Source: Meandrina meandrites
Lineage: Eukaryota; Cnidaria; Anthozoa; Scleractinia; Meandrinidae
Length of the DNA: 64,000 nucleotides
NCBI GenBank assembly: GCA_963693305.1
Contig: OY855911.1
Location: 28,042,939-28,106,938 of the forward strand
Reading direction: 5' to 3'
The notes below the pieces were generated by a model. It had not been told where the DNA came from. It did no database searches and saw nothing but the letters and a program-made list of their open reading frames with translations. Of the stretch, positions 1-64,000 are shown in pieces (the first letter of the stretch is position 1; each line of letters starts with the position of its first letter). A program made the position numbers and the translations under genes.

Positions 1-1011
1 GTCTGGGAACGAGTGTACAGCGGTAATCCTTATGAGAATTCAAAATGGCGGACGAAAACACGGAAATAGAGTAAATATGTAGCTTACTGATAAAAGTAAA
101 TGTTTACTGTTACTTAATTAGATTATTTTTAACGTTAGGTTGCCTTTTGCAGTGTAATTAGAAGATATGCTTTTTTAAGCGTATGAAGTGTAGAGCCCAA
201 CATCGTTGTCAGGGATGGCGATAATGGATGGTGCTTACACAAATAAGGCAGAGTTAACAGAGTTAAATAAGGCAGTCGTATAGGAAACTAAATAAAAAGC
301 AAATTTATTCAAATACTTCAGTGTGAAGATCTGCTTAACTAGCTAATAATTACCATTGAACAACGTTAGCAGATTATCTTGTTTGTGCGAATACAAATTT
401 GCTTCCTAATAACCCAACAGATTAACGCAAAGTAACATTAGGAAATACAAGTTACATTATATATTTGTATCGAAGAAAATAGTAAACAGTATAGAAATGA
501 AACATGGACAGAACTTTTAAATGCTTCATTTTAGTCAATTGTCTTCTTTGGAACGCCCTGAAGAACATGGTAAAATACGAAGGATACAAAGTTTACCAAC
601 CGGAACCCAGGTTGAAATTACTTTTCTTTGTCGTAAATAACATTTTCCTTCTTGGACAATGTTCTTCATTTCATTTAATCTACACAATCACGCGCTGGCA
701 CATCACGTTGTTCGTGTTTGCTATGTTCCTTCATATTTCCGGCTGGGATCTCTACGTTGGCAGCACTATTGTTGGCGGTCCCTTGCTGTCTTGAGTCACA
801 TTAAGACCACTGTTTACGCTGCATCAATCACATCCAAGAGAAACTGATCCAATAGCCAACGTTCAAGTTAAAATCATGTAAAACCATTCAATAAATCCTA
901 AACCTATCCTGCTGATCGAGTGTTCAGAATTAGTTTCCAGACCCTTTTCCGTGATTTCGTCCGCCATTTTGAATTCTTATACGGATTACCGCTGTACAGT
1001 CGTTCCCAGAC
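1..1011. mobile_element. DNA transposon or MITE with ~67-bp terminal inverted repeats (left edge may be cut)
   Basis: The first ~67 bases (starting GTCTGGGAACGA) recur inverted at about 945-1011 with only about five differences, so the interval is bounded by long inverted repeats. Both ends contain the motif AAAATGGCGGA. The interior is AT-rich. Its longest frame (504-794, 96 codons) is hydrophobic with perhaps two membrane-like stretches and shows no transposase motif I recognise. The element is therefore probably non-autonomous. A target-site duplication cannot be judged because the left boundary coincides with the window edge. Confidence 0.75.
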
Positions 1012-1053
1012 TCCCGTTCCCGGTTCCCCGTTCCCCGTTCCCCGTTCCCGGTA
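1012..1053. repeat. Short (GTTCCCC)n-like tandem repeat
   Basis: Directly after the right inverted repeat, about five copies of a CCCGTTCCC/CCCCGTTCC unit follow one another. This could be a local expansion of the terminal GTTCCC motif of the neighbouring element. Confidence 0.6.
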
Positions 1054-2440
1054 TTAGTAACACCCTGGGAAGTATCACGAAAGCCGCCATTCTCGCGCAC
1101 TGATTGGCCTTGTTATTCGAGAAGGTGTTGCAAGCTTCATGTGGGCGGCGTTTGTTTGCATTGCAAGATATTTTTTAAGCGCTGTTTTCTGAAATAAATT
1201 TTTCGCTTTGAACGCGACACTTTAAAGAGCTACAACTCCAAAGGAATTTGCCCCTTCTACGTCAAATTTGGCGAGCAGCTAGTTTAACATGTTAAGAACA
1301 AAAACGTGTCGGCGATTTTTTTATTTTTGTATACTTTTTCTACTGGAGCGATTTTTGTATGATCACTCCTGTTTGTTTTAGCCCTATTTGCGAAATGTCT
1401 TGTATCTTTTTATTGCAATTGAATATGACAAAACGCCGACACATTTTCTTAGCGCTTGGGGTCCGGAAACCAAAGAACAAATCAAATTAGCGAAATACAA
1501 AATTCGCTTTGACTTGTAGCCTTCAAAAGGCGACTCAGGCGCTCGTGTTTCGAGGTTCCTAAAAGATTGACATTTCATTCTACTACAAAATGTTTTTTAT
1601 AGATTGAAAGCCAGGTCAATAAGCTTTAATTTGATATAGGGTTTTAGCTGTCTACAATTTATTCCGACCGCGTTATATCGTTTAGACCCGAGACACCCCC
1701 AAAGGTATACGGTAACCTTAATAACTGACTAACTTGCATTTGTAAGCAATAAAATGTAATTGTTAACTTTATTTCTATTGTTTTTCTGCTGTCACTGAAG
1801 AGGCAAAACAGATCTGTTTTCTTTTCTGTATGTAATACGAGCATATGAACGATTTAGAGTCAGTTGAACAGCGCGCTCGGCCCAAAGCGAATGTGTGGCT
1901 TTCTAGCCAGCGTTTTATGGAATAACTACGCAGAGGATAACCAGCTTGACCGAAAAAGTTCTTGGTGAGTATCGAGTGGTCCCTTTTCTCTGTCGATTAA
2001 GAAGCCTTAAGCAGTTTGAGCGGCGTTTGATGTAAATATCGTGTTCAACTTTTCAGCTGGCCGGGACGATGGGATGTAAAAAACACGCGTTATTCAAGGT
2101 CATTCAGGTGGTGTATTACGGTATATTTTATGCAGCTGCCTCAAATTGTAAGTACAGTGTAAATAGTCTTTTGTGTAGCTCTCACCTGCATGAGAATAAT
2201 ACCATTCGACGAGGTTTTCGTTAGCTGGAGGATACCATTCATGAACACGTATTTTCATTGTTCGCTGAATCCGAACGAAACAAAATCGGAAATGAAAAGA
2301 GACCATTCATTCGACCTCGAAAAGATATTAGCAGATCATTTTGATCCATAAGGCATTGACCTGATATAATTACAAAAATAGATCAACGAATAAAAGCCCG
2401 CATTTTATTTTGCAACTGTAACGGTAAACGGACGGCACAG
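1054..2440. other. No gene recognised
   Basis: Frames in this stretch are short (at most 68 codons) and none shows a domain, a splice-site arrangement or a coding-like composition I could support. I see nothing beyond AT-rich single-copy-looking sequence. Confidence 0.5.
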
Positions 2441-2445
2441 TTTAA

Positions 2446-2793
2446 GGCTGGTTTTCACTAGCGCATAAGCATAAGCATAAGCATAAGCATAAGAAATTAA
2501 GAAGCAAGTGAGAACACCAGGACATAAGCATTAGAGCATACGCAGGCGCAGTAACAACAAAATTCCTCGATACCAGCTTTCCTCAACTACAATCAAGATG
2601 GCGGATTATAACCCTTATGCTTATTTCACTCGCGTTCGCACTACGACATAAGCACAACATAAGCATAACATAAGCACAAGAAGAACGAACATTGTTCGTT
2701 CTTCTTGTGCTTATGTTATGCTTATGCCGTGGGTGTTCTCACTTTCTTATGCCAGTGTTTGTGCTTATGTTTATGCGCTAGTGAAAACCAGCC
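2446..2793. mobile_element. 348-bp MITE with CATAAG-rich inverted repeats and TTTAA target duplication
   Basis: The element begins GGCTGGTTTTCACTAGCGCA and ends with its reverse complement, each followed inward by tandem CATAAG/CTTATG units. TTTAA flanks both ends (2441-2445 and 2794-2798), consistent with a 5-bp target duplication or a TTAA-type target. A perfect 33-bp hairpin with a 3-base loop lies in the right half (2658-2726). No coding frame is present, so it would depend on a transposase supplied elsewhere. Confidence 0.8.
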
Positions 2794-2823
2794 TTTAAAG
2801 ATTTAAATTCAGGCGCGCGTGTG

Positions 2824-5641
2824 CTACCCTTGCATCAGGAACCCGGCCAGACCGGGGAAAACCGGGGTCAAAGCCTGGTCTGAAAGCCGGGGTGAGCCCG
2901 GCCATAAGCCGAGCTTTGGCCAGGCTGGCCAGGGGATAAAAAAACCGGGGAAGCCGGGGCCACTGGGCCAGCCCGGCCTGGCCAGACCAGGGAAACCAGG
3001 GTCAAGGCTTGGCCTGAAAGCCAGGCTTTGGCCAGACTGGCCAAGGAATATACGTATGCTAACCAAGAAATTTAACATGTGCTTAATTTACAATCTTTTT
3101 CTGACTTTACCGTAATATTTATAGAAAATTGGAATACACATTCAGTACATAATGCATATAACGAGCACATTGAATGTAATCAGAACTTAATTGGTTATTA
3201 AAAAAGCAAAATTTAAAAAAAATTGTTATTATAAAAACAGGAACATAAATTTCAAAATTAATAAATGGAATGCAATTTACAACTGACAGTCTGAAGGGAC
3301 GGTTTGTATACATAGAAACACACAGCCATTCAGAACAGTTTGAATTTTTTTATTAACAGATGCCTTTCGTTGACATTTAAATTCATCACTTGAAAACTGT
3401 GGCTATTATGTTTTCTGACTCAGACAAGGAAAAACAGACTTAGCTGCTGGCTGATGAGATGTACATGAAAAAGTTCTGCCCTTTTTACAGTTTGGCTTGT
3501 CAGTTTAGGTTTCCTTGTTCTTCTTTTGCCTGTAAAAAAAAATTAAATGTATTCCCGATTAACCTCTTGGTATTTTAGTAACTGTGTTGATTTGGTATTG
3601 TTATTACTTGTGCTCATGAACTTTATTGCACGTGAACAGTAATAGGTTACAGTCAGCTTACAAGATCTGAGCGGCAACAAGAAAATGTCGGATACATGTA
3701 AGTCTGTTCTGGGAAATTTACACAAAAAAAAAATCCACAATACACAACAGTCTTATAATTTACACCCTGGTGAAGCCTATCAGCTGCTTGGAGTCAATTT
3801 GAATTCGGTTATATTACATGTAATTACTCCTGAACGAAATTATAAAATGAAGACTGTTGTAATTGACATCACACTCGGGTCGAATTTAGTGACATTCGTT
3901 AAGAATGCTGCCAAACATATGCAACGCTGTCGTGCAAATAAAGTGTTTTGCTTCTTTAAAAGTCAAGCCTCCAGTTCCATGAAAGTCCAGCTGTTTTTTT
4001 TTTGGAGAAATAATTGTAAGCTTTAAGTTCGTACTCACCGAGCGCGAAGCACTTTGAAAACGGCTTCCCCCACTGTGTCATGACGTTGTATATTTTAGAA
4101 ACAAGGTCTTTGATCAGCTCCAAGAATCGCAAACTTTAGAACTGTTCGCCTTTAACAAAGCACAATCTGTTCTCTGTAATTACTGTAGGCGAAACACAAT
4201 TACTGACTCTCCAGTTTAGAATCGTTTAGAATACAAAACAATCTCACGAGCCCATCAACAGCAGCAGAATTCAAAACAACGGCGCCAAAAGGAGAATGAA
4301 CAACGAAACAACATGCCAATAGTCACGTGGGATAATTTGCGTAACATGATTGGTTTCTCGACGAATTCCGCTGGAGAGTTTAACTGCGGTCTCAATAATA
4401 ATGGAGGCGCGGTCGCAAGGTGATCGATCAGAATCAAGCAAGAAGGTTTCTGTCGGTTTCTGTTCTTTGCGATCGCATTCTGGCGAAGTTGTCGAGGCTA
4501 AAAAGAAATAAATGGTCAGAATGAAACACATATCAGGTGGTCAGTTTATCTCCAAAGTCTTATTTCATTTACGGTGCAGAAGATACTGAGGTGAGAATGC
4601 AAAATGGACTCTTCGGTAGGAAAACATCGAGCGAATTGCTCGTTTTCCTACCGAAAGATTATCCTTATCAGTGTTGTAAAATTCTTTGTTATCAAGTAAC
4701 CTTAGTAAGCAAATATGCTTTTGTTGCAGAATGCTCATTATTTACTTTTAGAAATTTGAATTCTAGAAATCCCAAGAATTCCTTGGAATATTCCCAGAAA
4801 GCTGAATTTATGTCGCATTTAGGGAATTGGTAGAATATTAGCACAACTGAAATCCTGCAGAATTTGGATATGAAATGTTCAGTTAGACTGCATGGCACTA
4901 CACTAAACGAACGATTTAAGTACACAAGTAGAATGCAACACTACACCACCGAGTACAAGATGTTTTACATTAATTCTGATTTTATTCAAAGTTTTCGGTT
5001 AGTCACCTGAAAAATTATGAACAACATGTTAACATTTCAATAAAATGCAAATAAATTATTTTTGTATTAAGATTTTACGAACATTCCTGCTTCCAAGTAT
5101 CAATTTTAACTTCAAATACAGTTGATGATTTAACTTTCAAATGGAATTGTATGCTTTCCGATGGAAAGAAATCACAATTTATAAATGATTTTTGACTTTA
5201 AGAGATGACAAGGCTCGTCTTTCCAGGGCAATACACCCAAAAATGCTTGGCTTTTGCAGACTGGAAAGAAAGAAAGAAATAGCCTGGCACGAAGGAAGCC
5301 AGTCTTTTTGGCCGAGGGTTGCCAACAAAGTCTGGCCTATTATTGTAAATAACATGTCAAGAAAAGCCAGACTTTTGTGGCCAGGGTTACCACAAAAGCT
5401 TGGCTATGGCCAGGCTAGCCAGGCTTTTGTGGCCAGGGTTACTGCAAAAGTTTGGCTATGGCCAGGCTAACCAGGCTTTTGTGGCCAGGGTTACCGCAAA
5501 AGCTTGGCTATGGCCAGCCTAGCCAGGCTTTACCAGGCCCTCACTTTCCTGGTAAGCTCGGCCTAAAACCCGGAAAGCCCGGCCTGGCCAGGCTTTGCCA
5601 GGCTGGCCGGGTTTTTGACCGGGCTCTTGATGCAAGGGTAG
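2824..5641. mobile_element. 2.8-kb element with inverted ends and GC-rich subterminal repeats
   Basis: The left end CTACCCTTGCATCAGGAACC recurs inverted at 5619-5641 with about three mismatches over 23 bases. Both ends continue inward as 200-330 bp of GC-rich GGCCAGGCT/CCGGGG units, while the middle is AT-rich. A hairpin with 14-bp arms lies at 4612-4655. The longest interior frame (3685-4026, 113 codons) matches no transposase I know. The symmetry supports one mobile unit, probably a non-autonomous foldback-like DNA element. No clear target duplication was found. Confidence 0.6.
5366..5530. repeat. 52-bp tandem repeat, about three copies
   Basis: Copies begin at 5366, 5418 and 5470, each a GCCAGGCTTTTGTGGCCAGG-type unit followed by CCACAAAAGCTTGGCTATGG. 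Each unit can form a CTTTTGTGG/CCACAAAAG hairpin. The array is the right subterminal part of the 2.8-kb element. Confidence 0.75.
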
Positions 5642-5899
5642 ATAACCTCTGGATCATTTCTGATCTGTTTCTTGATGCACGTAACCTTTCATAATGGTCT
5701 TTGTGTCAGTTACTTTCTGGCAAAGTATAATCTTGTGTTCAGGTCAGAAGGTCATGAGAGACGTTAAAACTATAAGCATGATAAGGAGTCGAGAAAACGA
5801 TCCCACGAAAAATTGTCTAAACATGATCGGATATCTGGCAATTAATTATTTATTTCCGGTTTCGTAAATCATTTTTTACAACATTATTTTCATGTTGCT

Positions 5900-6548
5900 T
5901 CTGCCAGAAACATTTTTTGTGATTCATACTCCGATGAGAAACACAATAATTGCAGTTTGTTCAATTTATTTCCCTTTGAAGCATTTTCAGCCAAATGATT
6001 CGTTCATTTCCGTTTTCTGAACATCCCCATGACGGGACTGGTATAATCGAATTGCCTAAGTATTTTGTGCTTGTCGCCATGTTTGCAGAATACCGCATCT
6101 ATTTGTGACTCATACTCCGATGAGAAACAAAACAATTACGGCCGTTAAATTTAAGAGTTTTCTAAAACATCAACTACAAAGATGAGAAGAATTTTCGTAC
6201 TCGTTTCGACGCGATAATTATTTTGTGCTTGTCGCCATGGTTTCAGAATACCGCTCATGTGAGCAGTGCTTGCATTGGTTTTTGTGACTCATACTCCGAT
6301 GAGAAACAAAATAATTATGGCCGTTAGTTTTAAGATTTTTCTAAAACATCAACAACAAAGATGAGAAGAACTTTCGAAGTCGTTTCGACGCGATAATTAT
6401 TTTGTGCTTGTCGCCATGGTTGCAGAATACCGCTCATGTGAGCAGTGCTTGCATTGGTTTTTGTGACTCATACTCCGATGAGAAACAAAATAATTATGTC
6501 CGTTAGTTTTAAGATTTTTTCTAAAACATCAACAACAAAGATGAGACA
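5900..6548. repeat. ~179-bp tandem repeat, about 3.5 copies
   Basis: The phrase GACTCATACTCCGATGAGAA recurs at 5921 (one mismatch), 6107, 6286 and 6465, giving periods of 186, 179 and 179 bases. The last two full units are nearly identical and the first is more diverged. Units are non-coding in all frames. This is a small satellite-like array. Confidence 0.85.
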
Positions 6549-7390
6549 CACATCCCGTCTATCAAATAGAATTAATGGATAAATTATGTCTTTTATATTG
6601 ATGATATAAATGGCATTTACATCTGAAAAGACAATGAGTTCTAAAAATGTTTTGTTTAGAATTCAACCTGTTTAGCTGACATTTTCTATAAAAAATCGAC
6701 AAAAGGATTTGTGCTGAAATAGTTCAAGCTGCATTCGCGTTCAGATTTATTGATGTGTTCATCAGTTTTAATCTTGAGGTAAGTGACAAGTCCATTTTTA
6801 GTTATAAAGTAAACAAAATATTTTGTCTTAGACAAAAACAAGTAAAAAAACACTATTTTCATAAAGTAATTTTCCGGAATTTTCTGTTTAAGGGCACAAA
6901 CCACTTTTTTCGAGTAAAACTACTGGCTGGCAAAAGAGGACAGAAAATTAACATACCTGGCAGGAAAAGGTGAATAAATGTTCCTGGCTGGGAAACCAGG
7001 ACAAAAACAAACATTGCTGGCAAAAAAGGGTACAAAAATGTTCCTGGCTGGGAAAAAGTCAGAACATTATGGATGCTGGCTGGCGAAAACGGCTATTAAA
7101 TAATTGCTAGCTGGCTCTGAAGAGCGGATATTTTTTTCCCACGGTAGTTAAAAATTAACTGAAAATGCCTTTGCGCATGCCCATTTATCATGTAGGCCAC
7201 TAATGAATGGATTTTGATAATGACCTTCGTTGGGTACTTCTGAGTGAAATTCGAACAATGATGACCTATCTTAGATCTCCAGAAATGGTTGAAACGTAGG
7301 TCGAGTTTTCGTTTATAAACACGATTTTAACTCTTTCATTTGAACTGTAATACATTATATTGACTTTTTCTTTATTTCTGATGGTTTTAG
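6549..7390. other. No gene; degenerate GGCTGGCAAAA-type repeats at 6915-7090
   Basis: Between about 6915 and 7090 a short phrase resembling CCTGGCTGGGAAA recurs five or six times with poor spacing. The rest is AT-rich and has no supported coding frame. Confidence 0.45.
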
Positions 7391-7521
7391 ATACATCTGT
7401 CAGGCAAGTTGATGAAACGCTTCGTCCTGACGAGTACCTCAAAATGGCGGCGAACATGAAGATCGTCGAAATTTGGCAAGTTTGCACAGCTATAAATAAT
7501 TCAATAAGACGAGACCACAAG
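7391..7521 (+). other. Possible orphan exon
   Basis: A polypyrimidine tract and AG (7389-7390) precede 131 bases that stay open in one frame (43 codons plus two bases) and end at AAG before GTTTCT. The peptide contains the phrase RPDEYLKMAANMKIVEIWQV, which has coding-like composition but matches no family I recognise. It contains an internal AAAATGGCGGC, so it could instead be a promoter or 5' exon. I found no partner exons nearby. Treat it as a weak candidate. Confidence 0.2.
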
Positions 7522-8277
7522 GTTTCTTTCTGTAGTGACATTGTCTTATGTATCAACTTTTTGGCTGCGTTGGTTTGATTCAAATAGACCGTCTCACTTT
7601 TTCAAACATAAAGTTTGAATCTGATCCGTTTTCGCGTGTTTCATCAAGGTGTGTGATAGGAGTGTCGTTAATGTCCTGCTGCTGGCTTGATTTGAACTCA
7701 ATGTTCATGAAAGTCGGTGTGATAAATCAAAGAGACATAATATAACTGGTTGTGGTGTTTGTTTGGTATAGAAGTTATTCGTTTTTGTTAAATTCATCTT
7801 GAAAGTTGTGGTAAATTTAAGCCCTGACAGTGGTTGTTACGGGCGCTTGTTTAGGTGAACCGAAAATCCTTAAAAACTCGAAAAAAATAAATGATCTGGT
7901 CAAGCGCATTGCGGTTTTATTATAAGTACATGAAAGTCTTGCAGCACACAAGAAATAAGCGAAATACGACATTTATGTATATTTTTTTCTCTATTGAAAT
8001 AAACATTTTTCAAAAAAAAAAAAAAGAAGCGAAATCTATTTTTCAAGCCAGATCGACCAGACCGAAATTACAGAGACCGTCTCTTAACATTTCAATGCAA
8101 TTATAAATTTTGGCTGTTCGAAACTCTGTGAAAAGCCATGACAAAGCCCCTTTAAAGACCAATACAAAAAACCTACCTATATCAGCGTGTGATAAACCTT
8201 TCTTTGACTTCTTTATTATCGTTATTTTCTCCGTAACATGAAGGAACTAAAATTATTGCTAATAGCTACTGTGCCTA

Positions 8278-8700
8278 GGAGGCACGGTAACCTCATGTGT
8301 TAGTTAGCTGGGTTCCAGGTCGAGCGGGCCGGGTTCGAGCCCTGGTCGGGTTCATTGTGCTGTGTTCTTCCTCGGGGCAAGACATTTTACTCTCCAGTGC
8401 CTGTCTCCATGTCGTAATTGGCAACCGGACGAAATAATGCTGAAAGTAGGGGGGAGGGGGGGGAGTAAACCTGCAATGGACTAGCAACCCATCCAGGGTG
8501 CATGGAGAGGGAGGGGGGTGGTGCTTCTCTCCACCAAGGTGTATAAATGGGTACCAGCGAATTAAATGCTGTGTGCTGGCGGATATAAACCCTGTGATGG
8601 ACTAGCATCCCATCCAAGGGGGAGTAGAAATACTCGTAGTCGCTTCATGCTGCTGAAACCGGTATAGCCTCCGGCCTGATGGGCCACTAGGCTCTAACAC
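8278..8700 (+). mobile_element. tRNA-headed SINE (coral-type), internally duplicated
   Basis: The head GGAGGCACGGTAACC followed by GGGTTCGAGCCCTGG (B-box) and the later phrases GATGGACTAGCATCCCATCC and GGGCCACTAGGCTC match the SINE at 31,329 in the same order. The ATGGACTAGCA phrase occurs twice (about 8476 and 8595), so this copy has an internal duplication of about 120 bp and is longer than its relative. The A-box is degraded. No function beyond retroposition is expected. Confidence 0.75.
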
Positions 8701-9982
8701 GACCTTGCCGTATTTTAGCTCTCGGATGAGGTGCTAAGTGCATTACAAATTAGCCCCTCTCCCCCCTCTCCGCCTCTAACAGTTTCTGGTACCCATGGAT
8801 TTATAATCCTGGAGGGGCTTGGAGCAGAGCGGTAATGTTCGGCACGATCATGACGATAGAGACAAAACGTACATTAGGCCACAGTGCTTCCCGACACGAT
8901 AGATCAGACATGACTTTCATTAGCCCACAGTGCTTATCCCCTTCAGCCAAACTGAGTATAAAGCTCTTTGAAAGCTATTTTGGTCGTTTTCTAAGATGTC
9001 TATTTTTACGTCTGAGTGAAAAAAGGCGTGTATAATCTAAAGTAGCTCGGCGTAGTGCAAATATAACATCGGCCGGAAAATGATTCTTGGGGATTGAAGG
9101 AACAGCAATTTTTAACTGGTCGAATATTTTCCACAAAAATTGCAATCATTTTTACCGTAAAACACTACTGCGGCTAGCAACTTTAGAACTAATGACAAAA
9201 CTAACCAATCGAAGCTCGAAGCGTGAGAGAAAAAAACCTCTTTGCTGTGATTGGCATCACAATACATCTTCGTTTGCTTCTTTTAAGAACTGACAACAAG
9301 CGCAATAGTAAACAAATTTGTTAGTTATGTACAACCTCTCTTCTAACAAACATAGCGGTTTTGTCTTGCAGTGCATCTTATTTAGAAACAAACGAAAGCA
9401 TATCAAATCGTACGTGACCGCATGTGTACGCTTTCTGCCCCCAGTAATTCGGAAAATGCCTTGGGCTGCTCGCTAATATCCCTGTTTCACTCGCTCAGGT
9501 AGTTCTTGGCTAACCACGCAATATCATCAGTTTTGTTGCCAGCGCTGCTTCAACGACAAACTAGAAAGGGAAGGTTATTAATTAACGCAAGACTGGTTTT
9601 TAAGTAAAACAAAAAAAGTTAATGGCCGTTTTCATTGTTTTCATTGGTTACTATTCACATTTACATGATATTCTATTCTAATGGAACGGCAGAAATTAAC
9701 TATAATATCAATGTGTATCCGGTTTGGAAAATATCACCTCTGAATCGTAACGAGCTCGAGAAGGTGGGCGAGCGAAACCTTGAGTCGATCAGTCGGTGGA
9801 GGAAGTCGAAAGAAGGTAAAAATTCTGATGAAAAGCTCATAAATTGATTTCTGTAAAGTTCCTGTCGTCTTTCTAAAATTGTGCCTTTTCAATTCATGAA
9901 ATAATCAGCCGTGGAATGCAAAAATTGGTAATTGCTGTGGACACCGCGAACATGCAGGGCGCGAGTTCACAATAAGCGAACA
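8701..9982. other. No gene recognised upstream of the first DOCK exon
   Basis: Short frames only. A frame ending before GTAAAA near 9815 could be a further upstream exon, but it has no convincing acceptor and an isoleucine/tyrosine-rich start. The promoter for the first DOCK exon should lie here. I see no clear TATA box. Confidence 0.4.
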
Positions 9983-10132
9983 ATGACGGAAAAATCGGAG
10001 AAGCATCGTGCCTTGCCACGACTAAAGATACCCAGCTTTCGTCGGAATTCTTCGCCTGAGACGTCCACACTTGAAGAAAGCAGCGAGGGCGATGAATCAT
10101 CTGGCACGGAGTCGCTACCGAAAGGACGAAAG
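9983..10132 (+). CDS. DOCK exon 1 (alternative first exon A)
   Basis: ATG at 9983 opens a 50-codon exon ending AAG before GTGAGC, phase 0. The peptide is serine-, glutamate- and basic-rich ([14 protein letters not shown]...), typical of a disordered leader. It is the first ATG in a frame that is open back to about 9932. It joins in frame to the run of phase-0 exons from 13,243. That it is used as a start is inferred from composition, donor and phase; no transcript is available. Confidence 0.6.
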
Positions 10133-13100
10133 GTGAGCAGAAGATTGGATTATAAAAATCGCCGTTGTTTTTTCTTAATCATAAAGCGGGCAAACTGATT
10201 TGCATGTATTCATTCAGTTGTTTTTAACGCGCTGTACGGGTGGTGACGCTAGGTAGGTTAGGAAACGGGGCGACAGTGAGCAAGTGCAGAGGGTCACTCG
10301 ATCAGTGACGATTGCAAAAGCAGCCGTTTTTCTGTAAACTGCACAGGCCATCACTTCATCAAGTTAACATCTATATAGGCCAATATAAGATCAGTGTTTC
10401 TTGTCTTCGTCACATGCATATATTTCTAAACAACGAAAGCCTCAAAAGACGGAGGTCATCTACAAACTTCCCAAGAATCTCCTTTTTAAAATCAGTTTAA
10501 ATGCTGTGTTTTATAAGTCAGTCAATCTATCTAACGAATCCAAGAAAATGTTCGCAAAATATTGACACGCACTTTAAGATTTGCTTTATAATTATTTAAC
10601 TTTTGTACCGGGTGTCAGTGTGATCAATAATAAAATGTCATTAAATCAATTCAAACCGACACCACAACATCTAAACATATTAACCAGGTTTTGTAAGTTT
10701 CCGTGAGAGCCCAGAACTACACAATCAACACTGTAACTCATTTTAAATCAATCAGTTGCCCCCCTAGTGCATTTTTTTAAAAGCAATTTTCAAATCAAAT
10801 ATTTATTTAACCATGCGTGTAACTCAAATATGTACCACTTTTGTTGACCACTTTAGCAAACGTAATTTCAGTTTGAAATTTAGTTGTACTGAGAGTAGTA
10901 TAAGTCAAGCACAGCTCTAAAATAAACCTTTTACGACATCGCTAGAATGGATTCTCAAGGCATGCCGCTGTCTGAGATTGATTTGGCTGGACTATCAGTG
11001 ACATGCCCCCAGTTGCGTCACAAAACACACGCCTCACTGTCTCCCTCGCCAAGATGGCGTATCAAAGATACCTTTAACAACCTGTGGTCTTAAAACGCCA
11101 CGCGACTTTGCTCCGGGCCTTTGGCTGCTTCACAAAAACAGTTAGGTATGTGAATCTACAGTCCTTGAACTATTGGAGGTCGAGTGGTCCGCAAATCGAG
11201 CTCACGTTACGACGGGCAAAACGCACGCAGGAGATATTAACTGAACGGTTACCTTGCTCTGTGGCAAGAGGAATTGTCTGCAGCAGAGATCTAGTTTAAT
11301 GCAGCGTACATTAAGAAGGGATCATTGCTACTGTAAGTGCTATCTAATACAGTTCAATGGACTCCATTACTGTAGATTTATCAAACAGTGTGGCTGCGTC
11401 ACGCTCAGGGAATTCAAGGCAGCTTCTAAGAATAGCAATCTTGATACAAGTCAATTCAATGCGGTATTTCGATTGCTCTTAATACCACATCAGATGTTGT
11501 TTGGACCAGCGCCTTCTGCGTTTGAAAAACACCCACTTCGGTAAATCAGACATCGTTATTATAATGTGTTCTATTTGTAATTCCTGTTTTCCCTTCCGAA
11601 ATAGTAGAAATCAAATACGACTTTACATATTTAATTTACATTTTCACCTGGAAGGATCAGGTCGGAGCGTGTTTTCTTTGTATTTTAATTCGTAAACTCG
11701 TCACACTTAGGCATGTATGAGTCGAATAGAACGCGCTTGTTGCGGAAAAAAGCTGACATAATTTGCACTTACATGTACGTAACTATTAAAGTGCTAACAC
11801 TTTTTAAATTCAATTATTGGCATAGTATCGCAGGGGACATGGGAAACACTACGACAACCAAATTGTGTAATTATACACCAGACCCTTTAGGTTGCACTCT
11901 CTTCTCCGACCGTACGAATTACATCAATTCTATAAGCTTCTAGAACACACAAACCGGAGAACGTGCTGAGTAAATGTGCTGTTCTTTTATCGATTAGCAT
12001 AATTATACCTTTCAAAAAGTGAAAAGGTCTTTTGTTTGTTGCGTGAGGCGAGGACAAAACTTGTAATGTTTTTTTAATTCCGCTTCAATGAATGCCCCGG
12101 CGACAGACCTTTACCAAAATGGTTTTAGTCTAATTGTTTTTCTTTCGGAATCGCCATACAACCTAGTAAATGAAAGGTCTTTAAGCTTCTTAAAAGTGTC
12201 CCTGGAAATTGTCTAGGAAGTCTTTAAAAGTCTTTGAAAGTTATCCAATTCGTTTAAAACTTCGATATCCATCCCCCGAGCGCCGACAACCCCAGGGCAG
12301 TTGAACTTTTGAAATTTTGGTTCTTATTGACGTATTTAGACATGTCTACTAAAAAAATAAGCAATTTATAAATTTCTAACTGAAAGCTATAAAATGGAAA
12401 ATAGTTCTAACTTAATAAATGATCTGTCGTGAATCTGTCATAAAATTAAAACAGGCATTTCCGGAGCTTGTTGATGAAATCGTTAATCTCCCTATTATTG
12501 ATCAATTCCTTCACGGTGCATTTACTTCGCAGACCGGAATCACTGTGGTCGTTCTGATGCAAAGAAATGCGCTCGGAGTTCAAGAACTGATTTTTTCACA
12601 AATATATCTAGCTGGTGAAATGACTTGAGCTATGTGTTTATGTTGCCAACCGTATTAATAAACCTTAATAGCTGTGAACGCAGACGTGTTTTCAACAACA
12701 GGCGAAAATCTGCGTGTACATGGAAAATATACAGATCACGTCAATGTCACCTCACGGTGACGTCAATGTTACTCATCACGTTGGATTTGAGGGATGGTTG
12801 ATCAATGAAATTTTTATTTTACTACATGCATGAATTCAAGATTTATATATGCCCCGACTAGTATTTCAGCCTCGGCCGTTAATTTTTTTTTTTTGCCTTT
12901 CCCTGGCTCGTTTTGCTGGATTATTGCATAACGTAGCAACTGGTATGATGGTTAACGTTTTTGACAGTTTTGCTTGATACTTTCGGCAACGATTGAATGA
13001 AATCCGGCGCGTTTTTCCGAGGGTCGAAGAACTATCGATCGATAGTATGTGTCATTGTAGCCAATCAGATTGCGAGTTTTCCCGACAGTCGTTAGGAAAT

Positions 13101-16100
13101 GCCGGAGGAAATGCTAGCTAATGCTAAATAAAACGGACTGTGTAAGACGCTGCTAAGTAGTGTTTCAAAGGTTTCATCAGTTCCCCATAAAATGGCTACG
13201 TTGTCCTTTTTATAAATGTTGTTTTTTTCCTTTGTTGTGTAGGAGGACATTGCCAGTATGGAGAGGAACGGATTGTCAGAAGTCACACCAAGTCCTAAAG
13301 CCCACAAGAAGAATATCATAACACAAAAACACAAGGTTATTGTTTGTTTGCTTTTGTACCTTCTCGTTGTTTTAATTCTTACTCATTGACGCTAGCAGTT
13401 ATATAGGTTAAGTCTGTATACGAGTCTAGTGGCCCATCAGGCCGGCGCTCATCCCGGTTTCCGTAGAAGTAGTTAAATGGCTAACGAAAGTTCGAGTGTG
13501 GTGATAGCTGATAGCTGAAAAAAAAGCTGTCAAATTAGTATCGAGCCTTGGCTGCGAGTCGTCAAAATTTTGGCTGACCTGTGTTACTATACTGCCGGAA
13601 ATGACCGAACTTGAAGCAATCATCATCTATCGCATTTCTCCGCTTGTCACTGAGCAGGGTTCATTTAGGTAAAAATGGTGCATTTTTAGTTTATTAAATA
13701 ATGTGCATTTCTTTCCCAATATTACATGCATGTCTTGCACCGTTTAAACAGAAAACTGTCAAAACACAATACCGGAAGTCGAATTTTGTTTTTTTCCTTT
13801 TCCTTCGATTTCCGCCCTTTCCAGAACAAACAGCTCCTCCTAGTTCCGTTCAGCTTGTGCTGAAAAAGAGATTTCACGGAAAACAGGAATAGGCCATCGA
13901 GGTCCTAATTCCGTTTTCCGTTTTCACAGAAAAGCGTAATTCGAAACTAGACGCTTCAATTTTGCTTTTCGCTCTTTGTACGCGTTTAGTGTGTTTTTGC
14001 TTTTGTTCTTGTCTTATTTTATTTTGTTTTCATTTTTTACGCAAACGGCTGGTAATTTGATACACGCATTGGAATGCCATTTTTTTTTTCATTTTTCAGG
14101 ATTCTAGCAATGCTAAAGACTCTGCAGACCAGGCGAAACCCACCAGCCCAAAAAGCGATCGAAAGAGTAAAGATCTACACAAAAAGGGCAAAGTAAATCA
14201 GAGTCTTCATTTTTCCTTATAATTAACAAAGTAGCTAGGATAGAGACGTCGTTTTACTAAATCCTTGTTGAAATTTTCAAGCAAATTACCACCTTTCATA
14301 TAACGAGCATTTCAAGAGTTTTGGGATAAAAAGACCAACTGGGATGTGATCTGGAGTCTGGACTAAATCTATTTTTTCTAATTACAATTTATACAGCAGT
14401 TTAATTATGTATTTTGATTTTCGTATAGGATCATTTGGATCCAGATAATGACAGTTTGCAAAGTCCGCGCCAAGAAAAAAGAAGTCCATTTTCGCTTCCC
14501 AAATTTGGTGGTGGCAGTAAAACGGTAAGTACTCCATGTGTTAAACCCAAACTGTCTTCTATCCCCGTCGCAGCTTTGCAGCAATGTTACTTGAAATCAA
14601 TCTAATATAATGGTAGCGTTTTAAATGATGTTATTGTATGGCTAGCTCCGTGTAAACTCCGTGTTCTTTTTGCCGTATAATAAATCATTTATTGAACAAT
14701 CGTTGTCATAACGTCAGTTAAGATGACTGGATCAAAGAAAATGCGCTATTTCCGAAAAAAATAAGGTAGCTATCTAGCTAGATATCACGCGTGGTCAATA
14801 GCCCACGTGTATACAAGGCTGCACTCATTAAAAAACTAACGAGCAGTCGAGTGGTACACGAGCGTTCGAGTGGTAGGCAGGTCTTACGGAAGGAAGACGC
14901 GGAAGGCGCGTTAAAGATACCACACACATCTTCAAATATGACGCAGTTTGAATTAAAAGCTTGAATTCGCTAAACCCTAAGCAACATTTTGTTTCCTCTA
15001 TATTCTCTAAAGCTGGACCCTGAAGCCCTTGCCGATAAACTTCAAGACACTCCGAAGTCAGAGAAAAAGAAAATGCAAAAACAGCAAAAGACGCCGGACT
15101 CTATCCGAACCCCGGTAAGTCGTCAGTCAGTCAGTCAGTCAGTCAGTCAGTCAGTCAGTCAGTCAGTCAGTCAGTCATATATATAAATTGTTGTGTTGCT
15201 TCGGCGGCAAGTGATACACTTTGTCGGCAATGCCAAACTGTCTAAATTAAAAACCGCAGCAAATAGACCTTTTTCGCCTTGAGTGTTTTGTTGCCCCATT
15301 ACAGACCATGTGATGATACTCTTGAGAATTCTTGCTTTCAAATTTTCAAGTAGTCGCGTGTATGTGAATGAATAAATTTTATGTGGATAAAAGAAAAATT
15401 CTCTAGAGAATATCACGTGGTCTGTAATGAGAAAACAAACCGCCCAAGCGAAAAAGGTCTATTTGGGAAGCGCGGTGACATTTCGAACGTTCGTCGAAAT
15501 AAATCGCGTGTGTGTTTATATAATTGTGAACTTACGTTGCCTCATGATCAGTGACTGAAGATTCTTGATATTTGAAGTCGAGACGCCTAATCTTTTGACA
15601 TGATTCTCTTGGTTATATCTGCTCAATCACTGGAGGTGGTCGAGCAAATACAAGGAGATCTGGTGCCGAAATTGTCGTTTGTGGCCAGCGGATGAGTCAT
15701 TCTGCGAAGCGAATCAAGGGTTTTTATAGGCTTCGCTTGTTTTCGTTTTTCTCCATAATTTTTCGTTCGTTGCATCTACTTAAAAAGTTTAATATGCATT
15801 TCTTAATTAACTGTTAAATTGACGCACAATATAAGTCGCCATCTAGTCTAAGTACGTTTTTATTAGCGAGCCATGCGGCGAAGAAAGTCAAACAGAATAT
15901 ATCCTTTCACGCGTTTGTGCTAAACTGACACGTCAGATACAACCGCAACGTTGTACTCATTGTACTTGCTTTAATAAAATATACACGAACAGGAGATATG
16001 TTATGATTCAAGAGGTCAAAAAATACCTCTTTTGAGCCTCAAACCTTTAATTTTTAATTGGTTTGTGAAAAATTGAATGCTTTCGTCTAAACAGTGTTCT

Positions 16101-19100
16101 TGCGAGAAAACGACTCTTGCTTGTTTTTCCGGTAATATTTTCATTGTTCTTCGCAATTACAAATTATTGTTTAGATTCTCCGGTTGTTCGACGACTTATG
16201 GAAACAAAAAAACCTGGGTGGTCTTTTTAATGGAAACTACAAAGACATCGTTAACTTTGTTTATGCGTCGAAGAAAGATTTTAATTTCTGCAATTTTTCT
16301 ATGGAGAAATAAGCGCCAACTGTGGTAAAAGAAGATAAGATAAGCCTGGAAGCAACACTTTAAAAAGAAAGAGGAAGTCATATCGTCTTTTGTTTAGGAT
16401 TATTTGGTGTTTGTTGTTCGCATTGTTCATTAGTATTGGTCGCTTCGATATTTAATCCCTGGCCTTTGATATCTATTGACAAATTCTTAAGTGTTGTCAT
16501 AAATTATAACGCTGAAAGCCTTATCGCCATGAAACGGTAGATAAACATTCACGTTTTTGCATTTCGTTTATCCGATAACCATATCCTCGCGCTAGGAGGC
16601 AGCGAGAAGCTATGGAGGAATGCGAAAGTGTAAGCTGTCACGAGCCGGCTCTTTTGGCTGTACCTTGTCCAGGAATTGGCATCAAAGCCCGCTCGTATTC
16701 CGATACCTCGATCTTCAGACTCGTCCCGCAAAAACCTCGAGGCCATTCGCAAACTTCTGTCGACGACAGTGGCCGAATTTCGCCGCCATCTCCGATTTTT
16801 ACGCCGGTAGGTCGCCGCGAGGAGCCCATTCCAGTCGAAACCTCGACATTGAAATCGAAGCGTAAGATTTCACGACCTCGATCGCCCTTCACCGGCGAAA
16901 AGGCTTTCGACCTTCTTTCCAAGTTCGCCAAGACTGACTTCGTGGCAAAAGTAACAGCAAGTAGTCCAAAGTTACTTGCAAGGAGGACGAAATCAAAGAA
17001 CAGAGACAATGACACACCAGAAACGGTCAGTACTGATAAAATTTTGTTAATTGTTTCGAGTTTTATAAAACATTCCTTTTGATCACGCTGCAAGATTTTG
17101 CTATTTTTCAAGTTTTTCGGTGATTTTTGCTCACTTCGTGCTTTATAAACTAAGTGATAGAAAAATTCACTGAATTGCGTGACTTTTGAGAGCACGTTGC
17201 TCGAAATTGCAATTGGTGGTCCGCAAAATGAGAAGCCCCCCACTTCGATCTAATTAGAGTCACTTTTCACGCCTCGAGCAGTTCATTTGCAGCAAGTTAC
17301 CATTGTTTCATAACCGTAAGTGTGATATAACGACATGTTTTGCGATATCATAGCATTGTTTGTTGACACTTATCGTATAGAGCTTGATCCCCGCACAGTA
17401 AAAAGTTTGAATAATTCCCTGAATAATTAGTTCCGCCCGCTTGCTCTATATTTTTGAAGGGGTTTGTTGCTGTGTTCGTCTAAGTTGAGCCATGGCAACG
17501 CAAACATGGATGTAGTTTAATAGTTTGGTAATGCTCTGGTAGCTTTTTTTACACTTTTAAAATTCCGCGGAAAGGGCTGGTCAAAGTGTATAATAGTGTT
17601 ATCAGCTTTTTTAATATACTGACTTTACATAAACATCCACGTGCACTAATCTAAGATTATGTATAGAGTCTATCTTTGATTATATAGAGTCTACAGTTTT
17701 GTTGATGCTACTATCTTCAGGGCACTGTTAATTGCTAAAGTCTATTATTTTCCCTTTTGTCTTTTCATTACTTATTTATCCATTTATTGATTGATGCTTT
17801 TATTTGACTGAAATGATAAATTTATTGGGTATTATGTCAAAATATTATCACTGACTTCGTTTATTTAACTCGCCTTGATCTCAACCTCGACTGAGATAAG
17901 AAATATTCTGTGCCTTACGCAACCGCTTAACAATGGAGTGTTCCAACCGCGTGTCTGTTTATTTAGTTATTTCGGATAGCGCTTTTCGTTTACAGGTACA
18001 TTGTAATCCGTTTGACTTTTTGAAGCTTTTCTATAAGTTATTTTCCGACTTCATTCTCTCTAGTATTGTCTGTGTTTGACCATGTTTCCTGGTCACGAAA
18101 TGTATCTTGTGTATGTGGCAATCTTAAAAGCGGCCTAGCTCGAAAACAGCCAAGACATGCTCTTAATGCTGCCTGACACTTCATAGGAGCCCTTCGAGTA
18201 CAGGAGTTAAGATAAGATAGAACTTCTGTGTTTGTAATGTTTTGTCGATTGCGCGCGAAGTATGATCACGTACACTGTGGAACGAACCCTTTTATCAGAT
18301 ACTGAAAGTCCCTGTTATAACGAATGGCATTTTTCAGCACGGTCATCATAGTTACAAACAGAATTGCGAAACTAGCTAGGAACATAATTTTTCTACTGAA
18401 AATTAATAATAATGTTTCCCCACTGAAATATAATAATACTTTAAATCAAATAAAGACAGCAACATCGATGCGCAATAGAATGGTATGGAGAGACTGCGTA
18501 AGATCGAGACGCTTTGCAAAACTTGAATTCGTTTCGGAGAAGAAAGAAATGGTTGTACAATCCAAGTTTTGAAAACTTAGCGGTGATATATAACCAGTCA
18601 GAGTAGAGCAATAGATTCTAGAGAAATAGAATAGAGCATCACTCGCAATCTCGAAAATCGACGAAGAGTCATTGAATTTAATTTTACTTTTAAATCTGAG
18701 GTCTGCGTAGAAATCATCGACCGAAAAAATAGTAGACGACAACTAAAGTTTTATGCCACTTATTGACCAACTACAAGCGTGGGTGCCAATATCGGACAGC
18801 CGGAAAAGGCCGAGGACGATATCACCCTCGCGAGCAAGCCTTGATGATATACTGAACCTCACCGGGACAGGCAAAAAGCTAAGAATACAGTTGAACCCCG
18901 CTATGTCGAACCGTCAGGGGAAACGAAAAATAGTTGGAGATAGCAGGAATTCGAAATAGCCGATAGTAGATGACTGAGGGGAAAGTCCGAGGCAAATGGG
19001 TTTTAGGTCGAAATAACGGCAAATTCACTCAGTCGAAAGAATCGAGGACTAACTACACATTAGGGTCTTTTTTCGACGCCCGAAATCCAGAACAACTCCC

Positions 19101-22100
19101 CCGGCCTTCAGATAGAAACGACTAATTCCCTGTTTCCAAATCGCCTAAAATGACCGGGAACTAGGGGACATTATTACGTCAGGTTTAAAAGGTTTGTTAG
19201 AGAGAAATATAATTTTACTTTGCAGTCAAATTATGGATTAGTTAGAAATCATTCAGTTAGTTAGATTACTACCCAATTACGGTGACTGGAAATGTATTTA
19301 TTTTCCTCTTCTTCGTTCACGATGATTTTCATTCTTTTCTGGTTTTATTATTTGTAACACTTTGGATCGTGATTAAGTTGAACGTTTCTTTTCACAGGTT
19401 TATCTTGTGGAAAAAATTCAAGATGGCGTAGACTCTGCTCTCAAGGTAGGCAAGATAACTCCTTATCTTATGAAACGGATGTTTTTAGTTCTTTTATGGG
19501 GGTGGGGTGGGAAGGGGGTGGTTAATCGGGGAGGTATATGTTGGCATAATTCCCTTTAAAGTTCATGTAGCTTCAAATATCAGATCAGTTCCATTAGCTC
19601 TATCCTAACAAAAACAAATTAACGAGCTAAGCAATGCAAAAAGCAACAACAAAAATCAAAACCAAACAAACAAACAAACAATCAATTCAGAGTGATAAAA
19701 ATTAAATAAAAATGTACAATCTTGGACAGAATAAAAAGAGAAATTGGACCCCCCCCCTTGTCCCCGAATCAATGATGAATCCTCGCAAAAACCAAAACGC
19801 GCCCATTTTCCCATCATTGGGGGGGGGTGGTCTTAATTTTTCATTTGAATTGTCCAAGATTGTAACAGCATAAACTTTTTTTATATTGCTTATCTCTCCG
19901 TCGGAAATGTGTATTACGGTTTGTTTATCGGGTTTATTTGAAAATACAAAATGTAAACAAACAATGACGTAACTTAACGCTTCGTCTCGTACCACCCGTC
20001 TCGTCATTATGTCGGACATTTCCGGATCTCACTCCAGCTGCCTCGCCCGCGGGTCCCCGCCATCATGTGCCAATTTCCCGTTTCCCAGATACCTGCATGG
20101 AAAATATTAACTTAGCAATATTTTCCCGACGGTATTGACTAATAAATAACTCTGCGTCCGATTGTTTGTGTATCGTTTGGTTGTTTAATTTGTTTGTGTG
20201 CGTGTTTGTTGTTTACGCATAAATCGGTTACAATTTAAGACCCGCTTTTGCGTTTTACTAAGCTCTTCCATTTAAATCGTACGTGCAGTTTTGCCCCAAG
20301 CATTTCCTCGTCCTAATTCCTGACTGGTTACAAATATGCCATTTGTTAGCCTGATAAGATAATACCCTCCGAGCGTATTTACCCTAGATTTACGTTGATA
20401 GCGTGATAAGCTGCCGCTCTCCGTTTACTTTGAGTGATGCAATCACTTATGAATCAGCGAAGTTAGCGTGATCTCATTTCGCGCCCCAGGAGGGATTTTC
20501 CGGTAATTTTATATTTGTTTTGCAAAATATTTTAGAGCTAAGGAATTTAGCTACGTCATAAAGTACCCTTTTAATTCTCAATTGACAGAAAAGTTGCACA
20601 TGGTCGCTGAACGCGCGACTTGGTACGTTTAAAAGCGCTCTTATTCTTAAATTTATAAGCCCCATCATAATAAAAATATGCATCGCTGTAATTAACGTAA
20701 ACTGGTCAATGTTTGATCACGCAAACTGCAAAGTTCTGCTCTCCCTTCCACGATTGTAACGTCGGAGGGGAGGGTAGTGTTATCACTTGATCTTTGTGTC
20801 AAGTGTCAACACGCAAACGAGGCACGAATTTTATGAATCAAACATGGCCGCCCGATGAGACGTGTACAAATGTTTTTACTTCTTAATACCGGGAGCAATG
20901 TCAGAGCGAAAAATAAGCAAAGCTTACAGGAAGGACCGTGAATCTACGGTATCTGCAGTGGACATCAAGTCGCTCACTTCGAGTGAAAGCACGTTTAGTT
21001 TAAGGCCTTTGAAGGTGGGAAAGATTTTAATGATATTATAATGGATATCTCTTCTTTTGATGATCTCGGCTGGTCACGCTAACGAGTTTGTTAGTCTTAA
21101 CGAACTCTGCAAGGGGACAGTATCTCGTGGGATATTTGCTTAGCTTTTATCTTACTTGAGAGCTTTGTGTGTTAAGGGATATCTTCCAGACAAAAACTCA
21201 AGCCAACATTTAAATGCCATTTGCAGACGAAATAAGTGAAAGCCAATTTGTCTATAAGCTGGATGTTGTTGAAAAATTAAAAGCCCTCGCGAAATTGATC
21301 CAAAGCGACCAATTATAACAAAGATTTTAAGAGCTAAAGATTGTAATTATTTTCTGGAGATATTTAGCGTACATGTTTATAAGTTTATTTTCAATTTTAT
21401 TTGGCTTAATTGCGATCTTTCTCCGTGCGCGCCTCGCAAATATTGCCCGCGGAAGCTTGCATGTAGCTTAATTATGAAACAGAAACGGCTTGAAGCAGCC
21501 GACGTGTTGTCTACAGATCGCGCGGTTTTCCGCGCAAATTGTTTAGATCTTTGATAAATTACTCTCATTCCTTCCGCTGCCAAGCAAACGAGTGTTCTTA
21601 TTAAAATTATACCGCAGAGTTTGTTTTGTTTTTTAGGAGGTCGTCACAGGCATTCTACCGATCAGCTACGAAGACGAAATCGTGCAAAAGCGGACGCAGA
21701 TATTGAGGGACCCACTGCAAGTTTTGCTTGTATTTCCCGAGGACGATGTAATCGTAAGTAGCGCTTTCTGACTTCTAAATGTTTTTGTGTTCAACCGCAA
21801 GATAGTCATGCATGAGCTGTTTTAGCCGCAGGAATATTCACGAGCGTAACAGTAATATAATAATAGAAAAAAATGTTTGTTAATGTTCGCCCCTATCAAC
21901 GAGGCGCGTACTTATTTTTTTCCGTGTCGTGCCAACCAGGTGCAAACTGGTGATTTTAAAAACACCAAAACAATGGAAGTGCCTTTTAAAACCGGGCCTT
22001 TGTTTCAAATATGCGTCAAATTCCTGACAGCATTTTGAAGCTTTCTTGGATAAATATAATGTTTCCAGATCAATTTCATTGATTGATTATTGCAGAGGTG

Positions 22101-25100
22101 AAATGTACATCTGCCCTGTGTGTTCGAAATACCGTGAAGATTCTTTAATTTCACTCGCTGCAAATGTACACCACATTAATTTTGTTTTATAGTTTCCTTT
22201 GTTTTGCATTTCTTTAGGCTGTCTGGGAATGGATTACAAATCGGTCAAACAAATCCACCGACAGATTCCGGCATTTAAAGAATTATCGTATTTTTCTTCT
22301 ACTTGCGAAGATATTTTTCTCATCAAAGAACATCAAGTTTGTTGACCTTAAATTAACAATTAATTATGTGTAAGTCCAGGTTTTTTGTTTCATGAGTAGT
22401 ATTTTGTTTCCAAATCAGGCAAATGTAGGATATTAAAATTTTATGATCGTGCTCGAGTTGCGTGCCGGTCGGAAACGTCAACAGAATGTGTCGGTCGCGT
22501 TAAAACAACTTAAAAACTGCCCCTATGTCGGCGGAATTCTCTGATTCAGACGACTCTTTTCAAGTTATAGTAAGTCTGATAAAATATTCCTTTTTTAGAT
22601 TTATGTATTTGAAATGAGCGAGAATAATAACAATAATTCAAGCGCGTCGCGTATTGTCAAGATGCATTCATGTCATGAACAGACATCAGGCAGTTAATAT
22701 TTTACAAATGAACTTCCTTTTGAGTATTGAATCCCATTTCGCTTAATATTTAAATATATATTTTTGATTTTCTGTGGTAAGCAGTTCTTGACTTTTTCTT
22801 TAAGTCAAAAATCACGTTCATTTGAAGATTGAATATATTTTCTGTTGTCATTGTGTGACATGTTTTATGGATATTGTGCTCATTCAAATGTGTGGCTTGA
22901 CAAGCTTAGTTCCTGAAAATTTAGAATTGCTGTTAGTTCTGTAGAGTCTCGCGATATATTTCCGATTTAGAAGTAATGAAAGGCGAAATGAGACAGTGAA
23001 GATTGAAACCCCAAGTAAACAAAGTAGTGTATTCATAATTTTTCTCAGGCGCATGGAAATTAATGGTCACTAAAGCCAATGATTTTTGTACACACGACTT
23101 GACTACCAGGTGTTGAAAATTATTAGTTTTTTAAATGAGATGTCTATAACAAGTTGAAAAACCTGTCTTTATTTATGTTCCAATATTTTTTCATGTGAGC
23201 CAACCAGAATATTAATGATGTGCAACTTTACAGATTTCAGAAAATATCAGCCATTCACTTTTTATTCGAAGTTTAAACAAGTCAAAATATATGTCACACT
23301 TGTCTAGTATTTGATGTAGCTTATCATGGATATTAAGCAACGTTCTTCTCAAGCGAAAAATGTACAAACTTGGACTTGTAGAAACTTTCAATAAATTTGC
23401 ACGATTTTAATTCTGGTGGCCAGTGTGTTCACCCAAAACGCCAAAGACATGCTAAACGCAAATATTTTTTAAAGACCTCATGTCAAATTGTTTCATGTGG
23501 TGAATCAATTTGAATTTTATGCTAATTTTGCAAACCTGATTTTGCTCCTCTGTGGATCAGTGATGCATATGCAATTTACTTTTCAGAAAACCATTCTATT
23601 TAAGATGATGTGTTGATACATGTAATCTTTATTATTATCTACTGCACGCGAACTTACCTTGAATTGCAATCTTGTAATTTCTTGTTTATGCAAAAGGCCT
23701 TTGTCTACATGTATGAATCTTCATGGTTTCAAAGAATATGTTTTTATTAATGGATTCTTTAAGTGCGCACTTACGTACAGCAGCATCGTTATTTAGTCTG
23801 GCATTTAGAATTTTATTTAAATTGCTGCAAGTAACCCCCCTTAAACTTGTTGTTTGTCCCCTTTTTTTCACTTTTTGATGCTTGTCGATCCAAGGGAAAG
23901 AGTGGCTGCTTGCACGTAGTTTAGGCGTTACTCTACTATTAAAGTAATTACCCTACTCTAAAAAAAATTACTAGACGTGCTCTGTATTCATGTAGATCTA
24001 TGCCATCTATAAAAAAAAAAAATGCCAATTATCTTCTTGGATTATCTGCTGCGAGTCTCCCAAATACAGACCGAATTGTGGGTCACCAACTCTCCAATAT
24101 ATAAAGAAAAGCACTTATAATAAATTACGTGTTTTTATGCTTATTTTACCCAATTTTTGAGGGAAATTTTGAAATATTTGATGCTTTTTTGTGGATAAAT
24201 TGGCAGGAATCTATTTTTTACTCTGTTTTGGGGTTGAGAAGAGGTATATCTTGATGCAAAATTGGCAGTCTCCTGGATTTCAATATTTTTTTAGGTAGTT
24301 TCTCATATTTCTTGTTTTTGAAGTCTAGCCCATCAACAGATGATTATTTAAACATGCGTCCTCTTATCTTTTGTTTTACTTAGTGCAGATAGCAGTGACT
24401 CAGAATTCATCAGCATGCTAGTTTAAGGCAGCCAACGTCCAAAAAGATACATTCTATATGGAGTTAGTACATGTGTAATGCAGTGAATGATTGGCAAATT
24501 TGCAACTAATTGCTGTTAAGCTGCACGCTACCAGTTTACTGATCTGCAACTTAAGCTATCACACATATTTTTGATGCTAGCCTAAAACTAGTAAAAACAA
24601 GTTTAGCTGTTGATACATGTGAACCTGTTTTATTGTTACCAAATTATAATTTCCTTGAGTCGGTGTTAGTAATATTGTTTTATATCTATTTAAGTGTAAC
24701 ATTTGTTTTTAATTATTAGTTTTTCTGGTGCCCATGAAAGCTTTTAAACCCGCATATATATGTATTCGAGGTGGTCTTGCAATGTGCATACCTCCCCACA
24801 GAAGGTTTTTTTGGCCTCCCAGAAATTCCTGTTTAGCTTTATACTTTCCTTGAAAAAAAGCTTTTGAGACCCCCCACTCCCTCGTAATTTCCAGTGACCT
24901 TCTGTGGGGCAGGTAGGGATGTTTTCTGGAACCACATACAATGTTTTAATTTGTTTAAATTGTTGTTTTAGGCATATACTATTCCTCGCCAGTTGAGGAC
25001 TATACATTCCACAGTGCCGAGTGATGCTCTCTCCAGAGTGTCAAACTTATTCACCCGAGAGGTATTAAATTATCCATCGGTAGATTGAATTGATACTTCT

Positions 25101-28100
25101 AATTATCTCAAAGGACATATACATGTACGTATGGCTCACACTGATGCCTCTCATCATCCTTTCATATCTTTCTATTCCTATATTATTGCCCTCATTCCTC
25201 TCCTCAGCCAAATGTAATTAAGGTTGTACATTATATTGAGTGTCAAAAATAGATCAAGATATTTTTAATTATAGGTTTGTTTGTCAGAATAATGAATGAT
25301 TATTTTGCCATTTTACAGTGTATCAGATTTTACACTTCCAACTGGAACTGTATTGAGAACAAGTATTCCAGCTATGGAGGCAGTTACCTCAAACTTCCCA
25401 GGTAACATCAACTGTAATGAGGTCATCCGTGGTTTTAATTCTTCCATGGGAGCTTGAATTTTAATAATAGATCATCAATTATTAACCTATTTGTGAGCTG
25501 TGAGTAAATTGTGTAATAAAATTGTATATTTGGGCCAATAATTCATGGCCGTAGCTAACAAGAGGCAAGATAAAGCACTTGCCTTGTTTAGATTTTAAAA
25601 CAAAAGTTAAACAAAATACTTTTAGTTGGGAAAATAATCCTCAGTTGAAGGAGATTGACTTTTCTGATTGAACTGCTGAAAATAGTGTGTTTTAAAAGAG
25701 CTTCCAGACTCACCTAGCAGCCTGTGCCTTTGGCACTTGCAACTTTTGCCTCATGTCAAAGCCTGGCTGCAGCCTGTAAATGCCAGTTTCCTGTTATCCG
25801 CCAGGGTGTATACTGTACAATGCACCTATGTAAATTGTAAATTAGTATTGGCCAGGATAATAATTAACTTGAGAAAAACTTGGACATGCTACAAATGTTT
25901 CTGAATCACTTTTAAATATTAATAAAAAAAAATATATGAATCTTTTTTTCAGACCATCTCCAGGAGAGGGACTTGAAGAACAAGTTTTTGAGATGGATGT
26001 TCATGAAGACGAAGTGGACGTTGCAAATCAGGTCACGAAATAAATATTCATAATAATGCCAGGTGCAAAGAAAGTGGATTTTCCAGCTTGCCCTTTGATC
26101 AAGTTAGGGTCACTAGGAGGCTTATTTCCTGCCGTGATGGAAATTTGTGTTTCAGACAGAAGTCTTTAAGTTTGAGTTTGGAGGGTTGTAGGTGTGAGTA
26201 AAATGTTTTGGTCTGTACAAGAATACCACACAGTAAAACTAATGACATGAAACCCAAAGCAAGTATTTAATTATCTTTTCTAGAGCTGGATCTTAATTTT
26301 ATTAATATTTTGGACTTATATTTGGAAGGTCTTATTTTCGGAAGGATTTTTGTGTCTAAGATTTGGAGGGCTTATTTCTTAATTTATTAGTATAATTATT
26401 ATTTTTCTTTTTTTATGAGAGGGTAGAGGGGACCTTGTTATCAAAGTTTCAATAAACTAAAATTAGTTGTTAAAACTATTTGTCATTATGCTGTCCACCA
26501 AACATTAGAGCATGAAGGAATACCAACCAAAAATAATCACAATAGAATTATAGGTCTGCAATGCATGTAGGGAGCATGTTGTAGGCTTACGATCATGCAG
26601 GGATTATAAGTAACCCTGCTCCATATCTGATCTTTTGTATTAATTTGCAGGCAGTAATGATGAGTCCTTTGCGAGAGAAAGGCATTTCCAAACAGGGCTA
26701 CCTCACCAAAGCTCCATTTCATGGGGAAAGTAATGGAACACCGGGAGCAAAGGTAGATAGATACCAGATGCCATTATTATATTTTTCAAATTATTAAGTT
26801 TTTTTGACCCTGTAACTTGATTTGTCATTAAATGGGATTAAATTAAAATACTGAGGTACATGGTACAGCACCCTTGAATTGTGAATCACACACACATCAG
26901 AGTGACAAGAACTAGTGCAATGTCATGTAAGCTGATTTGACAATACCCTGTAGGACTGTGCACTTGTAAAAGCTGTATTTATGTAATGGCTTTATAGAAA
27001 CATGCAGAACTATGTACAGTCTAATGAAAGTGAGTTGTTAACCTTTTGATCATGCAAGCACAAGTATCTTATTTTAATTGTATTAAAATAATCTGAGAGT
27101 CGTTTTCCCTTCTTCAGTCCATGCCGTAGCATAGCTCTCAAGTCTCATGCAAACGAATCCAGTCTCACACGCTCATGCTAAAACTAATATTTCTCACACA
27201 TTTAAGGTTTCTGATTAAAACAGTTGATTTTGAGTTAGAAAATTGCTGCTTTGAGTAAGTAGCTATTTGAATTAACTACATTTCTTGATATAATTACTAC
27301 CTGTTTCCTTTCCTTTGTAAATCTGGGATCTGCACCCTCCAAAAACGCACCCTTTCCCAGCAAATCAACTTGAGAGCTCTGGCAGTAACTTAAGTTTGTA
27401 TAACTCGATTGAAACAGGAAAAGGTTTCCATTCCGGACCTTAAATGCAAAGCTTTCTGTATTTCTTTTTTTTTTTTGCTTTATTGACATTCAAAAAAAAT
27501 ACAGAATAATTAAGTAACGGTTAACAAAGTAAAAGGCAGCAAAAACAATCTTAAATACACAAACAAGTAGACTATCTAAGATACAGGAGGAATTTTACGT
27601 CTAAAAATAAGCGGTAATTTTGGATTTACATTTGTATCCGCTAAAAAAAAAGAGGCTTTCAGTCTTTCGACGGATCCAGGTAGTCTTTGAGCAGTATTAT
27701 ATAAAAGGTAATGTACAATCACTGGCCAATCAGGATCCGGATATTGTTATTCTCCAATAATTCATTTGCCTTTTAATGTTATCTACAGAATTTCAAGCGT
27801 AGGTGGTTTCATCTAAAGCAGATATCAAGTGATGGCTCTTACGTTTTAGAGTACAAAAAGGTAAGGACATTATTTAAATAACAAATTCAAGACATGAGTA
27901 GTTGCATTTCTATTTGTGGTTGTAAGGTAATCGACTGTGGCGAATTTGGAAAGCTGACATTTCAAGCTTAGCCCTTTATCAGTGGAAATCAGGCGATTGT
28001 ACATGTTGGTCACATGTGTTTTATATAGCGGGGCCGAAGTTTGAGTTTCTGTGCGTCTTCAGCGACTTAGAAAAGGACTGCAAACAGCCATTTTGTCAGC

Positions 28101-31100
28101 GAAAATTAAAGTGATTAAGTGAGTTCAAAAGTATGTCTAACTAACAGTTCTACTTTGCTGTTTTGTTCAGGATGACATCAACACCAGCATGGCCAGGGGA
28201 GTTCTGTATCTGGATGCATGTACTCACATCTCGAAGGTTTGTACGACTTTTCCAAAGTTGGTTTAGTTCAGTTTTTGTTTAACTGCGGTCAAAGAAAGAA
28301 ATAAAACAAAAACAAACAAAAAAATGCTTCACAGATAAGGTTATTTTCAGTGTTCTCTATACTTTACCAGTATGCTTCTGGTTTACTAAATTTTTGAAAC
28401 TTTACTTGAAAAAAAGTTCTATGATTTTATCTGTTTGAAGACAGGGAAATTTGTTAAAGCAATTTTCTTCGGGTGGGGAGCACTTAAAAAGTCAAGAAAC
28501 TCGTTTACTTGAGAGGAACGGCAGTGAGATAGCAGGAGCATAGTTTAAATCTGAGTCCCCGACGGGAATCGAACGCGTGATCTTCATCAGCGGTTGGATC
28601 CTCTAACTACTACGCTACAAAGAGACCCATGGGCAGCCAGGCCATTTTATTTAAAGGTTCATGAGTGATACGTTAAGCTCGGTAATTAAAATGAGAAATA
28701 TGTTACTTAAATATGCTGCCGCATATACGAGACAATGAAAAAAGGACCGAAATTTGTTAACAGGTGTACTTGGTCTTCATTGCAGGGAGTAAAAGGACGA
28801 ATGTACGGGTTTGAACTTCACATCCAAGACAAACTGTACAGCTTAATTGCGGACAGTCAGTCGGACATGGACGCCTGGATTTCCTGTCTGTGTAAAGTTA
28901 CTGGAATTGATATGGACTCCGGCAGCAAAACGTCTGGCTTCAACTTTACCGGCAAAATAAAAGCACCTAAACTGCACCAGTCTCTGAGAGAAAGTCTTAA
29001 GAGCAGTAAACATCCAGAACTTCTTGAATTCGCTAAGGAAACGGAGGTTTTGAACGCGAAACGAAGGAAGGATGGACGAAAGAAACTGTTTTCGCTCGTA
29101 CACGACCTGGACAACAACGGTACGTGCGTGAATTACGACGATGCAAGAATAGACGCTGAGGTTTTCGAACAATATTTTGGAAATCGTCTTGTTTTAGAGT
29201 GTGAGGAGCTAAAATTTCGTCTGCTCAGAACTGCGCACGATGGCAGCGAGGTGAACATCGAGCCGTTCTTTTTATCTATTTCGTTATTTGACGCTAAACT
29301 GGGAGCGAAGATTTCGGAGGATTTCCACTGCGATCTAAACGACCCGTCCACAGTGGACATGCTAAGAGGCTCAGAACTGATCGAGAATGGTCAGGCGAAC
29401 GGGAATGGTATTGATCACGTGGTGCTTGACAGAGAACTGGAATACACTTCACCAAGAAAGGTAAAACATGTACTACTAGTTTATTTCCCCAGCTCTCTTT
29501 TTTGTGAACCTTTGCGTATGAACGTTAAGGCTGGTACTCCGACCAATACTCCATTTTGACTTAGACCAGAGTGCTTGAGGGCACAGTTCTCCCCAAATAA
29601 TAGTTTAAATTATGATTGTATTATATAGTACTTATTCTTATTCAAAAATAGTACACTTGGACATTTAAGCTTAAAAAACAATTGTAGAACTTAATGATGT
29701 GTTAAGAACATCCAGTCCCGGTTCAACATCTCTGAAAGAAATCAGTGCACTGTATCTCGTGAAACAACGTTTTGCGATGTGTGGGCAATTCTGGGCGGGT
29801 AACCAGCCACTTTGTTGAGACAGATATTTCTTTTTTCCAGGCAATATTCTCTGTAACAAATCTCCACTCGGAGGTTTACCTGGTGATTAGACTAGAGAAA
29901 GTTTTACAAGGAAGCATCGGCTCGTGCGTTGAACCGTACCTCAAGTCTGGTGACACAAAAAAGGCCGCTCAAAAGGCGCACAAGCTAGCCGAGATCTGCT
30001 GCAAGAGTCTGGGACAGTACGTGATGCCGTTTGCCTGGACGGCCAGGTTAGGTTTTGAAGTCATTATATTTTTCACTGTAAAGTACGTGGTGAACTTTGG
30101 TCTGTATTAGCAGGGAAAACTTGGAGGGTAGGGGTGGGGGGACTTGCCAACTGCCAGTAATCTGACAAGATGACTATGATTTTGTGTGGCATCGATTTAA
30201 TCATTTTTTTTCTCTGTTTTCATTGCTTGGTCTGTAGAGTTATCGTGTTCGTAATTGATGTACTCATTTGGTTTTATTTTTGTAGACCGTTGCTCAACAG
30301 TGAAGGTGAGCTGGAAAGCGGCGAGATTACATCAATCTACAAACAGGTTCGTTCAAGTTTTTGTTTTAATTATGTCGCTGGGTCCTCTGGGTTTGCTGAC
30401 TGGAAGAGGGAAGTTGGTGCATGGACGATTGCGTGGCTTTAGAACATACAATCCATGGAGTGCGCATGACTGATAACCGCACGTGCCCCTTTCGTAAACG
30501 TAAACGGTCTATGCCACTTAATTGGCGATTTTTTTTTCTCTCCAGTTTCGAAAGTTTTTTCTACCAAAATAAAAAGTGCCCGTCACCACCCGGGATCGAA
30601 CCCCGAACCTATGGCATGCTAACATCTGTCTCTCACCACTAAACCACCGCGTTACTTCGTCAACCCCTCGAAAAAATAATTAAAGGTGCCTCAGTTTGCC
30701 CTATCCCTAACACTAACCTAAATGTGAAGCTAACTTAGGCCAAATTATCGTCTTATGAATATCTAGGCCTAATTTCATCTAATAATCAGAGCACAGTTTC
30801 GACCTTATCCAGGCCTTAACTAGAGCGGACATGGCATCGTCAATTCCCCAAAGCTTGGTTACCATTGATGGCATCGACCGTTAAAAAAAGGCGTCGACCG
30901 TTTACGAAAGGGAAATCAGCTTTGCTGATATCCGTTTGCCGTTTTGATTATGATCTAAGGCAGTCATACCTTTTCTAGGTATCCGTAAGAAGATTATTTA
31001 CTGTAATATTGGTTCAAAAGCCAGGTTCGTTGAAAACAGCAGCCAAAAAGACGTTTACTTGTAACCTCTTTCAGTTTCTAAACAGTTTTATTTTTCGTTT

Positions 31101-34100
31101 CACAGGACAGAGAAAAGCTCAGTGACGAGGAGATGATAAAACTCTTGTCAAACTACAGCGCCACGTACGTATAAACACAACACAGTTTTACAAGGGTTTC
31201 ATAAAAATACACCAATGGCAACTTCCTAAACTAGCCGAAATGTAGTCTACCTCAATTTGCGCTAGTCTTGATCTTATTCCAGTTTGGTTTTATTTATTAC
31301 CTGTTTGGTACAAGCATTCCTCCATATTTATGGAGGCGCGGTGGCCTAATGGTTAGTGCGCTGGACTCCGGATCGGGCGGTCCGGGTTCGAGCCCTGGCC
31401 GGGGCACTGCGTTTTGTTCTTGGGCAAGAAACTTTACTCTCATAGTGCCTCTCTCCAACCAGGCGTATAAATGAGTACCGGCGAATTTACTGCTGGGGGT
31501 AACCCTGCGATGGACTAGCATCCCGTCCAGGGGGGAGTAGCAATACACCTAGTCGCTTCATGCTACGGAAACCGGGGTAAGCTCCGGCGCGATGGGCCAC
31601 TAGGCTCGTATGCAGACTTTTTTTTTATTCCTCCATATTAAGCAGTCAGCAATCTTCTAGACTAAAAACCCGGTTCCCGCTGACAAAATCTTTAAAATTC
31701 AAAGTCACTCCTTGTAGTCTAATTCGTTTTGCTTGTTTTCTTCCCATTCGATTGCAGAAGGGAGAGATTCAAACAACAGCAGATACCAGGAACTTTGCAA
31801 ATTTCGGTTACAAAATACGTCGAAGGAATACCAAGTAAGTGATAGTAAATTCAGTTTACTGTTAATTTTTGGGGGGTTGAGAGGGGAGGGGGGGGGGGGG
31901 GGTTGGTTTGGGCAATTAAAGAAAAAAATCACCTGTACAGCAAAAGTAGAGAAAGCAAAATTCGTGCACAGCAAGACAAAGGTGAAGCAGCAAAAGCTAA
32001 AGATTAAAAGAAAAATTCTTCCGCAAACACAAGGTCAGAAAAAAGTTCGAGCTCAGCCCAAGTGCCCACCCCCCCCCCCCCCCAAAAAAAAAAAATAAAA
32101 AAAAAAAAAAAAAATAAATAAATAAATAAATAAATAAATAAATGAATAAAAGAAGAAAACAATATAATAATTCTAAGGGGACAGACCACAAACACAATAG
32201 TAGCTCCTGTAAATATCTAATTGTTGTAACCGTTCATCAGTAGGATACCTAAAATGCGTGCATTTCTACAATTGGTTTCGGCTCCATAAAATGGTTTATC
32301 CCTAATGACTGTTTTCTCGTTAGACGTGATGACGTCATCATTGGTTCCCTTGAAGCCCTGGGATGATTCACTGACCGTCCGTTCAACAGTTGAAGTGGAA
32401 GAGTTCTCCCAATCATGCTTGGAAGCTGCGCATCCGCACACTGCTTACGTCAACAACCTCTACGTCTATCCACTGTCACTCAATTATAACAATCAGAAAG
32501 TCTTCTCAAAGGTAACAAACAACCTTAAATTTGTTATTAAAATGCATTTCTGTTGGATGGGGTTCAAACAAGGGCTTTTTTTTGGTGCTCTGCCCTCGTT
32601 CCCTCCCGTCTTCTTTCCCTCTTCCCGATATCGAACTTGAATGTAATAAATATTTTGTTTCAATGATATTATTTTTCTCTCCAGGCCAGAAACATCTCCG
32701 TAAAGATCGAATTCAGGGATTCTGACGATGAAAATGCAAAGCCTCTTAAGGTATCACTGATTTTGTCACTTCGTTTAGTTTCTCTCATTTTGGGATTACT
32801 TGTTACAGTATCCAGCTTGCCAAAGGGGTTTGGAGCAGGGTTAGCACAACGTTGGTGTATGGCTCGATCCATGGAGCAAGATTGGCACAATCTTGGCACA
32901 ATGTTCGTGGTTGGAGCATGGTTCGCAAAAGGCTAGCGTATAGAGGCGTCCTTTTTACCACAATTTCGTTTTTTGGCTGTTTTGGCATCAAACTGGAGCT
33001 ATGTTTGTTGTTGGTTCTCACTTTTCTACACGGGCATTTTTCCAGATTTGTTTCGTTTCCTTATATCAAAAAAAAATACGATTATCTAGTCGGTACATTA
33101 TCTGGTGAATATAGTTCTTCTACATGTCACTTGCAGTTTGTTGTTTTGTAATTTTCATAACAACTTCTTTGAAATGTTTGTTGATTCTGTTTTTATTAGT
33201 GTATATACAAAAAGAAAGGAAGTCCTGGATTCACGACACACGCCTTCGCCGCCGTTGTTCATCATTGCACAAATCCCACATTTTATGAAGAGGTGAGTGG
33301 TAGAATTCATTCCTTTTGCCCTGTCCATCACAGACTGTCTATTAAACACAGGATTTGTGCAACTGTGTATAGCAGTGATATTTACTCATTTTCTTGTTTT
33401 CAGATAAAAATCAATCTTCCGACTCAACTTACGGAAAAGCATCACGTGTTTTTCACGTTCCAACACATCGCGTGTGAACAGACCAAGAGTAGCAGTGGCA
33501 CGGGGTCAGTCAAGGGCAAACCACAGCCAATAGAAACGCCAGGTCAGTTGCTTAATTTAATAAAGGGGCAGTATCATAGGGATTTTGTTGCATTTGTGGT
33601 CATACCGGAGCTAAAATTATGACTAAATAGCTTCGCTCATTCACAAGATGCGCTTAGAACACCAAGGTGAAGATATCAAGTGAATTATTCAAAGAAAGCA
33701 AAGTGTAATTATGAAATGAATGAAATGATCCTCGCAGTGTGAAAGCAATTGAAACAATTGCATTTTTTAGCCTGAAAAAAATTCAAGGCTTCAACGGGAT
33801 TTGAACCCATGACCTCCGCGATACCGGTGCGATGCTCTACCAACTGAGCTATGAAGCCTTGATGCGTTGGGAGCGAGGTCAATTGTGGGTCCAAATGTCC
33901 CGCAGATGGAGTGAATGACATAGTGAGCTATGAAGCCTTGACGCAATTCTCAATATTGAAAGAGCATGTCACGATTAACTGTTCCTAGAAGTTTGAGCCC
34001 AATGCATTAAACAATTTTTGCTTGTCGTTTTGTTTACTTTAGTTGGATATGCTTGGATGCCAGTGCTACAGGGATCACTGTAAGTATATCCACAGCTATA

Positions 34101-37100
34101 TCATAATTCCCCGATAGTTAATGGAGTTCAATCAAAGATAATGCGTCTTTATGACTGTAGCCCGAAGTTTTTCAAGTTCGCCTTTGTTAATCTGCTGTTA
34201 GAAGTCAAATCCAAATGAAGTCAAAATTCAAAATGACGTCAAAAGAGGTCAAAGATACTATAATTTGGACTGTTTGAGGCTAATAACGTATGATACCACT
34301 CGGTGAAGGGTTTTGTTTTTGGTACATTTTAGTATAATAGCAAGCAAAAGAAACATTTTTACATATTAAAAAAAAAATTGTAGGTGGGGTTCAGAGCTTT
34401 ATTAAGTGTCTCTTTTCCACAGTATAAACACGGATGAAAGCAATCTCTTGGTTGGCCAAGCAGCTCCTCACGGCTATCTATCTGCTTACTTTGCTGGACT
34501 GAAAAAGGTACAGTGTAGGTTATGACCTATTGCAGCCTTTTACTGTACAGAATCTACCCTTTCTTCTTCTAAAGCGAAAAAGCCGTCTCTTCGCCACTCG
34601 ATCGCTGTCGCCGCTTCGCGGTTCAAATTTGATTCCGGGACAGAAAGGAGAAAACCTATGGAACCCACATTCTTTGTAACGGACAAATCGAGGGGTACCC
34701 AGTGAGATAATTTGCAAAGGAAGTAACAATTATTCATCGGCAAAATAATATTGTGGGTTTTGCAGCACCATGGGGGACGACAGTGAAATTTGAGCGTGGT
34801 AAAAATCTTGCAAATTCAACCTTCATTGGACGTGGGAACGGGAAAATGTCAAATTAGAGGCGCCGATCAAACTGGAAGAAATATTTTCCCAGCAGGCAGA
34901 ACATTGATGTATTTACTGTTTTGTGTTGTATTTTCTGTTTACAGACAACCGGCCCAGACTTGAAATGGGTCGACAAGGAGAAACCGCTGTTTAAAGTGTG
35001 TACCAAACTGGTTTCTACCGTCAACACCCAGGTTAGTTTGTAAGACTAAAACATGACCTTCTGGCAGTTATGGACTTCTTCTTCTGGATTATCTTTTATT
35101 GCTATCAAAAGAACCAAAAAAACTTTTGGAGTAGCCGGTGTATATTCGTCCCGCTCCCCTCAAAAAAATCGGGGAGGGAACGTCTGTGCTATCGCGGCGC
35201 GTTTCCACCCGGATTTTTTTTAGAAGAGCGGGACGGCTGTACACAGTCTACTTTTGGAGTGAAAAACAAAATTGATAAATTGGCGAAAAAACGTAAGATG
35301 ACCTACAAAAGATTGTTTCACAATAAACAAAAAACTTGCTCTATCTTAAAAAGCTTGTTTACATTGACTGTTATTTCACTATATTTGTGTTGACTTGCGA
35401 TGAATTTGGTCGAGATCGAATTTGCACGCAAGTTAACACAAGTTTTTCACCGTTTGGCCACCCAACGCAAGTCAATGCAAGTCTTGTTGTTTACTTCAAG
35501 TACCGAATTACAGCGCGCGCAGTAGCATTTCAATGGCTTTTTTTTTTGACAACTTGCGTGCACTTGCCAGTAGACTTGCGAGTCCGTTTGGCCCTAACGC
35601 AAGTCTGTATTCAAGTTCAACTTGCGACTACTTGTGCCGTCCACTTGCGTTACCGTTTGGCCGGGACTTTTAACTATTGAAATTAAGAGTTGTGGTCTTT
35701 TCCTTTTCAATTTTTTCTAGGATGCTGAGGTGGACAACTTTTTCCGTCATTGTCAGAGATTTGACGGCACCCCTGCTACGGACATTGAAATGGTCAAACT
35801 GTTAAAGGTCAGTACAATGATTCAAAGTATCTTGTGTCTCAGACTGAGTAACATGTTACTTGTGGTTCCACCAAGTTGAGATAAGTACCAACCTTGTCTT
35901 TCCCACGCTTGAAATCTCACTTTTTTCTTTTAATACCATTCTGTGTTCATGTACATGTTTTAAAGATCCTAAATGTCGCGTGGATAAGTGAAGGGGGTAT
36001 ATTTTTGCAACATACGCGTATAGCCTTGACATTTCAAGTGCACTACACTGCACTGCACTGCACTGCATTGCATTGCAGACGAAATTAATCCTAGCAGTAT
36101 ATGCGAGACGTTTGTCACATTTGAACCTAGTTATATGGTATAGCTCATACGAGTCTCCTGTAGCTCAGTGGTAGAGCGTCCTACAGGTGCGTGCAGGGTC
36201 ATAGGCTCAACTTTTGTTGTGAGAAGTCGGACATCTTTTTTTTTGTCAAGAAGCTTGTGTCACTGAATGAGTAAGATGTTTTTTCGTCATTTCATACGTG
36301 CAGGTTCTCAATGCGGTAGATGTTGGCTCCGTGGCTAGGTTCCTACCCGTCATATTCAATCAGCTGTTTCACATTCTCGTTTTCACTACAAACGAAGACG
36401 TGTCATTGAACGTAGTCAGGTATGTAACAAGAACCATGGCCGTCAGTGCGAAGACTAAGTATTTGTTTGACATACTTCGGCCGAGACTTCCGCGGCGTAG
36501 TCATCCATAGTCAGTCATACTTTACAGGCGGATCTTTGTTTAAAATTTTGTTTATAATTTTTGTATGGTATGATCGTTCTTATGATCGTGGGGATGATGG
36601 CAGTTTTGGATTAAAAAAAAAAAAATTGGAAAATCTTTATTGTAATCAAGTGCTCACTTATTGTTATGTTTCAGGGTGTTGATTCGCATCGCGGCGCAAC
36701 TTCACGGGGCCAACCGACTGGAAGCTTTGAAATCTTACGTCAAGGTTTGCATTGTCTGGGGGTTATTCCTTTTTTTCTGAGAATATTATAGTTGTGGACT
36801 TCCCTTACACTGCGTATCATAGCCACTTTAATAATTTGGCGAAGTGGGGGATGAACGCAACACTGGCAACTTTGTATCATTTTGATTTTGCTTCGTGCTT
36901 TAAATTGATGTCGAGCTTGCTTTTTTTCCCTCTTTATTTCTCCTAGTATGTGTTCATTACCGAGCATGCCCTGGACAACAATAAAACAATCCACGAACAG
37001 CTGTCAAAATACCTGATGACGAATCTGAAGCCTGGGGCCGATCCAGCGGTCGTCAATGACCTGATGAAGGTAAGATGCCCGGCACAACATTGTCTTCGCG

Positions 37101-40100
37101 TGAAAAAAAAAAAAAGATACAGAGAAGACGTAGGGCTTTATCGTGCATAAGTGCTCTGACCAATTCTCTCGTATCTTAGGGTTCTAGTTAATTTATTTTG
37201 TTTTTCCTGTGTCACAAACCTCCCCTTTTAAACGTATATAAGCTGTTTCTTACGAGATAGCTCAGTCCAATATTCTCTTCCCTACTGCAATGCAACTCGA
37301 CCATTAGCGCTTGGTGTGTGGCAAAATGTATTCTTCTTTTTCCTTTTTGCAGTTGTCGTGGTTTTTCTTCGAAATCATCGTGAAAAGCATGGCACAGACA
37401 CTCGTTCAATCGGACAAATTGAAGGTAACAAAAGAACATGTTGTTCCCCAAAGATCCTAATAGCAAATTAATAGGCCATTTCCGAGTTATCTTTTGCGTC
37501 TGTGTCGAAACCATTCGTATGAAAATGAGTTTCACGTGCACGTCAATTTTCGTGCAAATCAATCTCATTTTCATTTCAGTGGTTTCAATTCGCACGAGAA
37601 CTCGTTTTGAAAATGAGGCAATGGGCCATTATTTCCATCCTCCAAGACGACACGGTTTGTGTTCCACAAACTAAAATGCCTTATGTAATTTGTGGTTAAC
37701 GTTGTGTTTTTGTTAATTTACAGAGAATGAACCGTGAAAGCTGGTTCACAGACAGCTATAATCGCTGTTTGGAGAATTTTCTTCAAGCATTTGTACCGCA
37801 GATCATCAGCAGACTGAAGGACCAGCCTCAAATAGCTAAGGTTTGCTTGGTGTTGGTGTTGTTGATGTCGTTGTTGTTTCCTAATTAATATAGAGCTTTT
37901 TTGTATTTTACGTGACTACATTAGGTGACAAATCGCTTGACGACCGTATAGAACTTTATAATAACCATTTATTATGAGATGACCTTAGCCTGCGTTGCAG
38001 CCGAACTAAACCCTGGTACAGGGTTTAGTTCGGCTGCAACGCAGGCTAGAGATCCTTAGCACAACTATTTTTGAAGCTCAAAAATTCTGTTAAGCATAGT
38101 GGAGTAAAAATTGTTAACTTAAGTCGTTGAATTTAGTTAACTAACATGTTTTCTTCTTCTCTAGGAAGCAAATTTCCACTTGGCATGCTTCACAAAGGTA
38201 TGTTAAAGACTCTAGGATTAAACAAAAAGCCGCATTGTGGGGAAACGTGTCCTAGACTTAGGGGTAAGAAGACCGTGTCATACTTGATTGTCTTGTTCAG
38301 CTTACTTTTAAATATTTTTTAGGATTGTTTCACGTATTTGGACCGTGGATTCGTGTTTCAAATGATCAGTTATTACTCCGAACAGTTCAAAGACTCCGAT
38401 ACACAGGTACTTTAAAATGTTTGTTACTTTTTGTCACTATCCTGTTGTTGCAAATTGGTAGTGCTATATCAAACAAAATCGTCAATTGGCCAAGTTACCA
38501 CCGCGTGTTTTGTTTTGTTAGTATGCGATTGACCACGCAAATTGAAGCAAAACGCAAAGCCACTAAGTAGTTGCAAAGAGGTCATTTCCTGTTCAAATGA
38601 TCTTCCAACTGAGCTGTAGAGACACGGAGAGTTGGACAGCATGGCGAGTTGTAGTGACTCCATGTATGCATAATATTGATTGATATGTCAAAGGCATCCC
38701 GACGGCGTGCTTAAAACTGCCATCGTTACACTTGTCTATATCCTGTGGTCTTATCTTTCTCTTTATGTGGTTTTATTTCGCTTTTTAATTACAGATGTTG
38801 GAATTCAAATTCGAGTTTCTCCAAGTTGTCTGCAACCACGAGCATTACATTCCGCTAAATCTTCCTTTGGACGTCAGAAGTACGTTGACAATTGATTTTT
38901 CTTTTAATGATAAAACGATGCTATCTCTATGCCGTAAGAAAAGTGTCTTAAACGAGAGCTGTTTCTACTAGTGAAGAGCTTGCGAAACGGCTGTCATGTT
39001 GTCACAAGCTTCCTTTGATGTAACTTGACTTACAATTGGCGCCTACAGTTATGTTTCAGGTTTCAACCCATTTGTCTCCCCCCCTAACTCCCTCCCCCCC
39101 TCCCCTCCCCCCTCCCCTACCCCCTCCTCCAACCCTTCCCTGCAATGTTGAGGGACATATTTTCGAGATCGAGAGTAGTTTCTTCTGACATGCATGCATA
39201 GCGGACCTACCTTCAACGAAAGCTGTTGATTTTATTTTATAGGACTGTAAATGCCCTTAATTCCTTGACTGTTATTGTTTTAATTTGTATTCCCTTTAGC
39301 CCTCGGTGGTGTACACGACTCTGAGCTGACAGATGATTACTGCAAGAGATATTTCCTTGTGGGACTGCTTCTGCGAGAGGTAAGAACTGAAAAAAAGTGC
39401 GACCGAACGAACGAACGGACGGACGGAAAAGTCCAGCATCACTATAATTTAGTTTTTTAGTAAGCATATTTCATAAGTGTCACAAACGCTTCCTGCCTTT
39501 TTGACAGTTCATTGAACACTTGGTGACAAACAAACGCTGAAATACTACATTTGTATTGTAAAAAATAACCTTTTTAATCCGATCATTATTTCGTTAATTG
39601 TTTATATGCATATTATATTCTATAAGAGGTGGTCATGGAAGTCGCCAGACCTAAAAGGCCCCTTTTTTATCTCTACAGGTCTCCTCGGCTCTTACGCAGG
39701 GTCGGCATATTAGAAAGTTAGCGATCAGAGTTTTGAGGAACATGCTGGTTAAACATGAACTCGACAATCGCTATGAAGGAGAGGTAAGTGCAATTGCTTG
39801 GTTTTGAAAACTGGAAAATAGGGACCTTACGAAACCACGACGGTGACACGGACTACAGTGTCGACTAAAAAATGAATTTATTTTTTTTAACATTTTCGCA
39901 ACTATCCTAATTTATTTAGTGTGTTCATTTTTGTCAGAACTAATCTCTAGCTAAATATGTAAGCGCATTATTAAATTCAAACATGAAACATGAAATATTT
40001 GTCGTCATGGTTCACGTTCTCCAGACTACGAAAATTTGGCCATTTCACGTCGTTATTTTGCAGAGGACGACAAACAAAATGGATAACGCACGTGCTATTG

Positions 40101-43100
40101 TACTGGTCATTAAGCCTTTTGATTGGCGACGTTCTCATTGCAGTCGCCGTCATTGTTTCGAAAGGTCCTAATATCATCTCTAGGCCGACCATGCTCATGA
40201 CAAACTAAATGCAGTCACTTTACTATGCTACTAACAGTTCCCCCTAACCTTATGTCCACAGCAAAAGCAAGCCCGTATATGCACCCTTTACCTTCCCCTT
40301 CTCTCGGTCCTACTGGATCACGCACCTCGTTTCCATGGCAGCAAGTACGACTTGTCGCAGCAGGTCCTCCCGCAGCCGATATCCCAGACCTCCTCGACCA
40401 TGACTGTCCCTACCAGTGAATTCGCCGCCGATTCCAACCGCAGCTCAAGTTACTCCGCAGTAATGAAGCAGAGTCCCAGTGATTCGCTAACGCCCCAGAC
40501 GGCCATACCACTGAGAGAGGCCACCCAGATCGCGTTACAAGTGCCTTTGGATGAAGACGAGACCAAAGAACTGCTCTTGTGTGCGTTGTACATCTTCAAG
40601 AATTTAGAGCAAGGTAGGTAAAGCAGGCTTATAATTTGCAAGTCTTCGTATTGTATTTGTAATTTGTATAGCTGAATTGTGATTTCGAGAGGTTTTTTAT
40701 CGAATGTCGTAAAACCAAAATCAAAGCATAGTTAGTATGATCAAAGTAATCACTTTGGCCAATCACAAAGGATACAGACAATCCAGTCAACCAATCAAAA
40801 ATCACAGCAAATACGTGAAGCCGGCGTGAAGCGCGGGAAAACGCGTGCGACTGCGGGTCACCATTGGTTTTGGTTCTACTTCTGATTGGATGAAAAAGTG
40901 GCGCGAATGTTTTAAACCAATCATTAGGCGTAGTAATGTTAAACCAAGGTAAATACAAAATGCTTTCGATGCTTAAGTGAAAATTTCTATATAGTGACAG
41001 TTGTTGAGGTTATAAAATCATTCATTCTATAATAAAAGCTCGCATAGTCTAAATAAATGAAGTTTTGAGCGCTAGTATGTGGATTTCTCTCGGGCGCACA
41101 AAAGAGGAACGCGCATAGATGCGAGCACCACGTGTGTCCCTTGTGGGGTTTTTACACCTATAGACTGTAAATTTGTACCTGTTAACTTGTCTCAAGGCCT
41201 AAGTGGTTTCTTTTCAGGTGTTATTCTGGATTGGTGGCGCCAGATCCTGTCGTCTTCAATGAAACGTCCTCACTGGCATCCCACCGTATTGTATTTGATA
41301 CAGCAGGACAAGAGTTACTCCAAGTTTGCCGCCATAATTGATGTGTTTGACTTGCTTGAGTAAGTTGCATAACAGCTTGAGTTGCTTCAGGGCTCGACAC
41401 TTCTACCTTGACACTAACACCTAGTGGCATTTCGTGGTGATTTCTGTTTATTGCCTCAAAAATACATTCAGAATTTATCACTGCCAATTGTCTTGGATGC
41501 AAAGTAAAAAAAAAACAAACATATGAATCGTTTCAGGAAATGTCAGCAAATTGCACTACATAAGTAATGAGTGTAAAGGAGTGTTTGCAAGATGCTGTCA
41601 AGTTTTTGCAATCATATATCATTACTTGTGTCTTGCCGTTCATTTGCAGACTCGCTTTAAAACACTTTCAGTACGCCGGAAAAGAGAGAATTGCTTCCCA
41701 AAGGTAAGTTGCACCACTACATACCTTAAGATCACTGTTCAGAGTTTAGTTGGAAAGAAAGTTGCTTAGGTGAGATAAAGTGACTACCCAGGAGAGAAAG
41801 AAGACAAAAGGAACGACTTTTCGAGCGTCATCTGTGGCGTGCTGATGTATCGGGAAAGCTTGCGATTTGTTTCAGCCAATAGGGATGTTGTACGAGCACA
41901 ACGGAAGTTGCCGCTCCTGCTAGTGAGTCTTGTCTCCTTCAAACACCACGAACTCAGTTAATTTCGGAGAATCTGTTTGCCTGATCACTATTGTGCGATT
42001 GACTGACTGACTGATTGATTGATTGATGACTGACTGTTAAATTAATTAATTCTCTGATAGATTATCTGATTTTATTGATTGATTGCTTGATTTCTTGTTT
42101 TTCTCCATCCAGCTTAATGCATTCTTCTACTATCTTGATCGTACGTAACTTACATATACGTCCTTGTACTCCTACAAGCAAACGAACCCAACGCGGATTT
42201 ACGTATTTAAAATTTCATTGCAATAACTTATTCCTGTCGCATTTGCACAAAAAATAACTTTAACTGGCTTGCGAATTCATCGCTGAGAGCGCCGCCGGTG
42301 CAGTATAAATCTCCAGTTACATTAATAACCTTTATAACCTTATAAAGTTATGTTCCAAGGTTTTAACTAATGTAAAACGTGTACTTAAACCACGGAGTTG
42401 AAGGAGCACTGTCATGGAGAATGGCTTTTGAAAAAAAAAAACAAAACAAAACAAAAGAAATCCCAGCACACTTGAATAATTAGACTAAAAAGTCATAAAG
42501 GGTAATAAACCACAGTGACTAATAAACATACAGTAGTGCTCTATAGAATTTGAAAGACCACCCTCTAGGGTTTCATCTACAGACTTAAAAGTTAGAACCA
42601 CCTTTTACAGCATAATAAACAGTACCACATGAAAGTACTGCTCAATAGCTTTCATTTGAATGGTCACACACTAGGGTTTCATCCACAGACTTAAAAGTTA
42701 GAACCACCTTTTACAGCATAATAAACTGTGCCACATGAAAGTGCAGGTCATGCAATAGCTTTCATTTGAATGGTCTGTCACGCACTACTGAGAAAATAAT
42801 ATCATATGGCAGTGCCCTTTCGACGAAATGTGAAATGATATATTAACCTTCGATTTGTATACTTTAACAGGGATTTTGAATATCTTAAGGCGTTATGGCG
42901 TCCATTTCCTACCGCAAAGTATGAATATAGTATTCACTTAAGTATTTGTAACAAATAACTTGCAACTTTTAAATGTTAACATATTTGTGCATGATTAATT
43001 AATCTTAATTTAATAATATCCCCAGTGATTTGTCTGAAATTTGCTAAATGACGTATTTTTAGTAACTCCTGGTAACACGATTTATAAATACTCTGATTTT

Positions 43101-46100
43101 ATAATTTTTTTTTTAAACTAAGTGTAAGCATACGTTTTATACTGAATGCTCGATCAGATCTCGAACAGTATTCTTTAACACCCAGATATCATTAACTATA
43201 ACCAATTCCACGTCACTCGGTCCTTGAGTTTTAAAACTCATGATCACTCATTCCAATAATATCACCCATTCAAACTCGTGCCAAGAATATGCGTTCACGT
43301 AACCTAAAAGCTAAGCCTCATACTAGTACATCGGCTATTCGCTCTTTTTACTCTGTGAACCAATCTGTTTTCGTTTCTCATTTTGGGGGCAAGGTCATGC
43401 TGATTTAGGAATAATTCTTCTTGTTAATACTACTGGAATAATATTAGAGTCGTAGAAGATTGCTGCGCTGAACGCTTGACAATATTGAAACACTCGTATT
43501 TCAAAGTAACCTTTTTAACATCGAGATTATTACCGTCGGCTTGCTAAAGTGTTAATTTATATTAGAAGGTGCGCCAAAATGTTCAGATGCCATGTTTAGC
43601 TTAGAGATTGTCATCAAATGGATGTTTACTGTTTTTTTTTTTTTTGCTTTTGTTTTGTAGTTTTTTTTTTTCATTTGTATGTTAAATTTGTTTGTTTGTT
43701 TATTTTATAAGTTTGGAGTTTACAACTGGCAAACGGAAATACAAGAGAGTCCTCAAATAGTGTGACGTTGCCCCTTAAAATCCAGACGTTGTCATTGCGT
43801 TACTTATCCAATCCATCACTCACATAATTTTTGTTAATGCTCAGTCGTATTCGCACGTCTTATTACTCCATCTTTTGTACTGACCATTCTGCAGCACGCA
43901 CAGTGAAACCACCAAACAGTTTTTCGAGCAGAAGTACCAGGGAGGAGTATCTAGTCAGGGAAAGACACGACATTCCAGAGCGGCGAGCAGTGGAGGTAAA
44001 GAAAACTATATCAAAACCATATCAAAAACATTACAACTTCACGTCGATTTAAGTGTGTCATTCAGAAATGGTTGAAACCGCTGGCATTTTTACCTTGTGG
44101 GCTCGCTTTATTCCTTTGGGCATTCACTTCGGAAGCCACCGTTGAGCCACCGAAGTGTGTTGAATAAGTTCGGTTTTATTCGTTTGGGAAAAGGTGAGAT
44201 CTCTTGGATGAAGACCTAAAGCGACTTCAAAGGAATGGAACAATAGCGCAATTAAAGCGACTTCGAGCGCCGGAACTTGTGAGCGTATCCTTTTGTTCTT
44301 GACGTGTGAGTGAACGCCAAGGAATGTCCGCGGGCATTTCATGCATTTGAGTTTTTCGTGAAATGTTTTGAAGTTTGATTTGTATTAATGAAGGTAGAGC
44401 ATTTTGAGAGCTACAAAACGAGATCTTGAATGGGGATTTTTGGTTACTGTAAGCCGAAATTCGACTAATGCGTTATTTATTCGCGTATTGGCGGTTTCGA
44501 ACTGCAAAGGAAACTTTTAGCTTAGACATCCCAGGGGACGCGTAGGATGGATTCAGGACTGATTCATCCATGGAGAGATCATTGAATGAATTAAATTCCT
44601 TCCCAAAAATGTCGCTTTTAATATTTTTTGAAAGAAGGGCGGTTTGACAGCTTTTCAAGGAAGTTTGAATGAGGCATTTCGGTCAAGATTCGTCAAAGTC
44701 GTCTGAGGTCTAAGCCGCCATGTTGATTTAGTTACCTTCGCGCGAAGCCTTCTTGTTTGGATGTGGGATCCGTAAATAAAGAAGTGTTTTGATAAATTTA
44801 ACTTTCCTCTTAAACGAATCATGCAAGACTTGGATTTGTGATGTTATTGTGAACTCTTTGCGTTCTGAGTTCTTTAGAAAATTATCTACAGCTTGAAGAA
44901 TATTTTTGGAATTAGGCTCACCGTGTTTACATATCACGCATTCGATTCGAGATTGCATGAGATCATTCCGAGATAAGCGCGTGCTTGCTCATAAATCGTA
45001 ATAATTTGTTTGTTGCTTTTCATTGCTGTTTATTAGCCGAAACTCTTTTGCCTTTTGTCTCATTAAAGTGCCCACTTAAAGCTTAATTGTGATTTAAAAT
45101 ATCAAAACAAAAGCGTCAGCTCATTATTATTCAAATTGTCAAAACAGCAAGATATATAAAGCAGTGAATAAAGCCCGGCCAGAGTAGCGTCATTCCCAGA
45201 TCAGATCGCGTTGGTAAATTTTCAGAGTCGATCATTTACCTGTTTTAAGTCCCATCGCGATGGATTTTACTGTTGGCGAATACATCGAAGCCGTAGATCA
45301 GTTTGGAGTTTGGGCAAACGCGAAGGTTGTCGAAAAACGAGATGACTCTGTTGTTGTCACGTTTCCCCCATGGAAGTCCGAGTGGGACCGCGAAATTGTT
45401 GATGCCAGCGAAGTGAGGAGTGTAACAGAGGAAGAAGTGTTGGTTCCACGTCGTATTTCCACAACGAAGGTAAAAGATAAGTTTATCTTTTGAGATTCAA
45501 TGATTTTGGTTTGCAATCTTGTGTGATCGTTTAAACGTCACGACATGTTTTCCCGGGTGTTTTTTCTACTTCATGACTGTTATGTCTTCATTCCTAGAGT
45601 CCAAACCTAAAGAAGCTTATGGCTGGAGATATTGTCTATTTCGCTGGAGAAGATGTTACAGTGCACTGGTCTGATCCCATCCGTAAATCGGTATGTTGAA
45701 TCATTTGCTTGGTCTAACATGCCTATGTCAACATGCATATTCTCCGTACTGTTTTTCATACATTTCTTTAATTACTGTTTGGGAGAATTTGGTCAAAATT
45801 TTATTACTTTATGTTGATGACCTGGATCTTTGATCTTAGATCCTAAATGCACTGGCAGCACCAAACGAAAAAATACAGACTTTTTTAGGCTTAAACATGG
45901 AGCAAGCATACAAATATAGAGCAAACAGTAATTTGTTGGCTTGAATCAACTAGAAATTATGGTAGAAACAACTAAACTATAAACTATTGATTAAAATTGG
46001 CTAATGCTTTGTCATTTTAAGGAGTTGCACTGAATGCTATAATTATTTAGATTTCATGTGTATATTTTTATAAATTGGGCTGCTATAAGAACTATAACAA

Positions 46101-49100
46101 GCCATGTTGATGTCTCCTTGGGAAGATTAAATTACATGTGTGACAGCCATTTCAACTGGGTTTGAGCAAGTTTTATTCCCAGGCAGTTTGATTAGCAGTG
46201 CTCTCTATAAATTACAGGCAACTTGTTATCAGAATAGAAGATGGTTTAGAAAACTGAAAAGGCACTGATATAATTTGCATATCTTCTGATTATTTTTGTG
46301 ACTTTTCGAACAGGTTACTGTGAAGCTGCACAATGACACCATCAGAACTGTTAATGTTTGGGAGGTAGAGAAAACGAGGGAAGTCGAGGATGAACAGCGA
46401 CCAAGGAAAAGGAAGAGGAAGAATGCAGAAAAACAGAACATTGACGAAACTCAGCAGCCAATGCCTTCTTTGCAGCAGCCACAGCCTCAGCTACCAGTAA
46501 CAGAAAGTGACCCGGCCCACTTGGAGTTTTGTTTTTACGTTGACCCCAATGGTACCATGATTAGGATCGGCTCATTCTATACTTTAGGATTTTCTGGAAA
46601 TTCAGTTTTCATTTGCACTGCCATTTCTAGGCTGGCACATCAATTTACTTTTAAGTTTGTACTTTGTTCATTGGTCAATGATAAGGTTGACAGTTTGCTA
46701 CAAGATGTTGTATGCAGCATTGGGGATCCTAAACATATTTCATGCTGTGCCAATTTAAGTTGTACTTCTAAGGTTCGAAACCATGTGGATAAGATTATTT
46801 GTGAGGGGTGGGAAAGGGTTTTAAGTTGTCAAGGGAGAAATATTGGAAATGTTCCTTATTTGCTTGACCTCAGAAAGAGTGGTTTAGCAAGTCAAATGCG
46901 ACAAGGTGTGTGGTCTGGTATTTCACGGAGTGCCACCCGGCCTTCCCAGCCAGTTCACCTTGGCGTATTTGATCCTGTGCTTGACACTCAAATCTTTGGC
47001 CTTTCAAGTAGGGATCAGTTCCAAGTTATTTATAAAGGGAAAGATGTTGCAAAGTTAGATACTTTGCTTGGGGCACTATGGGATGTCAAGATTTTAGAGC
47101 CTGGTAATCCTCAGTCTCATTTTAAGTATGTATGCCAGGCTCGCCTGTTTGTACACAAGCCATCCATGAGCTTGCGTTTCAATTTTGCTTACTCGGAATC
47201 AAATGTTCCATTTGCAGCCACTTATAGGAGCACATGCATATATTAGTTACAATTTTTTTTGCAATAAATAGATATGTATAGATTTGAGCCTCTCTTTGGG
47301 TACTTGATAGGCATTTACTTTGTCACTCGTTTTCAGCAAGTTGTTGATTATTTTTTTTACAAAATTGTTGTCTTAATATATCAGGCATTTGTTCATCGAG
47401 TGACTGTTGTTGGTAATCTGACCACACAATTTTTGTAAATCGTTGCTTCAGTTTCAAACAGTTTCTTTTTATTTCCAATCACAGTTTTAACTTTGACTGA
47501 AATACCTTGTACTCAAAGAAAGGCTCAGAATTATAAGACAGTAAGTGTGGCTAATTTGGCTGACAACAGAAAATTATAATGCAATTCAAGATTTTTACTC
47601 ATAATATTTTGATGTGGCTGCATGGCCAGCAATAACCAGTAAGGTTTGCATTGTTCCCATTTGTTTCAAAATTTGGTGATGAAGACAACATAAATTTCTG
47701 TGTATTAGTAGTTAAGCTTTTACATTTATAAGTTAACACATTTATTTCAAGATCGATTTTGTTTACTCCAAGCCATACATGGTTGTTCATTACCTTGGAA
47801 TTTTCAAATAAATCTTTGTGCTTGAAGTGTAAAAAAGTGAGAACTTTATCAGTAACTGTTAGTAATAATGAAAGCACAATTAATAAAAGATTTAACATTT
47901 ATATTGTAAATGTTAATCAGGATGATTTTTATATCTTGTCATGTTGAATGCTTGAACATTAAAATAAACATAAGTAATATGTTTTCTCTGAACAGAGGCT
48001 GTCATTGTTAAAAAAAATGAAGTTGAAGGTGTGGCAACTTAAGTAAAATCAATAATCGATTTTACTCTTAAAAACAAAAAATAAATCCAATTATAAGCCA
48101 AACTCCCCACCCTCCCAGCTAAAGCCCCCTCTTAAAAACGCATTATAACCGGAACTTTATGGTCCCAATAACCACCACCTATTCCAAATACCACCGCAAA
48201 TTGCATATGCAGGCATGGATCCAAACCAGTTTACATTGTTTTACAGAAATCTGTCAAAATCTTGTTCAAGTGACTCAAAACAACAGGAAATAGCCCTTTA
48301 AGAAGTCAAAATCTACAAAGTATTAGTATCACCCAACTAGTGGACTAATGCAAATCCTGTATTTTGATTGGCTACGCTACTAGAGGACTACTAGTAATAT
48401 TCATTGAGTAGCGAAATTTGTGACGCTTTTTTTCGTTTTATTCCCAAATAAATCTTTCTTCAAGTTGAATTTGCTAACTTTATTATTGCTTTTTCTGTCC
48501 GACTAGTTGGGTGATACTAAAACAATAATTATTAAACCGTTCCCCCTCAAGGGCCACAGGTCAATAACCCATCCGCCTCATGGGCTATTGACCCATAGCC
48601 CTTGTGGGCTATGGGTCTAATTGTTAAATAGTCTTACAAAATACCCTATTATATTCTGGCTATTGAATCAGAAAGCAACCTTGAACTTGTTGACTTCCAG
48701 CCAGAATAAACTTAAAAGACAAGAATTCTGTTTTGTCTGTCCAAAATAAATGCCCCATTCTTGCTAATCACCCAGCCCCCCCCCCCCCCCCCCCCCCCAT
48801 CATGTGCATCTCACTGTGCATCTCACAGTTATGTGATGTCTGCACAGCTGTCCTGTCTATTGATGCTTGATAATACAAGGGGTCCTTATCTGAAATCATA
48901 ATAAAAAATTATCATTCGAAAATGTCATGTTCAGGAGACTTCAACAGTCATTTTATTTCTCTTTGCTAATGATTCTGGCATCGTCCTTTGCATGATAACA
49001 AGGATAACCCAATCAGTGACCTTTCTTTGTTCAGTTGACATCAATTCCGAGCATTGCTATGCTTCTGATCAACAAAAAGTTTTTTTCCTTGACTTTTCTT

Positions 49101-52100
49101 GCTATCAGGGCCAGTTGTAGGATTGAAGGAGAGCAGAACAAATTTGGATTTCATCTCCATTAGCTGCAGTCTAATAAGTTATAAGTGCCAGTTTTTTTTT
49201 ATTAAGACAGCCACAGAAGCAGAACAGAGAGGAATATTGCTGGAGTGAGGGGTTATGAAAAGAATAAATAAATTACTTAAATATTATCTGCAGATTGAAA
49301 TTGTATAATGTCTAAATTTAATATTATGGAAACCAAACCTCATACAGATCAACTTGCAAAGTGGGGTTTCTTATTTTATATCTTATTATTCTGTGATGCA
49401 TGATTTTGACTTTTATTTATTCATGACTTTTTATATCTTCAATATACACCTTTTTCTCACTAAATTTCGCGAGTATTAAATTTTGTAAAAAATCAAGAGC
49501 CGTATTTCATGAGTAGAAAATTTCACAATTTTGACAGGAAGGTACAACTGGAGTGTATTAAGGGACGGTTCATTATTTATGGGGATGACCGGGTCAGATA
49601 AAAAGTGACCAGGTCATGAAAAATTTTATTCCTGGAACTACGGGCTATGAGTATTTTAAAGCAAAATGACTGGGTTCTGAAAAAAAAAGAAGTCACATTT
49701 ACAGGATTTGAGAATTCAGGGCAATATCAAAACAAGGGGATGCACTGAGCAGAAAAACAAATGTGTTACAAAAAAACAGTTGAAGACTGAGAGAGGGTCA
49801 CCTATACTTTTAACGTGAAGCGTGATTGGAGTAATTTATTTTTCCGTGAAACGTGATTGAAGCTTTTTTTTTCGTGATTTGTGATTGCCAATTTCAAGAT
49901 CTTTTCACGTGCATGTGAAAGCAATTTTTAACTTAAACGTGACCCGTGAACGAAGAGTTGAATTAGACGTGATTGGTGAATCACATCTTGTTCGTGGCTG
50001 AATTATCAATTCTTTCAGTGTTCTAGTATATAAATGTACAGCTCTGTGGTTAGGTTTTGAACAGATGAAACTTTCTAAGCTATCAAGACGTGATATGCAA
50101 CACTCAAATCAAATTTTTGCGGTTTTACGCCTTTTGAGCGCTAAAGTCTAAACTGCGATCGCCTTGATTTTTGCGTGAACGTGAAAACATTTTGGTAATT
50201 ATTCGTGACGCGTGAAAAGGCTAAATATTTTTACGTGATTCAGTTTTGCAAAGGGGTATAGAGGACCCTCCTGAGAGTATGCCTGGCTCGAATTAGTACA
50301 GTCAGGAAACAAAAAAAAACTACTTGTTTCAGAGTTGGAAAAATATTTAACCAATTGCCAGAAAAATTTTAACCAATCTACACAATGTGTTCATTAAACA
50401 GCTTTCATAGTGTTACCATGTCATAATTTTGTGTCAACTTAAGTATGCTTTCCATTGACGGGGCTTTAAAAAATTTAAAATGAGTCAGGATGGGCTAAGA
50501 AATTCTGGCATGATGCTATAACAGGCATTAGGAAAAAAAAGAAAAGTTATTTTGGATTTTCCGACCCGGTCATCCCCATAAATAATGAACCATCCCTAAA
50601 TTTTATCCATTCTTCCACTTATTGTGTTGTTCCAGAAAATATCTATACCCCTCCCACAGAAGGTTTTTTGGTTTGAATCCCCCCACCCCTCTGGAAATTC
50701 TAGTTAAGCCCCATACATTCCTTTTAAAATTTTGGCTTTCAAGACCCCCCACCCCCTCAGAATTTCCATTGACCTTCCATGGGTGGGTATGGATATTCTC
50801 TGGAACTGCACATTATTTGTATTGTGGTTGACACTATAAACAAACAAAGAAATAAGCCTTTAAGAATCAACAAATGGTTTATTTATATGTCAAAGAAAAT
50901 GACCTAGAAAAATAATGCAAAAGCTCACGTGACTTATTAATTCATTTGCAAGAAGGCAAAAGTTTGTAACTCATGTGAATGTTCAGCAATTCTTGCCTCT
51001 TCCTTTGCATTCTTCCACTGGCTAGATTTTTGCTGGAATTCAGCTGTGCCAAGTTCCTTGTTAAGAATCAACAAATGGTTTATTTATAAGTCAAAGAAAA
51101 TGACCCAGTAATATAATGCAAAAGCTCACGTAACTTATTAATTCATTTGCAAGAAGGCAAAAGTTTGTAACTCATGTGAATGTTCGGCAATTCTCGCCTC
51201 TTCCTTTGCATTCTTCCACTGGCTAGATTTTTGCTGGAATTCAGCTGTGCCAAGTTCCTTGTTAAGAATCAACAAATGGTTTATTTATAAGTCAAAGAAA
51301 ATGACCTAGTAATATAATGCAAAAGCTCACGTGACTTATTAATTCATTCGCAAGAAGGCAAAAGTTTGTAACTCATGTGAATGTTCGGTAATTCTTGCCT
51401 CCTCCTGCGCATTCTTCCACTGGCTAGATTTTTCCTGGAATTCAGCTGTGCCAAGTTCCTTGTATTTAAGTTTCTCGTCATTACTGATTGACTTCCACTT
51501 CTCTGCAAGCATGATGTTAATTTCCTTTAAACTTTTGTCTGGGTTGTCTTTGGCAAATTTCGAAAACTCCTGTTTAAGAAACATGATGTATCCATTTGCT
51601 GCCCGTTTTGGCTCATGTTTGAGTGCATTCTCACAGGCTTGGTCTTCAATCTGTTGTAGTTTACGTTTTTTCCGCAGTGTTTTTTTCAAATCTCTGTGAG
51701 CACTTCGTTTACTATTTCTTAGAAGTTCACTCTGCCTTACTGGCTTAGCTTGCAGTAGGGAGCTTGCAGGAGCATTATCCAACCTTGTCAAGTTTAATTT
51801 ATACTGATCAATCTCTGGCATGTTTTTTTCTTTGTCAGCTTGTAGAACAAAGAGCTTTGAAACTATTGGCCACTTGTATCTGTAAGCATGGATGATAGGC
51901 TTGTTGATTTTTTTAAAGTCTTTCTCAAGTTCCTTTTGTGATGTAACCATGATGAAATTGGCATCCAGAACTTTTGAAAGGTCTTTGCTAAAGACCTTAC
52001 CTCCATTGCGTAAGATTACAGGGATTAGTTGGTCAGCATTGTTTATGCCAGTTTTATCTTTGTCGTTCAGTCGGCCTGATATGACAAATGTTAAACCACT

Positions 52101-55100
52101 TAGAACTTGAGGCACTGGATCTTTAAGATTGGAGATCTCCACCAATACAGGCCGTTCTTTAGCAGCCACTGCCACTTTCACTCGCTTTTTCTGTGGTGTT
52201 ATCTCACAGACCATAGCTTTAGTAGTTTCACCACCTTTTTCAATAAAAACAGTGTCACCTCTTCTGTAATTAGTTGGTGGTCTGGCCATGGGATCTTGGG
52301 AAAGATTGTCAGCTTGCACTTCGTGTTGCTGGCTTGAAACATATACTCCTGAGGGACAGTCTGTCTGCTCTGAAACAGGACTGGACTCCTCTAGTTGGTT
52401 GGTTTGCTCAGCTTGGGATGACTCTGAGGTGCAATCTGTCTGCTCTGAAACACGACTACATCCCTCAAGTTGGTTGGTTTGCTCTGCCTGGGGTGATTCT
52501 GAGGGACCGTCTGTCTGCTCTGAAACAGGACTTGATTCCTCATGGCGGTTAATTTGCACTGCTGGTTGTTCAGGAGTTGATGAATTCTCAGCGGCTGTCA
52601 TTTCAGCACTATAATCCAGCCCGACTTCTTCAAACTTTGCTTTTACATACTGGTTAAAAGCTTCTTGGACAGCAGCTGGACACTTTGCTAAACGACGCCT
52701 CAGAAACCTGTAATACCATCTGAAGAGAGTGATGACTGGGTCTTGACTCTTCCATCCACCACCTCTAGCAGAGTGCCCGAAGTACAAGCACTGGTGTAGA
52801 TAATGGGTTCTTTCACCACCTTCCGTACCACCCCGGAACAATGAATGAAAAGGTAACTCCCTAAACATCTGAGGGAATATGTCAACTCGTTTCATAAGGT
52901 ACGGGTACAACTTTGAGGAACCATATCTCAGTAGTGTCAAAGCATGATAGAGATCTACAAGTTCTGCATATCTCTGGATTTCATCCTCAGTTAGTCCAAA
53001 TCTGTAGTCTTTTGGGTCTGAAGAGCCTTGGGTTGCACCAGGCTTGAGTCTGTATGGACCGTATTTCCTTGGATCTTCATCCAGCCTTTCAAGTTCATGT
53101 AGCTCCCAATGTATTGTCCAAATCTTTGTTTCTAGATCATATTCCGAAATCTGACGAGTGGGCCACTTCAGGTGGTGCTGTAGCTTTTCTGGCAAATTGA
53201 AAAACACTTCTTTACTAGCTACATTGTGCAAAATTTCTGAATATTGATTGTCCATAAAGTGGCTGGCAGGTGCTGAAATGGTTTCAGCATGATTAACATT
53301 GAGAGTGACTTGCTCCAACTTCTTTCCATCAAAATGCAGTTCAAATGCACCATTTCTAACTCCTCGTTCATTGATGTTGGCTAGAAAATGTCCCAGTGTT
53401 TGATCCTTTGCTGCTGGCCCCATACTTGGCTGACTTTCCAAGTTCAAGCATGTCATACAGCGGTCGAAAACCATATGCTCACTTAACCGGCAAAAGCAGT
53501 GATTGCCATCTGGAATGAAGTGTGCTGTGGGAAGAGATGGGAGTAATGATTCTGGGTGCTCTCTTTCAATTTGTCTACCAAGTTCTGATCGTAGTCCTGT
53601 GTTGTATCCAACATCACTTCTGGTTTCTTTGGTTTCGTAACTGTACATGGTGAAGGCATCAGCACTTGTTGGATCTAGACCTCCCCCCAATAAACTGTCA
53701 AAGAAGTTTGAATCACCAGAAAGGAAAATCTTGTGCCCATTGTCCAACATTGTTTCAATCCATTTGTTTAAACTGTGTGATTTACCTGGATCTCCTAGGT
53801 TTTGTTCAAGATTGAGCCTGGTGTCTTTTCCATAGAAGATACTTATTGGCCAATAATCCTCAGGACTGTGATATCCAACCCCATTGAACATTGCCTCGTC
53901 ATTTAAAACATTTAATGTCAGAGCAACAGAGTCCTTCCCACCAAAATTCCTGCCATCCCCATAAATTTTCCACCATTCCTCTTTGGGTAGCCACCAATAT
54001 AGAAAGCGCAATGTCTCACACAGGCGTTGAGGGTTAATCTGCCAACCAGAATGAGTTCTCTCAGGTTTCCATATAACCTCAAACTCTTGAACAAACTTGG
54101 CTTTCATTGCATTGACTTTGCGCTCCGAGTCCAAAAATCCTGGCAATTTTCTTCTTAAGGCACGAACAATTTCAGTTGCACTTGTTGTGTCCTGAATATC
54201 TAACACATCTGAAGCAGACAGATGGTAGTGCTGTGGTGCTGACTCATTGATGATTGTCTCATAAACAGTCATTCTTTTGAGAGGGTCATGTGCTTTCTTT
54301 GCTAAGGTCAAAATATCTTGTGGGGAAAGTGATCCATCCCAGTCTTCATCATGGTTAGTCAAAACATCAGACTTTGAGTAATTAACTGAATGTGCAAGTG
54401 ATGCAAGAAAATCCTGCTTGCTTCCATGATGAACTGTTTTTGCCATTTGTGCAAGTTCTTCCTTTTGCATGTTTAACCGCCGTACCACAGTTCTTGATTT
54501 GTACCTCCGTCCTTTCTGTTGTTGTTGATCCCTTATTGTTTCCTGTCTTTGAAGAAGAGTTTCAGTAGAAACAGGTTTATGCTTGGATGGCATCTCAAAA
54601 GAACCAGAAGACAGCTGTGAATTTCTAGAAGAGTTATGTGCAGGAGTTGCTCCCTGGGAAGTAAGTGCTGAAGGAGTGGATGAGTCATCACGAATTGATG
54701 GTTGCAGTGCAGTAGATGGTGTGCCAGAATCAGCTGAACTTTGAGGAATGGCTAGCTCGACTGGTTCCAGTGCAATAGATGGCAGGCCAGACAAATTTGA
54801 ATCAGGAGGGACTGTTTGTTCCAAGGCATCCGTTTGTTGGTCACGATCAGATGAATGCAATTCAGTTGCTTGGTCATGTGCAGGTTGATCAAGTTGCTCA
54901 CATGATGTGGAGGCAACAGTCACAAGTATGTCAATTAAACAACAACGTAAATCTCTTGAGGCTGTGACTTGGTCTCCTTGTCTTGAACTTGAACATGCAA
55001 ATAGTATCAATATAGCAGCTTTGCAAGAAATATGGGTGCGAACTTTTGATCCACTTTTGAAAAGGTATTCATCTCGAACAGCCAAACCTTATAAGGGAAA

Positions 55101-58100
55101 AAAAGAAAACTGATATAAAACCTCACTAGTATTCAGATTAGGCTATGTAAACATGGAAAAAGTCCTCTATAATTGCTTTTATAAAATGAAAAACAGATAG
55201 AATGACATCGCAACCATGTTAACAAAATTGTTCTCAACTAAATGCACCGGCCAATATGATAGCACACGTACTATTTTCAATATTTTATGAAACCCCTATG
55301 TAAAAACAAGCTATTCTGATGGACATTTGTAATAAAAAATTATCTTTTCTGACTTGATGTTTCCTTATACATGTAACTTGTAAAATGTAACTCAGTCTAC
55401 ATTACACCCAGTGAGTAAATAATTATCATTATACATGTATAAACACCAATGATATACCAGGTGAGCTTTCGGACGAAAACATGATATCTTCACATGAAAA
55501 TACCACCACTGCTATGGTTACAATGTATAATGAATCGCACCTTTTGTAGCCAAAGAAAAATATGTTTGGTATTTCACTGGTGTTTATGTAATAAATAGCA
55601 TATCACATGCTGCTTGGAGGTACGAAATTTCTGTTTGTGTGTTGAAAAATATTTCACTTGTGAGTGCACTCAAAGAGAAATGTTGTATCTAATTATTGTT
55701 ATTATTGACATGCTTACACTGACAAGGTAACAGATGTATTGAATGATTTTTGTAAACTGCGAAGCACTTCAAGTTGTCCTTAGCTATAAAATTTAACTCC
55801 CAAATGATGATCATCTGTGTGACGTTTTATATAGGAATCTTCTTTCAATGTGTAATTTGTTTGAACAATTATTATTTTGACATAATGAATATATGAATGA
55901 CATGCAGATTAGTGGTTAAAAAAATTCAAGGCTACATCGAGATTTGAACCCACACACCGGTATCGCGGAGCTCATGGGTTCAAAACCAGTTGTAGCCTTG
56001 ACTTTTTTTAGGCTAAAAAATGCAATTGCTTAAAGTGCCTTCACACTGCGAGGATCATCTCATTCATTTCAGAATTATTATGACAATTTTCTTTTTGGAT
56101 TTCAATTGGGCTATGACTGGGACATTTACTCACAGACTTCTGAGTGAACATGGAAAGTCAACTGGGTTATAATTCTAAGTGATATTCCCTGATGGATAGC
56201 TAATCCTGGTTGCAGGCAAATAAACTTTCTTTAAACATTAAGAAAACTCAAGTTGTCATTTTTAAGGCTAAAAATAAGAATGTAAATGAACCTATCAAAT
56301 TAAAATTGAATGGTCAAGATATTAAACAGGTAGAATCAACCAAATTCTTAGGTATACATATAGATTCAGCCTTGACATGGAAACAACATATTAGCTATAT
56401 TACTAGAAAAATATCTAAGACTAGTGGAATCCTTTGTAAAGCCAGGCACTACGTTTCTTCTAAAACATCAAGAATGCTTTACTATACGTTAATTTACCCT
56501 TATATTCTCTACGGCAATATAATATGGGCAAATACGTATCCATCTAGACTAGACAAAATCAGAAGAATACAAAAGAAAATTATTAGATTAAAAACTTTTT
56601 CGGGTTTCTCTGACCCATCAGCTCCCTTGTTTAAAAACTTAATAATACTACCGATAGACGATATAAATAATGAGACATTAGCCATATTTATGTTTAAGTA
56701 CTTCAATAAAGGTTTACCAGAATCATTTCAAAATTTTTTTAAATTGAATAAGGATCTTCACAATTACAATACGAGGTCTGCATTTCAGGTTCACAAACAA
56801 CGTGTACGCACAAATTATAAGAAATACTCAACAGAATATAAAGGTACACAAATTTGGAACAACCTCCCAGACGATATTAAGGACTCAAATTCGCTCAACA
56901 TTTTTAAGAAAAATATAAGAAAGTACTACCTAATAAAAAATTAAAGAATACGCATCGTTAATTGATACATATTCAAGGAAGGAATATATATACACATATA
57001 TACATATTTCAATATTTTGCCTTTATGTCACAATAACTGACATAGTAATAATATTGTAAAAAATTTAAATGATTGTAACGGGGGCCTCTCCAAGAAAAAC
57101 CCAGAAGGGTTTGCTGAGAGCCCCTGCTCTTAAATTTATTCAGAAAAATATTGTTATTGTTATTGTCAGGAGCAAATAAATAAATAAATAAATAAAAATA
57201 ATAAATAATTATTTCTCCCTGGAACTATGCCTATGAGGAACAAGTTTCACCAACAAACCTCTCGAAGTAACTGTATATGGAGGTGGCTGGTTTCTAATCC
57301 CAAAAGGGAAAAACAGAATAATTTGAGGAGACAAGTCCCAGGAACAACATTCCCAACCTCAAATTAATTGTTAGAAAGACTATAGATTTATTATATAAAG
57401 ACTGCTACCCATTCTCAAATCCTTCTTCAATGTGTCATTTACTTATTAAGATCAGGGGTAAGCTTTGATCACAATGTTCATTGTTATGATAAAAAATCAG
57501 TCGAGTATGCACATCCCGGTAACATAGATTTTAAGTCACTGTTTACACTTGTAAAACTGATCAAAAACCTGACTTACCGTGTCCTTCTACTAGAACATCA
57601 AGATCTTTGTATCCTCTTTGCTTTATGTGGGCTTTAACTCCGAGCGAAAGAAGAAGGGATTCGTCGATTTCGAAGAAAGCTTTTGTATCGCGTAGCAGTG
57701 TTGGCTTGAAGTTGTCAGGCCACGATACTCGGTCTAGTGAGTCACTTTGCATTATCAGACATCTGCTGATCGTTCTTCAGCATGTTTATGGACGTTTATG
57801 ACGGCGATTTGTCATTTTCCACGGTTAAAACATCAAGTAATGTTTTGATCTTCGCGCGGTCGCGGGAAAGGTTTTCCACTGTTTTCAGTTTGTGACGAAT
57901 GACGCGCGATACGCTATTGGTCAGTTCCGTGTGGTTGACATGACAACCTTGCACGTTACTCCAGCTTTGTCACGAAAGGCAAAAGCGGATACGGCATACT
58001 TCGAACCGGACAGAACAGGGACAAGAGGAGTTACATTTGACGCGTGCGGCTTTTGAAATGTCTTAAATGTTATCCGTCACTTAAAAGAGAAAGATCAGAG

Positions 58101-61100
58101 GTCTTGACGAGATGAGTTTCGCCAATTCAAGATCTTTGATTCGAGATTTTCGATATATTATGCAAACAATTTTAAGCGCGGACCGGCGCGGGGTTTCGTC
58201 TTGAAACACAAGGGGAAAATTAACTGATGTAAAATATCAAGAAGGCCATTACCAGAGAAAAAAAAAGACAACCCAAGTTTCGAGATAGACAATTTGTCAT
58301 TGTTTATTTATCTTGCATTGAGTGTGTGTCAAAAGATACTTGAGCTAGCGAGCGGGGTTGTGAATGTTCTTTCAAATGAACATCGGTCGGTCCAAGCTTC
58401 ATTCCTTTGAGATGACAGTTATCATTTTACAGAAATGCGAGTTACATAAACTCAGTCAAGCAGCCACTTCCTCTGTGGTCCCAGAGGTTTCAGCACCTTC
58501 CATTTAAACAAAAGAAATATATCTCACCTACATCAAAGGGTTTGCGCTCTTCGGAAACGACCCGCATCTTCGGCAAGTAATAGTTATAAATGATTAATGA
58601 GTAAGAACAATAGCTTGAATATATGAATACTTAACGACCTCGATTTTCGAGGTTCACACTTAAATCGACGTGAAGTTGTAATGTATATCAAAAATATATC
58701 AAAACCATATCAAAAATATATCAAAACCATATCAAAAACATATCAAGACCATAACAAGACCGTATCAAGAACATATCAACACTATATCAAAACTGTATCA
58801 AAACCATGTCAAAATTTATCAAAACCATATCAAAAACATATCAAGACCATATCAAGACCATAATAAAAACATATCAAAACCATACCAAAAATATATCAAA
58901 ACCATATCAAAACCATACCAAAAAATATATCAAAACCATATCAAAAACATATCAAAAAATATATCAAAACCATATCAAAAACATATCAAAAAATATATCA
59001 AAACCATATCAAAAACATATCAAAAAAAATATCAAAACCATATCAAAAAAAATATCAAAATCATATCCAAAAATATATCAAAACATATCAAAAAATATAT
59101 CAAAACCATATCAAGACCATGCCAAAAACATATCATAACCATATCAAAACCATATCAAAACCATATCAAAAATATATCAAAAAAAAATATCAGCGCCATA
59201 TCAAAACCATATTAAAACCACATCAAAACCAAATCAAAACCATTACAAAAATATATCTAAAACATCAAAAAATATATAAAAACCATATAAAAAATACATC
59301 AAAATTATTTCAAATATATATATTAAAACCATATCAAGGCCATATCAAAAATATCAAAACCCTTACAAAATATATCAAAACCATATCAAAACCGTATCAA
59401 AACCATATAAAAAATATATTAAAACCATATCAAAACCATATTAAGACCACATCAAAACCATATCAAACCTTATCAAAACCATATCAAAACTATATGAAAA
59501 CCATATAAAGAATCGTTTAACTATAGTTACTGTAGTTACACGAAGTTTGTGAGAAATGTGGAGGAATTCTTCTACGTAGGAGGGGAGATATAATGTTATG
59601 CGGTACTATCGTGCTACCCCTTGGCTCTCCTCTGTGCGGTCCTCATCCACTTGCTTAGATGTTAGCTAATTGAGTTTTCAGGTACCTTGGCAACCTTGAA
59701 AATTGTCCTTCTTTAAACACTGAAAGCCTTCCTTAAAAACACGAGAAAATTAAGTTCAGGTCCAGGTAACTTTAATTTTGGGGACCATTTTGGCCTCACC
59801 TCTTCTATTCCAAGTTTGTTATTGATTTCTCATTGACTTCTGAAAGTCGTGATGTCACAAGGGATGTGTTATTAAATAAACAGGTTGGCGTATGCCAGTT
59901 CGTTCTGTGAAGTTGACTTACTTACATGTCTCTCTCTCTCTAATGAAGGAATAAATCTGGACGTTCAAACTCGTGTCTTGATGGAAGGAAATCTCGCAAA
60001 CGAAGTCGGTCTTGTTGTGTTAGACACCATTGAGCTATTCTGTGGTCATTTTAAGGTGAGCACATTATATTGGGATGCTTAATCAGCCTCCTCATTTCTA
60101 CTCTTAATAATGAGCAGTTTGTCAAAAAAAGCTAGTGGTTTGTGTATTAGTAGCTGGTGTTGTTACTTCATGTAATTGAATCATCGTTGCCATCAGGATG
60201 ATGGAACCTTTTTAAGGAAATCTGCGGTACATTTGAAAATGTAAGGTTCCTGTATTCATATTTTGCCCGTAAAATGTCCATTTTCTCTACTTGTTGGCAT
60301 CTTGACTTCCCACTGCGTCCGTTTAAGTGATTTATAGATTATACTGTTCTACGGAATCGCATCTTTTTTTTCCCATTACTATATTTTACATTTCTCAAAA
60401 TGTGCTCGCTTAAGGTGTTTCTTGTTTGTGATTTTCTTTTTATTATTATTTATCCTCAAGTTTCATCTGGAGCAAGACGAAGGTGACAATCTTCTGATGA
60501 AGAAGGTACGTAGAGCAACAGAGTGACTCGACACTGCAATTAATTTCTTTAAAGTCAAAAAGGCTTGAGGACTTAAATCTGTTGGACCCTTTTAACTACT
60601 ATTTTTAAAATATTAACTCTGGTAACGTAATGAAACCTATTTGATTTAGTTCTGGTTTTTTGTTACCACCCGAGCACTAAGTTCTTTTTTGTTGCACATC
60701 TTCTTATGGATATCTCTGTAATACGGACACCTCCCTATAACGGCCATTTTTCTCTGACCATTTGATGTCCGTATTTAAGAGGTACCACTATTGACTGAGC
60801 CACTAGTCTGAGTCGAGGTTTTGCGCTCTCAAATCCGAGATTCAGAGAATCGAGCAGAAAAATTCCACATGTATGGTACTGATGAGGTTGGTTATCACGT
60901 GTTCGCGAAAGTAAGACGTCGTCTAACTTTCTAGTTGTAGTCGTTGGTAGCCGCAGATGGTTCAGTTCTTTGTCAGTTTGTTTGGCTCTAGCTGCAGATT
61001 CTGATTTTGCTTGTCTTTTTTTCCCTCTCCAACAGGTGTTCAACGTACTGTTAAGCTTCTTACAGATCCCTCAGTCGGAATTCATGATGAAACACGTGTT

Positions 61101-63883
61101 TGCGAGCCTCAGATCTTACATCAACAAGGTAAACCGTCAAAACCTTAACAGCAGCGCAGCTCAGCATGTTTTGTGTTGGCTAATCGTGGTCAGAGTACTT
61201 GGAGAGAATATTTAGCACACTGGCTGAATTCGTCGAGTCTAGCACGAAAATCCAGTTTGACTCGCGTCTACGTTAGTATGTCTGCAACTTTATATACACT
61301 CGGTGCCTACTCTACGGCTTGCAGTCAACGCTCTCTCTGCCGGCCCTTCACTTAATTAAGTCTGAATCGGGCCAAGTGTGACATACCACAATCCCGGTTT
61401 CCCGGTTTCCGTATCATTTAACGACTAGGAGTATTGCTACTTACCCACCCCCATCCCCACGGGATTCTATTCCATTGCACCTGGGTGGAGAGAGGCACTG
61501 TTAGAGTAAAGTGTCTTGCCCACGAACATGACACAGTGACCCCAGCCAGGGCTCGAACTCGGGCAGCTCTATCCGGAGTCCAGCGCGCTAACTATAATGC
61601 CGCTGTGTTTCCTACGACATGGTCAATAGACAGCAGTTATATATGCTCATTTGGTATCGATTCTTACGACTTTTTGCTTTGTTCTTTGTTGTTGTTTAGT
61701 TTCCAGCCGCGTTATACAGGGGAAGTGCGGGTTACTGTGGAGATCTTTGTCGTGAGGTAAACGTTAACGGCAGCAATTGTTGTCTATTAAGATTTCCGTC
61801 TTTGATCACTTTGTATTTGACATGTTTATTTCTTGATTAAAATAGCCGCAACAGCCTTGTTAGAAATCCAAAAAGATTCCGAAAAAGTGAAACCGTATTA
61901 TGCATTACAAAATAAAATAAAATATCAAGTTTGCACTGAACTTAACGTTTATGTTTCAAATGTTAAAATCTTTAACATCTCCTAGTTGATGATTTCCTAA
62001 ATTCTCCTCACCTGTCAGCCTGACAGTGTATTGATAATGGAAGGAGAAAGTACATTTTGATCACTTTTATGACTCAAGTGTTTCGAGAAAAGAAGAAAAG
62101 GCCTTGTTTCCATATAAGTGCAGCAAAAGTATGGGAACAATTGAAAGAACGGCTTTTATTAAGAAATCTCGTTTTCATATGTGTTAATTGTACTGGCGTC
62201 GTATATTTTTATTTACATTGCCGATTTTCCTATTTCTAATTTTAATTCCTTTTACGATCTTCCCAGTACGTAAGAGGTAGTTATCTGTGTGGTATTTAAT
62301 GGCTGGAAAAAAACAAATAAAATGACGTACCTTATTAAAAAAGAAACGTCCATCTGATTCCATCTGAAATATTAAAAAATACCTCAAAGAAACAACCCTC
62401 AATTTCGGCTAAATGTTCTTTCTTTGCCGGTCTTAGATGCTTGTTAAGAAGATCGGTTTTTGGAATAATATGTTAACTTAAATAAACGAAAAAGGCTGTG
62501 CTACAGACAATCTTGTTGTTATTGATGTTGTAGAATGCTTAAATTATAGGGTTTTACGATATTTTGCGTAGAATCAAAGATATCTTTGTGGCAACCCCGC
62601 GTCTATCCAGTTTTGCAAAAAGGTCTTTCCTTTCATACATACGTGTCTCTGTTATTACTGAGAATTTCACTACCTTCTGCCACTCTACGCGAGATTTGAC
62701 TTTCAAATTTGAGAAAATCCACTGGCTAATTGTAAGGCGGGTTTTTCAGTAAAAAAGTCTTTGTCCAGTCGAAGTAGAAAATTATAAATACTGTCATAAA
62801 TCCGTCCTGGATGTTTCCTTCACTGTTATTTATTAAATTTTACCTTCTCTTGGCAGATTCTAAGCTGCTGCAACTCGAGGTTGGAAAGTCTTCGGAACCA
62901 GGTGCGTACATGCGTTCAGATGACGTCTTGTCACTTTATCAGACATATTTTGCTCAAAAGAGCCCTGTAAACGTCCACGTAGGAGGCGTATATTTCTGCC
63001 ATTTCCTTGAGCGGCTTCTGTCAAACATTCAAGGTTATGCGCATGTCCCCCAACGCCCTCTTGCCGATGTCGCGTTCTCGAGACCAGCTCTACCTTCTCC
63101 CTCGCTTGGCTAGGCACCCCTCGACCTTGAGGCTCTATTTTAGATACAGATGAGTGAAAAAAATGGTTAAATTACTGCTAGGATAACTAAAGCGACGATA
63201 CGATCATGTGAGTGGCTGAAAAGGTTACTTTCAATTTTCTTCCTCCATTTTCACCCTGTCCATGAACAGTGTAATTAAAACAGCAAGTCTCCTCTTAAAA
63301 TTGCAACAAGAATTAGAAGTGTAGGAATTCTGCCGGCTAATTCTTGCCGTAGACACGAGGCTTAACGGCTTGTTTAGAAGTCACACACCGGGGTACGGTG
63401 CCCTCAAAAGGAAGAACGCATCTTGAAGCGAATTTTTGTTCAGGAATATTCTACTTGCGATGTTGTATGAAGGAACTGTGTCGGAATTGGTTTCTTGCTG
63501 TTGAAACGAGTTTGAAGAATACAGCGCCATCTGGTGTCATCAGCGAAAATCCGCATCCCCAAAAGCAATTAATCGCATAAATTTTATTTGAGTTACTTTT
63601 TTTTCTTTTCGGAGCGATTAGGCGAGAAGGGAACAAGTCATTGGTAGAATAACAACTTCCAACCTTATCGTCAACAGCGGTTACACAAATACATTAGTCG
63701 GTTGCTACTTTCGCATGAATTATCCCCTTGTGGTGTTATTCTGTTAGATGGAATATTATAGTCCAGGTTTCGTCTCAGACGTTGTTGTTTTTCCATCCAT
63801 AGGCCTGCTCGTTTCTCTATCTGCTGATGAGGAGTAATTTTGAATTCTCTGGAGCACAAGGTTGTGATCGAGTTCACTGGCAG
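9983..63883 (+). CDS. DOCK9/10/11-like: DOCK-D family (zizimin; DOCK9/10/11-like) Rho-GTPase exchange factor, 3' partial, 46 exons seen
   Basis: DOCK-D proteins activate Cdc42 (some also Rac) at membranes: PH and DHR-1 bind phosphoinositides and DHR-2 catalyses nucleotide exchange. Joining GT-AG exons gives 5,013 nt in one open frame (1,671 codons). Landmarks are a DUF3398-like N-terminus (about residues 195-320, including IHSTVP), PH (326-440), DHR-1 (757-959, including [16 protein letters not shown]) and helical repeats to the end. Exons 1-20: 9983-10132, 13243-13335, 14100-14192, 14429-14524, 15013-15114, 19398-19445, 21637-21753, 24972-25061, 25319-25401, 25953-26031, 26651-26752, 27789-27860, 28171-28236, 28786-29460, 29841-30046, 30286-30346, 31106-31164, 31758-31834, 32324-32511, 32685-32750. 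Exons 21-46 are listed in the domain entries below. DHR-2 lies past the right edge. Which of DOCK9, 10 or 11 it represents is undecided; a single pre-duplication orthologue is likely in a cnidarian. Confidence 0.93.
13243..15114 (+). CDS. DOCK exons 2-5: disordered, basic/serine-rich N-terminal extension
   Basis: Four exons (13243-13335, 14100-14192, 14429-14524, 15013-15114) of 31, 31, 32 and 34 codons, all starting and ending in phase 0, each with a pyrimidine tract and AG before it. Donors are GTAAAT, GTAAGT and GTAAGT except the weak GTTATT after exon 2. The peptides are Lys/Ser/Pro-rich ([40 protein letters not shown]) without a folded domain, so probably a flexible regulatory leader with phosphorylation sites. 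Uniform phase means any of them can be skipped without breaking the frame. Confidence 0.65.
15119..15177. repeat. (CAGT)n microsatellite beside the exon-5 splice donor
   Basis: About 14 uninterrupted CAGT/TCAG units start a few bases after the exon-5 donor (GTAAGT at 15115). Length changes here alter the sequence immediately downstream of a 5' splice site. Confidence 0.95.
15261..15464. mobile_element. ~204-bp MITE beginning AAATAGACCTTTTTCGC
   Basis: The left arm AAATAGACCTTTTTCGCCTT recurs inverted at the right end. The inverted similarity continues inward for about 65 bases, including CATTACAGACCA, and leaves an AT-rich centre. It lies in the DOCK intron between exons 5 and 6. No target duplication is evident. 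Confidence 0.8.
16612..17025 (+). CDS. DOCK alternative first exon B
   Basis: ATG at 16612 opens 138 codons ending ACG before GTCAGT, phase 0, so it joins in frame to exon 6 (19398) or exon 7 (21637). The peptide is Ser/Pro/Arg-rich (e.g. [20 protein letters not shown]) with a short helical stretch ([18 protein letters not shown]) and ends in a basic patch. A 201-codon frame on the opposite strand across the same DNA is judged a shadow. The exon is placed by phase and composition; its membership in DOCK is probable but not proven. Confidence 0.6.
17026..19397. other. DOCK intron/promoter region, no domain-bearing gene; one 68-codon frame
   Basis: A plus frame at 18753-18959 has coding-like composition at its start ([20 protein letters not shown]) but lacks a GT donor and runs into sequence (TTGAACCCCGCTATGTCGAA) that resembles a transposon terminus. 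I leave it unassigned. The rest is AT-rich and contains no supported feature. Confidence 0.4.
19398..19445 (+). CDS. DOCK exon 6 (16-codon exon)
   Basis: TTCTTTTCACAG precedes and GTAGGC follows an exon encoding [16 protein letters not shown], phase 0 at both ends. It leads directly into the conserved PISYEDEI region of exon 7. It would be shared by leaders A and B but absent from leader C, which starts downstream. Confidence 0.7.
20844..20858 (+). promoter_or_regulatory. Five-codon upstream ORF before alternative first exon C
   Basis: ATGGCCGCCCGATGA lies 39 bases upstream of the exon-C start codon, within a CG-richer stretch. If transcribed as 5' UTR it would be a minimal upstream ORF that could reduce initiation at 20898. 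The AACATGGCCGCC context also resembles a YY1-type promoter element. This is inference. Confidence 0.35.
20898..21014 (+). CDS. DOCK alternative first exon C
   Basis: ATG at 20898 opens 39 codons ([20 protein letters not shown]...) ending AAG before GTGGGA, phase 0, joining in frame to exon 7, 622 bases downstream. Short basic leaders of this kind directly before the LDYE/ISYE motif are normal for vertebrate DOCK9-11, so this may be the ancestral start. The donor GTGGGA is weaker than most in the gene. Confidence 0.65.
21015..21636. other. DOCK intron, nothing further recognised
   Basis: AT-rich intron between leader C and exon 7 with a short CG-rich patch near 21,420-21,540. No ORF, repeat or RNA gene is supported. 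Confidence 0.5.
21637..26031 (+). CDS. DOCK exons 7-10: DUF3398-like N-terminal region
   Basis: Exons 21637-21753, 24972-25061, 25319-25401 and 25953-26031. In order they encode [49 protein letters not shown] and an acidic tail ([15 protein letters not shown]). The same order of motifs (LDYE...RDPL, STVP, YNSDW..NYKYE.YSG, acidic linker) heads vertebrate DOCK9-11, where this region precedes PH and helps hold the protein inactive. The long intron 21,754-24,971 shows only a short inverted-repeat element at 24,790. Confidence 0.88.
24790..24914. mobile_element. Short foldback repeat with CCTCCCCACAGAAGG ends
   Basis: ACCTCCCCACAGAAGG at the left recurs inverted (CCTTCTGTGGGGCAGGT) at the right. 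The interior (CTTTCCTTG, GAGACCCCCCACTCCC) matches a second copy at 50,629-50,806 in the same order, so both belong to one MITE family. Confidence 0.7.
26651..29460 (+). CDS. DOCK exons 11-14: PH domain and linker
   Basis: Exons 26651-26752, 27789-27860, 28171-28236 and 28786-29460 (the last 225 codons). PH begins at [13 protein letters not shown], continues [20 protein letters not shown] and [12 protein letters not shown], and ends at MYGFELHIQ...[10 protein letters not shown] with the invariant Trp of the C-terminal helix. After PH, the long exon holds the charged helix [14 protein letters not shown] and the start of a C2-like stretch ([20 protein letters not shown]) typical of zizimins. 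In vertebrate relatives the PH domain binds phosphoinositides and directs membrane recruitment. Confidence 0.92.
27464..27745 (-). pseudogene. Retroposed fragment with poly(A) tail, in DOCK intron 11
   Basis: Read on the minus strand, about 50 codons (Q-Y-P-D-P-D-W-P...KIPPVS-stop) are followed by an AT-rich 3' region with AATAAA (TTTATT on plus near 27,480) and an A-run (T-run on plus, 27,465-27,476). This is the layout of a 5'-truncated retrocopy. The peptide suggests the end of a retrotransposon or cellular ORF, but I cannot identify it. A stop lies just upstream, so it is dead. Confidence 0.5.
28555..28628 (-). repeat. tRNA-derived repeat (SINE head), minus strand
   Basis: On the minus strand the sequence reads GTCTCTTTGTAGCGTAGTAG then TTAGAGGATCC and GCGTTCGATTCCCGTCGGGG, i.e. 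a recognisable D-arm/A-box and a B-box. Acceptor pairing is poor, so a degraded tRNA-like repeat in the DOCK intron is more likely than a working tRNA gene. Confidence 0.5.
29841..31834 (+). CDS. DOCK exons 15-18: region between PH and DHR-1
   Basis: Exons 29841-30046, 30286-30346, 31106-31164 and 31758-31834. The peptides [48 protein letters not shown] and [17 protein letters not shown] follow, in order, the strongly conserved zizimin phrases IFSVTNPHP...EKVLQG..CAEPY, LGQYRMPFAWAAR and LS..EMLKLL. Split codons match across the junctions (2+1, 2+1). This segment leads into DHR-1 and is among the best-conserved parts of the protein. Confidence 0.92.
30578..30651 (-). repeat. tRNA-derived repeat, minus strand
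   Basis: The minus strand carries GCGGTGGTTTAGTGGTGAGA (A-box) and GGGTTCGATCCCGGG (B-box) about 30 bases apart. The arms pair only partly and it sits in a DOCK intron, so I call it a tRNA-derived repeat rather than a tRNA gene. Confidence 0.5.
31329..31626 (+). mobile_element. Full-length tRNA-headed SINE with 13-bp target duplication
   Basis: The head has an A-box (GTGGCCTAATGGTTAGTGCG) and a B-box (GGTTCGAGCCC). The body contains GATGGACTAGCATCCCGTCC and GGGCCACTAGGCTC, and the 3' end is a T-run. ATTCCTCCATATT occurs immediately before (31316-31328) and after (31627-31639), a clean target-site duplication that fixes both ends. It lies in DOCK intron 17. Related copies are at 8,278 and 61,386 (inverted). 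Confidence 0.9.
31874..31903. repeat. G-rich tract in DOCK intron 18
   Basis: A run dominated by G (GGGGTTGAGAGGGGAGGGGG and following) with the potential to form a G-quadruplex on the plus strand of the pre-mRNA. Confidence 0.6.
32070..32147. repeat. Poly-C / poly-A / (AAAT)n low-complexity block
   Basis: A run of C is followed by runs of A and about nine AAAT units, within DOCK intron 18. It may be a retroposon tail, but no body is recognisable. Confidence 0.8.
32324..34507 (+). CDS. DOCK exons 19-24: DHR-1 (C2-like lipid-binding) domain
   Basis: Exons 32324-32511, 32685-32750, 33200-33292, 33404-33542, 34043-34079 and 34423-34507. The order of motifs is diagnostic: [98 protein letters not shown] and [12 protein letters not shown]. 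It is about 200 residues, the usual DHR-1 length. DHR-1 binds phosphoinositides at the membrane. The 37-base exon 34043-34079 is a micro-exon placed by split codons on both sides. Confidence 0.93.
33700..33935 (-). mobile_element. tRNA-Thr-like SINE, minus strand
   Basis: Within it, 33787-33858 (minus) folds as a tRNA: a 7-bp acceptor stem (GGCTTCA/TGAAGCC), D-arm, anticodon loop CCGGTAT (anticodon GGT, Thr) and a T-arm. Position 33 is C instead of the invariant T, and one anticodon-stem pair is broken. The tail reads GAATTTTTTTCAGGCTAAAA and continues through TTCACACTGCGAGGATCAT, shared with the copy at 55,917. A second partial copy of the tRNA head follows at 33,919-33,950. This identifies a SINE, not a functional tRNA gene. 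Confidence 0.8.
34945..41703 (+). CDS. DOCK exons 25-39: helical-repeat region between DHR-1 and DHR-2
   Basis: Exons 34945-35031, 35721-35807, 36304-36419, 36675-36744, 36947-37069, 37353-37424, 37724-37840, 38165-38197, 38323-38406, 38795-38879, 39300-39379, 39679-39783, 40262-40613, 41218-41359 and 41650-41703. Conserved zizimin phrases appear in order: [96 protein letters not shown] and [20 protein letters not shown]. The 352-base exon at 40262 adds a Ser/Pro-rich loop ([20 protein letters not shown]), as in vertebrate relatives. All junction phases agree. The region is alpha-helical and probably a scaffold. Confidence 0.92.
35133..35249. mobile_element. 117-bp palindromic MITE with an 11-bp target duplication
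   Basis: ACTTTTGGAGT stands on both sides (35122-35132 and 35250-35260). Between the copies, AGCCGGTGTATATTCGTCCC recurs inverted at the right end with a few mismatches, and pairing extends about 45 bases to leave a short loop. A 9-11 bp duplication is typical of Mutator-like elements, so this may be a Mutator-type MITE. It lies in DOCK intron 25. Confidence 0.75.
35390..35670. repeat. ACTTGCG-rich repeat block in DOCK intron 25
   Basis: The words ACTTGCG/CGCAAGT recur more than eight times in both orientations, with CCGTTTGGCC near both ends. This is probably a short inverted-repeat element with subterminal repeats. The boundaries are not resolved. Confidence 0.4.
36152..36215 (+). repeat. 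tRNA-derived repeat fragment
   Basis: GTCTCCTGTAGCTCAGTGGT and AGAGCGTCC give a clear D-arm/A-box. The downstream half lacks a proper T-arm, so this is a partial tRNA-like repeat in DOCK intron 26. Confidence 0.5.
37986..38048. repeat. Perfect 30-bp inverted repeat with 3-base loop
   Basis: TAGCCTGCGTTGCAGCCGAA... (37986-38015) is followed by GTA and then its exact reverse complement (38019-38048). The hairpin has no mismatch. It lies in DOCK intron 31, about 115 bases before the 11-codon exon 32. Confidence 0.95.
39073..39131. repeat. C-rich tract in DOCK intron 34
   Basis: A nearly uninterrupted CCCCTCCC tract of about 55 bases. The complementary strand is G-rich. Confidence 0.7.
40713..40960. 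repeat. CCAAT-rich element-like block in DOCK intron 37
   Basis: CCAATCA/TGATTGG words occur about six times in both orientations (e.g. GGCCAATCACAAAGG, TTCTGATTGGATG) around a CG-rich centre (GAAGCGCGGGAAAACGCGTG). The arrangement suggests a short interspersed repeat, but ends and duplications are not clear. Confidence 0.35.
42505..42790. repeat. ~106-bp tandem repeat, two clear copies and a degenerate third
   Basis: TAGGGTTTCATC(T/C)ACAGACTT recurs at about 42566 and 42672, with ACTTAAAAGTTAGAACCACC and TTCATTTGAATGGTC in the same order in each unit. It is non-coding and lies in DOCK intron 39. Confidence 0.75.
43895..43995 (+). CDS. DOCK exon 40, last exon before the giant insertion
   Basis: The acceptor TTCTGCAG is followed by 101 bases that complete the split AG|C serine codon of exon 39 and encode [20 protein letters not shown] and a basic Ser-rich end, before GTAAAG. 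It ends with one base of a codon that exon 41 (59949) completes as Gly, giving ...SSG-GINLDVQ. The intron that follows is 15,953 bp, of which 14,657 bp is the mobile element below. Without it the intron would be about 1.3 kb, similar to its neighbours. Confidence 0.85.
44028..44057 (+). repeat. Left terminal inverted repeat of the giant element
   Basis: Thirty bases, identical to the reverse complement of 58655-58684. Similarity stops at 44058, where left reads TCATTCAG and right (inward) reads AACCTCG. Confidence 0.95.
44058..45151. other. Left subterminal region and upstream region of the plus-strand gene
   Basis: There is no supported gene. Three minus-strand frames of 61-76 codons show nothing recognisable. 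Words such as GCCACCG and AAGCGACTTC are repeated between 44130 and 44270 and may be subterminal binding sites. Confidence 0.45.
45152..45160 (+). promoter_or_regulatory. TATA box of the plus-strand element gene
   Basis: ATATATAAA lies 100 bases before the ATG at 45260 and is followed at the expected spacing by CG-richer sequence (AAGCCCGGCCAGAGTAGCGT) where transcription would start. Confidence 0.6.
45260..47246 (+). CDS. 411-aa element protein: Tudor/chromo-barrel-like N-terminus, unknown C-terminal domain
   Basis: Three exons (45260-45469, 45598-45690, 46314-47246) with GTAAAA and GTATGT donors and clean AGs, both introns phase 0; 411 codons plus stop. Residues 3-56 ([20 protein letters not shown]... 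[10 protein letters not shown]) follow the Tudor-knot/MBT-like pattern GxxLEAxDxxGxWxxAKV...FxxWxxxxD, a fold that reads modified histone tails. Residues 71-120 look like a second small barrel. Then come a basic stretch (RPRKRKRK, likely nuclear signal), a Gln/Pro-rich linker, and about 245 residues with several Cys (e.g. [14 protein letters not shown]) that I cannot assign. It converges with the large minus gene in the same element. The role is unknown; a chromatin-targeting accessory factor is a guess. Confidence 0.75.
47263..47268 (+). terminator. Poly(A) signal AATAAA of the plus-strand element gene
   Basis: AATAAA begins 17 bases after the end of the stop codon at 47246, inside a T-rich stretch. 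Confidence 0.7.
48323..48520. mobile_element. 198-bp MITE with 19-bp inverted ends
   Basis: TTAGTATCACCCAACTAGT at the left is repeated exactly inverted (ACTAGTTGGGTGATACTAA) at the right end. The interior is non-coding. It is nested within the giant element. The target duplication is not certain (A/T-rich flanks). Confidence 0.8.
48776..48798. repeat. Poly-C run (23 bases)
   Basis: A homopolymer of C, possibly an assembly-sensitive length. Confidence 0.9.
49562..50596. mobile_element. 1,035-bp element with ~35-bp inverted ends and TAA target duplication
   Basis: GGGACGGTTCATTATTTATG and the following bases recur inverted at the right end with about one mismatch in 32. TAA flanks both sides (49559-49561 and 50597-50599), the 3-bp TWA duplication typical of PIF/Harbinger elements. 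The interior has no transposase and is rich in CGTGAAACGTGATTG words (49,810-50,240). A non-autonomous Harbinger-like insertion nested in the giant element is the best reading. Confidence 0.7.
50629..50806. mobile_element. 178-bp foldback MITE, same family as 24,790
   Basis: GTTCCAGAAAATATCTATAC followed by CCCTCCCACAGAAGG recurs inverted at the right with several mismatches. The core words ACAGAAGGTTTTTTGG and CAAGACCCCCCACCCCCTC match the copy at 24,790-24,914. Confidence 0.75.
50861..51462. repeat. 201-bp tandem triplication of the 3' end of the large minus-strand gene
   Basis: Units start at 50861, 51062 and 51263 (TAAGAATCAACAAATGGTTT), a constant 201-base period with a few substitutions. 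The third unit is the real end of the coding region (last ~41 codons, stop at 51339, AATAAA on minus at 51280-51285). The first two are downstream duplicates carrying the same coding end, stop and poly(A) signal. Confidence 0.95.
51339..57752 (-). CDS. 1,307-aa element protein: novel core + Tudor-like + BRCT + HMG box (putative mobility protein)
   Basis: Two exons: 57578-57752 (start ATG at 57752) and 51339-55087. GTAAGT donor, TTTTTTTCCC tract and AG; the Gly codon split 1+2 restores a single frame of 1,307 residues. Residues ~120-230 are Ser/Thr/Gln-rich. Residues ~290-890 form a large core with [11 protein letters not shown] (Asp436), [16 protein letters not shown] (Asp517), a His/Cys cluster (HCFC..., CMTC; 588-605) and [14 protein letters not shown] (Glu814 or 817). 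These are candidates for an RNase H-like acidic triad, by inference only. Then come three 25-residue SEQTD repeats (~905-970), a Tudor-like barrel (998-1049), BRCT (1051-1150, [12 protein letters not shown]...), a basic patch and an HMG box (1216-1289, [14 protein letters not shown]...). The intron houses a SINE and a truncated LINE. KDZ-type transposases also use HMG boxes, but I do not see their hallmark motifs. Confidence 0.8.
52365..52590 (-). repeat. 75-bp in-frame coding repeat, three copies
   Basis: CTGCTCTGAAAC recurs at 52365, 52440 and 52515. On the coding (minus) strand each unit encodes about 25 residues including VSEQTD and QAEQTNQLE. It is an acidic, disordered linker between the core and the Tudor-like domain. 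Confidence 0.9.
55917..56075 (+). mobile_element. Rearranged (fold-back) tRNA-Thr-like SINE
   Basis: The 3' half (TATCGCGGAGCTCATGGGTT, then tail TTTTAGGCTAAAAAATGCAA and CACTGCGAGGATCATCTCAT) is the plus-strand version of the SINE at 33,700. The 5' half is an inverted copy of the tRNA 3' end (TTCAAGGCTACATCGAGATT). The two halves pair with each other. It lies in the intron of the large minus gene. Confidence 0.7.
56200..57195 (+). mobile_element. 5'-truncated LINE (non-LTR retrotransposon), C-terminal part of reverse transcriptase ORF
   Basis: A 244-codon frame (56210-56944; open from [11 protein letters not shown]) carries the thumb/C-terminal pattern of LINE ORF2: [50 protein letters not shown] and FNTR-like NTRSAF. 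The fingers/palm, including the catalytic Asp motif, and the endonuclease are missing. The 3' UTR ends with a hairpin (GGGGGCCTCTCC...GAGAGCCCC) and TTGTTATTG repeats, then (AAAT)n to about 57,195. It resembles CR1/L2-like elements; it is dead on arrival and nested in the intron of the minus gene. Confidence 0.85.
57916..57920 (-). promoter_or_regulatory. CCAAT box upstream of the large minus-strand gene
   Basis: On the minus strand, CTGACCAATAGCG lies about 165 bases before the ATG at 57752, in a CG-rich stretch (57,840-58,010) that looks like its promoter. Confidence 0.45.
57921..58654. other. Right subterminal region of the giant element
   Basis: No gene is supported. ACCTCGATTTTCGAGGT (58637-58653) is a short hairpin directly beside the right inverted repeat; no matching hairpin was seen at the left end. 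Confidence 0.5.
58655..58684 (-). repeat. Right terminal inverted repeat of the giant element
   Basis: Exact reverse complement of 44028-44057; ends ...GTTGTAATGT before ATATCAAAA. Confidence 0.95.
58685..59515. repeat. ATATCAAAACC minisatellite (~11-13 bp units, ~830 bp)
   Basis: Dozens of ATATCAAAACC/ATATCAAAAAC units with small length variants. Two more units of the same phase lie at 44005-44027 on the other side of the giant element, so the insertion split one array. The open frames here ([17 protein letters not shown]) are by-products of the repeat. Confidence 0.95.
59949..63883 (+). CDS. DOCK exons 41-46: end of the helical region leading to DHR-2
   Basis: Exons 59949-60055, 60461-60505, 61036-61128, 61700-61756, 62857-62901 and 63803-63883. 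They encode [73 protein letters not shown] and [17 protein letters not shown]. These match in order the zizimin phrases LMKKVFDVYLCFLQ, LRSLIYKFPS, CCNSKLSSIR and LYFLMRNNFDYTG. The acceptor of exon 41 (CTCTCTCTCTCTAATGAAG) restores the Gly codon split by exon 40 across the giant insertion. The gene continues past the right edge. Confidence 0.92.
61386..61612 (-). mobile_element. tRNA-headed SINE, minus strand, same family as 31,329
   Basis: The minus strand reads TTAGCGCGCTGGACTCCGGA, GAGTTCGAGCCCTGG (B-box), GGGCAAGACACTTTACTCTA and AGTGCCTCTCTCCA in the order of the 31,329 copy. The 3' part is diverged. It lies in DOCK intron 43. Confidence 0.8.
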
Positions 63884-64000
63884 GTAAGCCGACAGAAACA
63901 AAATAGCAAAATCGCACCTCACAGATGTACCTTCTTATGTATACCATCGATATTGAAATTTCGGTTTGCGTCCGTGGCCGACAAAACAAATTTTAGACTT
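63884..64000. other. DOCK intron, cut by the window edge
   Basis: Follows the GTAAGC donor of exon 46; nothing else is recognisable. Confidence 0.7.

Follow-up and report, generated by a model that had tools for sequence, protein, structure and literature searches.

The window analysed here, 64,000 nt from the coral Meandrina meandrites, carries two convergent genes between inverted repeats, and the question that the locus raises is whether this segment is a mobile element and, if so, whether it belongs to any known group of DNA transposons. A preliminary description had called it a mobile element of unrecognised type within a DOCK intron, with mobility as an inference. In our reading, to which we give a probability of roughly 0.9, it is a DNA transposon of the autonomous, cut-and-paste type whose lineage our searches do not assign, with gene 2 as its transposase and gene 1 as a partner gene.

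Boundaries and insertion site

A perfect inverted repeat is read at 44028-44057 and 58655-58684. Since the outermost base differs among the other copies, the true terminus is 29 bp long and the element spans 44029..58683 (14,655 bp, no strand assigned); of the 30-bp repeats described before, the perfect match stands, but their outermost nucleotide at either end is flanking DNA. The terminal sequence is CATTACAACTTCACGTCGATTTAAGTGTG, present as the left terminal inverted repeat (TIR) at 44029..44057 (plus strand), a left end of the family-A type, and as the right TIR at 58655..58683 (minus strand), which ends in GTAATG versus GTCATG in family-A copies. The element has CA..TG termini.

Both flanks carry a host minisatellite with an 11-bp unit, the ATATCAAAACC array. 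When the flanks were joined assuming a duplication of 0 or 11 bp, the minisatellite phase was matched at 54 of 54 positions, as against 42-46 of 54 for the remaining 14 of the 16 duplication lengths tried (0-15), so that the array does run on at either side as had been proposed. Support for a DOCK host gene is partial: one ORF upstream of the element (28711-29556) matches the PH domain of DOCK9 (E 2.3e-5) and DOCK6 (E 0.0016), with a Pfam PH match below the Pfam cut-off, but the sole match of a second upstream ORF is an unrelated chain and two downstream ORFs gave no match. From the sequence, the element looks as if it sits within an intron of a coral gene.

Copies in the host genome and mosaic structure

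The TIR pattern was found 123 times (67 + 56) in the 551-Mb host genome and not once when read backwards, so these matches are not due to chance and the terminus recurs well outside the window. Individual places were taken from the first 100 of the 123 matches, which makes the pairs read a lower bound, and 40 of 89 and 40 of 135 candidates were scored. At least 30 copies have both ends read, with TIRs, sharp boundaries and unrelated flanks; their intact ends are partly a matter of construction, as the copies were located through their termini. Left out of the 30 are c1a and c2, which have only a left end and no right end within 20 kb, and C1:40986014 with a degenerate right end. An additional pair outside the 30 lies at C7:12539992-12541679. 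Deletion derivatives exist among the copies. Over 13.7 kb, copies c10a and c10b are separated by only 24 mismatches plus 39 gap positions and are for this reason regarded as young.

The gene pair is likewise not confined to the apparent DOCK intron but present at 12 loci of the host genome: in 12 of 12 gene-2 loci matched over at least 450 aa a convergent gene 1 lies within 10 kb. Compared with family A, gene 1 of the window copy is about 97% identical and gene 2 only about 64%. Identity to family-A copies falls from about 89-93% to about 75% in a junction zone between the genes at 49223..49304 (no strand assigned), and by this comparison the window copy is a mosaic, put together from two families.

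Target duplications and empty sites

For 14 of the 30 copies we searched for an empty site, scoring 40 of 83 and 40 of 1715 candidates. Paralogous empty sites were found for six of these insertions, whereas none was found for the other eight. The six sites show duplications of 1, 2, 2, 1, 1 and 2 bp (A, AA, TA, G, A and TT); bases were gained and none lost, and neither terminus is truncated. With six insertions matched by an empty paralogous site, the family has been shown to be mobile. The window copy itself carries no 1- or 2-bp duplication.

Among all 30 copies, 24 share 1-3 bp between both junctions, compared to 10.7 in shuffled pairs, and six have no junction duplication. Exact flank identity, tested for lengths 1-12, was seen in 19/30 copies for 1 bp, 11/30 for 2 bp and 1/30 for 3 bp, and in none of the 30 for 4-12 bp, including 5 bp; a target duplication of fixed length was therefore rejected. 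With one mismatch allowed, 4-bp matches occur in 8/30 copies versus 2.1 in shuffled pairs, an excess that is unaccounted for; with no exact case among them, and with 1-2 bp as the length seen at empty sites, we do not take these near-matches as duplications of 4 bp. Seven copies and the phase of the minisatellite had pointed to a duplication of zero length, a reading that the empty sites contradict, although it may hold for the window copy. By eye, no common target motif was found in the 30 sites.

Gene 2, a probable DDE transposase gene

Gene 2 lies on the minus strand; the part of it read as an open frame comprises 1249 aa plus TAA at 51339..55088. Homologues align over a conserved core, residues 180-840 (52569..54551, minus strand). 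In an alignment of the window copy with 36 of the 51 homologues found, five residues are invariant in 37/37 sequences, all encoded on the minus strand: D378 (53955..53957) and D459 (53712..53714), the putative first and second catalytic Asp, H530, and E756 and E759 (52812..52823), one of which is the putative catalytic Glu. H530 closes a C/DxxH motif (D527..H530, 53499..53510) between the second D and the E, with C at position 527 in 31 of the 37 sequences and D in the other six, as in the hAT/P/MuDR/Kolobok/Dada group. Spacing is 72-82 residues between the two Asp and 67-70 from the second to the C/D position; three further homologues (P0007, P0014 and P0021) stop short of or lack the E region. 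Order and spacing of these motifs suggest an RNase H fold, and gene 2 probably encodes a DDE transposase with C/DxxH.

The C-terminal part carries an HMG box at 51444..51611 (minus strand; PF00505, E 9e-11), in agreement with the earlier label. The BRCT label is supported through homologues, as 13 of 25 members match PF16589 at E≤1 (best 8e-8), but the window protein itself has no BRCT match in Pfam; alignment places a BRCT-like region with approximate limits at 51801..52112 on the minus strand. For the core, no transposase family was detected in Pfam (with 25 members searched at E≤1 and 15 at E≤5), no transposase profile in NCBIfam and no transposase among the PDB matches listed (best 60 of 64, best 60 of 125 and all 29 matches). 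Against these sequence searches the type is indeed unrecognised; the "novel core" claimed earlier has no assignable family, but with DDE and C/DxxH apparent we regard it as unassigned rather than beyond the chemistry of known enzymes. PDB matches of the core profile to TAL effectors were dismissed as an artefact of many weak repeats summed up, each domain listed scoring below 3 bits, and Pfam matches to Penicillinase repressor and the diphtheria C-domain (E >0.1) as chance. Synonymous change in gene 2 relative to family A is saturated, yet the protein is little changed (dN 0.235 overall, 0.124 in the core). One family-A gene 2, at C1:44399118, carries an internal TGA.

Gene 1, the convergent partner

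Gene 1 is modelled with three exons on the plus strand, encoding 411 aa: exon 1 at 45260..45469 (95.7-98.6% aa identity in five other copies), exon 2 at 45598..45690, supported by comparison with other copies, and exon 3 with the stop codon at 46314..47246, which carries a conserved C-terminal domain without assigned fold. Together with the gene-2 frame this bears out the convergent gene pair. The former "Tudor-like" label finds no support in Pfam, where only MSL3 chromo-like matches appear (E 0.02 and 0.16); Kelch and PHD domains are absent in the same search, and against the PDB only caspase-1 was matched (E 0.4-0.5). Family-A gene 1 has a dN/dS of 0.83, from just 12 changes, and a family-C gene 1 at C9:24161605 is interrupted by TAA. 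Gene 1 most likely encodes an accessory protein, such as a targeting or assembly factor.

Proposed mechanism

We infer a cut-and-paste route in which the gene-2 transposase would bind the 29-bp TIRs and excise the element by means of an RNase H-like DDE site formed by D378, D459 and E756 or E759. The ends would be joined to target DNA cut with a stagger of 1-2 nt, leaving duplications of 1-2 bp. To allow synapsis, the HMG box probably bends the DNA; the BRCT region probably makes contact with repair or chromatin proteins of the host, and gene 1 would partner gene 2 as RAG2-like proteins partner RAG1-like transposases. A copy-and-paste DDE route may also be considered for the element.

Comparison with known transposons and alternative explanations

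In the RAG system HMGB1 is a separate cofactor, whereas here an HMG box is built into the putative transposase. RAG1 is not among the PDB matches listed for the gene-2 core, and of the C(2)C and H(3-4)H signatures of CMC/Transib neither a Cys pair nor HxxxH is found among the invariant or nearly invariant columns from the second D to the E. RAG-like transposons (ProtoRAG/RAGL, relatives of Transib) resemble the element in having a convergent DDE transposase and partner gene between TIRs, but RAGL is described in the cited account with 5-bp target duplications and RSS-like TIRs (PMC7204232), as opposed to 1-2 bp at our six empty sites. The PHIS group (PIF/Harbinger, ISL2EU, Spy, Pangu, Nuwa) is portrayed as having very short or no target duplications, with a second gene in some of its groups, both like the element (PMC4482050, PMC10045372). 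The 1-2 bp observed fall within the PHIS range of 0-4 bp; however, PHIS members have a Harbinger/IS5-type transposase and a target fixed for each group, whereas gene 2 has no such profile match and the duplicated bases vary. Moreover, the C/DxxH carried by the element is ascribed, in the accounts cited here, to five superfamilies that do not include PHIS. Although Pfam includes a KDZ (Kyakuja-Dileera-Zisupton) model, gene 2 has no match to it. Two Kyakuja families are reported with CA..TG termini like those of the element, but these lack TIRs, and KDZ duplications are given as 7-8 bp in that report (PMC12730594).

One alternative is that the element descends from a known C/DxxH superfamily (hAT, P, MuDR, Kolobok or Dada) but has diverged beyond recognisable similarity and shortened its target duplication; we consider this possible but doubtful. 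The accessory gene and C-terminal domains of these superfamilies are unlike those of the element, and to our knowledge none of them combines an HMG/BRCT tail with such a gene 1. No Pfam transposase profile of the group matches gene 2, and the duplications described for hAT, Kolobok, P and MuDR are 4-10 bp in the account cited (PMC3706591), in contrast to 1-2 bp. Because the group is described with these longer duplications, we appear to be dealing with a new lineage at the superfamily level; a new superfamily, set apart by Pfam, NCBIfam and PDB sequence searches and by described duplication lengths, is likely, though not proven. That the lineage is already held in Repbase or Dfam under some name, and is new only relative to Pfam, NCBIfam and PDB, seems unlikely to us. 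Coral and echinoderm genomes are often mined for repeats, which speaks for this, but searches of the open-licence literature, judged by titles and abstracts, brought up no matching element, and the relatives have generic database names or none.

Far less probable is insertion by another recombinase or, for a linear molecule after excision, through end joining; gene 2 would then not be the integrase and the variable 1-2 bp would be microhomology of the end joining. The variable duplication length, unusual for a DDE enzyme, and the excess of 1-3 bp junction identity would fit this explanation; the gain of bases next to complete termini, the invariant acidic triad with C/DxxH and the lack of any tyrosine (Crypton-type) or serine recombinase profile in either gene at E≤1 argue against it. 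A DDE transposon accounts for the TIRs at sharp boundaries, the target duplications at empty sites and the invariant D, D and E. A host locus or segmental duplication has next to no probability left: the position in the apparent intron of a normal gene and the spliced genes under selection would suit it, but it is refuted by the empty sites of the element's relatives, together with the 123 TIR matches and the unrelated flanks.

Significance and distribution

Known eukaryotic DNA transposons are placed in about two dozen superfamilies, with a count of 24 given for Repbase (PMC12730594), and the length of the target duplication serves as a superfamily signature (PMC3706591). A C/DxxH transposase duplicating 1 or 2 bp depending on the site would break this pattern and raise the structural question of how its two active sites meet the target DNA. 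The convergent layout of enzyme and partner parallels RAG-like transposons without detectable relation, and so offers a second, independent test case for the question why transposases retain such a partner. On balance we lean towards a superfamily of DNA transposons of animals that has not been described before and has members in corals, hemichordates and sea cucumbers at least: a C/DxxH DDE transposase with a near-blunt, variable stagger of 1-2 nt, not described for the C/DxxH group in the accounts cited, with a built-in HMG bender and BRCT module, a convergent partner gene in every near-complete copy, and halves (left end with gene 1, right end with gene 2) that were swapped between families.

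Relatives were found in coral, hemichordate and sea cucumber, among them relatives in Glandiceps and Holothuria. A prokaryotic or viral origin was rejected, as pattern scans of genome contigs and of viral contigs revealed no relative. The CMITEs of corals, described with TIRs of 13-14 bp and tied to piggyBac-like elements (PMC2872659), differ from the window element. Most relatives have no database name and the few others are called "unnamed", "hypothetical", "uncharacterized" or "BRCT domain-containing"; some marine-animal proteins listed as "hypothetical" or "BRCT domain-containing" are probably transposases of this lineage.

Element ends and genomic copies

The preliminary description gave the element perfect 30-bp inverted repeats. 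A perfect repeat of that length is indeed present, but the outermost base varies among aligned genomic copies; the true terminus therefore measures 29 bp (CATTAC...TGTG), and the window element extends over 44029-58683 (14,655 bp). The proposed DOCK host gene is partly confirmed: one upstream ORF matches the DOCK9 PH domain, a second matched an unrelated chain and two downstream ORFs gave no match.

The 551-Mb assembly containing the window (56 contigs) was screened with the pattern of the terminal inverted repeat (TIR), allowing one mismatch, which yielded 67 forward and 56 reverse matches genome-wide; the same pattern read backwards, used as a control, yielded 0. With the terminal 300 bp as queries, the best 40 of 89 candidates were scored for the left end and the best 40 of 135 for the right end. 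Both ends were examined in 30 copies, the smallest about 1.0 kb and the largest 14.7 kb long. Besides the window copy, six copies were read over their whole length (13.6, 13.7, 13.7, 12.8, 5.4 and 1.1 kb), the last two of which retain both ends and lack the middle, like deletion derivatives. Over 13.7 kb the copies c10a and c10b show just 24 mismatches plus 39 gap positions, which dates the movement as recent. Left ends 95-97% identical to that of the window over the first 480-545 bp were also noted at G000:C1:3236893 and G000:C2:32439605, with the right end absent within 20 kb (L025-L026, L033-L034); these copies are one-ended or heavily rearranged.

Target-site duplication

For 14 of the 30 insertions, the two flanks were joined and used as a query against the genome. 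Empty paralogues were found for six sites, all in repeated DNA, and were not found for the other eight. In total 17 empty copies were compared across the six sites. The duplication is 1 bp at the sites of c10a (A, 5/5 empty copies) and G000:C11:5719161 (A, 3/3), and 2 bp at those of c4 (AA, 1/1), c1b (TA, 2/2) and C7:39492315 (TT, 2/2). At the c10c site it is 1 bp (G) in three of four empty copies, the fourth giving 2 bp with a poor left match (17/25). The family inserts as TIR-bounded units with a duplication of 1-2 bp, and the mobility of the family, at first an inference, is borne out by the empty paralogous sites at six insertions.

The C11 and C7 insertions are derivatives of family C, one of the groups of relatives distinguished by identity to the window copy; the former lies within a repeat having at least 39 near-identical copies and the latter adjoins tandem copies of its own flank, so that both serve as natural empty-site controls. 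Junction identity of 1-3 bp was seen in 24 of the 30 copies, compared with 10.7 in shuffled pairings and with a mean of 11.4 (maximum 16) when the test was shifted into the flanks; it is absent in six copies, including the window copy, where a simple computation of minisatellite phase fits at 54/54 positions with 0 (or 11) bp duplicated. A 4-bp flank match with exactly one mismatch occurs in 8/30 paired copies versus 2.1 after shuffling; this is not taken for a 4-bp duplication, as no copy has an exact match of that length and the empty sites give 1-2 bp.

The gene pair and its families

As initially described, the two genes converge: gene 1, the partner, lies on the plus strand (exons 45260-45469, 45598-45690 and 46314-47246; 411 aa), and gene 2, the probable transposase gene, on the minus strand (open frame 51339-55088). 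The Tudor resemblance proposed for gene 1 received no profile support in Pfam. Gene-2 matches of at least 450 aa were found at 12 loci genome-wide, and a convergent gene 1 is located within 10 kb at all 12, which indicates that the gene pair travels together. Some loci carry gene 1 without a detected gene 2, and gene-2 fragments are present elsewhere. Identity to the window copy in gene 1 and in the gene-2 core (residues 180-840) is 97% and 79-80% in family A (4 loci), 54-55% and 69-71% in family C (6 loci), and 38% and 50% at a distant locus. The frames are mostly open, the exceptions being a TGA in one family-A gene 2 and a TAA in one family-C gene 1. Within family A, dN/dS (like the values below, a simple computation) is 0.83 for gene 1 (12 changes) and 0.21 for gene 2 (28 changes).

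From its left end to about 49223 the window copy shows about 95% DNA identity to family A (local blocks 89-97%); past this point most of the alignable sequence is 69-78% identical, short pieces reaching 87%. In comparison with family A, gene 1 has a dS of 0.06-0.08 and a dN of 0.010-0.014, while in gene 2 synonymous change is saturated and dN is 0.235; saturated synonymous sites with few amino-acid changes indicate that gene 2 was kept functional over that time. In a simple FastTree tree, window gene 2 is sister to the homologue P0007 (support 0.762) and stands, more tentatively, beside P0002, P0003 and P0012, not family A. Genome-wide, neither a second full-length gene 2 of the window type nor a gene 1 of 55%-97% identity to the window over its length was found. 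Right ends 87-98% like that of the window exist elsewhere, the paired ones on copies of 1.0-4.5 kb. The window copy is a mosaic, most simply explained if two families exchanged sequence at the gap between the genes.

Gene 2 as a probable DDE transposase

Judged by its conserved residues, gene 2 probably encodes a DDE transposase. Among 37 aligned sequences (window plus 36 of 51 homologues), D378, D459, H530, E756 and E759 are invariant, and C or D occupies position 527, giving a C/DxxH motif with H530. The spacing is 72-82 residues between the two aspartates and 67-70 from the second to the C/D position. Three further homologues outside this alignment are without the E region. The HMG box is a clear match (E 9e-11). 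No transposase profile match was obtained in Pfam (25 and 15 family members) or NCBIfam (3 proteins), and no transposase is among the matches listed in PDB sequence searches (60 of 64, 60 of 125 and all 29).

Relatives of gene 2 occur in the coral Porites lobata, the hemichordate Glandiceps talaboti and, with 7 entries, the sea cucumber Holothuria leucospilota, the remainder being mostly nameless in databases; pattern scans found no bacterial, archaeal or viral relatives. Two protein relatives carrying the names Porites and Pocillopora make a stony coral the probable host. Many relatives have the BRCT tail, and a few show ubiquitin or weak ubiquitin-protease matches, in extra N-terminal regions recognised by Pfam in P0023 and P0066 and by eye in P0024 and P0025. 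Distant relatives may thus often have captured domains upstream of the transposase core.

In transposition, the gene 2 protein would recognise the TIRs, cleave, and transfer strands to a target cut 1-2 nt apart. Its HMG box probably serves synapsis by bending DNA, its BRCT region probably makes contact with repair or chromatin proteins, and gene 1 most likely helps in targeting or assembly.

Comparison with known transposons

RAG-like transposons carry between their TIRs a gene for a DDE enzyme and, convergent with it, one for a chromatin-reading partner (PMC7204232). The layout of the window element resembles this, but no sequence relation to them was found and the duplication length differs. 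The C/DxxH motif is described for hAT, P, MuDR, Kolobok and Dada, and the duplications stated for hAT, Kolobok, P and MuDR are 4-10 bp (PMC3706591). Shorter ones are given for other groups: PHIS duplicates 0-4 bp, Tc1/mariner relatives 2 bp (TA) and CMC 2-4 bp (PMC4482050, PMC10045372); the transposase profiles of these three groups had no match here. Searches of an open-licence library listed no comparable element, judged by titles and abstracts. The early view of an unrecognised type holds against Pfam and NCBIfam profiles and PDB sequences, relative to which the element likely represents a new superfamily.

Possible nested features

Between the two genes, at 49557-50601, lie 45-nt inverted arms that are 91% complementary and about 1 kb apart, probably a nested non-autonomous transposon. 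Near these arms, element positions 5764-6242 have 82-88% matches far beyond the left end of the copy c2. An open frame of 246 aa upstream of gene 2 (56204-56944) had no Pfam match; it reads like the final part of a LINE reverse-transcriptase protein, and is possibly a nested retrotransposon fragment. Three tandem 201-bp units, 95-97% alike, are located at 50860-51463, and tblastn reveals two further copies of the final 40 gene-2 codons downstream of the stop.
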